Source of the DNA: Nocardioides panacis
GTDB lineage: Bacteria; Actinomycetota; Actinomycetes; Propionibacteriales; Nocardioidaceae
Direction: 5' to 3'
Length of the DNA stretch: 64,000 nucleotides
Assembly (NCBI RefSeq): GCF_019039255.1
Contig: NZ_CP077062.1
Span: 1,984,001-2,048,000 of the forward strand
Positions 1 through 64,000 of the stretch are shown in pieces; the first letter of the stretch is position 1; every line of letters starts with the position of its first letter. A program made the translations under genes and the position numbers. The notes beneath the pieces were generated by a model, which saw nothing but the letters and a program-made list of their open reading frames with translations, did not search any database and was not told the DNA's origin.

Positions 1-316
1 CCGCGGACCGCTCACCTGGGTGCCGTCGGAGTCGAAGACCCACACCGAGTCGATGACCTCGTTGGCCGCCGTGCCGGTCACCCGGAGGCCGCCGTCGCCC
101 GTGCGCGTGGTGGCTGCCTTGGTGGCCGCGATGCGGTCCCTCAAGGAGGCGTCGACCCGGCCCTGGGTGACACGGGTGACGACGAGGATCACCGCCAGGA
201 TCATCGCGGCCATCGCGGCCACCGTGACCAGCGCGGTGATCCACACGATGCGGGTGCGGATGCTCGAGCCGCGGACCGGGCGCTGGTCGGTCTCCCCCCG
301 GTGTGCGGCTCCTCAT
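1..316 (-). CDS. sensor histidine kinase, N-terminal part, runs off the window edge
   Basis: Only the first ~100 residues are present. Read from position 246 downward the protein shows a transmembrane segment (VWITALVTVAAMAAMILAV) followed by the start of an extracytoplasmic sensor region, as in OmpR-partnered histidine kinases; the kinase core lies outside the window. An ATG at 316 overlaps the TGA of the regulator next door (ATGA), the usual coupling, but that ATG is out of frame with the membrane segment. Removing one G from the six-G run (minus strand; C run at 294-299 on the plus strand) brings ATG 316 into frame. I therefore take 316 as the true start; without the correction the only in-frame start candidate is GTG at 246. 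Kinase identity rests on topology and on pairing with the response regulator. Confidence 0.6.
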   Translation of the reverse strand, partial: MRSRTPGGDRPAPGPRLEHPHPHRVDHRAGHGGRDGRDDPGGDPRRHPCHPGPGRRLLEGPHRGHQGSHHAHGRRRPPGDRHGGQRGHRLGVGLRLRRHPGERSA

Positions 317-975
317 TGCAGCACGAAACCGACACCGCGCACGGTGTCGACGTGGACGGGCGACTCGACCGCCGCGAGCTTGGCCCGGACGCGCCGCACG
401 TAGGAGTCGAGGGTGTTCTCCGAGACCATGGCACCGTCCGGCCACCCCGCCGCCACGACCGCGCGGCGGCGGACGACCACTCCCGGCTGGGCAGCGAGAG
501 CGGCGAGGATCCGGAACTCCGTGGGCGTGAGCTTCGCCTCGAGGCCGGCGGTGCGCACCGAGAACCTCTCCGGGTCCAGCCGCATGCCGTCGACGGGCCG
601 GGGTTCGGGCCGGGTGCGCCTGAGCAGGGCGTCGAGGCGCACGCGCACCTCGCCGACCGAGAACGGCTTGCCGACGTAGTCGTCCCCGCCGGCGTTGAAC
701 CCGCTGATGCGGTCGTGCACCCGGTCGAGCGCGGTGAGGAAGAGCACGGGGGCGTGCTGGCCCCCGGCCCGCAGCGCCGCGCACACGTCCCGGCCGTCGG
801 CATCCGGCAGACCGATGTCGATCACCAGGGCGTCCACGCTGCCCGGTGCGGAGAACGACTCCAGCGCCTCGTGCCCGGTGCGCGCCGTCACCACCTGGTG
901 GTCCACGGCGGTCAGCATCTCCACGAGCACGCGCTTGACGGCGGCGTCGTCCTCACAGATCCCGATCCGGGCCAT
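313..975 (-). CDS. OmpR-family response regulator
   Basis: A 220-residue two-domain transcription factor. The receiver domain has the acidic pocket (CEDD near residue 7), the phosphorylation Asp in the VIDIGLPD segment and the Lys of GKPFS. The C-terminal winged helix contains the typical LTPTEFRILAALA and VDTVRGVGFVL elements. The ATG at 975 puts the receiver right at the N-terminus; an upstream in-frame extension to 1224 has no regulator-like sequence. Its stop overlaps the start of the partial histidine kinase, so the two form a two-component operon. Targets are unknown. Confidence 0.9.
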   Translation of the reverse strand: MARIGICEDDAAVKRVLVEMLTAVDHQVVTARTGHEALESFSAPGSVDALVIDIGLPDADGRDVCAALRAGGQHAPVLFLTALDRVHDRISGFNAGGDDYVGKPFSVGEVRVRLDALLRRTRPEPRPVDGMRLDPERFSVRTAGLEAKLTPTEFRILAALAAQPGVVVRRRAVVAAGWPDGAMVSENTLDSYVRRVRAKLAAVESPVHVDTVRGVGFVLQ

Positions 976-1180
976 GGGTAGATCGTGCCTCGCCGCCCAA
1001 CGATTGTCGTGCACCTGCCACCCCGCACCGCCCCGGCTGCTCGCGCCGGCGTCGCACAACCTGCCGCTCACCTGACCGTGGAGCGTGGTCAGCGCGGTTT
1101 CGCTCGACGCCCTTCCGCCGCCCGCGCACGATGGCAGGAGCGGCTGTCGCCGCCGCGTCGAGAGGAACGAGCTGGTCGCG

Positions 1181-1633
1181 ATGCAGGTGCTGCTGGTCGA
1201 GGATGAACCCTTCCTGGCCGACACCCTCGAGCGTGGACTCTCGGACCACGGCTACTCCGTGGACGTCGCGCGCACGGGTGACCAGGGCCTCGCGTTGGCA
1301 CTCGGGCGTCCGTACCGAGGCATCCTGCTCGACGTCATGTTGCCCGGCATGCGCGGGGACGAGGTCCTGCACGAGCTGCGGGCCCGGGAGATCCGGACCC
1401 CGGTCATCCTGCTCACCGCCGAGGACGGGGAGTACGACCGGGCGCGGGCCCTCCACGAGGGGGCGGACGACTTCTTGGCGAAGCCGTTCAGCTTCGTGGC
1501 GCTGCTCGACCGGCTCGGGGTCCTGACCGCGGGTGGGGGCGACATCCAGAAAAGCCGCCGCAAAGGTGACACACCGATTATGGAAAACAAGCGGAATTCT
1601 CAGGCTTCTGGTGAATCGCGGGATTCGCCTTGA
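1181..1633 (+). pseudogene. truncated response regulator, receiver domain only
   Basis: Residues 1 to about 115 are a good CheY-like receiver: acidic pocket VEDE near residue 7, phospho-acceptor Asp in LLDVMLPG, Thr in LLTAEDG and Lys in AKPFSF. Family members continue with a linker and a ~100-residue winged-helix output domain. Here the similarity ends near 1520, and the remaining ~35 residues, rich in K, S, N and R, are encoded by DNA visibly poorer in GC than its surroundings. The ORF is best read as the 5' remnant of an OmpR-type regulator whose 3' half was lost, probably when the downstream polysaccharide operon arrived. A free-standing receiver (150 aa) is the alternative. Confidence 0.65.
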
Positions 1634-1801
1634 CAGCCCACAGAGGGCGATGTTGAGGTCTTAACGATCGTGGAGGTGGGATCACCGCTCCGAAGGGACA
1701 CACGAGGCAAGCGAGGGTCGTCGGGGCGAGTTCGTGAGGATCGGGCCCAACGGAACGCAGGGGCGAAACGGTGCCTTAATCTCTTTCAGTGAGGTTTCCG
1801 A
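1634..1801. promoter_or_regulatory. leader/promoter region of the exopolysaccharide-like operon
   Basis: This 168-base gap separates the truncated receiver gene from the GT2 gene. It and the preceding ~90 bases are less GC-rich than the rest of the window (for example cttaatctctttcagtgagg just before the GT2 start). It must hold the operon promoter if transcription does not read through from 1181. A purine-rich gtgagg lies about eight bases before the ATG at 1802. I could not pick a convincing -35/-10 pair. Confidence 0.35.
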
Positions 1802-3058
1802 ATGCTGACATCTTCTTGGATCAGCTGGGTGCCGATCGGAATCGTCGGCCTCACGTCGTGGCTCGTGTGGCTGACTCGTCGCAGCCTCTCTCATCGGTAC
1901 CGGCCCACCGTGAACGACCACCGGGAGACGGTCTCCGTCGTGGTGCCGGTCTACCGCGAGGACCCCGACGTGCTCGAACGGTGCCTGCGGACGTGGGTCT
2001 CGCAGCAGCCCTTCGAAGTGATCCTGGTCGTCGACGATCGCGACGACCAGGTTCTCGAGCGCCTGCGGGCTCTTGATCTCGCCGGTGTCTGTGTCCTTCC
2101 CTGGAGACATACCGGAAAGCGAGGAGCACTCGGGGCGGGAATTCGTGCGGCGCGCGGCGACATCGTCGTCCTCGCCGATTCCGACACGTCCTGGAGACCC
2201 GGTTTGCTGAACGCCGTACAAATGCCTTTCTCGGACCCTCGGGTAGGTGGCGTCGGAACTCGTCAATATGTGTACGCCCGCGAAAGCAACCTCGTGCGCC
2301 GGATAGCGCACTGGCTCTTGAACACCCGTTATCTCGACTACGTTCCGGCCCTGTCGCGGACCGGCTCGGTCCCGTGCCTCTCCGGGCGCACAGCCGCTTA
2401 TCGGAGGGACATCATCCGGCCCCGCCTTGCCTGGCTGGAGCGCGAGGTATTCCTTGGTCGGGAATGTGTTTCCGGCGACGACGGTCGGCTCACCTGGTTG
2501 GTGCTCGCGGCCGGCTACCGCGCTGTCCACCAGGACTCCGCACGAGCGGACTCGATGTTCCCCGACTCCGTGAGGGCCTTCGTCAGGCAGCGGGTGCGCT
2601 GGAGCCGGAACTCCTACCGGTGCTATCTGACCGCCATCGGGCACGGGTGGCTGTGGCGCCAACCTCTCCTCACCCAGGTCACCGTGCTGCAGATCCTGCT
2701 GACTCCGTTCACGATGGCGTCAGCAGTCTGGTACGGAGCGCAGTGGATGCGCCGCGGAGGGGCTGTCGGGATAGCTCTCGTGCTGGCGTGGGCCTGCCTG
2801 GCGCGAGCGGTTCGCGGCCTCTCTCACCTTCGGGAGCACCCGGCCGACCTGTGGATCGCCCCGGTGATGGTCGCCGTCGTCCTGTTCATCGCCCTTCCCG
2901 TCAAGACCTGGGCGTTCCTCTCTATGAACCGTCAGGGCTGGCTCACCCGCACGGACGCGCGACGCGTCCAGGGTCAGGCAGAGATCGTGGGCCGCGGCCA
3001 GGTCGACGCCCCGTTCCGTCCGCCCGCTCTCGCGGAGGGCCGGCATGGCGACGACTGA
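1802..3058 (+). CDS. family 2 membrane glycosyltransferase, NodC/hyaluronan-synthase-like
   Basis: A 418-residue processive-type glycosyltransferase. One N-terminal membrane segment (about 8-25) precedes a GT-A domain with VVPVYRE, VVDDRDD near 76-82, the DxD-type ADSDTSW near 125-131, the CLSGRTAAYRRD acceptor-side motif near 192-203, GDD at 225-227 and the RQRVRW motif at 262-267. Several membrane helices follow (about 280-375). DxD, GDD and Q/RxxRW together are the signature of hyaluronan, chitin-oligomer, cellulose and Alg8-type synthases, which polymerise and export a polysaccharide. The sugar cannot be inferred. Its 3' end overlaps the next gene by 14 bases, so it is co-translated with two beta-helix proteins. 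Confidence 0.85.
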   Translation: MLTSSWISWVPIGIVGLTSWLVWLTRRSLSHRYRPTVNDHRETVSVVVPVYREDPDVLERCLRTWVSQQPFEVILVVDDRDDQVLERLRALDLAGVCVLPWRHTGKRGALGAGIRAARGDIVVLADSDTSWRPGLLNAVQMPFSDPRVGGVGTRQYVYARESNLVRRIAHWLLNTRYLDYVPALSRTGSVPCLSGRTAAYRRDIIRPRLAWLEREVFLGRECVSGDDGRLTWLVLAAGYRAVHQDSARADSMFPDSVRAFVRQRVRWSRNSYRCYLTAIGHGWLWRQPLLTQVTVLQILLTPFTMASAVWYGAQWMRRGGAVGIALVLAWACLARAVRGLSHLREHPADLWIAPVMVAVVLFIALPVKTWAFLSMNRQGWLTRTDARRVQGQAEIVGRGQVDAPFRPPALAEGRHGDD

Positions 3059-4601
3059 GGAGACCAAGGAGATCACTCCGCTGGGGCTCGGCGACTTCGC
3101 GCGCGGCCTCGGACTCCTCCTGGTCGTCCCCTCGCTCGTCCTGGGTCTGGTCATCGCGGCCCACGCCGCCCAGGCCTCCGCACCCCTCCGACCAGGTGCC
3201 CCGCCGTGGATGGTCGACGCGGACACCACGCCGCAGCGGCTGGCCATCCAACAGGCTGCCCTCGACACGATGGTCAGGGCGGCGAGGCGCGAGAGCCGGG
3301 CAGCGCACAGCACGGTCGTCACCGTCGCTCACCGGGCGGTCCTCGTCCTCACGCCGCGGCCCCACCCGTACGGCGTCCGAGCGCTCCGGCGGGTCCCCCG
3401 GGCTGCCACGATGCTGAGCGGCCACAGACTGCTCGTGCGTGTCCCGATCGTGGTGGCCCGTGGAGCACGACTCGTCCTCGGTTCCTGGCACGTCCGGCAG
3501 CTGCTCCTGGAGAGCTCGTCCCTGGGAGGTGCCAGCATCATGGGCATGCGCGGCACGATCCGCCTGACGGGCACCGCCCAGCAGCCGCTGCGGATCACGT
3601 CGGTCCAACCCGGGACCCACGTCCCGGACACCACCATCGACGACGGCAGGCCCTTCCTCCTGGAGCGGAGCGGCTCGATGAGGCTGCGCTACGTGCACGC
3701 CGACGACCTGGGCTTCGGCGAGGGGACCAGCTCGGGGGTCGCCTGGGTCGGAAGGGCCGGTGCACCCGCCCTCGGCGTGGTCACGCACTCGACCTTCACC
3801 CATGACCGCTTCGGGGCCTACACCTATCGCGCTCGGCACATGACGTGGGCCTACGACACGTTCGACGACAACCAGGCCTATGGCTTCGACCCCCACGACT
3901 TCAGTGACGATTTCGTGGTGCACGACGATCTCGCCATGCGCAACGGACGGCACGGGATCATCTTCTCCCGCGGCTGCGAGGGCAACGTCATCGAGCGCAA
4001 CACGGCCGCGTTCAACCGCGGCCACGGCTTCATGATCGACGACGGCCGCAGCGGCGTCACCTCGGGACCGCGCCGCATGGTGGGGTCGTCGCACAACCTG
4101 CTCAGCCAGAACCGTGCTGTCGGCAACGGACATTCGGGCTTCGAGGTCGAAGGTGGCCAGGGCAACGAGGTCCGGCTCAACCAGTCGGTTGCGAACTACA
4201 CCGGTATCCGGTTCCGCTCCCAGGCGTCCGGGGACATCGAGTCGAACGACATCCGTCGGAGCCGTCTCTACGGTGTCGACATCGAGGCGAGCGCCGGCCG
4301 GGTCCGGGTCCGCAACAACCTGGGTACCGGCTCCTGGTCCGACTTCACCGCGGACCGGACCGTGCGAGCGGTCGCCAACCACTTCGACGTCGTCCAGGCG
4401 AGGAGCTCCGCACACGGCCGGCGCGAGCTCACCGGGCTCCTCACACGGTCGGCCGCCTTCCTGGAGTTCCGCCCCGGCGCGACCATCTGGCTGGTCGTGC
4501 TCCTGGTGCCGCTGGGTGCCGTGGCTGTGAAGCTGCCCCGCTCGTGCCGAGCCAGCGGCGACGACGCTAGATCTCTGCCTCGGGGTCGGGAGGACCCATG
4601 A
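3045..4601 (+). CDS. membrane-anchored right-handed beta-helix protein (epimerase/lyase-like)
   Basis: A 518-residue protein with a signal anchor near residues 22-45 (GLLLVVPSLVLGLVIAAHAA) and a second hydrophobic segment near the C-terminus (IWLVVLLVPLGAVAVKL). The central ~250 residues carry repeated N/G-rich turns such as NVIERNTAAFNRGHGFMI, NEVRLNQSVANYTGIRF and VRVRNNLGTG, the pattern of NosD/CASH right-handed parallel beta-helices. Such folds include mannuronan C5-epimerases, pectate lyases and other polysaccharide-modifying enzymes. Overlap with the GT2 gene and a four-base ATGA overlap with the next gene suggest it modifies or cuts the polymer made by the GT2. No catalytic triad could be assigned. 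Confidence 0.75.
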   Translation: MATTEETKEITPLGLGDFARGLGLLLVVPSLVLGLVIAAHAAQASAPLRPGAPPWMVDADTTPQRLAIQQAALDTMVRAARRESRAAHSTVVTVAHRAVLVLTPRPHPYGVRALRRVPRAATMLSGHRLLVRVPIVVARGARLVLGSWHVRQLLLESSSLGGASIMGMRGTIRLTGTAQQPLRITSVQPGTHVPDTTIDDGRPFLLERSGSMRLRYVHADDLGFGEGTSSGVAWVGRAGAPALGVVTHSTFTHDRFGAYTYRARHMTWAYDTFDDNQAYGFDPHDFSDDFVVHDDLAMRNGRHGIIFSRGCEGNVIERNTAAFNRGHGFMIDDGRSGVTSGPRRMVGSSHNLLSQNRAVGNGHSGFEVEGGQGNEVRLNQSVANYTGIRFRSQASGDIESNDIRRSRLYGVDIEASAGRVRVRNNLGTGSWSDFTADRTVRAVANHFDVVQARSSAHGRRELTGLLTRSAAFLEFRPGATIWLVVLLVPLGAVAVKLPRSCRASGDDARSLPRGREDP

Positions 4602-5641
4602 AGACACGGGAGCGACGGGCCGTCCGGCCGGGCGTCTTCACGGTCGCGTGCCTGCTCGCGCTCTCGGTGGTCTCGGGCTGCAACGGATCGTCGAGCGACC
4701 GCGCCGGCGGCGGACCCTACCGCGGTCCCTCGGCCTGCGGACGATCGACGCGGGTGGTCAGGGTCTCCGACAGCTCGGAGCTCCGCAGGGCGCTCGATGA
4801 CGCGCACCCCGGGGACGTCATCTGGTTGGGCTCGGCGGCGTACAAGGGCGCCTTCACCGCAACCCGCTCCGGGACGAGACGCAGCCACATCACCTTGTGC
4901 GGTACGTCGAGCGCCGTGCTCGACAGCGGAAGCGTCAACCATCACTACACCCTCCACCTCGACGGAGCCGACTACACCGACGTGCGCGGACTGACGATCG
5001 AGCGGGGCCTCAAGGGCATCATGGCCGACGGGTGGAGCCACGGCACGATCGACCACGTCACCGTGCGTGACATCGGGGAGGAGGGCATCCACCTGCGGCG
5101 ATCGTCATCGAACGACACGATCAGCAACTGCCGGATCAGCGACACCGGGAGCGCCGACCTGCACGATGCACATCACAGCGGCGAGGGCATCTACATCGGT
5201 TCGTCGTACAACAACTGGGATCGCTACACCGGCGGCCACCCCGACAGCTCCGACAACGTGCGGATCACGCACAACACCTTCTCCCGGACGGCGGCGGAGA
5301 ACGTGGACGTGAAGGAGGGAACCGTCGGAGGCCTGATCAGCCGCAACACGTTCGACGGCTCAGGGATGGATCCGAAGGCAGCCGACTCCTGGGTCGACAT
5401 CAAGGGCAACCACTACACGGTCAGCAGGAACCGCGGATTCTCGGCGCCGGTCGACGGCTTCCAGACCCATGTGCAGCTCCCCGGCTGGGGGGTGGGCAAC
5501 GTCTTCACCGCCAACGTCGTGCACGTCGACGCGGGCGGCTACGGGTTCGACATCGACAAGGCGGGGGCCGCCAACGTCGTGCGCTGCAACAACGTCGTCA
5601 CCTCGGCGGCCAGCGGACGCTCGGACGTGCGCTGCCGCTAG
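4598..5641 (+). CDS. right-handed beta-helix lipoprotein
   Basis: A 347-residue protein with a lipoprotein signal peptide ending in VVSGC (Cys near residue 27), so it should be anchored to the outer face of the membrane. The mature part has beta-helix repeats, e.g. ITLCGTSSAVLDSGS, VRGLTIERGLKGIMADG, IDHVTVRDIGEEGIHLRR and NVRITHNTFSRTAAENVDVKEG, like NosD/pectate-lyase-3 folds. Conserved-looking acidic and basic residues (EGIHLRR, DVKEG, VDIKGN) could form an active site; the substrate is unknown. It ends the coupled operon with the GT2 synthase and the larger beta-helix protein, and with them probably makes and tailors a surface polysaccharide. Confidence 0.75.
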   Translation: MKTRERRAVRPGVFTVACLLALSVVSGCNGSSSDRAGGGPYRGPSACGRSTRVVRVSDSSELRRALDDAHPGDVIWLGSAAYKGAFTATRSGTRRSHITLCGTSSAVLDSGSVNHHYTLHLDGADYTDVRGLTIERGLKGIMADGWSHGTIDHVTVRDIGEEGIHLRRSSSNDTISNCRISDTGSADLHDAHHSGEGIYIGSSYNNWDRYTGGHPDSSDNVRITHNTFSRTAAENVDVKEGTVGGLISRNTFDGSGMDPKAADSWVDIKGNHYTVSRNRGFSAPVDGFQTHVQLPGWGVGNVFTANVVHVDAGGYGFDIDKAGAANVVRCNNVVTSAASGRSDVRCR

Positions 5642-5673
5642 CTCCCCGAGGTGCACCGAACGGTCGGCGCCGG

Positions 5674-7125
5674 CTAGGCCCCCGGAGCGGCCCGCTCGGT
5701 CGTACGCACGGACTCGCCCGCCGTCGTCGGACGGGAGCGAGCGGGCCGTGCGGCCTCCTCGACGGGGAGGGAGCCGGGCAGCGTCAGCGTGACGGTGGAC
5801 CTGCCGGTGATGGCGGCGGTCCCGTGGTGGGCCTCGGCGACGGCCTGGACCAGGCTGAGGCCGAGGCCCGTGCCTCCGGTCGTGCGACTCGTCTCGGCGC
5901 GGGAGAACCGGTCGAAGGCCTTGCCGACGAACTGTGCCGGGAAGCCGGCGCCCTCGTCGGTGACGGACAGTCGGGTGCGTCGGTCGGTGTGGTCCGCGGC
6001 CATGGTGATGTCGCCGGCGCCGTACCGCAGCGCGTTCGAGACGAGGTTCCCGAGCGCGAGGTCGAGCCAGTGCGGGTGTCCCTCGATGGTGACCCCGGTC
6101 GGTGGCGGCGTGTGGATGCGCCGACCGGTGGCTGCAGCCTCTGGTCGGTAGCGGGCGCTGACCTCGGCGAGGAGCCCGTCGACGTCGACCGGTTCGAGGG
6201 TCGCGGTGCCCGAGGCCCGCAGCTCCTCCAGGTCGAGGAGCGCGTTGGACAAGGTGATGAGGCGTTCGACCTGGCCGCGCAGCGACTCGAACGTGGTCCT
6301 GGTCTCGGTCTCGCTGCGCGGCCGGAGGGTGGCGACCTCCAGCTCGGTGCGCATGAGCGCGAGCGGTGAGCGCAGCTCGTGGGAGGCGTCGGCGAGGAAC
6401 TGGCGCTCGCGTTCGTTCGCTTGGCCGATCCGGTCCAGGAGGGCGTTGAACGTGTGGCCGAGGCGGGTCACCTCGTCGTCCTTGCCGAGCTCCACGGGCA
6501 GCGTGGGTGCGCTGCCCGCCCCCTCGGCCGCGCGCCGATATCGCTCGACCGGGTTGAGGGCGGCCCGAGCGGTGCCGTAGCCGACGAGGGAGGCAGCGGC
6601 CAGGGTGGCGAGGTCGGCGATGGCGAGCTGGAGGAGGAGCTCGCGCAGCGCCTCGTCGTGCTTGCGCTTGCTGATGGCGGAGGCGACCACGACGGTCCCG
6701 CGTGCGGTCTCGACCCGGGCGGTGACGACGCGGTACGGATGGTCGGCGGGCGGGTAGAGGTGGCCGACGTCCTCGCTGGTCGGGGTCCCCGCGGCCGCCG
6801 CGGCGACGGTGGCCGGATCGACGAGCCGGGTGGCGTGGCTGTTCCCGCCGAGGACGTGACCGGTGCGGTCGTAGATCTGGTAGCTCTGGCCGGGGGTGTC
6901 GGCCGGCGGGGTGGTGCCGTGGGCCACGGCTCCTTCGACGACTTCCTGGTAGGCCTTGAGGTCCTGGTCCACCTGCCGGTTCAGGGCGTATCCCACGCGC
7001 CAGAACACGAAGCCGCCGGCCAGGACGAGGACGACCGTCATCGTGCCGGCGACGGCGAGGACGAGGCGGGTCACGATCGGTCGGTCACCGACGAGGCGCC
7101 GCCACATCCTCGCGGGCGCGGTCAC
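5674..7125 (-). CDS. sensor histidine kinase (HAMP-HisKA-HATPase)
   Basis: From a GTG at 7125, placed after a GAGGG Shine-Dalgarno-like stretch, the protein is 483 residues. TM1 lies near 19-42 and TM2 near 162-184, flanking a ~120-residue extracytoplasmic sensor domain. A HAMP linker follows, then HisKA with the phospho-accepting His249 in SHELRSPLAL, and an ATPase domain with the N box (NLVSNALRYG), G1 (DEGAGFP) and G2 (GGTGLGLSL). It starts 11 bases after the response regulator's stop and is its obvious partner. The pair lies at the 3' end of a run of lipid-linked-sugar genes, so the signal may concern the cell envelope; that is inference. Confidence 0.93.
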   Translation of the reverse strand: MTAPARMWRRLVGDRPIVTRLVLAVAGTMTVVLVLAGGFVFWRVGYALNRQVDQDLKAYQEVVEGAVAHGTTPPADTPGQSYQIYDRTGHVLGGNSHATRLVDPATVAAAAAGTPTSEDVGHLYPPADHPYRVVTARVETARGTVVVASAISKRKHDEALRELLLQLAIADLATLAAASLVGYGTARAALNPVERYRRAAEGAGSAPTLPVELGKDDEVTRLGHTFNALLDRIGQANERERQFLADASHELRSPLALMRTELEVATLRPRSETETRTTFESLRGQVERLITLSNALLDLEELRASGTATLEPVDVDGLLAEVSARYRPEAAATGRRIHTPPPTGVTIEGHPHWLDLALGNLVSNALRYGAGDITMAADHTDRRTRLSVTDEGAGFPAQFVGKAFDRFSRAETSRTTGGTGLGLSLVQAVAEAHHGTAAITGRSTVTLTLPGSLPVEEAARPARSRPTTAGESVRTTERAAPGA

Positions 7126-7135
7126 CGTGTCGCCC

Positions 7136-7810
7136 TCATGGTCTGGTCTGCTCGAGCCGGTACCCGACGCCACGCAGGGTGGTGATGGTGACGCGTTCGG
7201 AAGCCTCGAGCCGCGTCCGGAGCCGGGACATGTGCACGTCGATGGAGTTGCTGCGGATGTCGGTCTCGTCGTCCCACACGTCGTCGTAGATGCGTTGGCG
7301 GCTGACCACGTGCCCGCGGTTCTCCATCAGCGAGGCGAGCATCGCGAACTCGCGCCGGGACAGGGTGACCTCGTCGTCGTTGACCCAGACGCGTTGCTGG
7401 AGCGGGTCGAGCCGGATGTCGCCGAACACCAGTCGGTTGTCGGCGTCCGGGTCGAGGCGTCGCCTGATGGCCCGCAGACGCGCGAGAAGCTCCTCAAGCG
7501 CGAACGGCTTGACGAGGTAGTCGTCGGCGCCGGCCTCGAGACCGGCGACGCGTTCGGGGACGGCTCCGCGGGCCGTCAGCATGAGGACGGGGACGTCGTT
7601 GCCTTCGCGGCGCAGCTGCTTGCACACGTCGGTGCCGCTCAGTCCGGGCAGCATCAGGTCCAGGACGACCGCGTCGACGTCGGGCTGCCGGGCGGCTGCC
7701 AGCCCACGGGGTCCGTCGTGGGCGGGGGTCGTGCGGACGTCGTGGTCGGCGAGGTAGCTGGCGATGAGCTCGACCATCCGCTCCTCGTCGTCGACCACCA
7801 CCACGTGCAT
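7136..7810 (-). CDS. OmpR-family response regulator
   Basis: With the ATG at 7810 the protein is 224 residues and opens directly with the receiver strand MHVVVVDDEE. The phospho-Asp is in VLDLMLPG, the switch Thr in LMLTARG and the conserved Lys in VKPFAL. The winged helix includes LSRREFAMLASL and ITTLRGVGYRL. An alternative TTG start at 7861 would add 17 residues and has a strikingly good GAGGAGG six bases upstream, overlapping the end of the GtrA gene. The added residues are not receiver-like, and the purine stretch also encodes the Glu-rich GtrA tail, so I prefer 7810. It is partner of the downstream kinase. Confidence 0.92.
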   Translation of the reverse strand: MHVVVVDDEERMVELIASYLADHDVRTTPAHDGPRGLAAARQPDVDAVVLDLMLPGLSGTDVCKQLRREGNDVPVLMLTARGAVPERVAGLEAGADDYLVKPFALEELLARLRAIRRRLDPDADNRLVFGDIRLDPLQQRVWVNDDEVTLSRREFAMLASLMENRGHVVSRQRIYDDVWDDETDIRSNSIDVHMSRLRTRLEASERVTITTLRGVGYRLEQTRP

Positions 7811-7853
7811 GACGCCACTGTACGGAGGGTGGGAGCTGTCCCCCGCGGACGCG

Positions 7854-8405
7854 TCACGCAATGCGCACCTCCTCCTCGTCCGCGGGGACGGGTGCCGTGC
7901 CGGGCGTCGTGCTGGGTGCAGCGAACACGAACCGCTTGTAGGTGACGTAGCGGAAGACGGTCCCGAGTGCGAGGCCGACGACGTTCGCGGAGATGTTGTC
8001 CGCCAGCCTGCTGGTCAGGCCCAGCAGGTCGTGGGAGACGGTCAACGTCAGGACGGAGAACCCGAACCCGATGATGTTGAACACGACGAACAGGGCTACT
8101 TCACGACGCCGGTCCTGGGAGGGCCGGTTGCGCCAGGTGAACGTCCGGTTGCCGGCATACGTGACGCACATCGCCGCCACCACCGCGAGGGTGCGGGCCA
8201 CCGACGGGTCGAGGGTCGCGAACGGCTGCGTCGAGCGGAGCAGGTTGAACGCGGCGACGTCGACGACGTAGCCGGTGCCGCCGACGGCCAGGAACGTGAG
8301 GACCTCGCGGGAGAGGAACCGGCCGGCCCACCTCTGGACCAGGCGTTCGACCGGCCCGCCGGCGGTGAGACCGACGGCCGGCAGGACGTGGTCAGGCCGT
8401 GGCAC
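7854..8405 (-). CDS. GtrA family membrane protein
   Basis: A 183-residue protein with four predicted membrane helices and GtrA hallmarks: FLAVGGTGYVVDVAAFNLL in helix 1, YAGNRTFTWRN between helices 2 and 3, and FRYVTYKRFVF at the C-terminus. GtrA proteins are thought to flip polyprenyl-phosphate-linked sugars across the membrane. It starts with GTG, overlapping by 14 bases the end of the polyprenol-phosphate sugar synthase gene upstream, which fits a synthase/flippase pair feeding the GT-C enzyme at 9315-11039. Confidence 0.88.
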   Translation of the reverse strand: MPRPDHVLPAVGLTAGGPVERLVQRWAGRFLSREVLTFLAVGGTGYVVDVAAFNLLRSTQPFATLDPSVARTLAVVAAMCVTYAGNRTFTWRNRPSQDRRREVALFVVFNIIGFGFSVLTLTVSHDLLGLTSRLADNISANVVGLALGTVFRYVTYKRFVFAAPSTTPGTAPVPADEEEVRIA

Positions 8406-9234
8406 GGTGACCCCCGACGGACGGGGCGGGGCGTGCCCGGTGCGTCAGCTCCTGCCAGCGCCACACGAGCACCCGGGCGAGCGCCTCGGTGACGATCGGA
8501 CCCGACATCTTCGAGGTGCCGACGGTGCGGTCGGTGAACGTGATGGGGACCTCCCTTACCGTCAGGCCGAGGCGGACGGCGCGCCAGGTGTTCTCGACCT
8601 GGAAGCAGTAGCCGTTCGACGCGGACGTGGCCGCGCCGATGCGTTCGAGTGCGTCCCGACGGAACCCCTTGAACCCGGCGGTGGTGTCGTGCACCGGGAG
8701 CCCGAGGACGAGGCGCACGTAGAGGTTCCCGCACCGGGAGATGAGCCGCCGGCTCACCGACCAGTTGCTCACCCCACCCCCGTCGACGTACCGGGACCCG
8801 ACCGCGACGTCGGCGCTGCCCAGCGCGTCGAGCAGGGCAGGCACCCGGTCGGCGGGGTGGGAGAGGTCGGCGTCCATCTGCACGACCGCGTCGTAGCCGT
8901 GGGTCAGCGCCCACGCGAAACCGGCCCGGTAGGCGGCACCGAGTCCGTCCTTGACGTCGCGGGACAGCAGGAACACCTGCCCGGCCCCGCAGGTGCCCGT
9001 GCCGTCCCTCGTCGGGCCCGCGTCCGGTCCGGAGCTGGAGCCCAGGTGGGCCGGGTGGTGGGTGACCAGCCGGGCGGTCCCGTCGGGGCTGCTGTCGTCG
9101 ACGACGAGGATGTCGACTCCGGGCACGGCGTCCCTGACCCGGTCCAGGACGGTGGTCACGTTCCCCGCCTCGTTGTAGGTCGGGATGACGACGAGTGTGC
9201 GTGCGGCCGGCACGGCGCGGTCGGCGGGCTCCAT
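8392..9234 (-). CDS. polyprenol-phosphate sugar synthase (Dpm1-like GT2)
   Basis: A 280-residue soluble GT-A enzyme starting at the ATG at 9234 behind GAGGAGCC. It shows VIPTYNEAGN near 15-24, VVDDSSPDGT, and the metal-binding MDADLSHP with the downstream GGGVSNW and AGFKGFRRD elements of the dolichol/polyprenol-phosphate mannosyltransferase family. The reaction would move mannose or glucose from a nucleotide sugar to polyprenyl phosphate on the cytoplasmic face. No C-terminal membrane domain is present; GtrA downstream would supply the flip. A Gly/Ser/Pro-rich insertion (SSSGPDAGPTRDGTG) after the second strand is unusual. Confidence 0.9.
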   Translation of the reverse strand: MEPADRAVPAARTLVVIPTYNEAGNVTTVLDRVRDAVPGVDILVVDDSSPDGTARLVTHHPAHLGSSSGPDAGPTRDGTGTCGAGQVFLLSRDVKDGLGAAYRAGFAWALTHGYDAVVQMDADLSHPADRVPALLDALGSADVAVGSRYVDGGGVSNWSVSRRLISRCGNLYVRLVLGLPVHDTTAGFKGFRRDALERIGAATSASNGYCFQVENTWRAVRLGLTVREVPITFTDRTVGTSKMSGPIVTEALARVLVWRWQELTHRARPAPSVGGHRATA

Positions 9235-9314
9235 GGGTGGCTCCTCGGCGGGGTGGTGGACGGGGCGGGACTCGAGGCGGAGTGCTGCGAGGGCCGGCGG
9301 CGGGTGCTGCCACA

Positions 9315-11039
9315 TCACTGGTCACCCGCGCCGCACGCGGAGGCCGGAGGGGTCGCGCTCACGTGACGGTGGAGGCCGTCGTGCAGCCACACGGTGTGCC
9401 CGCACACGTCCGCGACGGCCCGGTAGTGGGTGTGCAGCGCGGCGTCGACGCGGTTGTGCGGGTCCAGGCCCCACGGGTGCGGCTCGTCCCACCGGACCAC
9501 CCACGTCGGCGCGGAGACGCCGCTCGGCCCGTTGCTCCGGCTGCGGTGCGGGCGGGCATCCAGGACGTGGGTGAGCAGGGTCAGTCGAGGGTCCAGGGTG
9601 CGCACCGGCAGGCTCCACGCGTACGGGTAGCCGGGGGTCAGGCCGGAGGCGTTGATGACATTGGCGTGCGTGAACGGCACCACGAGGGTGTCGCCCGGTT
9701 CGGAGGCCCGGGCGATCCAACGACCGGTCGTGTACGCCTGGCTCGACCCGTGGGCCGCGTTGACGGCCGCGACCGGGCTGGCGACCGCTGTGGCCGCCAC
9801 GGCCAGGAAGACCAGACGACGGGTCCAGCGAGCGCCGGGGGCGCGGCTGTTCACGCTCAGGCCGGCGGCCAGCGCGACCATCGGGATGAGGGCAATGAGG
9901 TAGTGCGACCAGAAGTTCCCGCCCGCGAGGACCCCGACCACCTCGACGCCGCAGGTCGCGGCGACCGCCCACGGCAACGGGTCCAGCCGCAGCAGACGAC
10001 GGCGGTGGCTGACCGCGAGGTGCCCGCCCAGGAGCAGCAGCCCGGACAGCCAGGCGAGCACGGTCAACGTGCCCAGGCGACGCAGCGGAGCGGTGAACGA
10101 CGAGGCGGCGATGACGGCGGAGGCGTCCGACCTGAACCCGACCACGGCGTACGCGAGCTGGCCGACTCCGCCGTGCTGCGTGGCCCACGCGACGGCCGCA
10201 GCGGCCGGGACCAGCGCGCCGACGACCCAGGCGACCCCCACGAGCAGGACCTGGGTCGGCCGGTACGTCAGCCGGTTGACGCGGGTCGCGAGACCGACGC
10301 CTGCCAGGACGACGGCGAAGACGAACCCGTCGACGAAGTTCTGCTTCATCAGGACGGCGGACGTCGCGGCCGCACCCGCGAGCATCCCGAGCAGAACCGT
10401 CCTGCTCCTGCTGCGAGACACGCGCACGGCCCGCAGCGTCGCTCCGACGGAGACGGTGACGAACGCGGCGGCGGCGAGCTCCCCGTTCAGCCGCTGCGCC
10501 TCCAGCAGGACGGACGAGGCGAACGCGAATCCGGCCCAGGCCGCCCACTTCGCGGCCGGGCGGCCGCCGACAGCCTCCGCGGTCCACGCGAGCGCCGCCA
10601 CGAGACCGACCGCGAGCAGGGTCGCGCCGAGCCGGACGCCGTACGGACCGAGCTGCTCGACGGTCGCGAACAGCGCGATGAGACCCGGGGGCCGGTCGAC
10701 CCACTGCGGCCCGTACAGATAGCCGCCCCCCTGCTGCCAGTGCCGGGCGACCATCGCGAAACCGCCCTCGTCCGACCCGAGCCGGCGGGTGAGGGACAGC
10801 AGGTGCACGACCAGGGTCGCGCCCAGGGCGAGCAGGAGGGCGTGCCGCTGCGCCCAGCCACTGACGCGCGGCCAGGTCCCGTCGCTCCGCGTGGGGGGTG
10901 CGACCGGACGGTGCGGGAGAACGGCGCCGGTGGCTGGGCGGGGGCCGACGGGGAGGTCCGTGGCGGGTGCGCGGTCCACCGCCGCAGCCCCGGCAGCTCC
11001 AAGGTCCTCTGCGTCGCGAAGGTCAGGTTGCCCGCTCAT
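9315..11039 (-). CDS. GT-C family membrane glycosyltransferase (GT39/ArnT-like)
   Basis: A 574-residue polytopic protein from the ATG at 11039. After a ~65-residue Pro/Ala-rich N-terminus come about ten membrane helices. The first extracytoplasmic loop has the acidic motif LGSDEGGFAMVARHWQQGG and GPQWVDRPPG, as in ArnT/PMT-type transferases that use polyprenyl-phosphate sugars. The C-terminal ~150 residues form an outer domain. It is first in the run with the polyprenol-phosphate sugar synthase and GtrA, so it likely transfers that sugar to an envelope glycan or protein. The acceptor is unknown. It contains a six-base G run (10726-10731) that stays in frame. Confidence 0.78.
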   Translation of the reverse strand: MSGQPDLRDAEDLGAAGAAAVDRAPATDLPVGPRPATGAVLPHRPVAPPTRSDGTWPRVSGWAQRHALLLALGATLVVHLLSLTRRLGSDEGGFAMVARHWQQGGGYLYGPQWVDRPPGLIALFATVEQLGPYGVRLGATLLAVGLVAALAWTAEAVGGRPAAKWAAWAGFAFASSVLLEAQRLNGELAAAAFVTVSVGATLRAVRVSRSRSRTVLLGMLAGAAATSAVLMKQNFVDGFVFAVVLAGVGLATRVNRLTYRPTQVLLVGVAWVVGALVPAAAAVAWATQHGGVGQLAYAVVGFRSDASAVIAASSFTAPLRRLGTLTVLAWLSGLLLLGGHLAVSHRRRLLRLDPLPWAVAATCGVEVVGVLAGGNFWSHYLIALIPMVALAAGLSVNSRAPGARWTRRLVFLAVAATAVASPVAAVNAAHGSSQAYTTGRWIARASEPGDTLVVPFTHANVINASGLTPGYPYAWSLPVRTLDPRLTLLTHVLDARPHRSRSNGPSGVSAPTWVVRWDEPHPWGLDPHNRVDAALHTHYRAVADVCGHTVWLHDGLHRHVSATPPASACGAGDQ

Positions 11040-11139
11040 CGTCTCGGACGCTACGCAGGCCACATGACGGGAGCATGAAGCCTGGAGGGCGGACCGGGCG
11101 GTCGGTGCGGGCCGCGGCGTGGCGTGCACACTCGTCGTC

Positions 11140-11832
11140 ATGGACACCGGGGCGAGGCCCCGCGAGACCGAGCCCTCGGACGGTTCGCAGATGTCGGCGT
11201 GGCGGTTCGTGGTCTGGTTCGGCATCGTGGCGATGCTCGCCGACATCGTCTACGAGGGCGCGAGGTCCATCACCGGGCCGTTGCTGGCGTCCCTGGGCGC
11301 CACCTCGTTGGTCGTGGGGGTCGTCACCGGCGTCGGCGAGTCGGCGTCGTTGATGCTGCGGCTGGTCTCCGGGCCGCTGACCGACCGAACCGGGCGGTTC
11401 TGGGCGTGGACGTTGGCCGGCTACGGCCTGACGGTGGTCAGCGTCCCGTTGCTCGGCCTGGCCTCTGTGTTGTGGGTGGCGTCCGGGCTGGTCATCGCCG
11501 AACGGGTCGGGAAGGCCGTTCGCTCCCCCGCCAAGGCGGCGGTCGGCGCGCTCGCGTGGGGTGTTGCGCTCGGGGTGCAGGAGTCGACCTTGCGGGCCAC
11601 GGTCGCGGACCTGGTCGGGCCCGGCCGCCGAGCGACGGCGTACGGCATCTTCGGCGCCGTCCTCGGGGTGTCGGCGGCGGCGGGTGGGGCGCTGTCCGGT
11701 GGCCTGTACGAGGTCTCGGTCCGGTTGCTGGTCGCGGTCACCGCGCTCGGACAGGTGCTGGCCCTCGTCGTGCTCGCGGTAACGCTCCGGCGCGCCCGCG
11801 ACCTGCGCCGGACAGCTTCACGCGGCGTCTAG
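11140..11832 (+). CDS. MFS transporter, internally shortened
   Basis: A 230-residue protein from ATG 11140 (ATG 11191, giving MSAWRFVVWFG, is an equally good start). The N-terminal half matches the first four to five helices of an MFS family: IVYEGARSITGPLLASLGA, the helix 2-3 loop GPLTDRTGRFWAW, and ERVGKAVRSPAKAAV. The sequence then jumps directly to what is normally the tenth/eleventh helix region, ALAWGVALGVQESTLRATVADLV. As I know the family, members are about 400 residues long, so roughly 170 residues have been lost in frame between residues near 130 and 140. Without the middle helices it is unlikely to transport, though the frame stays open. It is convergent with the cold-shock gene. 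Confidence 0.7.
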   Translation: MDTGARPRETEPSDGSQMSAWRFVVWFGIVAMLADIVYEGARSITGPLLASLGATSLVVGVVTGVGESASLMLRLVSGPLTDRTGRFWAWTLAGYGLTVVSVPLLGLASVLWVASGLVIAERVGKAVRSPAKAAVGALAWGVALGVQESTLRATVADLVGPGRRATAYGIFGAVLGVSAAAGGALSGGLYEVSVRLLVAVTALGQVLALVVLAVTLRRARDLRRTASRGV

Positions 11833-11880
11833 AGGGTGCGGCGACCGCACCGGCCGCGTCGTGCGTCGGGACCCGACGCA

Positions 11881-11918
11881 CGAAGAGCCCCGACCGCGTG
11901 TGCGGTCGGGGCTCTTCG
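11881..11918. terminator. bidirectional hairpin terminator between MFS and cold-shock genes
   Basis: A perfect 17-base-pair inverted repeat (cgaagagccccgaccgc / gcggtcggggctcttcg) with a gtgt loop lies between two convergent genes, 48 bases after the MFS stop and 6 bases beyond the stop of the cold-shock gene. There is no U-tract on either side, common for actinobacterial terminators. Position and symmetry support termination from both directions. Confidence 0.8.
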
Positions 11919-11924
11919 GTGAGG

Positions 11925-12128
11925 TCAGGAGACGCGAACGTTCTCGGCCTGCGGGCCCTTGGGGCCGGCGGTGACGTCGAACTCGACCTTCTGGTTCTCA
12001 TCGAGCGACTTGTAGCCGCCGGACTGGATGGCGGAGTAGTGGACGAAGACGTCCTCGCCGCCGCCGTCCTGGGCAATGAAGCCGAAGCCCTTCTCGGCGT
12101 TGAACCACTTGACGGTTCCTGAAGTCAT
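11925..12128 (-). CDS. cold-shock protein, CspA family
   Basis: A 67-residue single cold-shock domain that binds single-stranded nucleic acid. RNP1 (KGFGFI) and RNP2 (DVFVHY) are intact, and the start [14 protein letters not shown] is typical of actinobacterial CspA proteins. A GGGAAAC stretch precedes the ATG at 12128. It is a single-gene unit that ends at the strong hairpin at 11881-11918. Confidence 0.96.
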
Positions 12129-12360
12129 GTTGTTTCCCTTGTTCGTGCCGAGAGCACAGCGCCCTCGAGCTGCTGAAGACATCCACCTGTACTGATGTCC
12201 AGCGAACCGAAGACCAGGAGTACGAGACACAAGCCGCGACATCGTGCGCGGCCAGGACGGCTTGCAGAGCCATCCCTTCAACAGGACCCACGATAGGGCA
12301 TCGGATGCGTGTTCGGGGCATCGGCGAACCGCGCGCCGACCGAGTCGCGTCCCGCGCGGG
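12129..12360 (-). promoter_or_regulatory. promoter and long 5' leader of the cold-shock gene
   Basis: About 230 bases separate the end of the LAL regulator gene from the cold-shock start codon. It holds no convincing gene and is less GC-rich than its flanks near 12165-12240. Cold-shock genes often carry a long structured leader that controls translation. I cannot define a fold or promoter boxes here, so the assignment rests on position and family knowledge. Confidence 0.35.
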
Positions 12361-15153
12361 CTACGCGGGCACCGGTGCGGGGTCGTCGAGGCCGAGGTGG
12401 ACGAGCTCGCCCCGGGAGGTGACGCCGGTCTTGGTGAACACGTTGCGCAGGTGGAACGCGACCGTGCGCGGCGACACCCAGCACTGGGCGGCGACGTCCT
12501 TGTTCGACAGGCCCTGGCTGACCAGTGCGGCCACCTTCAGCTCCATCGGGGTGAGGTCGAGAAGGGTGGAGGGGTCGCGCCTGCGGGCCGACTCCCCGGA
12601 CGCGCGCAGCTCCTGGGCCGCACGTTCGACGAGCGCTTCGACGTGCAGGTCCTCGAACGTGTCCAGTGCCGCCCGGAGCTGGATGCGGGCGTCGACCCGC
12701 CGCTGGCTGCGACGCAGGTACTGGCCGTAGCCCAGCTGGACGCGGGCGCGGTCGTAGGGACGGTGGGCGGCGGCATGGTGGGCGAGCGAGGTCTCGAACA
12801 GCTCGGGAACCCGGTCTCCCCCGCTCGCGTCACCGTGCTCGGACGTCCTGGCGCGACCGAACGCGGTGGCAGCGTGCACCCACGGGAGATCGGTGCCGGC
12901 GGCGAGCACCTCGAGGTCCGCCACCCAGGCCGCTGCCTGGGTGTGGTCGTCAGCGCCGACGGCGGCGTCGACACGGTCCTGGGCGGACATCAACATCAGG
13001 GCGGGCAGCTGCATCGGCCGCGAGGCCGCCGCCATCCGGCGGAAGTGGTGCAGGGCCCCGGCAGCGTCCCCCGCGAGCAAAGCCCGGACGGCCTTCGCCC
13101 ACCGGGTCAGGTCCTCGACCGGCTGGGCGAGGATGCCGACCGGCGGGTGCGCGGCCACCAGGTCCTCCAGGACCGCGAGCCGTTCGTCGTAGTCGGGGCG
13201 GCCCTCGAGCGCGGCGAGCAGCGTCAGCCACGCCCGTGGCGCCGCCGTGGCTGCCACCTGCCCGACGCTGAGAGCGAGCGTGACGGCCTCCTCGGAGGAG
13301 TTCCGCAGAGCCGCCCACTGTCCGCCCACGTACTGGCTGAACGGGACGCGCTGGAGGGCGTACAGGACGGCCATCCCGTCGCCGTTCTCCCGGGCCGTGG
13401 ACAGCATCAGGGCGTAGAACCGACGGTGCGACTCGTCGTCACCGAGGTGCAGGGCAGCGTTCGCGAGGTTCCCGAGCAGGTCGAGGTCGGCGAGGGTGTC
13501 GCCGGCACCGAGAGCCGTCTGCTGTGCGATGCGCAGCTCTCTCAGGGCGGCGGCCCGGTCCCCGGCGATGTCGAGCCGGGTGCTCACCAGGAGCTGCTTG
13601 AGACATCTGGTGCGTGGCGTGTCGTGCGGCGAGACACCGACGTCGATGGTCTCCGCGCCCAACCTCGCCCCGCTGTCGATGCCGTGGCTGTGCGCGATCG
13701 CGGCAGCCACGGCCATCTCCAGGGCGCGGACCGGGTCGTGGGCAGCCACCTGCTCGGCGGCCCGGGTGAAGATCCGGTGCGCGTCGGCCGCCGACCCGAG
13801 GTTGACGGCGATGCGGCCGCGCAGCCGGTCGACGTCCGCGAGCAGCAGCGGGTCGTCGGCGCGCTCGCGAGCCGCCCCCAGCAGCGTGGAGGCCCGGGCG
13901 GTCTGGCCCGACGCCCACGCGTTGCGGGCGGCGGCAAGCTGGCGACCGGCCTTGGCGTGCGGGTCGACGGTCAGGTCGGCGGCCCGTTCGTGCGCGTCGG
14001 CGGCTGCCCGGTAGCCGCCACGTCGCCCGGCGCGTGCGCCGACCTGGTCGAGGGCGGCCACCAGGTTCTCGTCCGGTCCGTCGGCGGCCGCCGCGCGGTG
14101 CCAGGTCGCCCGGTCGGAGTCCCCCACGCCGTCCAGGGCGTCCGCCAACGCGCGGTGTGCCCGACGACGCTCGAGGCCGGTGGCGGCCTGGTAGACAGCG
14201 GACCGGACGAGCGGGTGCCGGACCGTGACGGTGTCACCGCTGAGGACCAGCAACCCGGACCGCTCGGCCTCCGCGACCGCGTCCGGGCCGACGCCGAGGG
14301 CGGCCGCGGCGACCTGGACGTCGATCAGCCGGCCGGTGTCGTCGGCGACCGCGACCAGCATCACCGTCTGGGCGGGGTCGCTGAGCCGACGGCACCGGTC
14401 CAGGAATACCCGTTCGACCCCAGAGGTGAGCAGCAGCTGCGGGGGGAGCGCGGCAGATCCGTCGAGCTGGGCCTCGCTCAGGACGGTCGGGAGCTCGACG
14501 AGCGCGAGCGGGTTCCCGCCGGTCTCCGCGACGAGGCGGTCGCTGACCTGGATCGGCACCGCGACCGGGACGTTCTCGGCCAGCAGCGCGCGCACCGACG
14601 CCGCGTCGAGGCCCGACAGCCGCACGGACGGGACCCCGTCCGGCGCGAACGTCCGGGCGTCGCTGTCGCGGGCCGCGAACACCACCGCGACCGGGTCGGC
14701 GTCCAGGCGTCTGGTCGCGAACAGCAACGCGTCGGCGGAGGCGGAGTCGAGCCAGTGCGCGTCGTCCACGACGCAGACCACCGGCTGATCCTCGGCCGCC
14801 TCGGTGAGCATCGACAGGGTCGCCACCCCCACCAGGAACGGCTCGGCGGTGCCGGTCTCCTGCCCGAACGCGACCCGCAGCGCGTGCGCCTGCGGAGCCG
14901 GGAGCCTCGCGACCAGGTCGAGAACGGGTCGCAGCAGACGGTGGAGCGCCGCGAACGCCAGCGGAGACTCCGACTCCAGCCCCTGGGTCCGCAGCACCCG
15001 TACGTCGTCCGCGCTCGACAACGCCTCCCTCAGGAGGGCGGACTTCCCCGCGCCCGGTTCCCCGTGCACCACGACACTGCCGGCCGTGCCGTGCCGTGCG
15101 TCGTCGACGAGCGCCGCCAGGCGCGCCAGCTCGACGTCTCGCCCATGCAGCAC
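12361..15153 (-). CDS. LuxR-family transcriptional regulator of the LAL type (AAA-TPR-HTH)
   Basis: A 930-residue regulator beginning with GTG at 15153. The N-terminal ATPase has Walker A GEPGAGKS near residue 31 and Walker [11 protein letters not shown] near 130. A long alpha-helical, Ala/Arg-rich TPR-like middle follows. The C-terminal ~65 residues are a LuxR/GerE helix-turn-helix: [20 protein letters not shown] and [17 protein letters not shown]. Large ATP-binding LuxR (LAL) proteins of this layout activate catabolic or secondary-metabolite genes. The divergent DJ-1/PfpI gene is its most likely direct target or partner. Confidence 0.93.
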
Positions 15154-15305
15154 GTCGCGACCGTACCGTGCCCTGCCGCGCCGACGCCTGCGTACGCCCT
15201 GCGCGGCATCCCGGCACTTTGACCGGGTCGACCACCCGGCGGCCCGGCCAGAGTGGACCCGATCCCCGTTCCACTGAACGGCCCCACCCGTCCCGAAGGA
15301 GCACC
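15154..15305. promoter_or_regulatory. divergent promoter region, LAL regulator / DJ-1-like gene
   Basis: These 152 bases lie between two divergent start codons (GTG 15153 minus, GTG 15306 plus) and must contain both promoters. The plus-strand gene has GAAGGAGCACC directly before its GTG. No clear operator repeat was found by eye. Confidence 0.4.
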
Positions 15306-16769
15306 GTGAACCCCTGGCCCCGTCGTGTCCTGACGACGATCCTGACTCTCACCGTGGCGCTCGCGACCCTGGCCGGCGTCGCCGTCGCCGGGGCAGTCGT
15401 CACCACGCGAAGCATGCACCAGCCCGTCCCCACCCGGTCGCATCCCGCTGCCTCGACGGCGGTCCCGTCCACCGGGCCGGGCAGCCTCGCGGGCGACGTG
15501 AGCGGGCAGAACGGCCGACGGCTGGTGGTCGCGTTCGTCGTCGGTACCGGCGGCACCATCGCCAGCGACCTGCTCGCGCCGTACGACATCTTCTCCAGCT
15601 CCCCCGCCTTCCGGACCTACGTCGCCGCGGCCGACGCCGGCCCCGCCCCGCTGGAGGGCGGTCCGGCCGTCCTGCCGACCTACACGTTCGCCGACGTCGA
15701 CGCGAACCCTGCACTGACCCCCGACCTGGTCGTCGTGCCCGCCCTCACCCGACCGAGCGGCAGCAGCGAGGCACCCCTGCGGACGTGGGTGACCCGCCAG
15801 CACGACGACGGCGCGCGAGTCCTCGGGGTGTGCACCGGGTCGCTCGTCCTCGCCGCCACCGGGATGCTCGACGGGCTCCACGCCACCAGCCACTGGTCCC
15901 GGATCCACGCCCTCGAGGCCGACCATCCCCGCGTGCACTGGGTGCGCGGTCGCCGGTACGTCGAGGACGGGTCCGTCACCACCTCCGCTGCCGTCACCTC
16001 CGGCGTGCCCGCCGCTCTGCACCTCGTTGCCGAGCTCGCCGGACCCGCCGAGGCGCAACGCGTCGCGGACCTGCACCCGGAGCTCCGATGGACCCCGACC
16101 GAGACGACCTCCATCGCCGCGGACCACTTCACCGGCTCCGACTGGCCCGTCGGGCTCGACTACGTGATGCCGTGGTTCCGGCCGACTGTCGGTGTCGCCC
16201 TGCGTGACGGCGTCGGGGAGCTGGACGCGACGGCCGCGTTCGAGGTGTACAGCCAGTCCGCCGCGGCACGCACCGTCGCTCTCGGCCCCGGCGACACCGT
16301 CCGCACCCAGCACGGCCTCGTCCTGCTCACCACCCGCCTCGTGCACGCCCCCCACCTGACGCGTGTGCTCGTCCCCGGAACACGCACATCCGGCGCGTTC
16401 GACGCACGACTGCGTGCGTGGGCCGACAACCGGCACCTCGCCGTCGAACGGCTCGCCGACCGCTCCGGTCCGGACGGGCCCGGCGGGGGTGGGTTCGCCG
16501 CCGCCCTCCAGGACCTGGCGGACCACACCGACGGCGCCACCGCCCTCACGACCGCCAAGATGGTCGGCTACCCGGCCGGCGGCCTCCACCTCGGCAGCCG
16601 GCACCGGTCCTGGCGGACGGTCCTGCTCGGCATCCTCGGCCTCGCGCTCGCCGTTCTCGTCGGGCGCGCCCCGGTCGCGCTGGCTCGGCGGCGGCGGCCC
16701 ATGAGGAGGGCCGAGGACAGCCGGGAAGGCTCGGTGTCACCCGCCTCGCAGACGCGTGGATCGGCCTGA
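15306..16769 (+). CDS. membrane protein with tandem DJ-1/PfpI (GATase1-like) domains
   Basis: From the GTG at 15306, behind GAAGGAG, the protein is 487 residues. A signal anchor (about 7-33) precedes a DJ-1/PfpI domain with LLAPYDIFSSSPAF and the nucleophile elbow GVCTGSLVLAATGMLDG (Cys near 175). A second related domain follows (YVMPWFRPTVGVALRDGVGELDATAAFEVYSQS) but lacks a matching Cys elbow. A C-terminal helix (about 436-455) is followed by RRRRP. The first domain resembles the N-terminal half of GlxA-type AraC regulators, but there is no AraC DNA-binding domain. Likely topology is an extracytoplasmic catalytic region held by two helices. The activity is unknown. Confidence 0.75.
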   Translation: MNPWPRRVLTTILTLTVALATLAGVAVAGAVVTTRSMHQPVPTRSHPAASTAVPSTGPGSLAGDVSGQNGRRLVVAFVVGTGGTIASDLLAPYDIFSSSPAFRTYVAAADAGPAPLEGGPAVLPTYTFADVDANPALTPDLVVVPALTRPSGSSEAPLRTWVTRQHDDGARVLGVCTGSLVLAATGMLDGLHATSHWSRIHALEADHPRVHWVRGRRYVEDGSVTTSAAVTSGVPAALHLVAELAGPAEAQRVADLHPELRWTPTETTSIAADHFTGSDWPVGLDYVMPWFRPTVGVALRDGVGELDATAAFEVYSQSAAARTVALGPGDTVRTQHGLVLLTTRLVHAPHLTRVLVPGTRTSGAFDARLRAWADNRHLAVERLADRSGPDGPGGGGFAAALQDLADHTDGATALTTAKMVGYPAGGLHLGSRHRSWRTVLLGILGLALAVLVGRAPVALARRRRPMRRAEDSREGSVSPASQTRGSA

Positions 16770-16773
16770 CCGG

Positions 16774-17559
16774 TCAGGGGCCCGCTTCGACGATCCGCCG
16801 GACCTCCTCGAGGTCGAGGTCGAACGGGCCGATCCGGGTCAGCACCCACGAGGCGCCACGGTCCAGCCACGGTGCGGGGTCCTGCTCAGGCCGTACGTCG
16901 ACCACCACCTCGAAGCCCGGTGCCGGGGAGTGCTCGCTCAGGCCGCCGACCACGTCGTCCAGGTCCTCGGGCCGGTCCAGGCCGATGACGAAGAAGCCCT
17001 GATGCCGCGCGGCCCGGCGCAGCGGCGCCCGGTTGCCGAACCGCCCGGCCAGCCAGATCGGCACGTCCGGTGCGGGGCGGAAGCGGACCTCGCGGACGGC
17101 GTAGTGAGCTCCGTCGTGGTCCACCGGCCGGCCGGCCAGGAGGCCGGTGAGGACCTCGAGCCCCTCGTCGAGCATCCGGCCGCGGGCTCTCGGGTCCGGC
17201 TCGTCCCCGAAGGCGCTGAACTCCCCCACCCAGTCGTCGCCCAGCCCCAGGCCGAGCACGAACCGGCCACCTGACAGCACCGCCAGGCTCGCTGCCTGCC
17301 GGGCCAGGACCTGTGGCCGGCGCCGCGCCAGCGGGGTGACCATCGGCCCGAACTGCAGCTTCTCGGTCCGCATCGCGATCGCCGCGCAACAGGTCCACAC
17401 GTCGGCGATCGCGGTGACCCGCTCGCCGTACTGGAGGTGGTCCCAGACGAAGAAGCCCTCCCAGCCGGACGCCTCGGCGGTGGCCGCCAGATCGGCGATC
17501 ACCCGCGGGTCGGCCAGGGCATCGAAAGGGGCGACGAAGAGCCCGCGACGCGTGGTCAT
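16774..17559 (-). CDS. LLM-class (luciferase-like) flavin-dependent oxidoreductase
   Basis: A 261-residue single-domain member of the bacterial luciferase-like family, probably F420- or FMN-dependent. Recognisable elements are GLFVAPFDALADPRVIADLA, WEGFFVWDHLQYG, ALLE-type LEVLTGLLAGRPVDHDGAHY and PIWLAGRFGNRAPLRRAAR. I start at the ATG at 17559 (MTTRRGLFVAP); the ATG at 17571 would add four residues. It ends 4 bases from the end of the convergent DJ-1-like gene. The substrate is unknown. It is divergent from the TIGR03118 gene. Confidence 0.88.
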   Translation of the reverse strand: MTTRRGLFVAPFDALADPRVIADLAATAEASGWEGFFVWDHLQYGERVTAIADVWTCCAAIAMRTEKLQFGPMVTPLARRRPQVLARQAASLAVLSGGRFVLGLGLGDDWVGEFSAFGDEPDPRARGRMLDEGLEVLTGLLAGRPVDHDGAHYAVREVRFRPAPDVPIWLAGRFGNRAPLRRAARHQGFFVIGLDRPEDLDDVVGGLSEHSPAPGFEVVVDVRPEQDPAPWLDRGASWVLTRIGPFDLDLEEVRRIVEAGP

Positions 17560-17771
17560 GGCCACGATCATGCCCACGCGGCGACGGCCGGGCACGGTCG
17601 GGGTCGGTGCGCACCGGGCCGGCAACACGTTGTGCCCCGGGATCGACGAAGCACCTGTTCGCAGGGGCGGACGGCCGACCGCCCGGTTGAACCCTCCCGG
17701 CGCCGGGACCGTGAGTCCAGAGTGGCCCGCAACGCGTCACACGGGTGCGCTGCCGAGGCCCTGGAGGATGC

Positions 17772-18888
17772 ATGTCCAGTCACTCCCGCCCACGATCGTC
17801 GACCCTGCTCGTCGGTGTCGGTGTCGGAGTCGCCGCCGTCGCGGCGGTCGCCTCGTTCACCGCCGTCCCGGCGGCCCCGGGGGCCGTGCGTGCCGGCTCG
17901 CACCCCTTCCACGTCGTGACGATGGTGTCCGACCAGGCGGGCCGGGCGCCGGTCACCGACCCCTCGCTGGTCAATTCCTGGGGCCTCGCGCTCGCGCCGA
18001 CGAGCCCCCCTGTGGGTGTCCGACAACGGGACGAACACCTCCACGCTGTACTCCGGAGCGACGGCTCCCGGCAGCCCGCCGGCCAAGGTCCCGCTGACGG
18101 TCAGCATCCCCGGGGGTGGAGCACCGACCGGTGTCGTGTACAACCCCGCGAGCCGGTTCGTGCTGTCCACCCACGGCAAGACCGGACCGGCGCTGTTCAT
18201 CTTCGCGGGCGAGCACGGCTCGCTGACCGCCTGGAACAAGACCGGAACCCTCACCCAGGCAGTGCCGGTGGCGCACACCGGGAACACCGTCTACAAGGGG
18301 CTGGCGATGGTGACGATGAAGGGCAGGCCCTTCCTGCTCGCCGCCAACTTCGGTCGTGACCGGATCGACGTGTTCAACAGCCACTTCGCCCGGGTGCGCA
18401 TGTCCTCGGCCTTCCGGAACCACGGCATCCCGGCCGGCTACGCGCCGTTCAACGTGGCCAGTCTCGGCAACCGCGTGTACGTGTCCTACGCCAAGCAGGA
18501 TCCGGCCAAGCAGGACGACGTGCCCGGGCGCGGCCACGGGTTCGTCGACGTGTTCACCGACAACGGCCACTTCCAGCGTTCGCTGCTCCGGCGCGGCGTG
18601 CTCGACTCGCCGTGGGGGATGGCGGTCGCACCGACCGGGTTCGGCGGGTTCGCGGGCAGGCTTCTGGTCGGCAACTTCGGCAACGGCAGGATCCACGTCG
18701 TGAACCAGCGCACCGGACGCGTGCTCGCGACGCTGCGCAACGCGGCGGGCAGCCCGCTCACCATCGACGGGCTGTGGGGTCTGTTGCCCGGCAACGGCAC
18801 CGCGGGCGGCACCTCGGACGTCCTGTTCAGCGCCGGTCCCGGTGGTGAGTCCCACGGTCTCGTCGGGCTGCTGCGCGCCGGCGGCTGA
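17772..18888 (+). pseudogene. TIGR03118 family secreted protein, interrupted by a one-base frameshift
   Basis: The first frame (from ATG 17772) encodes a signal peptide and the family opening DPSLVNSWGLALAPTSP. Similarity then continues in another frame as VSDNGTNTSTLYSGATAPG to the stop at 18888. The switch falls exactly in a run of six C at 18005-18010. Deleting one C joins the parts into a 371-residue beta-propeller-like protein (GVVYNPASRFVL, GLAMVTMKGRPFLLAANFG, SPWGMAVAPTGFGGFAG, GLWGLLPGNG). Members of the family are exported proteins of unknown function. Given similar breaks elsewhere in the window, a base-calling error is as likely as a true mutation. Confidence 0.85.
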
Positions 18889-18988
18889 GCGACGGAGAGG
18901 CAACGCTCCTGGGCCGGGCGGGCCGGCCTGACAACCGATCACCGGGCCGCTGCGTATCCCGATGAGAGGCTGGACTCCAGGAGGCGCG

Positions 18989-19849
18989 ATGGGCACGTTG
19001 CAGGAGGAGCTCGACCGGTCGTTCGGCGACGGTCCCCCTCTCCCACCCGTCCGGAGGCACGTCGCGGGCGGCCGCCGCGCCCTGGTACGACGCCGGGTGG
19101 CCGTCGGGGGCGCCGGGCTCGCGGCGGCCGTGGTGCTGGTCACGAGTGCGTACGCTGTCCTGCCCAGCTCCCCGACCGGCTCCGACCGGGTGGCCGGGAA
19201 GCCGGTCCTCGCGGCAACCCCGAGCGTCTCGCCGGCCACGAACGACCCCTCCCGGCCCCCCGCCGAGACGCCCTGGCCGCGCGGAGAGCTGGTCCGCTAC
19301 GTCGACGGCACGCTCGAGGTCCGGCCGAAGGTGATCGTCCACGAGCACATCCGCAATCCCTACGGGTTCGAGCCGCCGGCGCTCTCCGACGCGCTCGACG
19401 TCACCTGGAGGGGCCGGCGGCAGTGGCTGATCCTGGAGAAGCACCCGATGCCCCAGGGCATCACCGTGTCCTCCTCGACCCCCAGCAACGGTTGGGCAAG
19501 CTTCGCCGCCTACGTCGCCGACCAGGTCGCCGCGGACGGAGGCAGCGGCTGGCCGGACACCTTCCGGCTCGATGACCGGGGAGAGGTCGTCCCGACCACG
19601 GGCACCCGGGTCCTCAACCGCACCGACGACCCGCGGCTCGGCCCCGACTTCGCCCCGCGGGGAGCCACGACGGGCGCGGCTGTCATCTCGGTCGCCGGCG
19701 AGAAGGGCAGCTACTTCGTGGTGTGGAGAGTGATCGACGGGACGCTCGACGTGATCACCACTCCTCCCGACGACATCGTGGGCGCCACCTTCGCAGAGCT
19801 CCTGTCCGGCGCACGCGCCCGGTACGCCTCGGGCACGGGACTGCGATGA
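18989..19849 (+). CDS. membrane-anchored anti-sigma-like protein
   Basis: A 286-residue protein starting at the ATG at 18989 behind CCAGGAGG. A ~33-residue cytoplasmic stretch, MGTLQEELDRSFGDGPPLP then Arg-rich, precedes one membrane helix (about 34-56) and a ~220-residue extracytoplasmic domain of no family I recognise. It overlaps the following ECF sigma gene by four bases (ATGA). A small cytoplasmic N-terminus, one helix and an outer domain next to a SigE-type sigma factor is the usual layout of actinobacterial anti-sigma or sigma-associated membrane proteins. No zinc-binding HxxxCxxC motif is visible. Confidence 0.6.
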   Translation: MGTLQEELDRSFGDGPPLPPVRRHVAGGRRALVRRRVAVGGAGLAAAVVLVTSAYAVLPSSPTGSDRVAGKPVLAATPSVSPATNDPSRPPAETPWPRGELVRYVDGTLEVRPKVIVHEHIRNPYGFEPPALSDALDVTWRGRRQWLILEKHPMPQGITVSSSTPSNGWASFAAYVADQVAADGGSGWPDTFRLDDRGEVVPTTGTRVLNRTDDPRLGPDFAPRGATTGAAVISVAGEKGSYFVVWRVIDGTLDVITTPPDDIVGATFAELLSGARARYASGTGLR

Positions 19850-20415
19850 GCCGGGCTTCGAGGGACGACGAGTTCAGCACCTTCGTGGCGGCCCGACAGG
19901 TCCATCTCCGACGTATCGCCTACGCGGTGTGCGGCGACTGGCACCTCGCCGACGACCTGCTGCAGACCTCGCTGGTCAAGCTGTACGTCGCCTGGCCGCG
20001 GCTGCACCAGGACGGTCGTGAGGAGGCCTACGTCCGGCAGATCATCGTGCGGGCCAACATCGACGAGAGCCGACGACCCTGGCGGCGGGAGCGGTCGGGA
20101 CTCGACGGGCACGACCCGGTCGCGCGGCGGGAGCTGCCGACCGAGGAGCGGTCGGCGCTGTTCGAGGCACTGCAGGACCTGCCCCTCATGCAACGTCGGG
20201 TGGTCGTGCTGCGGCACTGGCTGGGCTTGTCGGTCGACGAGACCGCCCGCGAGCTCGGCATCGCGACCGGCACCGTCAAGAGCCACTCGTCACGGGGCAT
20301 CGAGAAGCTGAAGACGGCGCTCGCTCCGGCGGACGCGGTCGACCCGGGCCGAGCGGGTGAGGACGCACGGCCGCAGACCGCTCGGGCGCCCTCGGAGGCG
20401 TCCGAGCTCTCCTGA
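19846..20415 (+). CDS. ECF RNA polymerase sigma factor, SigE family
   Basis: A 189-residue sigma factor. Region 2 includes VHLRRIAYAVCGDWHLADDLLQTSLVKLYVAW, and region 4 LFEALQDLPLMQRRVVVLRHWLGLSVDETARELGIATGTVKSHSSRGIEKLK. It is translationally coupled to the preceding membrane protein, its presumed regulator. The C-terminal ~25 residues are an Ala/Glu/Pro-rich tail. Targets are unknown. Confidence 0.93.
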   Translation: MSRASRDDEFSTFVAARQVHLRRIAYAVCGDWHLADDLLQTSLVKLYVAWPRLHQDGREEAYVRQIIVRANIDESRRPWRRERSGLDGHDPVARRELPTEERSALFEALQDLPLMQRRVVVLRHWLGLSVDETARELGIATGTVKSHSSRGIEKLKTALAPADAVDPGRAGEDARPQTARAPSEASELS

Positions 20416-20461
20416 CCGCGCTCGGCCGGTGCCGGGCACGCGAGCTGCGGCGACCTCGGGC

Positions 20462-22222
20462 CTAGGGGAACGTCGACCGCAGGAGCGCCACGGACCCCAC
20501 CACCCCGAGCAGCACGATCGTGGCGGCAAGGAGCAGGACAGCCACCCGGAACAGGGTCTCCCAGGTCGCCAGCGGGTCGCGGGAGAGCCGTTTGGCGTCC
20601 GGTGCCAGGTCGGTCACCTGTGAGGTCCGGCCGGTGGTCAGGTCATGGGTGAGCTGGCGGGCGCGCTCGGTTGCGCCGCCGGTGACCACGGCTCCCGTCG
20701 CGACATCCAGCAGTGCCCACGCTGCGGTCACCCCGCCGAGGTACGACACCCGCGCCGAGGAGCCCAGGACCGAGCGGCGCGTGATCACGTCGGCCCCGGC
20801 CTGAGCGGTCTGCACGTACAGCACGTGCGTGATCGCACCGATCCCGTGCAGCGCCTCCCGCGCGCAGGCGCGGGCGACCGGGGACAGGCCGGTCGCGTCG
20901 GGGGTGGACGCCGCGGTCAGGTCGGTGCGTGCGACGGCAGCGGCCGCCAGGGCATGGTCCAGCACGGCGCGAGCGGGCCCGACGGCCCGCTCGCGGGAGG
21001 CGATCTCCCCGGTGAGCATGTCCACGTCGGCCTTGAGCGCGCTCGCCCCCGGGTCGGGCACCCGGGGGTCGGTGAGGGTGTTCGCCCAGTCCTGCCGGGC
21101 CTTGTCGAGCTGTGCACGACGGTCGGCGAGATCGGCTGCGACCGGTGCGAGCTTCTTGCGCAGCTCCAGGGTGGCCGCGTCGAGCTCGTCCAGCTTCGCC
21201 GCCAGGACGCTCACCAGGGTGAACGTGGAGCTGTGCTCGGCGATCGCCGCGAACGAGTCCAGCTTCACCTGGATCTTTTCCGCCCTGGACGTCACCTGCG
21301 CGCGCGCGGCGTGCTGCGCCTGGTTGAACGCCCTTCTCGCGGCCTGCTGCACCCGCCCCGGGGCGACATCCGGCTTCGCTGCCGCCTGCGCGAAGGAGTC
21401 CGTCACCGCACGGATGACAGCCTGGGAGGCCGGGTCGAACGTCTCCCGGACCAGGAGCCCTCCGGGGCTCAGCGCACCGGTGGCGAGGACCGCGAGCAGC
21501 GAGGTCTCCACGGGCACCTCGGTGGCGAGGACGGTGAAGTCGGTGGCGACCAGGCCGACCACGTCTGCGGCCGCCTGCACCGGTCCCGCGGCCGTTCCGG
21601 TCGGCGTCCCCGTCTCCCGCGGTTCCGTGCTCCCCCCGGCTCCGTTGTCGGCGACGGACGGTCGCACGACGTCGAGCTCGACCGGTCGGTCACCCGAGCG
21701 GCTGCCGTGACCGTCGTTGCTCTCGGCGCGGGCGTAGCGGGACACGGCCCGGTCGAGCTCGGTCGCGGCCTGCTTGGTGGCGCTCAGGAGGTGACCGAGC
21801 TCCGCCTTCCTCCTGGTGAGGGCGTCGCGCACGGACCGGGCCTGGACGTCGCTGCTCAAGACGTTCATGTCGCCGGTGACCAGCACCCGCCACTCGGTCT
21901 GGTCCTGCGGATGCGCAGCGCGGACTGCGAGGGCGATCTGCTCCGCGGTGTCGGCGAGGACCTGGTGGGTCAGCCACGACGCCAGGGATCCGGCCCGGGC
22001 GCCCAGGGTTACCTCGCCTCGAGGCGCGTCCCCGCCCGGACCCGGCGCGAACGCGGCACGACCCGGCTGCTGGGCTGCCTGGACCTTCGCGCGCGCCTCG
22101 ACCTTCTGAGCCTCGAGCAGCAACCGCTCGAGCGTGCCGTCGCTGCCCGGGGCACCGGACGGCGCAGGGTCGGTGGAATGCACCGGCTGGGTGGTTCGGG
22201 CGGACTGCATGAGATTGACCAT
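20462..22222 (-). CDS. uncharacterised coiled-coil protein with a C-terminal membrane anchor
   Basis: A 586-residue protein I do not recognise. The ATG at 22222 follows GGGGAAG. The N-terminal ~90 residues are low in complexity (Pro, Gly, Ala). The middle is predicted helical, with long heptad-like stretches around DALTRRKAELGHLLSATKQAATELDRAV and KLDELDAATLELRKKLAPVAADLADRRAQLDKARQDW. A hydrophobic helix near the end (FRVAVLLLAATIVLLGVVGSVALL) leaves only a few outer residues, so it is probably tail-anchored facing the cytoplasm. It stands alone, convergent with the sigma factor gene. No enzymatic motif was seen. Confidence 0.7.
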   Translation of the reverse strand: MVNLMQSARTTQPVHSTDPAPSGAPGSDGTLERLLLEAQKVEARAKVQAAQQPGRAAFAPGPGGDAPRGEVTLGARAGSLASWLTHQVLADTAEQIALAVRAAHPQDQTEWRVLVTGDMNVLSSDVQARSVRDALTRRKAELGHLLSATKQAATELDRAVSRYARAESNDGHGSRSGDRPVELDVVRPSVADNGAGGSTEPRETGTPTGTAAGPVQAAADVVGLVATDFTVLATEVPVETSLLAVLATGALSPGGLLVRETFDPASQAVIRAVTDSFAQAAAKPDVAPGRVQQAARRAFNQAQHAARAQVTSRAEKIQVKLDSFAAIAEHSSTFTLVSVLAAKLDELDAATLELRKKLAPVAADLADRRAQLDKARQDWANTLTDPRVPDPGASALKADVDMLTGEIASRERAVGPARAVLDHALAAAAVARTDLTAASTPDATGLSPVARACAREALHGIGAITHVLYVQTAQAGADVITRRSVLGSSARVSYLGGVTAAWALLDVATGAVVTGGATERARQLTHDLTTGRTSQVTDLAPDAKRLSRDPLATWETLFRVAVLLLAATIVLLGVVGSVALLRSTFP

Positions 22223-22719
22223 CGTGACTTCCCCGTTCCCCGTGAACGGCGCGACCTCTGCGCTACGACGCCGGAGCAGGACTGCTGGCACGTCGCGTGC
22301 TTCGCGCTCTCCTGCTCCCGATCCTGCCCGTTCCGCCGCGTCACCGGAAGCCCTCGCAGGTCCGGCATCCGCCCAGAGCCGCCCCCAAGGAGGGCAAGGA
22401 TCCGGAATCCGGGAGACGCGCCCAGTGTGGGGATATATCAGGAAATGTCGTCCCAGACCCGGCGGCCCTGCAGCCATCCGTCTCGGAACCCGGGGAGCAC
22501 ACATGAGCCATGCACGAGCAGCGTCGAGCGCGACGGGGCGCCGTGCGTCGGAGGGTCTCGGGTACGCCCGGTGACGTCTGCGCCGGACCGCGGCCTCACG
22601 CGTGCCGTCGAGGTGGGCGTGCTGGCGCCCCTCATGGTGGGGATCTCAGGGAAGCCCGGGGAGAAGGAGCGCTGTTCCCCGCCTTGCTCCCCCGCAGCTG
22701 AAGAGTGCCTGACCGTGTG
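22223..22719. other. about 500 bases without a supported gene
   Basis: This stretch lies between the start of the coiled-coil gene (22222) and the stop of the PAP2-like gene (22720), both on the minus strand. Short ORFs here are Arg/Pro-rich shadows. A less GC-rich patch at 22425-22455 contains atatatc and could be part of a promoter. I see no repeat, RNA gene or hairpin I would stand behind. Confidence 0.5.
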
Positions 22720-23832
22720 TCACCGGGGCCGCTCCCGCCGGCCGCGACCCCCGGCGGGAGGGCCGTCGGACCGGGCGGGTCGGAAGACTCTCGGCCAGGT
22801 CCCGTCGAGCGGCACGATCCGCAGGGCGGCGGCCACGCTCACCAGGGCGATGCCGAGTCCGACGAGGTCGTCCACGAAGAAGTGCCAGCCCAGGTACACC
22901 GTGGCCACGATCGTGCCGCACAAGAACACGGTGAGGACGGCGGCGAGCCGGCGCAGGCCCAGCCGCCAGGCCATCAGCACGATCACGGTCGTCACGCCGA
23001 CGTGCAGGCTCGCGAACGCGGAGACCTGGGCGAACGCGTCGTGCGCCGACGGGTCGGCCAGGAGCCGGGTCCGCTGAGCGAGGTACAGGGTCTGGGTGTC
23101 CTGCACCAGGGTGTGCGGGAGACCCGCGAACTCGCCCGGCGCCGAGTGGAAGGGGCCGAGGGACGGGATCGCGTAGTAGGAGGCGACCCCCAGGATCCAC
23201 ACGCACACGAACGAGGTGATGAACGCATACCCGTCGCGGATCCGGTCGGGCAGGACGACTGCGGCGACGAACGAGACCGACACCAGGGTCGAGAAGGACT
23301 CGTAGACGCCGACCAGGACGTAGGTCGCCACGCCCTGGCCGAGCAGGTCGTGCAGCAGGACGGCGGGACTGTGCCCGAGGAACAGCCAGCGGTCCCACCC
23401 CAGCAGCAGCCGGTCGCGCGGCCGGTTCAGCACGTCCCAGCTCTTCAGGTTGTGGTAGCAGAAGTAGACGACGTGGTAGGCCCCGAGGGCGCCCGCGGCG
23501 AGCAGCAGGCGTCGTGCACCCCACCGGTGACGGAGGGTCAGCAGGACGGCGCGCGCCCGGGTGCGCGAGCCGGCCGGAGCACGTCGTACCGCGTCCACCG
23601 CGAGCAGCACGACGAAGATGCCGAGGGTCAGCAGGACCCGCCGCGCGAGGATCGCGCCGTTCGGGTCGCGCAGCGGGATGCCGGTCTGCAGCGAGCGGAC
23701 CAGGGTGACCAGGACGAAGGCGGCCACCAGCGACCACAGTCGTACGACGGACGCACGGCCCGGGCCTCCGGCGTCGACGTCGGAGCGAGGGACGGGCACG
23801 GGAGAGGGCTCCTCGACGTGGTCAGGCAGCAT
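22720..23832 (-). CDS. PAP2-superfamily membrane protein (inositolphosphotransferase/phosphatase-like)
   Basis: A 370-residue polytopic protein from the ATG at 23832. Eight or so helices surround the PAP2_3 signature: YFCYHNLKSWD and PRDRLLLGWDRWLF, then FASLHVGVTTVI (catalytic His) and GWHFFVDDLVG (His and Asp of motif 3). This layout matches the AUR1/IPC-synthase-like and inositolphosphotransferase branch more than simple lipid phosphatases. It overlaps by 11 bases the end of the upstream gene and closes the five-gene operon with flippase, GT4 and PIG-L. A role in phospho-head-group transfer or removal on a glycolipid is inferred. Confidence 0.8.
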   Translation of the reverse strand: MLPDHVEEPSPVPVPRSDVDAGGPGRASVVRLWSLVAAFVLVTLVRSLQTGIPLRDPNGAILARRVLLTLGIFVVLLAVDAVRRAPAGSRTRARAVLLTLRHRWGARRLLLAAGALGAYHVVYFCYHNLKSWDVLNRPRDRLLLGWDRWLFLGHSPAVLLHDLLGQGVATYVLVGVYESFSTLVSVSFVAAVVLPDRIRDGYAFITSFVCVWILGVASYYAIPSLGPFHSAPGEFAGLPHTLVQDTQTLYLAQRTRLLADPSAHDAFAQVSAFASLHVGVTTVIVLMAWRLGLRRLAAVLTVFLCGTIVATVYLGWHFFVDDLVGLGIALVSVAAALRIVPLDGTWPRVFRPARSDGPPAGGRGRRERPR

Positions 23833-24562
23833 CGGTGGTGCCCGGGGATCGGTGTCGCAGGAACTTCTCCGGTCCACCAGAAGCACGGGCACCGCTTGCG
23901 AGCCACGCGTGCAGCGCCCGCGCGTCCCGCCGTTCGATCTCGTCGAGGCAGCGTTGCCGCCAGGCGACGATCTCGAGGCGCCCGGTCGCCGTGCTCTCGC
24001 CGGTCAGGTCCCAGAACGACTGCCGCCACAGACGGCACAGCGTCCCGTCGTCGAGGCCCCGCGGCTGCGGTCGGTGCGACGACGGTGCCTGGGGCGGGGC
24101 CCCGGTCCGGCCCGGGGTGGGCGGTGGCTCGGCCGCGGCCCGGGGCCCCGGGCGGCGCACGGCTCGTGGGGCGGCCCCGGCGGGGCGGACGGCGGCGCCT
24201 CCCCCGGTCGTCGGGCCGCGACCGCGCAGTCGGCGCACGAGGCGCCAGGCCACCGGGGAGGTGACAAGGACGAGCGTCAGGAGCAGCAGGGCGAGGGCCG
24301 GAGCGAGGCGGGCGACCGCCCAGTAGCCGACGACCGCGGCGGCGGCTGCCAGGCCGGGCCGCAGCACCGCGCGGGGGTCGCCGTCCGGGGCGGCCCGGGT
24401 GCCCCGCAGGCTTCTCGTGGCCAGCACGACGGCGGTGGCCACGACGGTCACGGCGGCCAGGCAGCCGAGGGCGACTCCGGGGCCCCACTCGAGCATTCCG
24501 AGGCCGATGCCGCACGTCGCGACCAGCGACCACGTCGCCCGCCACTTCGAGGCGCCGTTCAC
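23822..24562 (-). CDS. uncharacterised membrane protein of the glycolipid-type operon
   Basis: A 246-residue protein. The GTG at 24562 overlaps the PIG-L stop (GTGA). Four hydrophobic segments occupy the first ~105 residues (WSLVATCGIGLGMLEWG, VALGCLAAVTVVATAVVLA, then two in LAAAAAVVGYWAVARLAPALALLLLTLVLV). A Pro/Arg/Gly-rich linker follows, then a ~70-residue soluble domain with TLCRLWRQSFWDLTG, IVAWRQRCLDEIERRD and HAWLASGARASGGPEKFL. I do not recognise the family. Its place between the PIG-L and PAP2-like genes, overlapping both, argues for a role in the same complex or pathway. Confidence 0.7.
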   Translation of the reverse strand: MNGASKWRATWSLVATCGIGLGMLEWGPGVALGCLAAVTVVATAVVLATRSLRGTRAAPDGDPRAVLRPGLAAAAAVVGYWAVARLAPALALLLLTLVLVTSPVAWRLVRRLRGRGPTTGGGAAVRPAGAAPRAVRRPGPRAAAEPPPTPGRTGAPPQAPSSHRPQPRGLDDGTLCRLWRQSFWDLTGESTATGRLEIVAWRQRCLDEIERRDARALHAWLASGARASGGPEKFLRHRSPGTTDAA

Positions 24563-25401
24563 GGGCGTGCCGACGGGGTGCGCGCCCGCAGCGACGCGAA
24601 GACGTCGCCGACCCGGTCGGGCGCCGGGCGGCCCTGCTCGACGTACCACTCGTGACCGAGCAACGCGGCGAACACCGGCAGGGGCAGCGCGGCGAGGTGG
24701 TCGATCAGCCGCCGGGGGCCGGGGCCCCGGCGCTGCGAGGAGTGCGCTGCCATGGCCGCACGCTTGTCCCGGGCCACGGCGCCCACGCGCACCCGGTGGG
24801 TGATCGTGTGCGGGTCGGCGAAGACGCCTGCGGTGCCGTAGGGCGCGGACCGGCCCAGCGGATGACCCACCAGGTGCAGCGCCCGCAGCAGCCCCCGGAA
24901 GCCCCGGCCGGGCAGCGTGGCCTCCAGCACGACCGGGGTGCCGGCGAGTCCCGCCGCCCGCGTGCCGGCGCGGTGCACCTGGACATGGTCGGGATGCCCG
25001 TAGCCGCCCTGGGCGTCGTAGATGGTGAGCACGTCGGCGTGCTCCTCGTCCAGCACCTGGACGAGCAGGGCGGCGACGTCCTCGACGTCACGGTGGGCGA
25101 AGCAGTCGGTGTCCGCCGGGTCGGGGTGCAGCCCGGAGTCCGGCAGCCCGAACCGGACGACGCGGTGGACGCCGAGCGCACGTGCCGCGGCGTCGAGCTC
25201 GTCGCCACGGGTGCTGGCAAGGGCCGGACCCGCACCGTCGGCGGCACCGGCCAACCCGCGCTCGCCGTCGGTGGCCGTGACGAGGACGACGCGGTGCCCG
25301 TCGCGGGCCGCCCGCGCCAGGAGGCCGCCGGTGAGCAGCGTCTCGTCGTCGGGGTGGGCGTGGAACGACACGAGGGTGAAGGTCCGCGGGTCGGGGCTCA
25401 T
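24559..25401 (-). CDS. PIG-L family (LmbE-like) zinc deacetylase
   Basis: A 280-residue enzyme with the PIG-L metal-binding signature HAHPDDET near residue 14 and the second-half motif GGYGHPDHVQVH. The family removes N-acetyl groups from GlcNAc-linked substrates such as GlcNAc-inositol (MshB), N-acetylglucosaminyl-phosphatidylinositol and antibiotic intermediates. Gene neighbours (GT4, flippase, PAP2-like) favour a lipid- or inositol-linked sugar as substrate; this is inference. The ATG at 25401 overlaps the GT4 stop by four bases and its own stop overlaps the next start. Confidence 0.9.
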   Translation of the reverse strand: MSPDPRTFTLVSFHAHPDDETLLTGGLLARAARDGHRVVLVTATDGERGLAGAADGAGPALASTRGDELDAAARALGVHRVVRFGLPDSGLHPDPADTDCFAHRDVEDVAALLVQVLDEEHADVLTIYDAQGGYGHPDHVQVHRAGTRAAGLAGTPVVLEATLPGRGFRGLLRALHLVGHPLGRSAPYGTAGVFADPHTITHRVRVGAVARDKRAAMAAHSSQRRGPGPRRLIDHLAALPLPVFAALLGHEWYVEQGRPAPDRVGDVFASLRARTPSARP

Positions 25402-26495
25402 GGTGCGACCACCTCGCGGAGCGTCCGGGGGCGTGCCTCGACGGCGGTCTCGTAGGTCCGGTCGTGGAGATGCAGCGCGCGGGGCCAGGTGTGGGTGCTC
25501 GGGACCGTGCGGTTGTGCTCGCTGATCCGGGTCCGCAGCGCCGGTTCGCGGACCAGGCGGGCCACCGCGTCCCGCAGTCCCCGGTCGTCGTGGGCCAGCA
25601 GCCCCTCCACGCCGTCGCGGACGAACTCGGTCAGACCGGTCGTCGCGAGCCCGACCACCGGGAGGCCGACGGCGCGCGCCTCGAGGGCCGCGAGCCCGAA
25701 GGACTCGAGCCGCGCTGGTGCGACGTACACGTCGCTCTCGGCCAGGATCCTCCGCACGGTCGGGTTGTCGACGCCCCCCCGCAGCGTGACGAGGTGACCG
25801 AGGCCGCGTCGGCGTACCTCGTGCTCCACCCGGGGCCGCAGAGGGCCGTCGCCGACCAGGACCAGCTCGACCGGCAGGGCGGCCGAGGCCTGCAGCCGGT
25901 CGAAGATCCGGAGCAGCTCGAGCGGGCGCTTGCGAGCGGCCAGCCGCAGGGTGCTGACGATCCGGACGCTGTCGTGGACCGGGGGCGTGCTCGCGCGAGG
26001 TGCCGCGTCCACTGCGTTCGGGAGGACCTGGACCGACGTACCGGCGCGCAACCGGGGGGCCACCTGCCCGGCGGCGAGCCGGCTCACCGCGCTCCACGTG
26101 ACCGGAGCGCTGCGCAGCCCGGCCAGCGCGGCCGCCCAGGTCGGCAGCGGACCGAGACCGTTCCACAGCGAGTGGACCGTGACGACCGTCGGGACGCCGC
26201 GCCGGGCGAGGGCAGCCGCCACCGGTGCGGTGAACGGCGCCACCACCGAGACATGGGCATGGACGACGTCCACGTCGCTCGTCCCGGTCCGCCAGCCCTC
26301 CGACAGTGATCGCGCACGAAGCACCTCGACCGGCCCGGAGTCGTCGGACCACCGGCCCTCCGCACGGGACGGCGTGGACGTGAGCACGCGCACGGTGTGG
26401 CCGGCCGCCTCCTGACGCGCGGCCAGGTCGGCGACGTGCAGCTCGATGCCACCGGTGACCGGTGGGTAGTGGTCGGTGACGTGCAGGATCCTCAT
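25398..26495 (-). CDS. family 4 glycosyltransferase
   Basis: A 365-residue GT-B enzyme. The N-terminal domain opens MRILHVTDHYPPVTGGIELHV, with the glycine loop that contacts acceptor and nucleotide. The C-terminal domain has LVLVGDGPLRP and the EX7E motif in APARLESFGLAALEARAVGLPVV. The ATG at 26495 overlaps the stop of the flippase-like gene by four bases and the end overlaps the PIG-L start. With the deacetylase next door, a GlcNAc transferase making the PIG-L substrate is the simplest guess. Confidence 0.92.
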   Translation of the reverse strand: MRILHVTDHYPPVTGGIELHVADLAARQEAAGHTVRVLTSTPSRAEGRWSDDSGPVEVLRARSLSEGWRTGTSDVDVVHAHVSVVAPFTAPVAAALARRGVPTVVTVHSLWNGLGPLPTWAAALAGLRSAPVTWSAVSRLAAGQVAPRLRAGTSVQVLPNAVDAAPRASTPPVHDSVRIVSTLRLAARKRPLELLRIFDRLQASAALPVELVLVGDGPLRPRVEHEVRRRGLGHLVTLRGGVDNPTVRRILAESDVYVAPARLESFGLAALEARAVGLPVVGLATTGLTEFVRDGVEGLLAHDDRGLRDAVARLVREPALRTRISEHNRTVPSTHTWPRALHLHDRTYETAVEARPRTLREVVAP

Positions 26496-27502
26496 GCACC
26501 CACCTCCGCGAGGCCCGCCGCGCGCTGGCGCTGGCGCCAGGCCCAGCCACCCAGGAGCGCTCCGCCCACCGGGATCTCCATGACGACGAGGAACACCCGG
26601 TAGAGGACGACGCCGGCGACCACGGAGGCAGGGTCCAACCCCGTCGCCACCAGCCACGCGATCACGCCGATCTCCGCCACGCCGGCACCGCCCGGCGTGA
26701 CCGGCAGCAGGGTGCCCAGCCGCTCGAGGGCGGCGGCCACGAGCACGACGGACAGCGCCGGACGCAGACCCACCGTGCGCAGGCTGAGGTCGAGCAGCAG
26801 GACCTGCGAGGCGATGTACGCCGTGCTGCCGACCAGCATCCGTGGCCACCCGTCGTTCAGCGCCCTCCGGATCAGCGACGCGGAGTCACGCAGCGGGCGA
26901 CCCAGCCGTGCGCGCAGCCGGCGCCCGCCGGTCGGCGGCCCGGTCCTGAGCGCCAGGACACCCGCCCCGCCGAGAGTGGACGCGGCGATCCCGCACGCCA
27001 GCGAGATCGTCCACAACGTCCGAGGGACGTCGCCGGGCTGCAGGACCAGGACCCCCACTGCCACGAGGGGCAGCGCGAGCTTGGTCAGGACGTCCAGCGC
27101 ATTGGTGAGCACGCAGTACGCCACGAAGGAGGCGTTGGTGTGCCCCCACCGGGTGACCATCCGCCAGTTCAGCGCGGTGCCGACGGCACCGCCCAGCGGC
27201 ACCACGTTGGACACCGCGCTGCCGGTGAGGTTGAGCAGCAGGCCTCTCCGGACGCCGAGGCCGGGCAGGGCCGCCGACAGCACCACCGCGTAGATCGTGA
27301 GTCCGGACAACCAGACCAGGGCGAGAAGGCCGAGGCGTCCTCCGGAGACCTGCCCGAGCTGGTGGGCCACCTGGCCCCACGTGACGCCGGCGACGTGCCG
27401 GGTCGCGGTCCAGAGACCGGCGGCGACCACGGTCGCGACCAGTGCGGCGCGCCACCCGTAGCCGATCCGCCGGGACGCCCGGGACCTAACTGTGACGGGC
27501 AC
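26492..27502 (-). CDS. UPF0104/LPG_synthase_TM family membrane protein (flippase-like)
   Basis: A 336-residue protein from GTG 27502 with about eight helices and family features: GSAVSNVVPLGGAVGTALNWRM, VAYCVLTNALDVLTKLALP and LGTLLPVTPGGAGVAEIGVIAWL. The fold is shared by the membrane half of MprF and by AglD-like proteins and is thought to move or retain glycolipids. It is first in the coupled operon with GT4, PIG-L and PAP2-like genes. An ATG at 27617 (short ORF at 27486-27617) would come into frame if one base were removed from the six-G run at 27516-27521, adding 38 residues. Confidence 0.85.
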   Translation of the reverse strand: MPVTVRSRASRRIGYGWRAALVATVVAAGLWTATRHVAGVTWGQVAHQLGQVSGGRLGLLALVWLSGLTIYAVVLSAALPGLGVRRGLLLNLTGSAVSNVVPLGGAVGTALNWRMVTRWGHTNASFVAYCVLTNALDVLTKLALPLVAVGVLVLQPGDVPRTLWTISLACGIAASTLGGAGVLALRTGPPTGGRRLRARLGRPLRDSASLIRRALNDGWPRMLVGSTAYIASQVLLLDLSLRTVGLRPALSVVLVAAALERLGTLLPVTPGGAGVAEIGVIAWLVATGLDPASVVAGVVLYRVFLVVMEIPVGGALLGGWAWRQRQRAAGLAEVGA

Positions 27503-27617
27503 GGGGCACCGTCCTGGGGGGCGGCAGAGGCCCGCGGCCGTCTCCGGTCAGCACCCGGCACAGCGCCCCGGCGTGTGTCGGGACCACCTCGACGGCCGCC
27601 GGTGCCTCGATCGCCAT
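27486..27617 (-). CDS. possible 43-residue small ORF, or displaced N-terminus of the flippase-like gene
   Basis: The frame starts at ATG 27617 with MAIEAPAAVEVVPTHAGALC and ends at TAG 27486, inside the flippase-like gene. There is no good ribosome binding site. It crosses the six-G run at 27516-27521, and one base fewer there fuses it to the downstream protein. It may therefore be an N-terminal extension rather than a separate peptide, or simply chance. Confidence 0.2.
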   Translation of the reverse strand: MAIEAPAAVEVVPTHAGALCRVLTGDGRGPLPPPRTVPRARHS

Positions 27618-27681
27618 CACGTCTACGACGCTAGGTCGCGGACCTGAACGCAACATGACGCCGTTCGGCTCGGCGCGGGCC

Positions 27682-28974
27682 TCACCCGGACTTCGGCACC
27701 CGCGCCAGGTTCAGCTCGCCCCGACGACGCAGGACGGCCCGCTCGCTCTCGTTCCTGGTGCGCGCGGCCGCCTCGGTGAACGCCTCGCTCGCCTGCGCGT
27801 GCCGCCCGGCCCGTTCGAGGAGGTCTCCACGCACACTCGGCACGAGCGGCGAGTCGCCGAGGGCCCCCGCGTCCAGCTCCTGGAGCACGGCCAGCCCCGC
27901 GTCGGGGCCGAACGCCCGCCCGTAGGCGACCGCCCGGTTCACCTCGACGACCGGTCCCGGCGCGGCATCGGCCAGCACGTCGTACAGAGCCGCGATGCGA
28001 CGCCAGCTCGTGTCCTCGGCGCGCCCGGCGCGGGCGTGCTGGGCGGCGATCGAGGCCTGCAGGAAGTACTTCCCGACCGGCTTCCCGCGCGCGGCGAGCC
28101 GCTCCGCCTGCTGCAGGGCGGCCAACCCGCGCCGGATCAGCAGCTGGTCCCACCGGGTCCGGTCCTGCGCCTCCAGCAGGACCGGTGCGCCGTGCTCGTC
28201 GAGCCGGGCGACCATCCGCGAGCCCTGGATCTCCAGCAACGCCTGCAGCCCGAGCACCTCGGGCTCGTCGGGAGCCAGTGCGGCCAGCATGCGCGCGAGC
28301 CTCGTCGCCTCGCTCGCCAGGTCGGGACGCATCCAGTCGTCGCCGGCGGTCGCCGTGTAGCCCTCGTTGAAGATCAGGTAGATCACGGCCATCACGTCGT
28401 CGAGACGCCTGGTCCGCTCCGGCCCCGTGGGCAGCTCGAACTCGGCGTGCGCCGCGGCGAGCGTCTTCTTGGCCCGCGAGATGCGCTGGCCCATCGTGGA
28501 CTCGGTGGCCAAGAACCCGCGGGCGATCTCGGCGGTGGTCAGGCCGCCGACCAGGCGCAGCGTCAGCGCGGCCCGGGACTCGGCCGACAGGGAGGGGTGG
28601 CAGGACAAGAAGATGAGCCGGAGGACGTCGTCCTCGATGTGGTCGACCTGGCCGTCGAGGTCGGGCATCTCCTCCTCCTCTCCCCCGCGGGCGTGCTCGA
28701 GCTCCGCGAGCTTGCGGCGAAGGACGTCGGCGCGCCGGAAGTGGTCGATGCCGCGCCGTTTCGCGATGGTCATCAGCCACGCGACCGGGTTCTGCGGCAC
28801 GCCGGACGTGGGCCACTGCTCGAGCGCGGCCACGAGTGCGTCCTGCGCCAGGTCCTCGGCGAGCTCCACGTCCCGGGTCATCCGGGTGAGAGCGCCCACG
28901 AGGCGGGCCGACTCGGCCCGCCACGCGGCGAAGATGGCCTCGGTCGGGTCATCCGCGTTGGTCTCTGCCGGCAC
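27682..28974 (-). CDS. ECF sigma factor with C-terminal TPR-like extension (ECF42 group)
   Basis: A 430-residue protein. The first ~180 residues are a sigma-70 region 2/4 pair (AEDLAQDALVAALEQWP, AWLMTIAKRRGIDHFRR, LRLVGGLTTAEIARGFLATESTMGQRISRAKKTL). The remaining ~250 residues are a helical extension with VMAVIYLIFNEGYTAT, LLIRRGLAALQQAERLAARG and YFLQASIAAQHARA, the DUF6596/TPR-like domain of the ECF42 group. ECF42 factors usually lack an anti-sigma factor and sit beside DGPF/YciI-domain genes, exactly as here. The extension is thought to be needed for activity. Confidence 0.93.
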   Translation of the reverse strand: MPAETNADDPTEAIFAAWRAESARLVGALTRMTRDVELAEDLAQDALVAALEQWPTSGVPQNPVAWLMTIAKRRGIDHFRRADVLRRKLAELEHARGGEEEEMPDLDGQVDHIEDDVLRLIFLSCHPSLSAESRAALTLRLVGGLTTAEIARGFLATESTMGQRISRAKKTLAAAHAEFELPTGPERTRRLDDVMAVIYLIFNEGYTATAGDDWMRPDLASEATRLARMLAALAPDEPEVLGLQALLEIQGSRMVARLDEHGAPVLLEAQDRTRWDQLLIRRGLAALQQAERLAARGKPVGKYFLQASIAAQHARAGRAEDTSWRRIAALYDVLADAAPGPVVEVNRAVAYGRAFGPDAGLAVLQELDAGALGDSPLVPSVRGDLLERAGRHAQASEAFTEAAARTRNESERAVLRRRGELNLARVPKSG

Positions 28975-28997
28975 GCTGCCAGCGTAGTGAGTCCTGG

Positions 28998-29372
28998 TCA
29001 GTCGCCGGGCGCCTCGGGGCCCGTGGAGATCTGGCGCAGGGTCGAGATCACGGTGACCTCGGGCCAGTACTTCGCGTGCAGCTCGGCGAACTCCCGCTGG
29101 TCGGCCACGGCATCCTCGAGGGTGTCGTACTGCATGATCGCCCAGCCGCCGACGACCTCCTTGGCCTCGGCGTACGGCCCGTCGACCCGGCTGACCTCGC
29201 CCTGGCGGACCACGAAGTTCACGGCGTCCTCGGTCCCGTACAGACCGCCGCCGTCGAGGAACACCCCCTTCTCGGCCTGCTCACCGATGTAGGCGTCCAT
29301 GGCCTCGAACAGCGCCTGAGGTGGCGTGCCGACGCCCTCTTCCATCCTCACGAATCCCATGAATCGCGGCAT
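28998..29372 (-). CDS. YciI-family (DGPF domain) protein, ECF42 partner
   Basis: A 124-residue ferredoxin-like alpha/beta protein of the YCII-related family, with MPRFMGFVRMEEG at the start and VDGPYAEAKEVVGGWAIMQ carrying the DGP(F/Y) signature. The ATG at 29372 sits eight bases after AGGAG; an in-frame GTG at 29381 is too close to that site. It is 23 bases upstream of the ECF42 sigma gene in the same direction, the standard DGPF-ECF42 arrangement. Its biochemical function is unknown. Confidence 0.92.
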   Translation of the reverse strand: MPRFMGFVRMEEGVGTPPQALFEAMDAYIGEQAEKGVFLDGGGLYGTEDAVNFVVRQGEVSRVDGPYAEAKEVVGGWAIMQYDTLEDAVADQREFAELHAKYWPEVTVISTLRQISTGPEAPGD

Positions 29373-29479
29373 CTTGATCACTCCTAGTGGTTGCCGGGGA
29401 GTTGCTTCTCGCCCGTACGTCGAACGACCGTCACGCTCTTCGACACCGACCCTAGAAGTTTTCGGCGCGCGTGCAGGGA

Positions 29480-29854
29480 TCAGCTCGCGACGAGGGCGAA
29501 GGTCGCCAGGGCGTGCACCAGGGACGTGCCGTCCTGCGCCACGTCGGCCTCGCAGATCGTGAGGCTCTCGCCGCGCTTCCGCACCGACGCCGTGACCACC
29601 AGCCTCCCGGGCTTGCCGGGGCGGAGATAGGTGACGGAGAGCTGGCTGGTCGCCGCCGCCTCACCGTCGGCCACGCTGCGCACCGCGGCTCCCATGGTCA
29701 TGTCGACCAGGGTGGCGAGCATGCCGCCGTGCACGGCGCCGGCGGCGTTGAGGTGCCGTTCGTCGACATCCACCTCGAGGCTGGCCTCGCCGTCCCCGGC
29801 CGTGGGAGCCTCCGCACCGATGAGGGCGATGAATCCGGAATCGCTGTAGGTCAC
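29480..29854 (-). CDS. PaaI-family hotdog thioesterase
   Basis: A 124-residue hotdog-fold protein starting with GTG. The core motif LNAAGAVHGGMLATLVDMTMGAAV contains the HGG and acidic Asp typical of PaaI/4HBT acyl-CoA thioesterases, followed by SQLSVTYLRPG. It would hydrolyse an acyl- or aryl-CoA in the cytoplasm; the substrate is unknown. It stands alone between the YciI gene and the desaturase, same strand. Confidence 0.88.
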   Translation of the reverse strand: MTYSDSGFIALIGAEAPTAGDGEASLEVDVDERHLNAAGAVHGGMLATLVDMTMGAAVRSVADGEAAATSQLSVTYLRPGKPGRLVVTASVRKRGESLTICEADVAQDGTSLVHALATFALVAS

Positions 29855-29895
29855 GCGCGGAGGCTACCGCCTGCCGGTGCCGTGCCGGGTCTCCG

Positions 29896-31132
29896 CTACA
29901 CGGCCTGGGGCAGACCGAGAGCCGGACGCACCGCACGCGGCTGGCCGGGAGCCGCGAGGGCCGGCGTCCCCTGCTCGACGGACGGTCTGCGGAGCAGCCG
30001 GACGATCCGGCCCGGGGCGGTGCGGAGCGTGGTCTGCTCGAGCCAGCCGTTGGGCAGCGAGAGGCGGAGCACCTTGTGCCAGGCACTGGCGACCTGCTTG
30101 GGCAGCGGTGCGGCGTGGTAGGTCAGCCCGTGGCGCTGGAAGAGGTCACGGACCTTGGGGGCGATCTCCCGGTAGCGGTTGCTCGGCAGGTCGGGGAAGA
30201 GGTGGTGCTCGATCTGGTGGGACAGGTTGCCGCTCATGAGATGCATCGCCCTGCTGCCCGAGATGTTGGCGGATCCGAGCATCTGCCGGAGGTACCACTG
30301 GGCCTTGGTCTCGCGCTCGTCGAGAGCCCGCTGCTCGAACGTCTCGACCCCTTCGGGGAAGTGGCCACACATGATCACCGAGTGGCTCCACAGGTTGCGG
30401 GCCAGGTTCGCGGTCAGGTTGGCGGCGAGGGTACGGCGCCAGGACCGCCCGGACAGTGCCGGGAAGACCACGTAGTCCTTGGCCACCTGCAGGGCCATCT
30501 TCCGGCCGGTCTGCTTCAGCCGCGAGCGGAGCTCGGGGGGTGACGCCCCGCTTCTCCCGCAGGTGCTCCCCTATCTCGATGTCGTACATCGCGATGCCGT
30601 ACTCGAAGATGCAGGCGTTGACGAAGTTCCACAGCGGCTGCGCCAGGTGCCGCGGCTGCCACGGCTGGTCCTCGTCGACGCGCATGATCCCGTAGCCGAG
30701 GTCGTTGTCCTTGCCCAGGATGTTCGTGTGGGAGTGGTGCTGCACGTTGTGCGCGCGCTTCCACTGCTCGGGCGGGGACGCGTGGTCCCAGTCCCAGGTC
30801 GTGGAGTGGATCTTCGGGTCTCTCATCCAGTCCCACTGCCCGTGCAGGACGTTGTGGCCGATCTCCATGTTGTCGAGCGCCTTGGCCACCGCCAAGCACG
30901 CCGTCCCCAGGAGCCAGGCCGGCGTGAGGCCGCTGCGCAGCAGCAGCGCCCGACCGCTCAGCTCGCAGATCCGCTGCGCCTTGATGACCCGGCGGATGTA
31001 CGCCGCGTCGCGCTCGCCCCGGGCTTCGAGGACGGTCTGACGGATGTCGTCGAGCTCGCGGCCGATGGCCTCGACGTCCGCATCGGACAGGTGGGCCACC
31101 TGGTTGTCAGGCTTTCTCTGGAGAGCAGTCAC
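29896..31132 (-). pseudogene. membrane fatty acid desaturase, interrupted by a one-base frameshift
   Basis: Upstream part (from GTG 31132): helices and histidine boxes HNVLHGQWD and HNVQHHSHTN, then EIGEHLREKRGVTP. Downstream part in another frame: ELRSRLKQTGRKMALQVAKDYVVFP, continuing to the third box QIEHHLFPD and the stop at 29896. The frames meet at a six-G run, 30535-30540 (plus strand). Removing one base gives a 411-residue acyl-lipid/acyl-CoA desaturase with all three His boxes that bind the di-iron centre. Electrons would come from a ferredoxin or flavoprotein not encoded nearby. Because the repair is exact and nothing else is damaged, it may be functional in the organism. Confidence 0.9.
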
Positions 31133-31476
31133 TGGAGGGTTGTTCCCCGTCACGGCAACCGCACTCCGGCAGGGACACCGCCGATTTCTCCGGCCTAGAC
31201 GTACTGATCGGGCATGTCCGTCGCGGCTCGCGAAAGCGGCGCGGCTCGGCGACGCCGGCCCCGGGTGAGCGGGACGCATGGGACGGATGGGACCGGGTAG
31301 TGGACGGGAGCGTCGAGATCGCGGCGTCAGTCGCCCCACAGATCTCGTTCGACCACGGTCCCGCACGGCCGGACCCGTCACGCCTCTCTCGCAAGTCGAT
31401 GACGTCCGTCACACCACCCCCTGAACCCGGTACACGACGTGCCGCGCCCCCTCACCTCCCCCCTGAAGGACATCTG
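31133..31476. promoter_or_regulatory. divergent intergenic region, desaturase / DUF4383 gene
   Basis: These 344 bases separate the divergent desaturase and DUF4383 genes and should hold both promoters. The plus-strand gene has GAAGGACATCTG directly before its ATG. I see no gene here; no convincing operator or hairpin was found by eye. Confidence 0.4.
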
Positions 31477-31947
31477 ATGACCACCAGCGACACCCGCTCC
31501 ACCCCGTCCACCTCGTCCCGCACGCCTCTGCAGCTCGCCGCGGCCGTGGTCGGCGGCGTCTTCCTGCTCGTCGGGGTCCTCGGCTTCGTTCCCGGCATCA
31601 CCACGCACTACGGCGCCATGGCGTTCGCCGGTCACGGCTCTGGCGCACTCCTCCTGGGAGTCTTCATGGTGTCGGTCCTGCACAACGTCGTGCACCTGCT
31701 GTTCGGAGTGGTCGGCCTGGCCCTGTCCCGCAGCTGGAGCGGCGCCCGCAGCTACCTGGTCGCCGGTGGCGCGGTGTACCTCGTCCTCTGGGTCTACGGC
31801 CTGGTCACCGACGACATGAGCCAGTCCAACTTCGTGCCCCTCAACACCGCCGACGACTGGCTGCACCTGGTGCTCGGCCTCGGCATGATCGGGCTCGGCA
31901 TCGTCCTGGGTCGCAGCCACGACCGCCGTACGACGACCGCCGGCTGA
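31477..31947 (+). CDS. DUF4383 family membrane protein
   Basis: A 156-residue protein with four predicted helices: LAAAVVGGVFLLVGVLGFVPG, FMVSVLHNVVHLLFGVVGLAL, YLVAGGAVYLVLWVYGLV and LHLVLGLGMIGLGIVLG. The HNxxHLLxG motif in helix 2 and the DDWLHLxLG motif before helix 4 are characteristic of the DUF4383 family. Function is unknown. The ATG at 31477 has a good GAAGGA site; the longer upstream frame is not membrane-like and is unlikely. Confidence 0.88.
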   Translation: MTTSDTRSTPSTSSRTPLQLAAAVVGGVFLLVGVLGFVPGITTHYGAMAFAGHGSGALLLGVFMVSVLHNVVHLLFGVVGLALSRSWSGARSYLVAGGAVYLVLWVYGLVTDDMSQSNFVPLNTADDWLHLVLGLGMIGLGIVLGRSHDRRTTTAG

Positions 31948-32164
31948 CCCGCACCGTCCCCCGCGACGTCGGCACCCGCAGGCGCGCCGGCACCCGTCCA
32001 TGGGGTGCGAAGGCGAACACGGGAGCACGGCGTCCGGGGCGAGGTTGCCGCTGCACGGGGGTCTTGATCATCGGCACCGTTCTCGACAGGATCGACAGGG
32101 TGTTCCGTCCGGGTTCCGGCGGTCCGCGGACGGCACCGTCGCCCGAGAGCTGAGGAGGGACATC

Positions 32165-33871
32165 GTGGTGGACCCGGCCATCATCCTGGTCTCGGAGCAC
32201 CACGCCGACGTGCTCCTCGACGAGTTCCGGAGCAGGTACCAGCGCGACTACGAGCTGCGCACGGCGACGAACACCGCGCAGGCCGAGGAGGTCGCCCGCG
32301 AGATCGGCGACGCCGGCGGCCAGGTAGCGATGTTCGTCACCGACTCGAGGCTGCCCGACGTCGACCACATCTTCGCGGCGATCCATCGCTGGCGCGTCGT
32401 CGTGCCCACGGCCCGCCGGGTCATCGCGGCGCACTGGGACTACTTCCTCGCCGACGGCCCGAGCCTCCGGATCGGCCTGGCCAAGGGCAAGTACGACGCC
32501 TACCTGCTGATGCCGCGGGGCAAGCGCGACGAGGAGTTCCACCACGCGATCACCGACCTGCTCTCCGACTGGACGTCCACCGTCCCTCAGCCCGAGGTCG
32601 TGACCGCCAAGATCGTCTCCCCGGCCCGCGACTCCCTGACGATGGCGATCCGCGACTTCCTCGATCGGATGGGGATGCAGAACCGGGTCTGGCACCCGGA
32701 CGCTCCCGAGCTCCAGGACTACCTGGCTGGGATCCGCGAGCAGCTGGGCGTCGAGGAGCTGCGCTGGCCCCTCGTCGTAGCAGCCAACCGAGTGCCGATC
32801 CAGGCCACGAGCGTTCGAGACGTGGCGATCTCGATCAACGGCCGGCCCGGTGACCTCAAGATCGACGAGGTCGTCGACCTCGCCATCGTCGGCGGCGGGC
32901 CGTCCGGGCTGGCGGCGGCGGTGTACGGCGCCTCCGAAGGACTCTCGGTCGTCGTCCTGGACGCCGAGGCGATCGGAGGCCAGGCCGGGACCAGCTCGAT
33001 GATCCGCAACTACCTCGGTTTCCCCCGCGGCATCTCCGGGATGCGGCTGGCACAACGGGCCCGCAACCAGGCGCTCCGCTTCGGCACGCAGTTCTTCACC
33101 GGATGGGAGGTCACTGCCCTGGAGCCCGGCGGGGAGGGCAGCCCCCACCTGCTTCGCTGCGACGGTGGCGAGATCCGGGCCCGGACCATCCTCATCTCGA
33201 GCGGTGTCACCTACCGCAAGCTCGGCGTACCCGCGCTCGAGGACCTGGTCGGGGCCGGCGTCAACTACGGCGCCGCCATGACCGCGGCCCGCGAGATGGA
33301 GGACTACGACGTCGTGGTGGTGGGCGGCGGCAACTCCGCCGGGCAGGCCGCCCTGCACCTGGCCCGGTTCGCGCGCACGGTGACCATCGTGGTCCGGCGG
33401 CCCAGGATCGAGGAGACGATGTCGCAGTACCTCGTCGACGAGATCAGCTACAACGAGCGGATCGAGGTGCGGCCCTGCACCCGCGTGGTCGACGGAGGCG
33501 GTGCGGGTCAGCTCGAGTGGCTGTGCCTCGAGGACACCGTCACGGGTGAACGCACCACCGCGCAGGCACGGGGACTGTTCCTGCTGCTCGGCGCCGAACC
33601 GCGCTGCGACTGGCTCCCCCAGGAGCTGGCCCGTGACAAGAACAGCTTCGTCCTCACCGGCCGCGACGTCCCGCGTGACCAATGGGTCGACGGGCTTCCC
33701 CCGGCCAACCTGGCCACGACGGTGCCCGGGATCTTCGCGGCCGGCGACGTCCGCTCGGGCTCCATGAAGCGGGTGGCCGCGGCCAGCGGGGAGGGGGCGT
33801 CCGTGGTCCCGCTGGTGCACGCCTACCTCGCCCCGACGCCCGAGGACGAGGTCACCACCCCGGTCTCCTAG
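32165..33871 (+). CDS. receiver-like domain fused to a thioredoxin-reductase-like FAD/NAD(P)H oxidoreductase
   Basis: A 568-residue protein from the GTG at 32165 behind GAGGAGGG. Residues 1 to ~130 form a degenerate receiver-like domain (IILVSEHHADVLLDEF, VAMFVTDSRLPDVDHIF). A ~100-residue linker domain follows. From ~235 come FAD-binding GGGPSGLAAAVYGA, EAIGGQAGTSSMIRNYLGFPRG, and the NAD(P)H loop VVVGGGNSAGQAALHLA near 383. Where thioredoxin reductases have the redox CATC, this protein reads VNYGAAMTAA, so it has no CxxC and cannot pass electrons by the usual disulfide. The layout is the fused response-regulator/thioredoxin-reductase type. The partner is unknown. Confidence 0.85.
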   Translation: MVDPAIILVSEHHADVLLDEFRSRYQRDYELRTATNTAQAEEVAREIGDAGGQVAMFVTDSRLPDVDHIFAAIHRWRVVVPTARRVIAAHWDYFLADGPSLRIGLAKGKYDAYLLMPRGKRDEEFHHAITDLLSDWTSTVPQPEVVTAKIVSPARDSLTMAIRDFLDRMGMQNRVWHPDAPELQDYLAGIREQLGVEELRWPLVVAANRVPIQATSVRDVAISINGRPGDLKIDEVVDLAIVGGGPSGLAAAVYGASEGLSVVVLDAEAIGGQAGTSSMIRNYLGFPRGISGMRLAQRARNQALRFGTQFFTGWEVTALEPGGEGSPHLLRCDGGEIRARTILISSGVTYRKLGVPALEDLVGAGVNYGAAMTAAREMEDYDVVVVGGGNSAGQAALHLARFARTVTIVVRRPRIEETMSQYLVDEISYNERIEVRPCTRVVDGGGAGQLEWLCLEDTVTGERTTAQARGLFLLLGAEPRCDWLPQELARDKNSFVLTGRDVPRDQWVDGLPPANLATTVPGIFAAGDVRSGSMKRVAAASGEGASVVPLVHAYLAPTPEDEVTTPVS

Positions 33872-33924
33872 CGGACGGCCGGCAACCGTCCTGCGAACTC
33901 CCCGCGCAACGGGCAGAATGAAGC

Positions 33925-35238
33925 GTGCACGAATGGTGGCGCAGAGGACTCTCCCGCGAGCTGTCGCGGCTGCGCGGCGGTGGTCGCGCGGCAGTGCTGT
34001 GGTCGCTGCGGATCACGGTCGCCGCCGTCGCGAGCTACGTGGTGGCGACCTGGTTCTTCCCGGGCACGCAGCCGCTGCTCGCACCGCTGACCTCCATGCT
34101 GGTCGTGCAGGTCACGCCGGTCTCCTTGCTCGCCAGTGGCGTCGACCGGGTCGTGGCGGTCGTGGCCGGCGTGTCCGTAGCGGTGGCCTTCGCCACCGTC
34201 GTACCGCTGGAGTGGTGGAGCCTGGGCCTGCTCATCCTCGTCTCGATCACGATCGGCCAGGCACTGCACCTGCGCGCGAACCTCGTCGAGGTGGCGATCA
34301 GCGGCATGCTCGTGCTCGGCGTCGGCTCGTTCGGCGCGGATGCCGCCGCCTGGCAACGCCTCGCCGAGACGCTGGTGGGCGCCGCCGTCGGGATCGCGGC
34401 CACCCTGGTGTTCCCGCGCAAGGTCGCCAGTGCCGACGCCGGCCGAGCCATCGACGGGCTGGCCGACGCGCTCAGCGAGCTGCTGCACCGCGCAGCGGCG
34501 GAGGTGTCCGACGTGGTGCGCGACGGTCGGGAGCTGGCGCCGTACGCCCGGAGCTGGCTGGACGAGGCACGCCGCATCACCCACGAGGACATCCCCCGGG
34601 TCGGCGCCGCGCTGCTCCTCGCGGAGCAGGGGCGTCGGTTCAACGTCCGCGCCGTCGGCACGGCCGACGCGGGACCGGGGCTGCGTCAGGGTCTGGAGGC
34701 GCTCGAGCACTCCGCTGTCTCGATCCGGGGGATGTTCCGTGCACTGGTGGACGCCGCCCCTGCCGACGCCGCCTGGCTCGACGACGAGTCCGCCGAGGAC
34801 GTGCTCCTGGCGCTCGCGCAGACGTTCCGGGAGATGGGCGCGGGCGTCGACGCGTTCGGGCAGCTGGTCCGGGACGAGGCCGACGACACCAAGCGCATGA
34901 CCTCCGCTCACGTGCACACGCTGCGTCAGGCACTCGACGGCCTGCACGAGGCGAGCGCGCGGCTCGACGACATGCTCACGTCCGCGGCGGACCCCGACCT
35001 GATCGAGCTGGTCGCGGCCGTGCGGTCGGCCGTCAAGCGCCTGTTGGGCGAGATGGATCTCGGCGAACGGATCAGGCGGCAGGTGCGGCTGGTCCGGCGG
35101 ACCCGCACCCGTCTGCCGACGCCGGGGCGACCCGCGCCCGAGGGGCGGCCGCCCGCCACGGAGGAGCCCTCGGACGACGCCGAGACCCACGTGCTGCCGG
35201 CGGTGCACGACGACCGCCGGGACAGGCGCCGGAGGTGA
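33925..35238 (+). CDS. FUSC/aromatic acid exporter-like membrane protein
   Basis: A 437-residue protein beginning with GTG. The first ~165 residues hold about five to six helices (LWSLRITVAAVASYVVATWFF, PLLAPLTSMLVVQVTPV, VVAVVAGVSVAVAFATVV, LLILVSITIGQALHL, LVEVAISGMLVLGVGS, LVGAAVGIAATLVFPRK). A long helical cytoplasmic domain follows with an Arg/Pro-rich tail. This half-size FUSC/ArAE layout is common in actinobacteria; substrates are unproven. It lies 65 bases before a DHA2-type exporter, same strand. Confidence 0.83.
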   Translation: MHEWWRRGLSRELSRLRGGGRAAVLWSLRITVAAVASYVVATWFFPGTQPLLAPLTSMLVVQVTPVSLLASGVDRVVAVVAGVSVAVAFATVVPLEWWSLGLLILVSITIGQALHLRANLVEVAISGMLVLGVGSFGADAAAWQRLAETLVGAAVGIAATLVFPRKVASADAGRAIDGLADALSELLHRAAAEVSDVVRDGRELAPYARSWLDEARRITHEDIPRVGAALLLAEQGRRFNVRAVGTADAGPGLRQGLEALEHSAVSIRGMFRALVDAAPADAAWLDDESAEDVLLALAQTFREMGAGVDAFGQLVRDEADDTKRMTSAHVHTLRQALDGLHEASARLDDMLTSAADPDLIELVAAVRSAVKRLLGEMDLGERIRRQVRLVRRTRTRLPTPGRPAPEGRPPATEEPSDDAETHVLPAVHDDRRDRRRR

Positions 35239-35303
35239 CTCCCCCCGCGGCGACCCCGCAGCCGTGCGCAGAGGAGGCCCGACCGGCACCGGCCGGGCCG
35301 AGC

Positions 35304-36785
35304 ATGAGTGCCGACGACCGAGGCGCGAACGGCCCGACCGACCCCGGCAGCCCCGCACGGGAAGCGCTCGGGCCGCCGGGTCAGGTGTCCCGTGGGCTGG
35401 CCCTGCTCGTCGCGGGGACCCTCTTCATGGAGATCCTGGACGCGACGGTGATCGCGCCGGCCGCTCCGCACATCGGCGACGACTTCGGGGTGCCGGCCGT
35501 GTCGCTGAACATCGCGATCAGCGCCTACGTGCTGACGCTCGCGGTGATGATCCCCCTCAGCGGGTGGCTCGCGGACCGGGTCGGGGCGCGGAGGGTGTTC
35601 GTCCTCGCCGTTTGGATCTTCACGCTCGCCTCGATCGGCTGCGCCTTCGCCACCGACCTCCGGATGCTCACGGCCATGCGCGTCCTGCAGGGCCTGGGCG
35701 GAGCGATGATGGTCCCGGTGGGCCGGCTGGTGGTGCTCCGCACGACGGCCAAGACCGAGCTCGTCAGGGCGATCGCGTACCTGACCTGGCCGGCGCTGCT
35801 CGCGCCGGTGATCGCTCCCGCGGTCGGGGGGCTGCTGAGCACGTACGCGTCGTGGCGGTTGATCTTCCTCGTCAACGTCCCCCTCGGGATCGTCGGCGTC
35901 GTGCTCGCCAGGCGGTTGATGCCCGACGTCCGGGGCCCGGCGACCACCGCCCTCGACTGGCGCGGTTTCACGCTCACCGCCGTCGGCGTGGCCGCGCTCG
36001 TCGTGGGGCTCGAGGGCATCGGCACGGGGCACGCCGATCCCGTGCTGGTGGTCGGCTCCCTGAGCGTCTCCCTGCTCGCCCTCGTGGCCGCGGTGCGGTA
36101 CCTGCTGCGCACGGCGACCCCGCTCCTCGACCTGCGCGTGCTGCTGATCCCCACCTACCGCGTCACCGCGGGGGGAGGGTCGGTCTTCCGGGCGGTGATC
36201 ACCGCCACTCCCTTCCTCATGGCGCTGTTCCTCCAGGTGGGCCTCGGGTGGAGCGCCGCGCAGGCGGGGACGATCCTGATCGCGTTGTTCGTCGGGAACG
36301 TCGCGGTGAAGCCGGCCACCACCCCGCTCATGCGCCGGTGCGGCATCAGGACCGTGATGCTGACGGCGGTCGTCGCGTCCGCCGTCTGCCTGCTGGCCAT
36401 GGCGACCCTCCGGGGCTCCACCCCGGTCCCCGTCGTGATCGGCGTCCTGTTCCTCAGCGGGATCTTCCGATCGATCGGTTTCACCGCCTACAACAGCGTC
36501 GCGTTCGCCGACGTCCCACCGAGCAACATGACTCACGCCAACACCCTGATGTCGACGCTCCAGGAGCTCGGTGCGGGACTCGGCGTCGCCGTCGGGGCAC
36601 TCCTCGTACGCCTGGGCGGGCCTCTCGCGGACGACCTCGGCCTGGGCAGCGGACCCGACCAGGCCTTCCGGCTGGCGTTCGCGATGCTCGCCGTGCTCCT
36701 GGTGGGCCCAGCACTCGAGGCCCTCCGGCTCGACCCCGCGGCCGGCACGACGGTCACCGGGCACCGGCTGCGCCGCCGGGCGTGA
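35304..36785 (+). CDS. DHA2-family MFS drug exporter
   Basis: A 493-residue polytopic protein from the ATG at 35304. It shows MEILDATVIAPAAPHIG in helix 1 (DHA2 motif D1), LSGWLADRVGARRVFV (motif A), RVLQGLGGAMMVPVGRLVVLR (motif B) and TWPALLAPVIAPAVGGLLSTYASWRLIFLVNVPLG (motif C region). About 14 helices would be expected for this family. Proton-driven export of toxic compounds is the likely role. The long in-frame extension upstream of 35304 is the antisense-free shadow of the FUSC gene and is not coding. Confidence 0.92.
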   Translation: MSADDRGANGPTDPGSPAREALGPPGQVSRGLALLVAGTLFMEILDATVIAPAAPHIGDDFGVPAVSLNIAISAYVLTLAVMIPLSGWLADRVGARRVFVLAVWIFTLASIGCAFATDLRMLTAMRVLQGLGGAMMVPVGRLVVLRTTAKTELVRAIAYLTWPALLAPVIAPAVGGLLSTYASWRLIFLVNVPLGIVGVVLARRLMPDVRGPATTALDWRGFTLTAVGVAALVVGLEGIGTGHADPVLVVGSLSVSLLALVAAVRYLLRTATPLLDLRVLLIPTYRVTAGGGSVFRAVITATPFLMALFLQVGLGWSAAQAGTILIALFVGNVAVKPATTPLMRRCGIRTVMLTAVVASAVCLLAMATLRGSTPVPVVIGVLFLSGIFRSIGFTAYNSVAFADVPPSNMTHANTLMSTLQELGAGLGVAVGALLVRLGGPLADDLGLGSGPDQAFRLAFAMLAVLLVGPALEALRLDPAAGTTVTGHRLRRRA

Positions 36786-36920
36786 CCACCAGCGCGGACC
36801 CTGGCGCAGATCCGGTTGCCGCTCTGCTCGTCGCGCTGCCCACGTCAGGGTCTTAGGACCCTGGAACCGGGGTCGACCGGGGTCGCAGACTGGAACTCGC
36901 GGTTCAGTCGTCAGACGGGG

Positions 36921-36948
36921 GGGCCGCCGGGGGCCGCCGGGGGCCGCC
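36921..36948. repeat. 10-bp direct tandem repeat, about 2.8 copies
   Basis: The unit gggccgccgg occurs at 36921-36930 and 36931-36940, with a third, partial copy at 36941-36948. It is preceded by a seven-G run (36917-36923). It lies 34 bases upstream of the start codon at 36982 in an otherwise gene-free gap. Confidence 0.75.
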
Positions 36949-36981
36949 ACCACCACTTGGCGTGAAACGACTGGTGATCGT

Positions 36982-38271
36982 ATGACTCACGAGACCGCAG
37001 CCACGACCGCACCCGCCCTTCCCGAGCAGCGCGTCGGCGACCAGGAGCACGCCCCGGCGGCACCGCCTTCGCCGCGCACTGCGTCGGGCCAGCCGGTGCC
37101 GTTCGAGCAGCTGCTCGCGGTGGCGACCCTGACCCCCGGGCAGGCCCTGCTCGTGGCCGCGCGGCTGCTCCGCGCGGGCGCCGCGGCCGGGACGGCGGCT
37201 GCAGGGAGCGCCGTCGGCTGTCGTCTCGGACCGGTGAGCTTCACGCCCACGGGCGACCTCGACGTCGCGGTGACCTCCGCGGAGGAGGAGAAGCCCGTCA
37301 CCGAGCTGCTGCGGCAGCTGCTCCAGAACGCCCGCCGGCTGCCGGCGCATCCCAAGCCCGAGCAGCACCTGCTGCTGCACCTGCTCGAGGAGGCCACGGC
37401 TCCCGCGCCGGACCCGGACGCCCGGGCGGACGGCCTGGAGGAGGCGCTGACCGCTACCTCGGGCTCCGGTGCCCGGCAGCGCCTCTCGGCGCAGCTCGCC
37501 GCGCTCGTCCAGGCGGCCACCCGCGTCGTACCGCCCGTCCCGGCACCCGCCGAGGACGGCCCCTCGCAGGCTGGGGTACGGCCGACGACGCGACGCACGC
37601 GGACCCAGGGCGTGGCTCCTGCTGCCACCGACCCCTCCCGCCCCGCGCCGAGGCGAGCCGTACCGGCGACCGCCGGGGCGAGCCGGACAGCCCGCCGTGC
37701 GCACCTGTCCTCCCACACCCGGCGTCGGCGGGTGGCGCTCGTCGTCGCCGTCCTGGTGGCCGCGCTCGCGGCCAGCGCCTACGTCGGGCTCCTCCAACGA
37801 GGCGCCGGGATGGTCGCGTCCGTGGGCCGGGACGACCAGCCGAGCGCGCCCGCCACCCACGCGCCCGCCCGACACACGCCGAAGCCGGCACAGCCCGCGC
37901 GGGCGCACCGCTCGCGGGCGGTCCCCACGCTCGCCGCCCGGCACGCCGGGCCCGTCGCAGGTGTCCTGGTGCAGAAGTCCGGCAGCTGTCGTCCGGGCTC
38001 GCCGTGCCCGGTGAAGGTGACGGTGCACCTGGGCACCGGCTCGACCGGACAGCCGGTGCGGTGGAGGGTGGGGGCCTCGCGTGCGTGCCACGGCGGCATG
38101 GCCTGGTCCGCCCCGACCACGGTGACCCCGCAGCCGGGCTGGCGCACGGTCTTCGCCAGCTCGTCGGTCCGTGTGCCGCGGGGGTCGCTCGCGCTCGTCG
38201 CCCTCACGACCGCACCGGCCCGGGTCCAGTCCGCCCCGGTGCGGCTCCCCGGGTCCGCCCCGCACTGCTAG
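36982..38271 (+). CDS. uncharacterised single-pass membrane protein
   Basis: A 429-residue protein I do not recognise. From ATG 36982 there is a ~40-residue Ala/Pro-rich start, then a helical cytoplasmic domain (LLAVATLTPGQALLVAARLLRAG, EKPVTELLRQLLQNARRL, PEQHLLLHLLEEAT), an Arg/Ala-rich linker, and one helix near 249-272. An outer domain with four Cys follows (SGSCRPGSPCPVKVTVHLG, ACHGGMAWSAP, SAPHC). It lies just upstream of the SEDS-PBP fusion gene on the same strand, so an accessory role in envelope growth is possible. Confidence 0.65.
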   Translation: MTHETAATTAPALPEQRVGDQEHAPAAPPSPRTASGQPVPFEQLLAVATLTPGQALLVAARLLRAGAAAGTAAAGSAVGCRLGPVSFTPTGDLDVAVTSAEEEKPVTELLRQLLQNARRLPAHPKPEQHLLLHLLEEATAPAPDPDARADGLEEALTATSGSGARQRLSAQLAALVQAATRVVPPVPAPAEDGPSQAGVRPTTRRTRTQGVAPAATDPSRPAPRRAVPATAGASRTARRAHLSSHTRRRRVALVVAVLVAALAASAYVGLLQRGAGMVASVGRDDQPSAPATHAPARHTPKPAQPARAHRSRAVPTLAARHAGPVAGVLVQKSGSCRPGSPCPVKVTVHLGTGSTGQPVRWRVGASRACHGGMAWSAPTTVTPQPGWRTVFASSSVRVPRGSLALVALTTAPARVQSAPVRLPGSAPHC

Positions 38272-38390
38272 CGCGGCCATGCTGAGCGTCGAACGGGGCC
38301 GGCTGGGCGCCGGTCGACCGGGCCCTCGGCCGGGCAGACCCACGCAGGTCCCCCCTCGCGCCAAGGTTCGACCCCCTGGCGATCGCGTCG

Positions 38391-41207
38391 GTGGCGGTCC
38401 TGGTCGGCCTCGGCCTGGCCAACCTCGCGGCCCTCGGCGACCGCGCGATGGTCCAGCACCAGCTGGTCGTCGACGCGGCCGGGGTGGCTCTCTTCCTGGT
38501 GCTGCTGCGATGGCGCTCTGACGGTCTGCGGTGGCTCGGGTGGGCCTGCTACGTGGTGAGCCTGGTGCTCCTGATGACGGTCGACGTGCTCGGGTCGACC
38601 GTCAACGGCGCTCGCCGATGGCTCGATGTGGGCTCGTTCACCATGCAGCCCTCCGAGCTCGCCAAGCTCGGTCTGCTGCTGGTCCTGGCACAGGTGCTCG
38701 GCAGCGACCGCCCCTGGCCACGCCGGCTCGCCGCGGCCGTGGTGGTGGCGGCACTGCCGATCGCTCTCGTGGTCACCGAGCCGGACCTGTCGACCTCCGC
38801 GGTCCTGTGCGCGGTGACCGCCAGCATGCTGGTGCTCGGCCGGATCCCGCTCAAGGCGCTGGCAGTCTTCCTGGGGGCCGCCCTGCTGGTGCTGCCGTTC
38901 GGCGAGCACCTGCTGCACCCCTACCAGCAGGAACGGCTGCACTCCTTCCTCAGCGGCTCGACGAGCGTGAACGGGTCGGGCTGGGCGATCCTGCAGATGC
39001 ACGTCGCGCTGGCTTGGGGCGGCCTGACCGGCGGCACGGAGAACCCGTTGCACCGGCTGGTGTCGTTGTACCTGCCCGAGCGGGAGACCGACCTCGCCTT
39101 CGCCAGCCTGGTCGAGCAGCACGGGATCCTGGCCGGTTCGCTGGCCGTGCTGGCCGCGGTCGTCCTGGTGTGGCGGATCGTCGGCGCCAGCCGTCGCGCG
39201 TGGAGCCGTCCGGCGGGGTTGGCTGCGGCCGGCTTCGCCGCGCTGCTGAGCGTCGAGGTCGCGATCTCGGTCGCGGGCAACCTCGGCCTGGTCCCGACCG
39301 CGGGTGTCCCCTTTCCGCTCCTCAGCTACGGCGGTACGGCGGCCGCCGTCCACATCGCCACGGTCGGACTGGTGCTCGCCCTGCGCGCCGACGGGGAGAG
39401 CCACCAGCTCTGGACCCTCCCGGACCTGGTCCAGCTGCGCCCGCGCCTGGCCCGCACCACCGCGGTCGCGGTCAGCGCCACCCTCATCTTCCTGGTCGGC
39501 TTCGCCTGGCAGCTGCAGAGCACCGGCGGCACCCAGCTGCGTGCGACCGCCCTGCGCCAGATGCTGCGGTGCACGGAGGTCACCGCGGCGCGCGGCGAGA
39601 TCACCGATCGGCACGGTGTTCCGCTCGCGGTCGACGTCGGCCGCGACCTGGTGTCCACGGTGCCGGCGCTGGTCCGCCCCCGCGACGTGCCGCGGCTCGC
39701 CGCGCTCACCGCCAGGCCGGTCAGCGTCCTGAGGCGGTTGCTCCTGCGGCACCGGGCGAGCCTCGACCTCGAGGTCGCCTCCCTTCCCCCGCCGGCCGGT
39801 CGACGGGTCCGCCAGGCCCGGATCCCCGGTGTCGTCGTCATCCCCGAGACCCGCCGGCGCTACCCCCGGGGCGGCCAGCTCGGCCCCCTGCTGGGGTGGA
39901 CGGGCGTGGCCACGGCCGACGACATGGCGCGCTGGCCGGACCTGCGGCTGGGAGCCGTCGTCGGGCGGTCCGGGCTGGAGCGGATCTACGACCCGATCCT
40001 GCGCGGCACCGACGGTCGTCGGTGCGTCTACGTCACGCCCGCGGGGAACCCGGCCCGGCTCGGCCCCTACACCCCGCCCCGGCGGGGCAGCACGGTGCGG
40101 CTCGCTCTCGACCTGGGACTGCAGCGCCGCCTGACAGGGGCGCTTGCCACCGTGCTGCGCGGGGTGCCGGGACAGCCCCGCGGGGACCTCGGCGGTTCCG
40201 TGGTGCTCGATCCGCGCAACGGCGAGGTCCTCGCGATGGCCAGCCTGCCGTCGTACCACAGCCGGGTGTTCGGCCCTCCGGTGCACAACCAGCGCCTGGC
40301 CCGACTGGCCCGCCGCCCGGCGAGCCCGATGCTCGAGCACGTGACGCAGGTGGCGGCCCCGCCCGGGTCGACCTTCAAGCTGGTCGTCGCCGCGGCGAAC
40401 ATGCGGCGAGGGCTGGTGTCGCCGTACCGGGTGCTACCCGGCGGCGGCTCCTGGACGTTGGGCAACCACACCTTCGGCAACTGGATGACCCTGCCGGCGC
40501 AGAACCTGATGGAGGCGATCGCCTGGTCCAACGACGTCTACTTCTACCAGCTCGCCTGGGCCCTGGGCCCCGGTCCGATCATCCACACCGCCCGCAGCCT
40601 GGGCGTCGGCCGGCCGACCGGCATCGACCTGCCCGGCGAGACCGGCGGGTACCTCGGGACCCCCGCCTCGGTCACCCGGGGCGGCGGCACCTGGTACCCC
40701 GGCTCCACGGTCATCCTCGGCATCGGCCAGGGCTACCTGACCGTGACGCCGTTGCAGGACGCGCTGTGGACAGGGGCGGTGGCGACCGGAGCCAGGGTGA
40801 CGCCCCACCTCGGTCTCTCCTACCGCCACGGCGACGGGCCGTCCACCCGTCTGCGGTGGCCGAGGGCGCACCGGCTCCCCTACGCCGGCAAGCTCGGGCC
40901 GGTCCGGGCCGGCATGGCCCTCGCGGCGACCTCCGGCACGGCCAGCATCCTGACCGCGCTGCCGGTCCGGTCGGGCGCGAAGACCGGCTCCGCGGAGGAC
41001 CCGTCCGCCCCCCACGGGGCACCCGACTCGTGGTTCACCGCGGCCGCTCCGTTGCGGCACCCCCGCATGGTGGCGACGTCGTTCGTGCGCGGTGGCGGCC
41101 ACGGGGTGAGCACCTCAGGAGCGGTGGTGCTGCCGGTGATGCAGTACTTCTTCGCCCACGAGCGGCAGATCCTGGACGTCGGACCGCCGTCGGGGCACCG
41201 CCGCTGA
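38391..41207 (+). CDS. SEDS (FtsW/RodA) polymerase fused to a class B penicillin-binding protein
   Basis: About 938 residues from GTG 38391. Residues 1-330 are a SEDS glycosyltransferase: RRWLDVGSFTMQPSELAKLG, ERETDLAFASLVEQHG (catalytic acidic loop) and SYGGTAA. A linker and a further helix (about 354-376) lead into a class B PBP: RGEITDRHGVPLA, GRSGLERIYDPILRGTDG, then transpeptidase motifs PGSTFKL (Ser near 659), SND near 713 and KTGS near 863. The expected SEDS opening RFDPLAIASVAVLVG begins upstream of 38391 without a start codon. Removing one C from the six-C run at 38350-38355 joins it to an ATG at 38279 (975 residues in total). One chain would both polymerise and cross-link peptidoglycan. 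Confidence 0.9.
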   Translation: MAVLVGLGLANLAALGDRAMVQHQLVVDAAGVALFLVLLRWRSDGLRWLGWACYVVSLVLLMTVDVLGSTVNGARRWLDVGSFTMQPSELAKLGLLLVLAQVLGSDRPWPRRLAAAVVVAALPIALVVTEPDLSTSAVLCAVTASMLVLGRIPLKALAVFLGAALLVLPFGEHLLHPYQQERLHSFLSGSTSVNGSGWAILQMHVALAWGGLTGGTENPLHRLVSLYLPERETDLAFASLVEQHGILAGSLAVLAAVVLVWRIVGASRRAWSRPAGLAAAGFAALLSVEVAISVAGNLGLVPTAGVPFPLLSYGGTAAAVHIATVGLVLALRADGESHQLWTLPDLVQLRPRLARTTAVAVSATLIFLVGFAWQLQSTGGTQLRATALRQMLRCTEVTAARGEITDRHGVPLAVDVGRDLVSTVPALVRPRDVPRLAALTARPVSVLRRLLLRHRASLDLEVASLPPPAGRRVRQARIPGVVVIPETRRRYPRGGQLGPLLGWTGVATADDMARWPDLRLGAVVGRSGLERIYDPILRGTDGRRCVYVTPAGNPARLGPYTPPRRGSTVRLALDLGLQRRLTGALATVLRGVPGQPRGDLGGSVVLDPRNGEVLAMASLPSYHSRVFGPPVHNQRLARLARRPASPMLEHVTQVAAPPGSTFKLVVAAANMRRGLVSPYRVLPGGGSWTLGNHTFGNWMTLPAQNLMEAIAWSNDVYFYQLAWALGPGPIIHTARSLGVGRPTGIDLPGETGGYLGTPASVTRGGGTWYPGSTVILGIGQGYLTVTPLQDALWTGAVATGARVTPHLGLSYRHGDGPSTRLRWPRAHRLPYAGKLGPVRAGMALAATSGTASILTALPVRSGAKTGSAEDPSAPHGAPDSWFTAAAPLRHPRMVATSFVRGGGHGVSTSGAVVLPVMQYFFAHERQILDVGPPSGHRR

Positions 41208-41243
41208 CGGCGTGGTCCACCGCCGCGGCACCGGGTCCCGGGG

Positions 41244-42260
41244 TCACATGGCGTCGACGAAGCTGTCCTCGTAGGCGTGCACCACGTCACGGTCACTGAG
41301 GCAGCGGGCCGCGCCCTCGGCCACGCAGGTCAACGGCCGCGCCGACATCCGCACCGGGAAGGCGAACGCGGACTCGACCAGCTTGGCGAACCCCCGCAGC
41401 TGGGTCGAGCCGCCGAAGAGCATGACCCCGTCGGTGAGGATGTCCTCGGCCGCCTGCGGAGGCAGGTCGTCGAGCGCACCCGCGAGCGCGGCGAGGATCG
41501 CGTCGACCGTCGGACGCAGCGCCTCGAGGACCTCCTCGGACTCCAGCGTCACGAGGCGCGGCCGCCCCGTGGCCAGGTCGACGCCCTGCACGACCGAGGA
41601 CAGCCCCTCGTCGAGGTCCACCCGGCACTTCAGCGCCTCCACGCTCAGCTCGCCGACGAGCAGCTGGTGCTCGGCCCGCAGGTAGCGGTGCAGCGCCAGG
41701 GTCAGCTCGTCCCCGGCGATCCGCGACGAGCGGTGGGCCAGCAGACCGCCGTAGCAGAACGCGGTGACCTCCGACGTACCCCCGCCGACGTCCATGACCA
41801 TGTGCGCCCGCGGCTCGAGCGGGTCCAACCCGCAGCCGACGGCACCGGCGATCGGCTCCGGGATCAGGCTCGGCTTGTGGATGCCGGCCTCCGCGGCCAC
41901 CTCAAGGAGGGCCCGCCGTTCCAGTGCCGTCGCGCCGGCAGGCACCTCGATCACCGCCCGGGGGCGTACCCGCTGCCATCCGGGCACCGCGACCTTGCTC
42001 ATCACCCCGACCAGGAAGCCTCGGGCTGCCTCCAGGTCGACGATCACGCCGTCGTGCAACGGCCGCATCGTCGTCAGCCCGACCGGGCAGCGGCCGACCA
42101 GGTCGCGGGCGTCGTTGCCCACCAGCAGGGGCCGCACCCGCCGTGAGCGAGCACCGGACGCCGGCACCACCATGACCGACGGCTCGTCCAGGACCACGCC
42201 GCGGCGCTGGTGGCACACCACCGTGTTGGCGGTGCCGATGTCGATGCCCAGACCGGCCAT
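41244..42260 (-). CDS. mreB: MreB/actin-like rod-shape protein
   Basis: A 338-residue actin-fold ATPase from the ATG at 42260 behind CGAGGGGG. Phosphate-1 motif GIDIGTANTVV, a connect region, the EPIAGAVGCG motif, phosphate-2 DVGGGTSEV, and the adenosine motif GVMLFGGSTQLRGF are present. It is divergent enough from housekeeping MreB (e.g. RGVVLDEPSVMVV) that it may be a paralogue. MreB filaments guide SEDS/PBP machines, and it ends 36 bases from the convergent SEDS-PBP fusion gene. No mreC or mreD is in the window. Confidence 0.85.
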   Translation of the reverse strand: MAGLGIDIGTANTVVCHQRRGVVLDEPSVMVVPASGARSRRVRPLLVGNDARDLVGRCPVGLTTMRPLHDGVIVDLEAARGFLVGVMSKVAVPGWQRVRPRAVIEVPAGATALERRALLEVAAEAGIHKPSLIPEPIAGAVGCGLDPLEPRAHMVMDVGGGTSEVTAFCYGGLLAHRSSRIAGDELTLALHRYLRAEHQLLVGELSVEALKCRVDLDEGLSSVVQGVDLATGRPRLVTLESEEVLEALRPTVDAILAALAGALDDLPPQAAEDILTDGVMLFGGSTQLRGFAKLVESAFAFPVRMSARPLTCVAEGAARCLSDRDVVHAYEDSFVDAM

Positions 42261-42380
42261 GCGGCCCCCTCGAAGACGACCCGATCGCGCCAACGTACGC
42301 GCCCCCACGGCCGCCGTCCCGGGCCATTGGTCCTCAACCGCCTCCCAGCGCAGGCTACGAACGAAGAGGGTTCCGCGCCA

Positions 42381-43903
42381 TCAGCTCGCGGGGACGAGGT
42401 TCGTCGTCGGCAGGTCGAATTGCCGGACGTTGTCGCGCGCCGGATGCCTTGGTGCCGCCGGGCCGAGGGCGAAGTCGCGCAGCACCGTTGCCGTGACCCG
42501 GTTGACGAAGCGCAAGGTCCGGCGGGTCAGCGGGACCGGACAGCGGTCGGCGAGGGCGCACGTCCACCGCAGCGTGCCCACGTCGAGCACCGCAGCTCCC
42601 GACGGCGTCGTGTAGTAGACCGCCTGTGCGGAGGTGGGCACGCCGCGGCAGGAGTACGGCGCGTGGGCGAGCACCTGCAACGGCCGAGGCGTGCCCCGCA
42701 CGGGATAGACGCGGTCTGCCTCCACACCCACGAGGTGGTGCAGCTCCTCGCCGCGCCGGGTGCCCGTGCCCGCGAAGCCCCACCAGCCGGGAGAGGCCAC
42801 CCGGAACGGCGCGTCCACGGGGAAGCACTCGTAGTCCATCCCGGTCAGCCCGTGCTCGGCGTGTGGTTCGACGCCCTCCCGCCACAGCCCGGTGCGCGTC
42901 GAGGGGGGGCCCGGGGTCGAGCGCAGCGTCGCCGCGGTAGCCGACGACGGTCCGTCCGTCTCCCTCCAAGCGGATGCGCCAGTACATCGTGTTCGCTCCC
43001 AGGAACACGAGGTTGGTCCCCGTCGCCCGGGCCCGCTCGACCTGCTCGCGCATCTCCTCGGACCAGTACTCGTCGTGGCCGCACGACACGTAGGCCCGCG
43101 CTCCGCCCAGGGCACCGGTACGCCGGGCGAGGTCGATGTTCGTGAAGTAGGCCAGGGGGATCCCGAGGCGCTCGGCGGCGACGACGACGGGCACGGCGCC
43201 GAACCCCATGTCCGTCGCACCCGGAGCCGGATAGGGACGGTCGAAGCTGACGGCCCAGCTGCGCCGGTCCCCGGCGGGCCCCTCGTACAACGAGTAGCCG
43301 CCCCAGTCGTTGTAGGCCTGCCAGGTGGTCACCGGGAACACCAGGGCTACCCGGTCGCGCGCCGTCGGCGACGTCACGACGTAGGGCACCTGCGACTGCC
43401 AGCCCGACGAGGCGCTCAGCTTGAACACGTAGAGGCCCGGTGCCCACCCGGTGGTCGCGACGATCGTGTCCGTCCGCCAGCGCGCCACGACCGTGCGTCG
43501 CTCGGGGTCCGCGAACGTCGGCGGCGCCTGCACGTGGCCGGGAAGCCGGCTCGCCCCCCACACGAACCGGCCGTCGCCGCCGTCGTACGCCCCGATGCGG
43601 TAGGCGTCGACGTCGAAGGACCGGGCGGTCGTCGAGACCCGGAGCGCGACGGGAGCGCCCGGCGCGCCGCTGCTGGTGGTGGCGTACCCCTCGACCTGGT
43701 GGTCCCGTGCCGGGTGGCCCATACGCCAGGCTCGCGTCCCGTGCAGCGTGGTTCGCGGGGGGCACCCGTCCGGAGACCACCGGCGCTCCGTGCGACCTGG
43801 CGGCGCCGGACGGTCCGGGCGGCTGCGGGCCGCTGCTGCACCCACCCGTCGCGAGGCAGCCCAGGAGAAGGGCCACATGGACCAGCCGAACGTGTGCGCC
43901 CAT
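42381..43903 (-). pseudogene. N,N-dimethylformamidase beta-subunit-like lipoprotein with two one-base frameshifts
   Basis: The start is the ATG at 43903 behind AGGAGGCACGAG, giving a lipoprotein signal peptide ending LATGGC. At a six-G run (43757-43762) the frame shifts and continues as WRMGHPARDHQVEGYATTSSG, ARSFDVDAYRIGAYDGGDG and YVSCGHDEYWSEEMREQVERA. At a seven-G run (42903-42909) it shifts again, continuing as TGLWREGVEPHAEHGLTGMDYECFPVD to the stop at 42381. Removing one base at each run gives one 506-residue protein resembling the large subunit of N,N-dimethylformamidase. Such homologues occur widely in actinobacteria as exported proteins of unknown function. Two exact repairs in one gene favour read or assembly error. 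Confidence 0.82.
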
Positions 43904-43964
43904 CTCGTGCCTCCTGTGCCGTGCCCGCACAGGGAGCGAGTCACGGACGACCCGCGAGGTTCCC

Positions 43965-45143
43965 TCAGCGGGCACGGGGAAGTGCCGGCGTGCGCCGCCA
44001 GGTCGCTCCGTCGTCGGTGGAGACCAGCCACCGCTCGTCGTCGACGACGTAGACCGCCTCCCCCTGCACCATCGGACTGACCAGCCCGAACGACGTGTGC
44101 ACGTCCGTCTCGACGAAGCGGGTCCAGGACGGGTCGGTGCTGCGGAACAGGACGTCGCCACGCCCGACGAGCCGGGTGACGCCGAGGAGCACGCCGGACC
44201 GGGTGACGGTCCAGTCGACGTCGGCGATCCTCACGCCGCGCAAGGCAGCCGACAGGTCACGGCTGTGCCAGGTCGCCCCCGCGTCGGAGGTGTACTCCAC
44301 CGAGGTGTTCCCGGCCAGCACTCCCCACGCGCCGGCGGCCGTCGCGCTCACGATCGAGCCGCCAGGCAGCGACGTCGTCCGGCTCCGCCACGACCTCCCG
44401 TCGTCCGACCAGGACAGGCGACGCCCGTCGGAGGACCGGGCCCACCGCACCTCCGCCGGCCCGGTCGCGACGGGCTCGGTGCCTCGCGGCAGCGAGATGT
44501 CCGGGTCCAGCGAGCCACTGGCCCGCTGCACGTCGAAGCGGCAGCGCGGGTCCGCGGGCTGGGCCGCGCACACGCCCTCGGCGCCGGGCCCCCAGGCGAG
44601 GGCGCGTGCCTTGCCGGCGCCGTCCACCAGGTAGGCCCGCGTCTCGGCGGGGGCACCGGAACGGCACGAAGCTGGCACCGAGCCCAGGACGAAACCGTCC
44701 ACGAGAGGTACGACGGGGCGCCGCCGCTCCAGCCACGAGCGGCTGCCTCCGTCGACCGCGGACCACCGCAGCGCAGTGCCGCCCGGCGCTCCACAGTCAT
44801 CGCTGCCACCGGGCACCGTGACGACCGCGAGCAGGTCACCGGCGCCGTCCACCTTCGAGGCATCGGCGTCGACCTGTGCGTCCGGGTCGGAGAGCACCCG
44901 CGCGGCTCCCGTGCGGTCGATCGTCGGTGCCGGCTGCTGCACCGGCCCCTGGGTCCGCTCGCGGTCGAAGGTCTGGGCGACGCCGACGGTCGCGACCAGC
45001 ACGGCGGCGGCGACGGCAGCACCCGCGACGACGGCCCGGCGCCGCCGGACCTGTCGGCCCCGTTCGGCGACGACGGCGAAGTCGGGGAGCTCGACGTGCG
45101 CCTCGACGTCGCCGCGCATCGAGCGCAGCCTCGACTCATCCAC
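43965..45143 (-). CDS. membrane protein with BNR/Asp-box repeats, sigma-factor partner
   Basis: A 392-residue protein. A ~36-residue cytoplasmic N-terminus (MDESRLRSMRGDVEAHVELPDF) precedes one helix (AVVAGAAVAAAVLVATVGVA) and a large outer domain. Three Asp-box-like turns, WSDDGRSW, YTSDAGATW and VSTDDGATW, indicate a beta-propeller of the sialidase/BNR type. It overlaps the ECF sigma gene by eight bases. The layout is that of an anti-sigma-like sensor whose propeller may detect an extracellular ligand. No sialidase catalytic residues were identified. Confidence 0.72.
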   Translation of the reverse strand: MDESRLRSMRGDVEAHVELPDFAVVAERGRQVRRRRAVVAGAAVAAAVLVATVGVAQTFDRERTQGPVQQPAPTIDRTGAARVLSDPDAQVDADASKVDGAGDLLAVVTVPGGSDDCGAPGGTALRWSAVDGGSRSWLERRRPVVPLVDGFVLGSVPASCRSGAPAETRAYLVDGAGKARALAWGPGAEGVCAAQPADPRCRFDVQRASGSLDPDISLPRGTEPVATGPAEVRWARSSDGRRLSWSDDGRSWRSRTTSLPGGSIVSATAAGAWGVLAGNTSVEYTSDAGATWHSRDLSAALRGVRIADVDWTVTRSGVLLGVTRLVGRGDVLFRSTDPSWTRFVETDVHTSFGLVSPMVQGEAVYVVDDERWLVSTDDGATWRRTPALPRAR

Positions 45144-45669
45144 GGTCGGCCTCCACGGTGGTCTGCAGCAGCTTCGCGAGCGCCGTACGCCCGCGGTTCA
45201 GCCGGGACTTCACGGTCCCGTCGGCGACGCCCAGCGTGGCGGCGATCTCCTGCACGGACAGGTCTCCTAGGTAGAACAGCGAGACGGTCTCGCGCTGCTG
45301 GAACGGCAGCGCCCGCAGCGCCTCCATCACGGCCACGTGGTCCTCCGAGATCCCGGGTACGTCGGACGGGGAAGCGATCCTCGGACTGAGCACGCGGAAC
45401 ATCTGCGCCCGGCGCCAGCGCCGTCGCAGCACGTTGAGGGCTACCGTCCGCAGCCAGGCCTCGGGGTTGTCGACGCGCCGGAACCGCTCGCCCGCCGCCA
45501 CGGCTCGCGCGAACGCCTCCTGCACCGCGTCCTCCGCCTCGACGCGGTCCCCGGCGACGGCGTACGCCTGCGCCACGAGCCGCCGGTACGACGCCTCGTA
45601 GACCTCGCGGACGTAGCCGCTGTCCGCCACTCGACCACCTCCCGCAGAGGACGAGTCAGCAGGAGGCAT
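45136..45669 (-). CDS. ECF RNA polymerase sigma factor, SigE family
   Basis: A 177-residue factor from ATG 45669 (GAGGG seven bases upstream); GTG 45630, behind GGGAGGTGG, is an equally plausible start. Region 2 reads YRRLVAQAYAVAGDRVEAEDAVQEAFARAV with NPEAWLRTVALNVLRRRWRR; region 4 reads ALRALPFQQRETVSLFYLGDLSVQEIAATLGVADGTVKSRLNRGRTAL. It is flanked and overlapped by the upstream polytopic membrane protein (14 bases) and the downstream BNR-repeat partner (8 bases), so the three are co-transcribed. Confidence 0.9.
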   Translation of the reverse strand: MPPADSSSAGGGRVADSGYVREVYEASYRRLVAQAYAVAGDRVEAEDAVQEAFARAVAAGERFRRVDNPEAWLRTVALNVLRRRWRRAQMFRVLSPRIASPSDVPGISEDHVAVMEALRALPFQQRETVSLFYLGDLSVQEIAATLGVADGTVKSRLNRGRTALAKLLQTTVEADRG

Positions 45670-46963
45670 CCGGGTTCCCTCGACGACCGATCCTCTTCCA
45701 TCCTGCCGGTGACGCCGGCCGGTCGCCATCGCCACATCGGGCCATCGGGGGAAGGTCGGGCGACGGGACCCGTCCCGCTGACCTCGTCGTACGGCTCCGT
45801 GCCGCCACGGCGACCAGCAGCGCGGGCACACCCAGGTAGAGGTAGTGCAGACCCTCCCAGGCAGCCGGGTCGAATCCCTTGCGCTCCAGGTCCCACACTG
45901 CGACAGCGGCCATCGGAGCCGTCACGGCGAGCAGGTGCACCCACTCGTGATGCCGGCGCAGCACGCCCACCGCGCCGTGCCGCAGGACGACGACGGCCGA
46001 CGCGCCCAGGGCGAGGACCGCCACGGCCACCAGCCCGGTGAGCTGGTCCTGTCCGAGGTCGTGGAGGACGCGGACCGACTTGCCCGCCAGGTGCCCGGGT
46101 CGGAACGACGCAGGGGCGACCGCCCAGGTGCCGACGTACAGCGTCGTCGCCCCCAGAAGCACCGGCGCGACGACCCACCAGCCCCGGGCGCCGAACACGC
46201 CGAGCAGCACCACCCCCGACGCAGCGGTCACCGCCAGCAGCGGCAGCCGACTCGTGGCGAACAGGAGGTACGCCGTGCCGCCCGTCACCATCAGCACCGT
46301 GTCGTGTCGCCGCAGGCCCAGCGTCGATGCGGTGGTCGCGACGGCGAACAGCCAGCCGATCACCACCATGTCCGAGCCCGTCGCCGCCATCTCGAGGAAC
46401 AGCCAGCAGGGGAACTGGGTCAGGCTCAGCAACACCGCCGTGCTCTGGTCGGTGAGCAGCCTCAGCACGCGGTAGCCGAGCAGGACAGCCATGCCCGGCA
46501 CCACGACGAGGTAGCCGTCCCACAGCGCGAGCGGGAGGTAGGGCACGAGCTCCCCCGGCCCCGTCGAGCACGGGTCCCCGAAGTAGCCGACCCCGTACGG
46601 CGCACGGAGCGCCAGCACGTTGCCGACGAGCTCCCGGACGCAGTCGTCCTGGTCGGAGCCGCGGCCCACCGAGCGCAGGGCATCGGCCCGGGGGTAGGCA
46701 ACCGCCACCATCGCGAGCAGCACGACGAGCGCGAGGCCGAGCACCCGGCCGCGGCAGAGCCATCGGAGGAGCCACGGACGCCGCAGGACGACGCCCCAGA
46801 CCAGGAGACCGGCCACCACGTACGCCGCGTAGGCCGGCCCGGGCAGCGGTCCGCCGTACTTGAAGAAGAAGCGGACCGACAGCAGCAGCTGGACCGCGAC
46901 GACGACAGTGAGCAGTCCGCCGGCGCGACCGGTCCCGACAACGGGTGGGCGGGTGGGTCGCAT
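45656..46963 (-). CDS. uncharacterised polytopic membrane protein (GT-C-like topology)
   Basis: A 435-residue protein with about ten helices. The first outer loop after helix 3 contains GRGSDQDDCVRELVGNVLALRAPYG and GDPCSTGPGELVPYLPLAL, reminiscent of the acidic loop of lipid-linked-sugar transferases of the GT-C fold, but I cannot place it in a named family. The start is the ATG at 46963. The gene is first in the operon with the ECF sigma factor and BNR protein and is divergent from the formate dehydrogenase operon. Confidence 0.65.
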   Translation of the reverse strand: MRPTRPPVVGTGRAGGLLTVVVAVQLLLSVRFFFKYGGPLPGPAYAAYVVAGLLVWGVVLRRPWLLRWLCRGRVLGLALVVLLAMVAVAYPRADALRSVGRGSDQDDCVRELVGNVLALRAPYGVGYFGDPCSTGPGELVPYLPLALWDGYLVVVPGMAVLLGYRVLRLLTDQSTAVLLSLTQFPCWLFLEMAATGSDMVVIGWLFAVATTASTLGLRRHDTVLMVTGGTAYLLFATSRLPLLAVTAASGVVLLGVFGARGWWVVAPVLLGATTLYVGTWAVAPASFRPGHLAGKSVRVLHDLGQDQLTGLVAVAVLALGASAVVVLRHGAVGVLRRHHEWVHLLAVTAPMAAVAVWDLERKGFDPAAWEGLHYLYLGVPALLVAVAARSRTTRSAGRVPSPDLPPMARCGDGDRPASPAGWKRIGRRGNPDASC

Positions 46964-47157
46964 GTGGGAGACGAGTCACCACCGACCCGCTGCGTTCCCA
47001 CCACGCCCGCGCGCCCGTCGCCCCAGGCCGACGACACGAACCGCGTGATCCCACGCAAGACTGGTGGCAGCCCAGCGTTTGGTGGATGCCGGTGGAGCTC
47101 GAAGCCGAGCGCCCCGCAGTATCATGGTGTGACGACCGCCACTCCCGGAGCCGCTTG
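46964..47157. promoter_or_regulatory. divergent promoter region upstream of the formate dehydrogenase operon
   Basis: These 194 bases lie between the divergent starts at 46963 (minus) and 47158 (plus). The segment near 47116-47132 (cagtatcatggtgtgacg) is less GC-rich and could carry the fds promoter. CCCGGAG lies before the fdsG ATG. No dedicated regulator gene adjoins. Confidence 0.35.
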
Positions 47158-47613
47158 ATGACGACCGCGTCCACGACCGACAGGGCCGCGTTGGTGAGTG
47201 CCATCGCCTCGGCGCACCTCTCCGACCGAGGTCCCCTGATGCCGGTGCTCCACGAGGTGATGGAGGAGCTCGGCTACGTCGCCCGTGAGGACGTCGAGAC
47301 GATCGCCGCCGTGCTGAACCTCTCGGTCGCGGAGGTGCACGGGGTGGTCAGCTTCTACCACGACTTCCGCACCGAACCGCCGGCCGCGCACACCGTCACC
47401 CTGTGCCGCGGCGAGGCCTGCCAGGCGGTCGGGGCCCAAGCGCTGTACGACGCCACGCGAGCCCGCGCGGGCACGCTGGGCGACGGCGTCGAGGTCGCGC
47501 AGGTCTTCTGCCTCGGCAACTGCGCGCTCGGACCGTCCGGCACCCTGGACGGCCGCCTCCACGGCCGGCTGTCGGCGGACCGGCTGGACGCGCTGACGGA
47601 GGGGTGGCGGTGA
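47158..47613 (+). CDS. fdsG: NAD-dependent formate dehydrogenase gamma subunit
   Basis: A 151-residue NuoE-like [2Fe-2S] protein. Helical N-terminus LMPVLHEVMEELGYVAREDVETIAAVLNLSVAEVHGVVSFYHDF, then the thioredoxin-like domain with cluster cysteines in TLCRGEACQAVGA and VFCLGNCALGPSG. It carries electrons within the diaphorase part of soluble FDH. Its TGA overlaps the GTG of fdsB (GTGA), and the order G-B-A-D is that of known fds operons. Confidence 0.93.
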   Translation: MTTASTTDRAALVSAIASAHLSDRGPLMPVLHEVMEELGYVAREDVETIAAVLNLSVAEVHGVVSFYHDFRTEPPAAHTVTLCRGEACQAVGAQALYDATRARAGTLGDGVEVAQVFCLGNCALGPSGTLDGRLHGRLSADRLDALTEGWR

Positions 47614-49127
47614 GGGCCCCGACCCGCCGGGTGTTCGTCCCGACTGACGCCGCCGCGGTCTCGGTGGGCGCCGACGACGTGGCCGCCGCGTTCGAGGCGG
47701 CCGGGGCACAGGTCGTCCGCAACGGGTCGCGCGGCATGCTCTGGCTGGAGCCGCTGGTCGAGCTCGACACCGCGGCGGGGCGGGTCGGCTACGCCAACGT
47801 GACCCCCGACGGCGTCGCCGCCGTGCTCGCGGGCGAGGCAGCCGACATCGGAGTGGTCGACGAGCACCCGTGGCTGACCTCGCAGCAGCGGCTGAGCTTC
47901 GCCCGGGTCGGGGTGGTCGACCCGGCCTCGATCGCCGACTACGAGGCGCACGGCGGCTGGGCCGGGCTCCGCCGGGCGCTCTCGCTCTCCCCCGCCGAGG
48001 TGGTCCAGGAGGTGACCGCATCCGGGCTCCGGGGCCGCGGCGGCGCCGGCTTCCCGGCCGGCATCAAGTGGCAGACCGTCCTGGACGCGCCCTCCGACCT
48101 CAAGTTCGTGGCCTGCAACTTCGACGAGGGCGACTCCGGGACGTTCGCGGACCGGATGGTCGTCGAGGGTGACCCGTTCACCCTCGTCGAGGGCATGACC
48201 ATCGCCGCCCGTGCCGTCGGGGCGAGCGAGGGCTACGTCTACATCCGCTCCGAGTACCCGCACGCCGTGGCCGCCCTGCGGCGCGCGATCGACGCGGCGT
48301 ACACCCACGGCTACCTCGGCCAGGACGTGCTCGGCTCCGGCCTCGCCTTCGACCTGCACGTCCGCGTCGGAGCGGGCGCCTACATCTGCGGCGAGGAGTC
48401 CTCGATGCTCGAGAGCCTCGAGGGCCGCCGTGGCGAGGTGCGTGCCAAGCCGCCGATCCCCGCCGTCAAAGGCCTGTGGGGCCGGCCGACCGCGGTCAAC
48501 AACGTGCTGACGCTCTGCGCGGTGCCGATGGTCCTGGCCGACGGGGGCGCGGCGTACGCGTCCCTCGGCACCGGCCGTTCCCGCGGCACCCAGGTGTTCC
48601 AGCTCGCCGGCAACGTCCGGCAGGGCGGCATCGTCGAGCTGCCCTTCGGGGTGACGCTGCGTGAGCTCGTCGAGGACTACGGCGGCGGGACCCTGTCCGG
48701 CCGCCCGGTGCGCGCGGCGCAGGTGGGTGGCCCGCTCGGCGCGTACGTGCCGGCGTCCGGCTTCGACGTACCCATGGACTACGAGGCCCTGGCCGAGTCC
48801 GGCGCGATGCTCGGGCACGGCGGCGTCGTGGTCTTCGACGAGACCGTCGACATGGCCCGGATGGCGCGCTTCGCGATGGAGTTCTGCGCGATCGAGTCGT
48901 GCGGCAAGTGCACGCCGTGCCGCATCGGGTCCACCCGCGGCGTGGAGACCATCGACCGGATCATCGCCGGGCAGGCCGTAGGCGCCAACCTGGTCCTGCT
49001 CGACGACCTCTGCGAGACCATGACCAAGGGGTCGCTGTGCGCGATGGGCGGGCTGACGCCGATGCCCGTGCAGAGCGCGCTGCGGCACTTCCCCGAGGAC
49101 TTCGAACGGGAGGGAGCACCCGTATGA
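47610..49127 (+). CDS. fdsB: NAD-dependent formate dehydrogenase beta subunit (NuoF-like)
   Basis: A 505-residue flavoprotein from GTG 47610. The N-terminal ~90 residues look like a degenerate thioredoxin-like domain without cluster cysteines. The NuoF core follows: NADH-binding GLRGRGGAGFPAGIKWQ, FMN loop CNFDEGDSGTFADR and GAYICGEESSMLESLEGRRG, and the C-terminal [4Fe-4S] site ESCGKCTPCRIGSTRG with a distal Cys in LCAMGGLTP. It passes electrons from formate to NAD+. Overlap with fdsG and fdsA (ATGA) shows tight coupling. Confidence 0.95.
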   Translation: MRAPTRRVFVPTDAAAVSVGADDVAAAFEAAGAQVVRNGSRGMLWLEPLVELDTAAGRVGYANVTPDGVAAVLAGEAADIGVVDEHPWLTSQQRLSFARVGVVDPASIADYEAHGGWAGLRRALSLSPAEVVQEVTASGLRGRGGAGFPAGIKWQTVLDAPSDLKFVACNFDEGDSGTFADRMVVEGDPFTLVEGMTIAARAVGASEGYVYIRSEYPHAVAALRRAIDAAYTHGYLGQDVLGSGLAFDLHVRVGAGAYICGEESSMLESLEGRRGEVRAKPPIPAVKGLWGRPTAVNNVLTLCAVPMVLADGGAAYASLGTGRSRGTQVFQLAGNVRQGGIVELPFGVTLRELVEDYGGGTLSGRPVRAAQVGGPLGAYVPASGFDVPMDYEALAESGAMLGHGGVVVFDETVDMARMARFAMEFCAIESCGKCTPCRIGSTRGVETIDRIIAGQAVGANLVLLDDLCETMTKGSLCAMGGLTPMPVQSALRHFPEDFEREGAPV

Positions 49128-51961
49128 GCCAGAGCATCCGCGACCCCGAGGTCGATCTCGGCACCCCGGCTGTCCGGGACGCCGCACCCGTGACGGTCAC
49201 CATCGACGGACGCCCGGTCGACGTCCCCGCCGGTACGTCGATCCTGCGCGCCGCCACCGAGGCCGGCGTACCCATCCCCAAGCTGTGCGCGACCGACTCC
49301 CTCAAGGCCTTCGGCTCCTGCCGGATGTGCCTGGTCGAGGTCGACGGGGTCAAGGGCGTGCCGGCCTCCTGCACCACGCCCTGCACCGACGGCATGGTCG
49401 TCAGCACGCACACCGAGACGGTGCGCGACCTGCGTCGCAACGTCATGGAGCTCTACCTCTCCGACCACCCCGAGGACTGCGACGGCTGCGCCCGCGGCAA
49501 CTGCGAGATCCAGGAGATGGCCGCCACGGTCGGCTCCGCCGAGGTCCGCTACGGCCGACCCGGCTCCCGCGACCAGGTCGCCCACCCGCACCCGGTCGAC
49601 GTGAGCAACCCCTACTTCGCCTTCGACCCGTCCTCGTGCATCGTCTGCTCCCGGTGCGTGCGGGCCTGCGCCGAGACCCAGGGCACGTTCGCGCTCACCG
49701 TCGAGGGCCGCGGCTTCGACTCCGCGATCAGCGCCGGCGGCACGGACTTCCTCACCTCCGAGTGCGTCTCGTGCGGCGCCTGCGTCCAGGCCTGCCCGAC
49801 CTCCGCGCTGCAGGAGCGCTCCGTGGTCGAGCTCGGCATGCCGACCCGCTCGGTGGAGACCACCTGCGCCTACTGCGGGGTGGGGTGCTCGTTCCGGGCC
49901 GAGGTCAAGGGCGAGGGGGCCGACACCCAGGTCGTGCGGATGATGCCGTCGAAGAACGGCGGCGCCAACGAGGGCCACAGCTGCGTCAAGGGCCGGTTCG
50001 CCTACGGCTACACCTCCCACAAGGACCGGCAGCTCTCCCCGATGGTTCGCGACACGATCGACGACGAGTGGCGCCAGGTCTCGTGGGACGAGGCCATCGG
50101 CCGGGTCGCCGAGGGGTTCAAGGCCATCCAGACCGAGCACGGCGTGGCCGCCATCGGCGGCATCTCGTCGAGCCGGTGCACCAACGAAGAGGTCTACGTC
50201 GTCCAGAAGATGGTGCGCGCGGCGTTCGGCAACAACAACATCGACACCTGTGCACGGGTGTGCCACTCCCCCACCGGCTACGGCCTGAAGCAGACCTTCG
50301 GCACCTCCGCCGGGACCCAGGACTTCCGGTCGGTGGAGAAGGCCGACGTGATCCTGCTGATCGGCGCCAACCCCACCGACGCCCACCCTGTCTTCGCCTC
50401 GCGGATGAAGAGGCGGCTGCGCGAAGGGGCCCGGCTGATCGTGGCCGACCCACGCCGCATCGACCTGGTGCGCAGCCCGCACGTCGAGGCGACCTACCAC
50501 CTGCCCGTCCTGCCCGGCTCCAACGTGGCCTTCGTCAACGCCCTGGCCCACGTGATCGTCACCGAGGGTCTGCACGACGAGGGCTTCGTGCGCGAGCGCT
50601 GCGAGGACGCCGACGAGTACCTCGCCTTCATCGCCGACCCGGTCAACTCCCCGGAGGCCGTGGCCGAGGTCACCGGAGTCGATCCCGACGAGCTGCGTGC
50701 GGCCGCCCGGCTCTACGGCACCGGCGGCAACTCCGCGATCTACTACGGTCTCGGCGTCACCGAGCACTCCCAGGGCTCGACGATGGTGATGGGCATGGCC
50801 AACCTGGCCATGGTCACCGGAAACATCGGCCGTGAGGGCGTCGGCGTGAACCCGCTCCGTGGGCAGAACAACGTCCAGGGCTCGTGCGACATGGGCTCCT
50901 TCCCCCACGAGTTCCCGGGCTACCGGCACGTCTCCCAGGACGACGTCCGCGGCATCTACGAACGGCTGTGGGGTCTCACCCTCGACCCGGAGCCGGGTCT
51001 GCGGATCCCCAACATGTTCGACGCGGCGCTGGCCGGCACGTTCCGCGGGCTCTACGTCCAGGGCGAGGACATCGCCCAGTCCGACCCCAACACCCAGCAC
51101 GTGGAGGCGGCGCTGCGGGCGATGGACCTCGTGGTCGTCCAGGACCTGTTCCTCAACGAGACGTCACGGTTCGCGCACGTCTTCCTGCCCGGCACGTCCT
51201 TCCTGGAGAAGGACGGCACCTTCACCAACGCCGAGCGGCGCCTCAACCGGGTCCGGCCCGTGTTCCCGTCGAAGGTGGGCATGGACGAGTGGGAGGTCAC
51301 CTGCGCGATCGGCCGGGCGATGGGCTACGACATGTCGTACGCCGCTGCGTCCGAGATCATGGACGAGATCGCGGCGACCACCCCGACGTTCGCGGGCGTC
51401 TCGTTCGCGCGCCTCGACGAGCTCGGCTCGATGCAGTGGCCGGTGTACGACGCCGCCTCGACCGGTACGCCGGTCATGCACGTCGGCGAGTTCGTCCGGG
51501 GCAAGGGCAAGCTCGTCCAGACGGTGTTCGTGCCGACCACCGAACGGTCGACACGGAAGTTCCCGCTGATCCTCACCACCGGCCGGATCCTCAGCCAGTA
51601 CAACGTCGGCGCCCAGACCCGGCGGACCGCCAACAACACCTGGCACCCCGAGGACGTCCTGGAGATCCACCCGGCCGACGCCGAGCTGCGCGGCATCTCC
51701 ACCGGCGACCTGGTCGACCTGTCCAGCCGCGTCGGGTCGACGACGCTCCGGGCGCAGGTCTCGGAGCGGATGCCGGCGGGCGTCGTCTACACGACCTTCC
51801 ACCACCCGGTGACCGGGGCCAACGTGGTCACGACCGAGAACTCCGACTGGGCCACGAACTGCCCGGAGTACAAGGTGACCGCCGTCCAGGTCGGCGTGGC
51901 CAACGCCCGCGGCGACCACGCCGTCGCCGAGGCGCGACAGCCCGCGGAGACCCACGCGTGA
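49124..51961 (+). CDS. fdsA: formate dehydrogenase catalytic alpha subunit (molybdenum or tungsten)
   Basis: A 945-residue enzyme. The N-terminal NuoG-like part holds a [2Fe-2S] domain (PKLCATDSLKAFGSCRMCLVEV), a His/Cys [4Fe-4S] site (HPEDCDGCARGNCEIQ) and two ferredoxin-type clusters (SSCIVCSRCVRACAETQG, SECVSCGACVQACPTSAL). The bis-MGD domain starts with another [4Fe-4S] motif, TTCAYCGVGCSF. The metal ligand is Cys (near 380) in CARVCHSPTG, so this is a cysteine rather than selenocysteine enzyme. It oxidises formate to CO2, or the reverse. The sulfur-carrier fdhD is not in the window. Confidence 0.96.
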   Translation: MSQSIRDPEVDLGTPAVRDAAPVTVTIDGRPVDVPAGTSILRAATEAGVPIPKLCATDSLKAFGSCRMCLVEVDGVKGVPASCTTPCTDGMVVSTHTETVRDLRRNVMELYLSDHPEDCDGCARGNCEIQEMAATVGSAEVRYGRPGSRDQVAHPHPVDVSNPYFAFDPSSCIVCSRCVRACAETQGTFALTVEGRGFDSAISAGGTDFLTSECVSCGACVQACPTSALQERSVVELGMPTRSVETTCAYCGVGCSFRAEVKGEGADTQVVRMMPSKNGGANEGHSCVKGRFAYGYTSHKDRQLSPMVRDTIDDEWRQVSWDEAIGRVAEGFKAIQTEHGVAAIGGISSSRCTNEEVYVVQKMVRAAFGNNNIDTCARVCHSPTGYGLKQTFGTSAGTQDFRSVEKADVILLIGANPTDAHPVFASRMKRRLREGARLIVADPRRIDLVRSPHVEATYHLPVLPGSNVAFVNALAHVIVTEGLHDEGFVRERCEDADEYLAFIADPVNSPEAVAEVTGVDPDELRAAARLYGTGGNSAIYYGLGVTEHSQGSTMVMGMANLAMVTGNIGREGVGVNPLRGQNNVQGSCDMGSFPHEFPGYRHVSQDDVRGIYERLWGLTLDPEPGLRIPNMFDAALAGTFRGLYVQGEDIAQSDPNTQHVEAALRAMDLVVVQDLFLNETSRFAHVFLPGTSFLEKDGTFTNAERRLNRVRPVFPSKVGMDEWEVTCAIGRAMGYDMSYAAASEIMDEIAATTPTFAGVSFARLDELGSMQWPVYDAASTGTPVMHVGEFVRGKGKLVQTVFVPTTERSTRKFPLILTTGRILSQYNVGAQTRRTANNTWHPEDVLEIHPADAELRGISTGDLVDLSSRVGSTTLRAQVSERMPAGVVYTTFHHPVTGANVVTTENSDWATNCPEYKVTAVQVGVANARGDHAVAEARQPAETHA

Positions 51962-52200
51962 GCGTGCCCGCCGAAGCGCGCATGGGCAACGACATCGCCC
52001 GGCAGTTCGCGCACCTGCCGGCGGCCCAGGCGGCCGAGGCCGTCGCCCGGCACATCGAGACCTTCTGGGACCCGCGCATGCGCCGTACGCTCGAGGCTCT
52101 CGCCGCCGCCCACGACGACTCCCTCGACCCGCTCCTCGTCGACGCAGCCGGCCGCCTGGCCGCGCACGCCTCCCGCTCGGAGCCCGACGCCCAGCCGTAG
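51958..52200 (+). CDS. fdsD: formate dehydrogenase delta subunit
   Basis: An 80-residue protein beginning with the GTG at 51958 that overlaps the fdsA stop (GTGA). RMGNDIARQFAHLPAAQAAEAVARHIETFWDPRMRR matches the short FdsD family, whose conserved FWDPRMR segment is clear. FdsD is the small subunit needed for assembly or stability of soluble NAD-linked FDH. It closes the operon. Confidence 0.92.
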   Translation: MSVPAEARMGNDIARQFAHLPAAQAAEAVARHIETFWDPRMRRTLEALAAAHDDSLDPLLVDAAGRLAAHASRSEPDAQP

Positions 52201-52223
52201 CCGACGGCATCGGAAGGGGTCGC

Positions 52224-52631
52224 ATGGAGGTGCTCAGCAGCCGGGTTCTCCTGCGTCCCGCGGACCTCGGACGCAGCCACCGGTTCTACCGGGACACGCT
52301 GGGTCTCGCCGTCTACCGGGAGTTCGGCAGCCCTGAGGCGCCGGGCCTGGTGTTCTTCCTGGCCAACGGCCTTCTCGAGGTCAGCGGACAGGCGACGGAC
52401 CCGCCCGGGGAGCGCATCGCGCTGTGGATCCAGGTCCGAGACGTGCACGCGGAGCATCGACGTCTGGTGGAGGTCGGCGTGCCGATTCTCCGCGAACCCC
52501 GGCGGGAGGCCTGGGGACTCGTGGAGCTCTGGATCGCGGACCCGGACGGTGTTCGCATCGTGGTCGTCGAGATACCCGACGACCACCCGCTCAGACGAGA
52601 CCACCGCGGCCCTCCCGCGCCTGGTCGATGA
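52224..52631 (+). CDS. VOC/glyoxalase superfamily protein
   Basis: A 135-residue vicinal-oxygen-chelate fold, starting at ATG 52224 after GGAAGGGG. It shows RPADLGRSHRFYRDTLGLAVYREFG, a mid-strand Glu-type residue in LLEVSGQ, and the closing VELWIADPDGVRIVVVEIP. It may be a resistance or isomerase-type protein; the substrate cannot be told. It is 23 bases downstream of fdsD and could be read through from that operon. Confidence 0.87.
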   Translation: MEVLSSRVLLRPADLGRSHRFYRDTLGLAVYREFGSPEAPGLVFFLANGLLEVSGQATDPPGERIALWIQVRDVHAEHRRLVEVGVPILREPRREAWGLVELWIADPDGVRIVVVEIPDDHPLRRDHRGPPAPGR

Positions 52632-52775
52632 GCGCGTCTCGCGAACCGGGACCCGATCTCGCCCTGCTGCCGCACGAAACACGTGTTGCGCGGTGCACGG
52701 TGTCGGATTCGCCGGTCTACGTTCGTGGAGTGGATGAACGCGGCCACCGGGTCCGTCAGAGCAGAAGGAGCAGCC

Positions 52776-53135
52776 ATGACCGAGTACCTCCTCTACTTCA
52801 ACCAGCAGTGGGTGGGCGACCACCCCGCGGAGTGGTTCCGCGGGCGCGGACCGCGCGCCATGGCGGTCGTGAACGACATGAAGGCCGCCGGGGTGTACGT
52901 CTTCGCCGGAGGGCTCGAGGAGGAGGACGGCCCGGTCTACAACGCCGACCCCACCAGTGGCAGCGTCGTGGTGACCGACGGTCCCTACGCCGAGACGAAG
53001 GAGTTCCTGGGCGGGTTCGCCATCGTGGACGTGGCTGACGACGAGACCGCCACGATGTGGGCGGGCAGGGTCGCGGAGGCCTGTGGGTGGCCCCACGAGG
53101 TTCGCCGCTTCAAGCCGCAGCCTCAGGTCGGGTGA
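52776..53135 (+). CDS. YciI-family (DGPF domain) protein
   Basis: A 119-residue protein from ATG 52776 behind GAAGGAG. MTEYLLYFNQQWVGDHPAEWF opens the ferredoxin-like fold and TDGPYAETKEFLGGFAIVDV carries the DGP signature. It is the second DGPF-type protein in the window, but no ECF42-like sigma gene is adjacent here. Function is unknown. Confidence 0.88.
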   Translation: MTEYLLYFNQQWVGDHPAEWFRGRGPRAMAVVNDMKAAGVYVFAGGLEEEDGPVYNADPTSGSVVVTDGPYAETKEFLGGFAIVDVADDETATMWAGRVAEACGWPHEVRRFKPQPQVG

Positions 53136-53196
53136 CCCCCCTCGACGACCGTGAAATTGCCGCGACGTCAGCCCGAGCACCGGGCACGATGTCGGT

Positions 53197-53934
53197 GTGC
53201 CGCTCACGATCTCTCTCCTCGCCGACCGACCTGACCTCGTCGGACCGATGTGGGACATGCCCAACTCGTGGCCGGAGTTCATGCGCCACGACCCGATCGG
53301 TGGGCTGTTCTACGGAAACGTCGAGACACGGTTCGCGGAGTTCGTCCTCGTCGCCCAGGACGATGCGGGCGAGGTCGTCGCGTGCGCGTACTCCGTCCCC
53401 TTCGTGCTCGACGGCGGCGAACTGCCCGACAACGGATGGGACTTCGTGATCCGCAACGGGTTGCTGACCAGCCTTCGTGGCCAGGAGCCGGACGCGATCT
53501 CCGCGGTCGAGATCGCCGTCCGTCCCGACCACCAGGGCACCGGTGTCTCCCGGCAGATGCTCGCAGCGATGCGGGACAACGCCGCACGGCGGGGCTTCGC
53601 CGAGCTCGTCGCGCCGGTCCGCCCCACCGGGAAGACCGACGTCCACGAGCCGATGTCGACGTACGCCTTCCGGGTGCGCGAGGACGGCCTGCCCGTCGAC
53701 CCCTGGCTGCGGGTGCACGTCCGAGCCGGTGGCCGCATCGCGAAGGTGGCCCCGCGCTCGATGGTCGTCCCTGGCACCCTCGCGGAGTGGCGTGAGTGGA
53801 CCGGGCTGCCGTTCGACGTGACCGGCCCGGTCCGCGTTCCCCGGGCACTCACACCGGTCAGCTGCGACGTCGAACACGGGGTCGCGACGTACGTCGAGCC
53901 GAACGTGTGGGTCGTGCACCGCACCGGGTGCTGA
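53197..53934 (+). CDS. GNAT-family N-acetyltransferase
   Basis: A 245-residue protein from GTG 53197. The acetyl-CoA site is SAVEIAVRPDHQGTGVSRQMLAAMRDNAARRGF, with the Q/RxxGxG/S-type loop. The C-terminal ~80 residues extend beyond a minimal GNAT fold. The substrate is unknown. It stands alone on the plus strand. Confidence 0.83.
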   Translation: MPLTISLLADRPDLVGPMWDMPNSWPEFMRHDPIGGLFYGNVETRFAEFVLVAQDDAGEVVACAYSVPFVLDGGELPDNGWDFVIRNGLLTSLRGQEPDAISAVEIAVRPDHQGTGVSRQMLAAMRDNAARRGFAELVAPVRPTGKTDVHEPMSTYAFRVREDGLPVDPWLRVHVRAGGRIAKVAPRSMVVPGTLAEWREWTGLPFDVTGPVRVPRALTPVSCDVEHGVATYVEPNVWVVHRTGC

Positions 53935-54055
53935 GTCGCGGGTGATCTGGCGTCCTGGCGCACCCCGAGGTGCGTGGGACGGATCCTCTGTGACCGGACG
54001 GCGGGGCACCGCTAGGACGCGAGGAGTCCCTCGGGTGGGGATTGGCGGGTGAGGG

Positions 54056-55684
54056 TCACGGCCCGAGGGTCAGGTCGACGCTGCCGGTCACCCCGGCGCC
54101 CGGCCGGAGCACCACGAGGGCCGGGTTGCTCCCCCACGGCCGGTACGCGGCGGTCGGGGTGTCCTGGTTCACGGTGGTGAAGTAGTTGTCGTTGCAGCCG
54201 TTCGGTCCTTGCGGCGTCGGAGCGCAGCGTTGGGTGAAGGATGATCCGCCGATCGCCTCCCACGCGCCCGTCATCGTCGATCCCGAGGCCGTCAACCGGT
54301 GGGTGGACGACTGCGGCACGTCGATGGTCGAGACCAGCCAACGGTCGGACCCGTCGAGGGCGAACCGGGTCGGGGCGCCGTACTGCATCGGCGGCAGCGT
54401 CACGGCCTGGCGGAGGCGGACCGTCATTGGCGTGCCTGTCTCGGTGTCCGCGTTGTTGGGGGTGACACCCAGGGTGTACCGACCGTCCTTGCGGAGCAGC
54501 CAACCCTGGCCGTAGTGCCAGTCGCCCACCCCGCCGCCGTCCGGCCCGGAGAGCCCGCCTGCGCTCTGCGGGTATGCCTTGTCGGGGTAGACGAACGTCC
54601 CGGCCGTGGCGGTGAACGTGAACTCGCGCGGTCGGCCCGGTACGCCGTCGTCACCGAGCGTGACCGCGGGTCCTTCGGGAGTGATCGAGGTCGTGAGGGG
54701 ACTGGACGCGCTGGCCTTCAGGTTGTCCTTGCCGGGATAGAACAGGTAGCGACCGGGGGTGATGACCCCGGAGTGGTAGTAGTTGGAGAAGGACTTGCCG
54801 GCCTCGAGGTACATGAGGGGCGGCTGCCGCAGCCCGGTGGGGGAGGTGACCGATCGCCACCCGCTGGAGGGATCGCTCGGGTCCCAGCCGCGCACCATGA
54901 CCCGGCCGGTCTCCGGCACCGTGACGACACCGGCGTCGGTGACCCCGTTCCCCGCGTGCAGCCGCACCGGGGCCGCGTCGAGGTCCAACGGCACGAGCCG
55001 CACGAGGGTCAGGTCGGCCGACGAGACCCAGCCGGCCCAGCAGGGCACCGCCTCGACCCGGTAGGTGGCGGTGCGCGGCAGTCGCCACATCCCGGGCCGC
55101 GCCGCCGCGATGACCTTCCCGGACGGGCCACGCAGCCGGTCCGCCGTGCAGTCGTCGGTCTGCTCCTCGCGGACCGTGGCGAGATCGACGAGCTGGCCGC
55201 GCCGGCCCTTGAAGACCAGCGCGATCACTCGGTCACTCCAGCTCCTCCTCGTCTGCACCGGACCGTCCGCGTAGTCGACCCTCCGCACCAGCGGGGCCTG
55301 CATCGGGGCGGTGTAGATGCGGCTGGTGACGTGCGGCAGCACGACGCGCAGCCTGACCCGGCCGCTCTCGACGTAGGCGCGGAACACGAACGAGCGCGCC
55401 TTCACCTTCTTGTGCACCACCGTGACCCACCTGGACCCGACCTGCATCTCGAGCCGGGTGGTCGTCGGCCCGGCACCGGGTCGCCGGACGTGCACGGTCA
55501 CATGCTTGGCGAGCATCGGAAGCGTCGGCCAGTCCACCGTGACCTTCAGTGCCGGACGGGCACGGACCGCGGCCGACGGCACCGCCGTGCCAGCCGGCAC
55601 GGCCACGGCCACGGCGGCGACCGGGGCGAACCCGGCCAAGAACAGGCACGCGACCGTGAGGACGCTTCCGAGACGACGAACCAT
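54056..55684 (-). CDS. uncharacterised secreted protein
   Basis: A 542-residue protein with a clear signal peptide (MVRRLGSVLTVACLFLAGF to about residue 30). The mature part is beta-rich: an Ig-like early region (LKVTVDWPTLPMLAKHVTVHV), then repeated strands with GDWHYGQGWLLRKDGRYTLGV and Asn/Asp-rich loops near the end (RCAPTPQGPNGCNDNYFTTVNQD). I do not recognise the family. Two Cys pairs may form disulfides. It is divergent from the saccharopine dehydrogenase gene. Confidence 0.7.
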   Translation of the reverse strand: MVRRLGSVLTVACLFLAGFAPVAAVAVAVPAGTAVPSAAVRARPALKVTVDWPTLPMLAKHVTVHVRRPGAGPTTTRLEMQVGSRWVTVVHKKVKARSFVFRAYVESGRVRLRVVLPHVTSRIYTAPMQAPLVRRVDYADGPVQTRRSWSDRVIALVFKGRRGQLVDLATVREEQTDDCTADRLRGPSGKVIAAARPGMWRLPRTATYRVEAVPCWAGWVSSADLTLVRLVPLDLDAAPVRLHAGNGVTDAGVVTVPETGRVMVRGWDPSDPSSGWRSVTSPTGLRQPPLMYLEAGKSFSNYYHSGVITPGRYLFYPGKDNLKASASSPLTTSITPEGPAVTLGDDGVPGRPREFTFTATAGTFVYPDKAYPQSAGGLSGPDGGGVGDWHYGQGWLLRKDGRYTLGVTPNNADTETGTPMTVRLRQAVTLPPMQYGAPTRFALDGSDRWLVSTIDVPQSSTHRLTASGSTMTGAWEAIGGSSFTQRCAPTPQGPNGCNDNYFTTVNQDTPTAAYRPWGSNPALVVLRPGAGVTGSVDLTLGP

Positions 55685-55840
55685 CCAGACACCCCCGAGT
55701 GAGAACTACCTGCGCGCACCCTACGTCGTCCACGTCGACCTCAGGTTCGGCTTCGCCAGAACCGAGAGGCGGCGGCGGGATCTTCGCGACCGGCAAGGGG
55801 GCACCGCGTCGACTGTGCGCGTCGGTGCCATCCTGGCCGT
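55685..55840. promoter_or_regulatory. divergent promoter region
   Basis: These 156 bases lie between the start of the secreted protein gene (55684, minus) and the saccharopine dehydrogenase start (55841, plus). No clear boxes were identified. Confidence 0.3.
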
Positions 55841-56923
55841 ATGCAGCCCGTCCATGTATGGATCCGATCCGAGTCCCGCGGCACCGAGCGGCGAGCGCCC
55901 GTCGTACCCGCAGACGTCCCGCTGTTGCTCGACGCCGGTCTCGAGGTGACGGTCGAGGAGTCGCCCCAACGCGTCTTCGGCATCGAGGAGTACGCCGCGG
56001 CCGGTGCGTCCGTCGTCGCGGAGGGCACGTGGACCGACGCGCCGCACGACGCCTTCGTCCTCGGGATCAAGGAGCTCCCCGACGAGCCGGTGTCGCTGCG
56101 CCACCGGCACATCTACTTCGCGCACGCGTTCAAGGGCCAGGCGGACGCCCGTCGCACCCTGGAGCGGTTCCGCCGCGGCAGGGGTCGGCTGCTCGACGTC
56201 GAGTACCTCACCGACAAGGCCGGCCGGCGGGTCGTCGCCTTCGGCTACTGGGCCGGCTACGTGGGCGCCGCACTCGGCGTGCTGCACCTGGCCGGCGCAC
56301 TGGCCGCGCCGCTCGCCCCGATGGCCAAGCACGAGCTCGACGCGGAGCTGGAGCGAGTCGGGGATGCCGGGGCCGACCAGCTGCTGGCCCTGGTGACCGG
56401 AGCGCACGGGCGGTCCGGTCGCGGCGCCCAGGCGGCGCTGATGACCGCCGGGGTGCCGACCACCCGGTGGGATCGGCACGAGACGCGGGACCTGCACAAG
56501 CAGGCGCTTCTCGGCCATGACCTCCTGGTCAACTGCGTGGTCACGCACACCCCGACGACTCCGTTCGTGGAGCAGTCCGACCTGGACCGCGAGCGCCGGC
56601 TCCGGGTGCTCGCGGACGTGACCTGCGACGTCACCGGCCCCACCAACATGCTCCCGGTGAACACCGAGACCACTACGTGGCAGGAGCCCGTCCGACGTCT
56701 GCACGGCAGCGACCAGGAGCACAGCAGCGCATCTCTGGAGGTCATCGCCATCGACAACCTGCCCTCGCTGCTCCCGCGCGAGGCCAGCGAGGGGTTCAGC
56801 GCCGACCTGACCCCGCACCTGCTCGGCCTGGCCGAGGAGGGCGGGCCGTCGGGGCCGTGGCGGGCAGCCGGCCGCGCCTTCGACGAGGCGATCGAGAGGC
56901 TCGAGGCGCCAGCGGGCTCCTAG
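55841..56923 (+). CDS. saccharopine dehydrogenase (lysine-forming, LYS1-like)
   Basis: A 360-residue protein of the alanine-dehydrogenase/LYS1 fold. It opens with VHVWIRSESRGTERRAPVVPADVPLLLDAGLEVTVEESPQRVF. YFAHAFKGQ, LLDVEYLTDKAGRRVVAFGYWAGYVGAALG, NCVVTHTPTTPFV and LRVLADVTCDVTGPTNMLPVNT match fungal-type NAD-linked saccharopine dehydrogenase. The usual glycine-rich NAD loop is weak (VTGAHGRSGRGAQAAL). It would interconvert saccharopine and lysine plus 2-oxoglutarate. No partner lysine gene is nearby, so catabolic or other use is open. Confidence 0.85.
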   Translation: MQPVHVWIRSESRGTERRAPVVPADVPLLLDAGLEVTVEESPQRVFGIEEYAAAGASVVAEGTWTDAPHDAFVLGIKELPDEPVSLRHRHIYFAHAFKGQADARRTLERFRRGRGRLLDVEYLTDKAGRRVVAFGYWAGYVGAALGVLHLAGALAAPLAPMAKHELDAELERVGDAGADQLLALVTGAHGRSGRGAQAALMTAGVPTTRWDRHETRDLHKQALLGHDLLVNCVVTHTPTTPFVEQSDLDRERRLRVLADVTCDVTGPTNMLPVNTETTTWQEPVRRLHGSDQEHSSASLEVIAIDNLPSLLPREASEGFSADLTPHLLGLAEEGGPSGPWRAAGRAFDEAIERLEAPAGS

Positions 56924-56991
56924 CCCACGCCGCGGAGGACGTCAGGCACATGGCGTCCGCTCGTGCCGATGAACGGACGGCCCGGCCGGAC

Positions 56992-57387
56992 TCACTCGTG
57001 GGGGCCATCTCCGGTTCGAGCAGAGCGTTCGCGACTCAGATACCGAACCGGCTTGCCGAGCGACTCTGCGTAGGCGATCTCCCGTCGGGTCGACTCACCC
57101 ACGTATCCGCCGGGGTCCACGACGTACACCTCGTCAGCCATGCGAATCTTCTGGAGGTGCACGCCGCCGAGCCGCCCCTTCAGGTCCGATCTGTCTGCTG
57201 TCCAGTCGTGGTCCGGCAGGTCGGGAAGGCTGAACATCCCGAGGCTGATCACCACGCAACCCTCCATCGTGAGGCGCTGGTTGACTTCCGCGAACTCAGC
57301 CTCGAACGTGGTCGAGCCGCAGAGCGTGACGACCTTCGCGTCGGCCTCGCCCGTCTGCGGCGTCTGGTGGTCCTTCATGAGGTTCAT
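56992..57387 (-). CDS. nucleoside 2-deoxyribosyltransferase-like protein
   Basis: A 131-residue protein from ATG 57387 (ATG 57378 is an alternative). VVTLCGSTTFEAEFAEVNQRLTMEG, VVISLGMFSLPD and MADEVYVVDPGGYVGESTRREIAYAESLGKPVRYL are typical of small nucleoside 2-deoxyribosyltransferase-like proteins found in chromosomes and phages. Glu and Arg of GESTRREIAYA are the likely active-site region. The longer frame upstream to 57534 looks non-coding. Confidence 0.83.
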   Translation of the reverse strand: MNLMKDHQTPQTGEADAKVVTLCGSTTFEAEFAEVNQRLTMEGCVVISLGMFSLPDLPDHDWTADRSDLKGRLGGVHLQKIRMADEVYVVDPGGYVGESTRREIAYAESLGKPVRYLSRERSARTGDGPHE

Positions 57388-57543
57388 GATCGGTGAACGG
57401 CAGGACGAGTCTGTCGCCGCCCTCTGGACGACGCGCTTGCCGCCCACCGGGCTCCGATCACCCCAGCTTGACCGGGCGGCCCGACCAGAGCCGATGCCTC
57501 CGATTGCGCGAACGTCCCGGTCCGGCTGACGCATGCTGGGGTC

Positions 57544-57732
57544 ATGCAGCAGCCGAAGCGCCTACCCGGCGGGGCCGACCCGCAGCCGAACGCGCAGTCG
57601 TCCATGGATGTCGCCCGGCAGAGCTGGATGAACGCCAGTCCTGGACAGGGGGACGGTGCGCCCGGGATTGCGCGGGCCATCGCGGCGCTCCTGACGTGGC
57701 GCAAGAGCCGGAAGGCCCGGCGACGCCGCTAG
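57544..57732 (+). CDS. possible 62-residue basic small protein
   Basis: The ATG at 57544 follows CTGGGGTC. The peptide runs MQQPKRLPGGADPQPNAQSS to a basic tail ending SRKARRRR, with a helical-looking IARAIAALLTWRKSRKA segment. No known family. Composition is less biased than the shadow ORFs around it, and the frame fills an otherwise empty 350-base gap. Confidence 0.35.
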   Translation: MQQPKRLPGGADPQPNAQSSMDVARQSWMNASPGQGDGAPGIARAIAALLTWRKSRKARRRR

Positions 57733-57836
57733 GCACGGACGACTGAGTATCGGGAGGACGACCTCGCTCGTGGCAGCCCGGAAATGTCGCCGATATGCCC
57801 CTTGTCACGACAACAGATTCGGCGCATGGTCGTCCC

Positions 57837-59810
57837 ATGGTCCGGGTCCTGAAGTTCGCACTCCCTGTTCTCGTCATGCTGTGTGTCACGGCCGCCCTGC
57901 TTCCACCCTCCCCCTCCACCGCGGCGTCGCACGGGCGACACGTCGCGCCGGGCTCCTACACGAACCCGCTCGCGCCTCGCATCCCAGGCGGCGGCACCGT
58001 CGACAGCTGTGCCGACCCGACCGTTCTCCGCGGGCAGGGTCGGTACTCCCACTGGTGGTACATGTACTGCACCACGGACCCGCTCAACGACAGCGAGACG
58101 TCCGGCACCGGAGACCCCGTGTTCCACCCCATCCCCACGATGCGCAGCACCGACCTCGTGACGTGGACCTACGTCGGTGACGCGCTCCCCGCGAAGCCCA
58201 CCTGGGCCGCGAGCACCGCTTTCATGTGGGCGCCGGACGTGGTCTACAGCCGCACTCATCACCTCTACTACCTGAGCTTCGTCGTCACCGACACGAACGA
58301 GACCGGTGGCGGAGAGGCCGGGTGCGCCAACGACAGCGCGATCGGCGTCGCCACGAGTGCATCACCGACCGGTCCCTGGAGGATCAGCGACACTCCCCTG
58401 GTCGCGCCTCGCCGGAACACCACCGCGCCGTGCGACTACTTCTGGACCTACGACCCTGACGTCCTCGGAGACGTCGTCGACACCAGCAGCGTGCTCTACT
58501 ACGGCAGCTACTACGGCGGAGCGTTCGGCCAACACGTCACCCTGACCCCTGACGGGATGGTGCGCACCGGAACCGCCCGCCAGGTGACGCTCGGGCAGAA
58601 GACCGAACCTGCCGTCGACCCGGCCAAGCTGCGACGAGCCACGCAGCTGTCGACCGCCCGGGGGCGCGCCGCCGACTCCGACCGGCAGGTCACGATCGGC
58701 AACCGCTACGAGGGCACCAACGTGGTGCGGCACGACGGCTGGTACTACCTGTTCGCGTCCGCCACGAACTGCTGCAACGGTCCCCTCACCGGCTACAGCG
58801 TCTTCGCCGGTCGCTCACGCGGCCCGCTCGGTCCGTTCACCGATCGCGAGGGCAACTCGCTGCTCGCCGGTCGCGTCGGCGGCACGCCCGTGGTGAGCAT
58901 GAACGGCAACCGCTGGGTGGGAACCGGCCACAACTCGGTCTTCCGTGACCTGGCCGGACAGTGGTGGACGGTCTACCACGCGGTCGACCGCGGGAACCCG
59001 TACTTCGCAGGTCGACCAGGATTCACCAAGCGCCCACCCCTGCTCGACCCCGTGGACTGGGTGCGGGGCTGGCCCATGGTGCGGGCGGGGCAATGGGCCT
59101 CCGACACACGGATGCCGGCGCCGGCCGCCCAGCCCGGACAGCGCACCGCCTACAGGCCCCGTGCCGTGCAGCCCGACCTTCTCGGCACACACCTGGACGA
59201 CTACTCCGACGACTTCGACGGAAGCTCGCTCTCGGCACGGTGGAGCTGGGTGCGGCCGCCGGATGCTTCGACGTACGGCGTCGAGGGCGGGGCCTTCCGC
59301 TTCCACACGCAGGACGCGGATCTCTACGTCGACAGCAACACAGCCTCGGTGTTGACCGAGCCCGCGCCCGCAGGCAGCTACGTCGTGCAGACCCAGGTGC
59401 GCCTCGACGTGCCCGACGACGGCTGCTGCCACAACTTCCTGCAGGCAGGGCTGGTGATCTACGGCTCGGACGACGCCTTCGTGAAGCTCGCGAACGCCTC
59501 CATCTGGGAGACCCGACAGACCGAGTTCGCCAAGGAGGTGCCTTCCGCCCCCGTCGGGTTCCCGCGCTACGGGAACACGGTGGTCGGGCCCCCGGCTGAC
59601 ACGACCTGGCTGCGGATCGTGAAGCGGGTGACCCAGGTCGAGGACCGCTACACCGCGTACACCAGCCAGGACGGGCAGCACTGGGTTCGCGGAGGTACCT
59701 GGACACACGGCGAGCTCGGTGACCACGTGCGGATCGGGCTGGTGTCGATGGGCGGCCCCGGCGACTTCAACGCCTCGTTCGACCGCGTCGACGTGTGGAC
59801 GTTGCGCTGA
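57837..59810 (+). CDS. secreted family 43 glycoside hydrolase
   Basis: About 657 residues from ATG 57837 (ATG 57795 would add 14 residues before the signal peptide). A signal peptide (VLKFALPVLVMLCVTAALL) is followed by a five-bladed propeller: catalytic-base Asp in DSCADPTVLRG (near 60), FMWAPDVVYSRTHHLYYLSF, the pKa-modulating Asp region in YFWTYDPDVLGDV and the acid Glu in NRYEGTNVVRHDGWYYLFAS. The C-terminal ~190 residues (DDFDGSSLSARWSWVRPPD onward) are a DUF1349/concanavalin-like sandwich domain. It likely acts on arabinan- or xylan-type side chains outside the cell. Confidence 0.9.
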   Translation: MVRVLKFALPVLVMLCVTAALLPPSPSTAASHGRHVAPGSYTNPLAPRIPGGGTVDSCADPTVLRGQGRYSHWWYMYCTTDPLNDSETSGTGDPVFHPIPTMRSTDLVTWTYVGDALPAKPTWAASTAFMWAPDVVYSRTHHLYYLSFVVTDTNETGGGEAGCANDSAIGVATSASPTGPWRISDTPLVAPRRNTTAPCDYFWTYDPDVLGDVVDTSSVLYYGSYYGGAFGQHVTLTPDGMVRTGTARQVTLGQKTEPAVDPAKLRRATQLSTARGRAADSDRQVTIGNRYEGTNVVRHDGWYYLFASATNCCNGPLTGYSVFAGRSRGPLGPFTDREGNSLLAGRVGGTPVVSMNGNRWVGTGHNSVFRDLAGQWWTVYHAVDRGNPYFAGRPGFTKRPPLLDPVDWVRGWPMVRAGQWASDTRMPAPAAQPGQRTAYRPRAVQPDLLGTHLDDYSDDFDGSSLSARWSWVRPPDASTYGVEGGAFRFHTQDADLYVDSNTASVLTEPAPAGSYVVQTQVRLDVPDDGCCHNFLQAGLVIYGSDDAFVKLANASIWETRQTEFAKEVPSAPVGFPRYGNTVVGPPADTTWLRIVKRVTQVEDRYTAYTSQDGQHWVRGGTWTHGELGDHVRIGLVSMGGPGDFNASFDRVDVWTLR

Positions 59811-59953
59811 CGCGGATCGCGCGCACGGTCTCCCACCTGACAGCTGCCTGCCCGGTTCAGCAGGCGTCCTCTTGGCTGTAGCCCCAACGGGGCTGTCGCT
59901 GAGGGAGGTGGCGCACTAGCCTCGAAGAGATCCCACATCGCGCGAGGTGCGTC

Positions 59954-60133
59954 ATGTTTCTGGCCCTCATCATCGCCGTGCCCATCGTCCTGCTCCTGAT
60001 CTGGGCAGTGATCTTCGATCTCAAGCAGCGCCGGCGGAACCAGCCGACGACTCACGACGCCAGTGGCATCGCGACGAGGACGAGGAACCTGGCTGAAGGC
60101 AAGGGCTCCGAATGGGGAGCGGGCGGCACCTGA
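59954..60133 (+). CDS. 59-residue single-pass membrane protein
   Basis: The ATG at 59954 follows CGCGAGG with six bases of spacing. The N-terminal helix MFLALIIAVPIVLLLIWAVIF is followed by the basic stop-transfer segment DLKQRRRNQ and a hydrophilic tail ending in GSEWGAGGT. The type resembles the short actinobacterial proteins with one N-terminal helix. Function is unknown. Its 3' part overlaps, on the other strand, the frame of the small ORF at 60021-60353. Confidence 0.55.
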   Translation: MFLALIIAVPIVLLLIWAVIFDLKQRRRNQPTTHDASGIATRTRNLAEGKGSEWGAGGT

Positions 60134-60353
60134 CCGACACAGCAGCGCCCGCACGGACGGGTCCGTGACGACCGACAGTCGCTGACTGGGTCTGTCCCGC
60201 CAGCGGGATCAACTGACTCGCCGAGCCGCTGCTTCCACGCGAAGGATGGTCCGGTGCGAACCGATGCAGCTCACTTGTAGAGCCCGGGCCGTTGACGGGC
60301 GGGTTCGCCACGAAGGCGACGATGAGCAAGATCGTGAGCACTGTCCAGAACAT
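60021..60353 (-). CDS. possible small membrane protein with a strong ribosome binding site
   Basis: The ATG at 60353 is preceded by GGGGAGGG with six bases of spacing, one of the best such sites in the window. The first 20 residues, MFWTVLTILLIVAFVANPPV, form one membrane helix. The rest to the stop at 60021 (110 residues in total) is Ser/Arg/Pro-rich and non-protein-like, and it overlaps the opposite-strand small gene. The real product may be short, with the long tail reflecting an indel or decay. I rate the start as likely real and the end as doubtful. Confidence 0.4.
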   Translation of the reverse strand: MFWTVLTILLIVAFVANPPVNGPGSTSELHRFAPDHPSRGSSGSASQLIPLAGQTQSATVGRHGPVRAGAAVSVRCRPLPIRSPCLQPGSSSSSRCHWRRESSAGSAGAA

Positions 60354-60545
60354 GTCAATCCCTCCCCGTCGGAACGTGTGTCCCGTCAAGGGCAGATTAC
60401 CCATCTCGAGCGACCGGCGTGTCACAACTCGGCGGTGTGACTCCGAGGGACAACCGCGTGCGGCCGGTGCAAAGCACCTGGGCGGTCTTGCACCGACGAC
60501 ATCCACGCACGCTAATTTGGGCATCTCGAGGCAGAGGAGCGTCCC
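60134..60545. other. gap between small membrane gene and DHFR-like gene
   Basis: These 412 bases hold only the start of the minus-strand small ORF (60353). Upstream of the DHFR-like gene, around 60505-60545, is gcacgctaatttgggcatct followed by GAGGCAGAGGAG, a plausible promoter tail and ribosome binding site. No other structure seen. Confidence 0.4.
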
Positions 60546-61127
60546 GTGGGCAAGGTGGTCCTGTACAGCTCGGTGTCGGTGGACGGGTTCGTCGCGGACC
60601 AGGACGACCAGCCCGGACCGCTGTTCGACTGGTTGTCCAGCGGTGACGTGCCGTTGGACGAGAGCGGCGAGCTGAAGGTGTCGCAGACGTCCTATGACTA
60701 CACCCGGCCGTACTGGGACCAGATCGGGGCGACAGTCGTCGGCCGCCGCGTCTTCGACCTGACGGACGGCTGGGACGGGCAGCCTCCGGGCGGGATCGAC
60801 CACGTGGTCGTCGTGACGCACCGACCGATGCCCGAGAGCTGGGACGCCGAGGCACCGTTCCACTTCGTCGACGGTGTCGAGGCAGCCGTGACCAAGGCGC
60901 AGGAGCTCGCGGGTGGCCGCATCGTCGAGGTCGCCGCTGGCGACGTCGGTGGCCAGGTGCTTGCCGCGGGCCTGGTCGACGAGGTGCGCATGGACGTCGT
61001 ACCCGTCGTGTTCGGGTCTGGCAAGCGCTACTTCGGGTCGGTCGACGCGCAGCACCTGTTGGACGACCCCGACGAGGTGATCCAGGGCGACCGGGTGCTT
61101 CACCTGCGCTATCGGGTGCGCCGTTGA
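60546..61127 (+). CDS. dihydrofolate reductase/RibD C-terminal-like reductase
   Basis: A 193-residue protein from GTG 60546. It opens MGKVVLYSSVSVDGFVAD, as in the RibD-C/DHFR-like family, with TVVGRRVFDLTDGW, VVVVTHRPMPESW, and the NADPH-binding and closing strands VEVAAGDVGGQVLAAGLVDEVRMDVVPVVFGSGKRYF. Members are thought to be NADPH-dependent reductases; the substrate is unknown. A second, distinct member lies 290 bases downstream. Confidence 0.88.
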   Translation: MGKVVLYSSVSVDGFVADQDDQPGPLFDWLSSGDVPLDESGELKVSQTSYDYTRPYWDQIGATVVGRRVFDLTDGWDGQPPGGIDHVVVVTHRPMPESWDAEAPFHFVDGVEAAVTKAQELAGGRIVEVAAGDVGGQVLAAGLVDEVRMDVVPVVFGSGKRYFGSVDAQHLLDDPDEVIQGDRVLHLRYRVRR

Positions 61128-61417
61128 CCGATCTGAGCGGGTGCGCGAAGAGCCCACGACGCGCCTCCGGACGTCGTCTGGGCACCGTCGAGGAGCTTCC
61201 GTTCGTAGGCGCTGACCGACCCGCAGTACCCATCGAGGACGCCGCTGTCGAGCGCGTTCGACTTGTTCACGCCATACGCCCTCGGGGTCCACACACGGGG
61301 CGCTAGGGCGATCGCCTCGTCGTAGTCGGTCTCGTACCAGGAAGGCACGGCCTCAGGGAGGCGGGACACGCGGTCGGTCCCCGATGACTCTGAGCGACCA
61401 GAGGGGTCTGTCCTTGC
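61128..61417. other. intergenic gap with a coding-like antisense fragment
   Basis: On the minus strand this gap reads as SWYETDYDEAIALAPRVWTP and GVLDGYCGSVSAYERKLLDG, which is less biased than typical shadow ORFs and may be a decayed gene piece. I do not recognise it and it has no proper start. Confidence 0.25.
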
Positions 61418-61951
61418 ATGCGACCTCTGATATTGAAGATGGACATGTCCGTGGACGGCTTCGTCGGGCAGCCCGACGAGGTGCCGGCGTGGCCGATGAG
61501 CTTCTACGACGACGAGTTCGGTGCCGAGATCCTCGACCTGATCAGCAGTGCGGGCGTGCACGCGATGGGCCGCGGAGCCTACGAGGAGATGGCGCCGTAC
61601 TGGCAGTCCTCGACCGACCCCTTCGCGAAGCCCATGAACGAGATCCCCAAGGCGGTCTTCTCGCGAACGTTGACCCAGGCGGACTGGCCCGAGTCGACCA
61701 TCTATCGCGACCTCGAGAGCGGCATGGCCGACCTCAAGGCGCAACAGGGCGCGCCGATCCTCACCTACGGCGGCGCCACCTTCGCCCAGGAGCTGACGCG
61801 ACTCGGCCTCGTCGACGAGTACCGCATCAACGTCCACCCGATCGCCTTCGGCCACGGCTACCGACTCTTCGGAGGACCGGTGGACCTCGTGCTGCAGGAC
61901 GTGCGCCGGTTCGGCGCCGGCTCCGTGGCCTACACCTACGTCCCCAGCTGA
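61418..61951 (+). CDS. dihydrofolate reductase/RibD C-terminal-like reductase
   Basis: A 177-residue paralogue-type protein: MRPLILKMDMSVDGFVGQP, GAYEEMAPYWQ, KAVFSRTLTQADWP, ILTYGGATFAQELTRLGLVDEYRINVHPIAFGHGYRLFGG. The GGATFAQ...LGLVDE segment is the NADPH-binding hallmark. The start ATG 61418 is supported by the conserved opening strand. The substrate is unknown. Confidence 0.9.
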   Translation: MRPLILKMDMSVDGFVGQPDEVPAWPMSFYDDEFGAEILDLISSAGVHAMGRGAYEEMAPYWQSSTDPFAKPMNEIPKAVFSRTLTQADWPESTIYRDLESGMADLKAQQGAPILTYGGATFAQELTRLGLVDEYRINVHPIAFGHGYRLFGGPVDLVLQDVRRFGAGSVAYTYVPS

Positions 61952-61989
61952 TCCAGCCCACACACCGGATCGTGAGTCTCGTCGAGGTC

Positions 61990-62892
61990 TCATCGTGACA
62001 GGACGGCTGCCACGACTGGTCGTACCCGCTCGACGTGCGTGACGAGACTGCCCATGAGCCGGTTGCGGGCGGCGAAGAGTCCCGTCGGGCCCAGGCGGTA
62101 GAGCAGGGCGCGCACGAGCAGCTGGTTCCAGTCGTCGCCCGTCTCCCACTCGTCGAGAAGCGAAGGAGATCCGCCGCGGAAGGTGAGCGCATCGGTGACG
62201 GCCACCGCGTTCGCCGTCCCGGCCGGCCTGAAGTAGGGAGGCCAGTCGATGACGGCCGGTGGGAGTCCGTCCGCCACCAGAACGTTGGGCAGGACGTCGC
62301 CGTGGACCACCTGGTCCCGGTCATCGACTGGAGCCAAGTGGTCGGTCAGGCAGCGGATGAGGTCGAGGGTGTCCCCGTCGGCGACAGGGACTGCCCCCTC
62401 CCACGCCAAGCGGTCCCCGTAGGCCCACGGGTCGTCGCGGTCGTTCATGAAGTCCGGTCGCGACAGGTCCTTGACGCTCTGGTGGAACGCGTCGCTGGCC
62501 TCCTTGACCTCGGCCAGCTCGCCGAGCAGCTCGACGTCGCGGCCCGGGAGGAACACGTGCGCTCCCCACCCGTCCACCGACCACGACCCGTGGTCCCCGC
62601 TCGGCAGCACCGGCTCCGGCACCCGAACGCAGTCGCTGTCCCAGGCGGCGTAGACCCCGCACACCCAGTCGTGCTCAGCGACGCAGCCGACTGGTTTGAC
62701 CACCACGCGACCGTCGGTCCAGACGTATCCGGCTCCGCCGGGCAGCCGACTCAGCCCGCGTTCACGAAGACCGAAGGCCCGGACTGCGCGAGGAGTGGGG
62801 CCGCGCCGACGCCACGCCCAGTCGGACTCGCCGAGCAGCCGCACCCCGCTCGCTGCCCCGTTGGCGGCGCTGACGCCGATCGGCTCGACCAT
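61990..62892 (-). CDS. aminoglycoside phosphotransferase (APH)-family kinase
   Basis: A 300-residue kinase-fold protein. RVVVKPVGC supplies the ATP-binding Lys. The catalytic loop is QVVHGDVLPNVLVADG (Asp near 198), and the metal-binding Asp lies in VIDWPPYFRPAG. The family includes antibiotic kinases and metabolic kinases such as homoserine or fructosamine kinases; the sequence does not tell which. Resistance should not be assumed. It is a single gene. Confidence 0.82.
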   Translation of the reverse strand: MVEPIGVSAANGAASGVRLLGESDWAWRRRGPTPRAVRAFGLRERGLSRLPGGAGYVWTDGRVVVKPVGCVAEHDWVCGVYAAWDSDCVRVPEPVLPSGDHGSWSVDGWGAHVFLPGRDVELLGELAEVKEASDAFHQSVKDLSRPDFMNDRDDPWAYGDRLAWEGAVPVADGDTLDLIRCLTDHLAPVDDRDQVVHGDVLPNVLVADGLPPAVIDWPPYFRPAGTANAVAVTDALTFRGGSPSLLDEWETGDDWNQLLVRALLYRLGPTGLFAARNRLMGSLVTHVERVRPVVAAVLSR

Positions 62893-63006
62893 CCAGGGAC
62901 CCTACCGGCGCGAACACCCGACAACGTCCACACCTCGGCGCGACCCGCTCGTTCATGTCGAGGCGCAAGCACGCCTAGGGAGCGGAAGGCGTGCACACTG
63001 ACGAGC

Positions 63007-63145
63007 GTGGATCATCTCGACAGCAAGCAGGTCTCCGCCGACCCCTGGTTGTCGCTCCGAGATCGAGGCCCTCATCACCGACGGCACCGTGTCCGATGCG
63101 AAGTCCGTCGCGGCGTCCGCCCTGCTGCTCTCCGCGAGTCCGTGC
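63007..63145 (+). pseudogene. possible remnant of a NUDIX hydrolase C-terminus
   Basis: A short plus-strand frame reads EIEALITDGTVSDAKSVAAS (about 63058-63120). It resembles the C-terminal helix of NUDIX ADP-ribose pyrophosphatases as I know them (EIxxLIxDGxxxDAKxVAALL). No NUDIX box is present, and the upstream GTG (63007) is in a different frame. It is therefore at best a fragment within the 296-base gap 62893-63188. Confidence 0.3.
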
Positions 63146-63160
63146 CTCGCCCGGGTTCAC

Positions 63161-63178
63161 GGCCGGCCATGGCCGGCC
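63161..63178. terminator. perfect 18-bp palindrome near the end of a GNAT gene
   Basis: ggccggccatggccggcc is its own reverse complement and is followed by a further ccacggccgg. It lies 11 bases beyond the stop of the minus-strand acetyltransferase gene, so it may act as its terminator, although a zero-loop palindrome is unusual for that role. Confidence 0.35.
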
Positions 63179-63188
63179 ACGGCCGGGC

Positions 63189-63779
63189 TCATGCGGGATC
63201 GACCGTCTTGACCATGACGCAGTTCTTCAGCCCCTTGGGCCGGTCGTAGGTGAAGCCGAGCCGCTCGTAGAGTCGGCGGGTGCCGTTGTAGAGGAACGAC
63301 GACGACATCTTCTTGGTCTGGTCGGTCAGGTCGTGCGGGTAGCTCTCGACCCGCCCGCCGCCGGCCTGCGCGATCAGCTCGAGCGCACCTGTGATCGCCA
63401 GCGCCGTCACCCCCTGCCGCCGGTGGCGCTTGTCGACGAAGACGCAGGTGATCCGGTAGTCGGGATCCACGGTCTTGGTGGCGTCGTACCCCTTGCGGTG
63501 GTGGAGGGTGGGCAACTCCACCGGGGTGCCGTACTCAGCCCACGCGATGGCCTCGTCGCCGACCATCACCAGGGCAGCGTGCGCCTTGCCCTGCTCGACA
63601 TAGGCCTTCTTCAGCGCCCGGTTGGCCTCCGCGCCCTGGCCGCGCTCGGGACCGTCAGGGTGGAACCAGATGCACCAGCAGCCCCCGAAGATGCCGTTGT
63701 GGCGCTGCACCAGCGCATCGAAGGCGGACCAGGTCTCGGGGCTGAGCGGCGCGATGGTGTACGACGAGTCGGTAGCCAT
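63189..63779 (-). CDS. GNAT-family N-acetyltransferase
   Basis: A 196-residue protein from ATG 63779 (MATDSSYTIAPLSPETW). The acetyl-CoA binding part is ITCVFVDKRHRRQGVTALAITGALELIAQAGG, with SSSFLYNGTRRLYERLGFTYDRP near the end. A distinctive GGCWCIWFHPDGPERG segment with paired Cys lies in the first third; this cys-rich segment is typical of a subgroup of uncharacterised actinobacterial GNATs. Confidence 0.88.
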   Translation of the reverse strand: MATDSSYTIAPLSPETWSAFDALVQRHNGIFGGCWCIWFHPDGPERGQGAEANRALKKAYVEQGKAHAALVMVGDEAIAWAEYGTPVELPTLHHRKGYDATKTVDPDYRITCVFVDKRHRRQGVTALAITGALELIAQAGGGRVESYPHDLTDQTKKMSSSFLYNGTRRLYERLGFTYDRPKGLKNCVMVKTVDPA

Positions 63780-63848
63780 GCACTTCACGGTATTCGATCC
63801 CGCGGGAAGTGACCCGCGGCCCGGCCGCTGGTCACCCGGGCTACCGGT

Positions 63849-64000
63849 TCACTCCTTCGGCGCAGCGGACGCGTCGACGCAGACGACTCCCCGGTTGCCG
63901 TCCTGGTCGGCGATCACGGTGAGCGAGGGCGCGTCGCTGTCATCGACGACGGTCCCACCCGCGGCGACGGCAGCGGCGATCCGTTGCCCGGCGACCTCGG
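63849..64000 (-). CDS. VOC/glyoxalase-like protein, C-terminal part, runs off the window edge
   Basis: The last 50 residues are present: EVAGQRIAAAVAAGGTVVDD, then APSLTVIADQDGNRGVVCVD and a short acidic tail ending at 63849. The AAGGTVV and ADQDGN elements are those of VOC-fold glyoxalase-like domains. The start lies beyond position 64000. Confidence 0.7.
   Translation of the reverse strand, partial: EVAGQRIAAAVAAGGTVVDDSDAPSLTVIADQDGNRGVVCVDASAAPKE

Follow-up and report, generated by a model that had tools for sequence, protein, structure and literature searches.

The polymerase of wall sugars (SEDS) and the crosslinker that works with it (a class B PBP) are usually two separate partner proteins. 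Natural fusions of the two in a single open reading frame exist nevertheless, and Nygaard et al. 2023 mention them in one sentence that cites the Rhodococcus RHA1 genome (PMC10449877). The architecture that the first-pass annotation of the DNA described here had put forward as unusual was therefore already in print. These fusions resemble the one described here in combining SEDS and PBP in one frame in an actinomycete; they differ in that the Rhodococcus plasmid stretches searched lack MreB and the upstream protein UP1 described below. Engineered fusions with the SEDS part in front were functional in two studies (PMC6207328, PMC10449877). One of these constructs, a RodA-PBP2 fusion with a (GGGS)x3 linker, was largely functional in vivo (PMC6207328); it shares with the natural fusion the order of SEDS first and PBP second and a short linker, but its linker is synthetic whereas the natural junction consists of about 20 residues with an LW...PR pattern. 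The RodA-PBP2 complexes 8tj3 (E. coli) and 6pl5 (T. thermophilus) comprise the same two enzyme classes as separate natural proteins, in contrast to the one natural chain found here, and the 8tj3 complex was itself produced as an engineered fusion (PMC10449877). Class A PBPs also combine a polymerase and a transpeptidase in one chain (PMC8262863), but the polymerase of the fusion is a SEDS protein. Among the openly licensed papers listed by our searches, none dealt with a natural SEDS-PBP fusion or with the MreB and UP1 next to it, and the setting of the fusion beside MreB and UP1 seems to be unreported.

The window analysed here is a stretch of 64,000 nucleotides from the genome of the soil actinomycete Nocardioides panacis. 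It contains a stop-free frame of 973 codons on the plus strand (38286-41204, with the stop codon at 41205-41207), to which all residue numbers below refer (Table 1). Pfam domains for SEDS (E 1.4e-62; PF01098 with 212.2 bits at a curated cut-off of 26.4), PBP_dimer (E 2.7e-17) and Transpeptidase (E 2.8e-36) follow one another along this frame. The first-pass annotation had described a single-frame SEDS and class B PBP, and every motif that it quoted was indeed located within the stop-free frame: PSELAKLG (122-129), TDLAFA (268-273) and SYGGTAA (347-353) in the SEDS half and STFK (695-698), SND (748-750) and KTGS (899-902) in the PBP half. A hydropathy scan gave nine peaks in the SEDS part, in which a tenth membrane helix is probable, and a separate peak ahead of the PBP ectodomain, which bears out the earlier statement that the PBP has a membrane helix of its own. 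The PBP half thus combines the characters of a class B PBP, namely PBP_dimer and Transpeptidase domains, one membrane helix, and SxxK, SxN/D and KTG motifs. Identity of the fusion as a class A PBP was ruled out, since no polymerase domain other than SEDS was detected in the chain by Pfam.

Table 1. Features of the fusion locus, with coordinates in the window.
Feature	Coordinates	Strand	Basis
UP1, single-pass membrane protein, 429 aa	36982..38271	+	matches beside the fusion in 15/17 non-plasmid loci; no known family
Likely true start region, ATG 38279 (MLSVERG)	38279..38360	+	start common to Nocardioides-type relatives; alignment with L061
Fused SEDS polymerase / class B PBP	38286..41207	+	open frame; Pfam SEDS, PBP_dimer, Transpeptidase; 20 distinct copies aligned
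SEDS (RodA-like) domain, residues 54-367	38445..39386	+	Pfam; alignment with E. coli and T. thermophilus RodA; D269 at catalytic position
Cytoplasmic junction, residues 372-391	39399..39458	+	open, near-constant length in 20/20 copies
PBP's own membrane helix, residues 392-410	39459..39515	+	hydropathy
PBP dimerisation/pedestal domain, residues 432-589	39579..40052	+	Pfam PBP_dimer
Transpeptidase domain, residues 637-952, with STFK, SND and KTGS	40194..41141	+	Pfam; alignment of copies
Divergent MreB paralogue	41244..42308	-	PF06723 E 1.4e-82; 17/17 non-plasmid loci; own clade in MreB tree

SEDS proteins end with their C-terminus in the cytoplasm, and class B PBPs begin there with their N-terminus, the latter being documented for PBP2 also in PMC13327600. 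With both joined ends on the same side of the membrane, the connection of SEDS to PBP is topologically natural. Sequence comparison of the two halves with the PDB gave RodA and PBP2 of the complexes 8tj3 and 6pl5 as best matches, and the SEDS half aligned with both RodA proteins over most of its length. Among the NCBIfam models, the PBP2 equivalog TIGR03423 scored highest on the fusion, with 333.8 bits at a cut-off of 455. The cut-offs were likewise missed for the RodA equivalog TIGR02210 (231.0 bits vs 336.7) and for the FtsW model TIGR02614 (187.3 bits vs 337.5).

We collected 20 distinct fusions, the copy in the window included, with stop-to-stop frames of 948 to 1038 codons. Three loci (L065, L066 and L067) were not counted, since by their length they are the same contigs as L060, L106 and L104, and L069 was taken as G674 on the basis of its coordinates. 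In the SEDS half D269, which occupies the position of the catalytic Asp in the fourth extracellular loop, S347, G349 and G350 are invariant in all 20 copies and Y348 is present in 18; the importance of the equivalent FtsW residues (the Asp and the SYGG segment) has been described (PMC8765783). The PBP half is invariant at S695, K698, S748, K899, T900 and G901 (20/20), with the third residue of the SxN motif being N in 14 copies and D in six. Five comparisons with the window gave dN/dS ratios of 0.26 to 0.36 over the fusion body and of 0.54 to 1.0 over the junction and PBP helix. With 20 distinct copies and such ratios over the body, chance is far from sufficient to account for the fusion. Conservation is lowest in the junction, with identities of 33-45% as opposed to 61-82% in the domains in two Nocardioides-type comparisons, while its length of about 20 residues is nearly constant and the LW...PR pattern is kept in the 20 aligned copies.

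The beginning of the gene requires more caution. The ATG at 38279 had been proposed as the start, but the interval 38279-41207 spans 2929 bases, which is not a multiple of three, and this ATG is offset by one base from the frame of the body. The 12 other Nocardioides-type copies all have an ATG or GTG start of the form M-L-S-[VIL]-E-R-G that shares the frame of the fusion. The distance from ATG 38279 to the D of DPLA is 91 bases in the window as compared to 90 in the two relatives counted, and a run of six C is found at about 38351-38356. Codon-position G+C of the type seen in the body begins at about 38355, upstream of GTG 38391, which is the first in-frame start codon of the window copy and lies inside the first membrane helix. 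Two further genes of the same assembly showed a frame change against G003, the one relative with which its reading frames were compared. In canonical PBP2 (L062) the break sits at a G run, at about 11482. In the second gene, which belongs to the pknB-type locus (L063), it is found at about 11050 near a C run and consists of larger differences from G003, not of a plain one-base change. No frame breaks were detected in FtsW, FtsI, RodA, MreB and MreC of the assembly in the comparison with G003. A homopolymer error of the assembly near the C run is the likeliest cause of the offset. Given that the probable start is out of frame, the window's own fusion copy might be impaired.

The one-base frame problems seen elsewhere in this assembly relative to G003 could be taken to mean that the fused frame itself is an artefact, two adjacent genes having been joined through a mistake in sequencing or assembly where the halves meet, and an apparent fusion in the relative G023 has undetermined residues at its junction. 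However, the junction is open, and of nearly constant length, in 19 more copies from other genomes or plasmids, and these orthologues exclude a junction artefact with near certainty. The first-pass annotation had pointed to a stop or frame change between residues ~330 and ~400 as the sign of two separate proteins; none was present in any of the 20 copies. Another reading accepts the family as functional and regards the window copy as a recent pseudogene, the offset after ATG 38279 being a true mutation. The out-of-frame ATG and the position of the first in-frame start, GTG 38391, within the first membrane helix agree with this, but the body of the window copy is intact with dN/dS ratios like the rest, and an offset at a C run together with the break of canonical PBP2 at a G run (vs G003) is the pattern of homopolymer errors, so that we regard a pseudogene as unlikely. 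Finally, the chain might be cleaved after translation and work as two ordinary partners. The junction is, after all, the least conserved part of the fusion, and a minor fraction of the engineered RodA-PBP2 fusion was cut (PMC6207328). The near-constant junction length and the LW...PR pattern across the 20 aligned copies speak against cleavage, which appears quite improbable to us. A second, independent fusion, for which G023 was the candidate, was dropped on account of the undetermined residues at its junction.

Within the family, orthologues of the fusion were detected in 13 of 341 genomes, the window's own included, and in three of 26 genera (E <= 1e-90), and within the genus in three of seven genomes (E <= 1e-60). 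The class sample (394 genomes) contained six genomes with orthologues (E <= 1e-75) and added three genomes of another family, f94, in which three of 22 genomes carry the fusion. In the phylum sample of 396 genomes the only full-length match among the matches listed was in the window's own genome, a listing from which weakly similar independent fusions may escape. A contig scan with two short peptide patterns, which is not a census, named loci in Nocardioides iriomotensis, N. pini, N. sediminis, a Nocardioides MAG and a MAG labelled Pseudonocardia. Among the 72,556 plasmid records of PLSDB, 68 showed some match, and three of these covered at least 80% of the query, with 45-46% identity to the fusion. 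Their hosts are Rhodococcus sp. WAY2, R. pseudokoreensis and R. oxybenzonivorans, and the genes, annotated as 'FtsW/RodA/SpoVE family cell cycle protein', are located near metal and arsenic genes. Phage records yielded 30 matches, none covering 80% of the query.

In trees of the two halves (52 rows for SEDS, 51 for PBP) the 20 fusions formed one clade each time with an SH-aLRT of 100, on the RodA side in the SEDS tree and on the PBP2 side in the PBP tree, and in both trees apart from FtsW/FtsI and from the pair encoded in the pknB operon. These were quick trees in which several branches were flagged as long and SH-aLRT was the only support measure; we assigned the labels mre, dcw and pkn ourselves. 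The clades fit one old fusion event. Descent from the pknB-operon pair, in which SEDS also precedes the PBP, was ruled out by both trees. Unfused synthases coexist with the fusion. Besides the fusion, the window's genome has three SEDS genes and six genes with a transpeptidase domain. In part these group in the trees with FtsW/FtsI, with RodA/PBP2 and with the pknB-operon pair, and include unfused synthases of the kind that the first-pass annotation advised looking for. Of the 11 other Nocardioides-type genomes searched, 10 likewise have three SEDS genes in addition to the fusion, and G665 (contamination 9%) has four. The three f94 hosts have two further SEDS genes each, which, judging from scores, would be FtsW and the pknB-operon type.

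While the first-pass annotation had recognised the fusion correctly, it had overlooked the frame offset as well as the MreB and the membrane protein next to the gene. The MreB paralogue is convergent with the fusion, with 36 bases between the two stop codons in the window, and therefore lies outside the operon of the fusion. A divergent, convergently oriented MreB adjoins the fusion in all 17 non-plasmid loci, closely in 14 of them and at a spacing of about 0.9 to 1.5 kb in L104, L112 and L113. Within the genus it was detected in all three fusion hosts and in none of the other four genomes, three of which are 81-90% complete. These 17 MreB proteins form a clade of their own (SH-aLRT 100) and are 36-38% identical to seven canonical MreBs of the genus, encoded in the mre operon. 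As in canonical MreB, PF06723 is matched (277.6 bits vs a cut-off of 27) and DIGTANTVV and DVGGGTSEV-type segments are kept; unlike canonical MreB, the paralogue remains below the NCBIfam MreB cut-offs (NF010539 280.9 vs 293; TIGR00904 258.1 vs 365.75). Each of the three fusion hosts in f94 has the paralogue as its sole strong match to PF06723, all others having E values of 1e-12 or weaker. Three f94 genomes were tested out of the 19 that lack the fusion; these gave no PF06723 match or one weak match. MreC (PF04085) was detected in 6/6 Nocardioides-type and 0/6 f94 genomes with a profile that also missed some control genomes.

On the other side of the fusion, UP1 ends 7 bases before ATG 38279. 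Matches to UP1 with E <= 1e-5 were found in 15 of the 17 non-plasmid loci, window included, and weaker matches in the other two. The protein has one hydrophobic segment and a GDRM-type start that is conserved in relatives, and its three cysteines are kept in all six aligned sequences. The window protein had no significant match to a family in Pfam or NCBIfam, and neither MreC nor RodZ was among the matches up to E 5 of six UP1 orthologues to these databases, the likeness to MreC and RodZ consisting in the single-pass layout only. None of the three Rhodococcus plasmids with the fusion showed an MreB match (0/3), and the 22.7 kb searched around each of their fusions contained nothing that matched UP1; neither neighbour is therefore obligatory for the fusion.

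Taken on sequence grounds, the fusion is probably a bifunctional peptidoglycan synthase of the RodA-PBP2 type in one chain, located beside a divergent MreB and UP1. By analogy to the two-protein RodA-PBP2 complex, the SEDS half would polymerise lipid II, the glycan strand would be handed on within the chain to the transpeptidase half and crosslinked there, and the tether would fix a 1:1 stoichiometry of polymerase and transpeptidase. More tentatively, the divergent MreB might guide the fusion and the single-pass protein UP1 upstream might regulate it, and all three could act as a small elongasome in Nocardioides-type hosts, accessory to the canonical synthases present there. Going further, one may imagine a portable three-gene mini-elongasome moved between actinomycete lineages, with a one-chain synthase, a dedicated MreB and UP1 in place of MreC, MreD and RodZ, which would be the only MreB-guided machine in the three f94 hosts, members of a lineage otherwise without one; this we consider possible but doubtful. 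The fusion may instead serve division, sporulation-like or stress wall synthesis, with MreB being linked for reasons other than guided elongation. The Rhodococcus plasmid copies near metal and arsenic genes and without a plasmid MreB point in this direction, as do the opposed transcription of MreB and fusion and the presence of other elongation-type synthases in the hosts. However, both halves group with RodA/PBP2 and not with FtsW/FtsI, and MreB accompanies 17 of 17 non-plasmid copies, which makes a role outside elongation rather unlikely.

A natural tether of polymerase to crosslinker that persists down to about 45% identity offers a specimen with which to ask what parts of the SEDS-PBP contact remain important when pairing is assured. 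If MreB and UP1 belong with the fusion, the locus would also amount to an MreB-guided wall machine of very small size, suited to transfer into a laboratory strain as a unit in order to test the minimum needs of MreB guidance. E. coli MreB binds the N-terminus of PBP2 and the C-terminal tail of RodA (PMC13327600). These are the segments that are welded together in the junction of the fusion, and by this analogy the MreB next door could plausibly dock there.

All 20 aligned copies of the fusion, that of the window included, carry a cysteine shortly before the pedestal domain of the PBP (C429 in the window's copy). The gene UP1, directly upstream of the fusion, encodes a conserved single-pass membrane protein that matched no known family among the Pfam and NCBIfam profiles, and its C-terminal part contains three conserved cysteines.

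The fusions on plasmids of Rhodococcus sp. WAY2, R. pseudokoreensis and R. oxybenzonivorans (L114, L115 and L116) have metal, copper or arsenic genes nearby, and the MreB neighbour is absent beside all three of them. In the relative G023 a pknB-type SEDS gene and its PBP gene read as a single frame of 985 codons. It is considered unreliable as a second fusion, since undetermined residues lie at the junction.

Comparison with one relative, G003, revealed two frame shifts elsewhere in the genome containing the window. The canonical PBP2 gene shifts frame at a G run, which is either an assembly error or a real lesion. A gene adjoining the pknB-type SEDS/PBP pair also shifts frame; a C run is found nearby, yet the differences from G003 are larger.

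Positions of the described features.
Feature	Location	Position	Strand
UP1	window	36982-38271	
C429 of fusion	window	~39570-39572	+
Apparent fusion, G023	L125	1087-4041	-
Canonical PBP2 frame shift	L062 (G000:C1)	~11482 (~2775481)	
Frame shift, pknB-type locus	L063	~11043-11064
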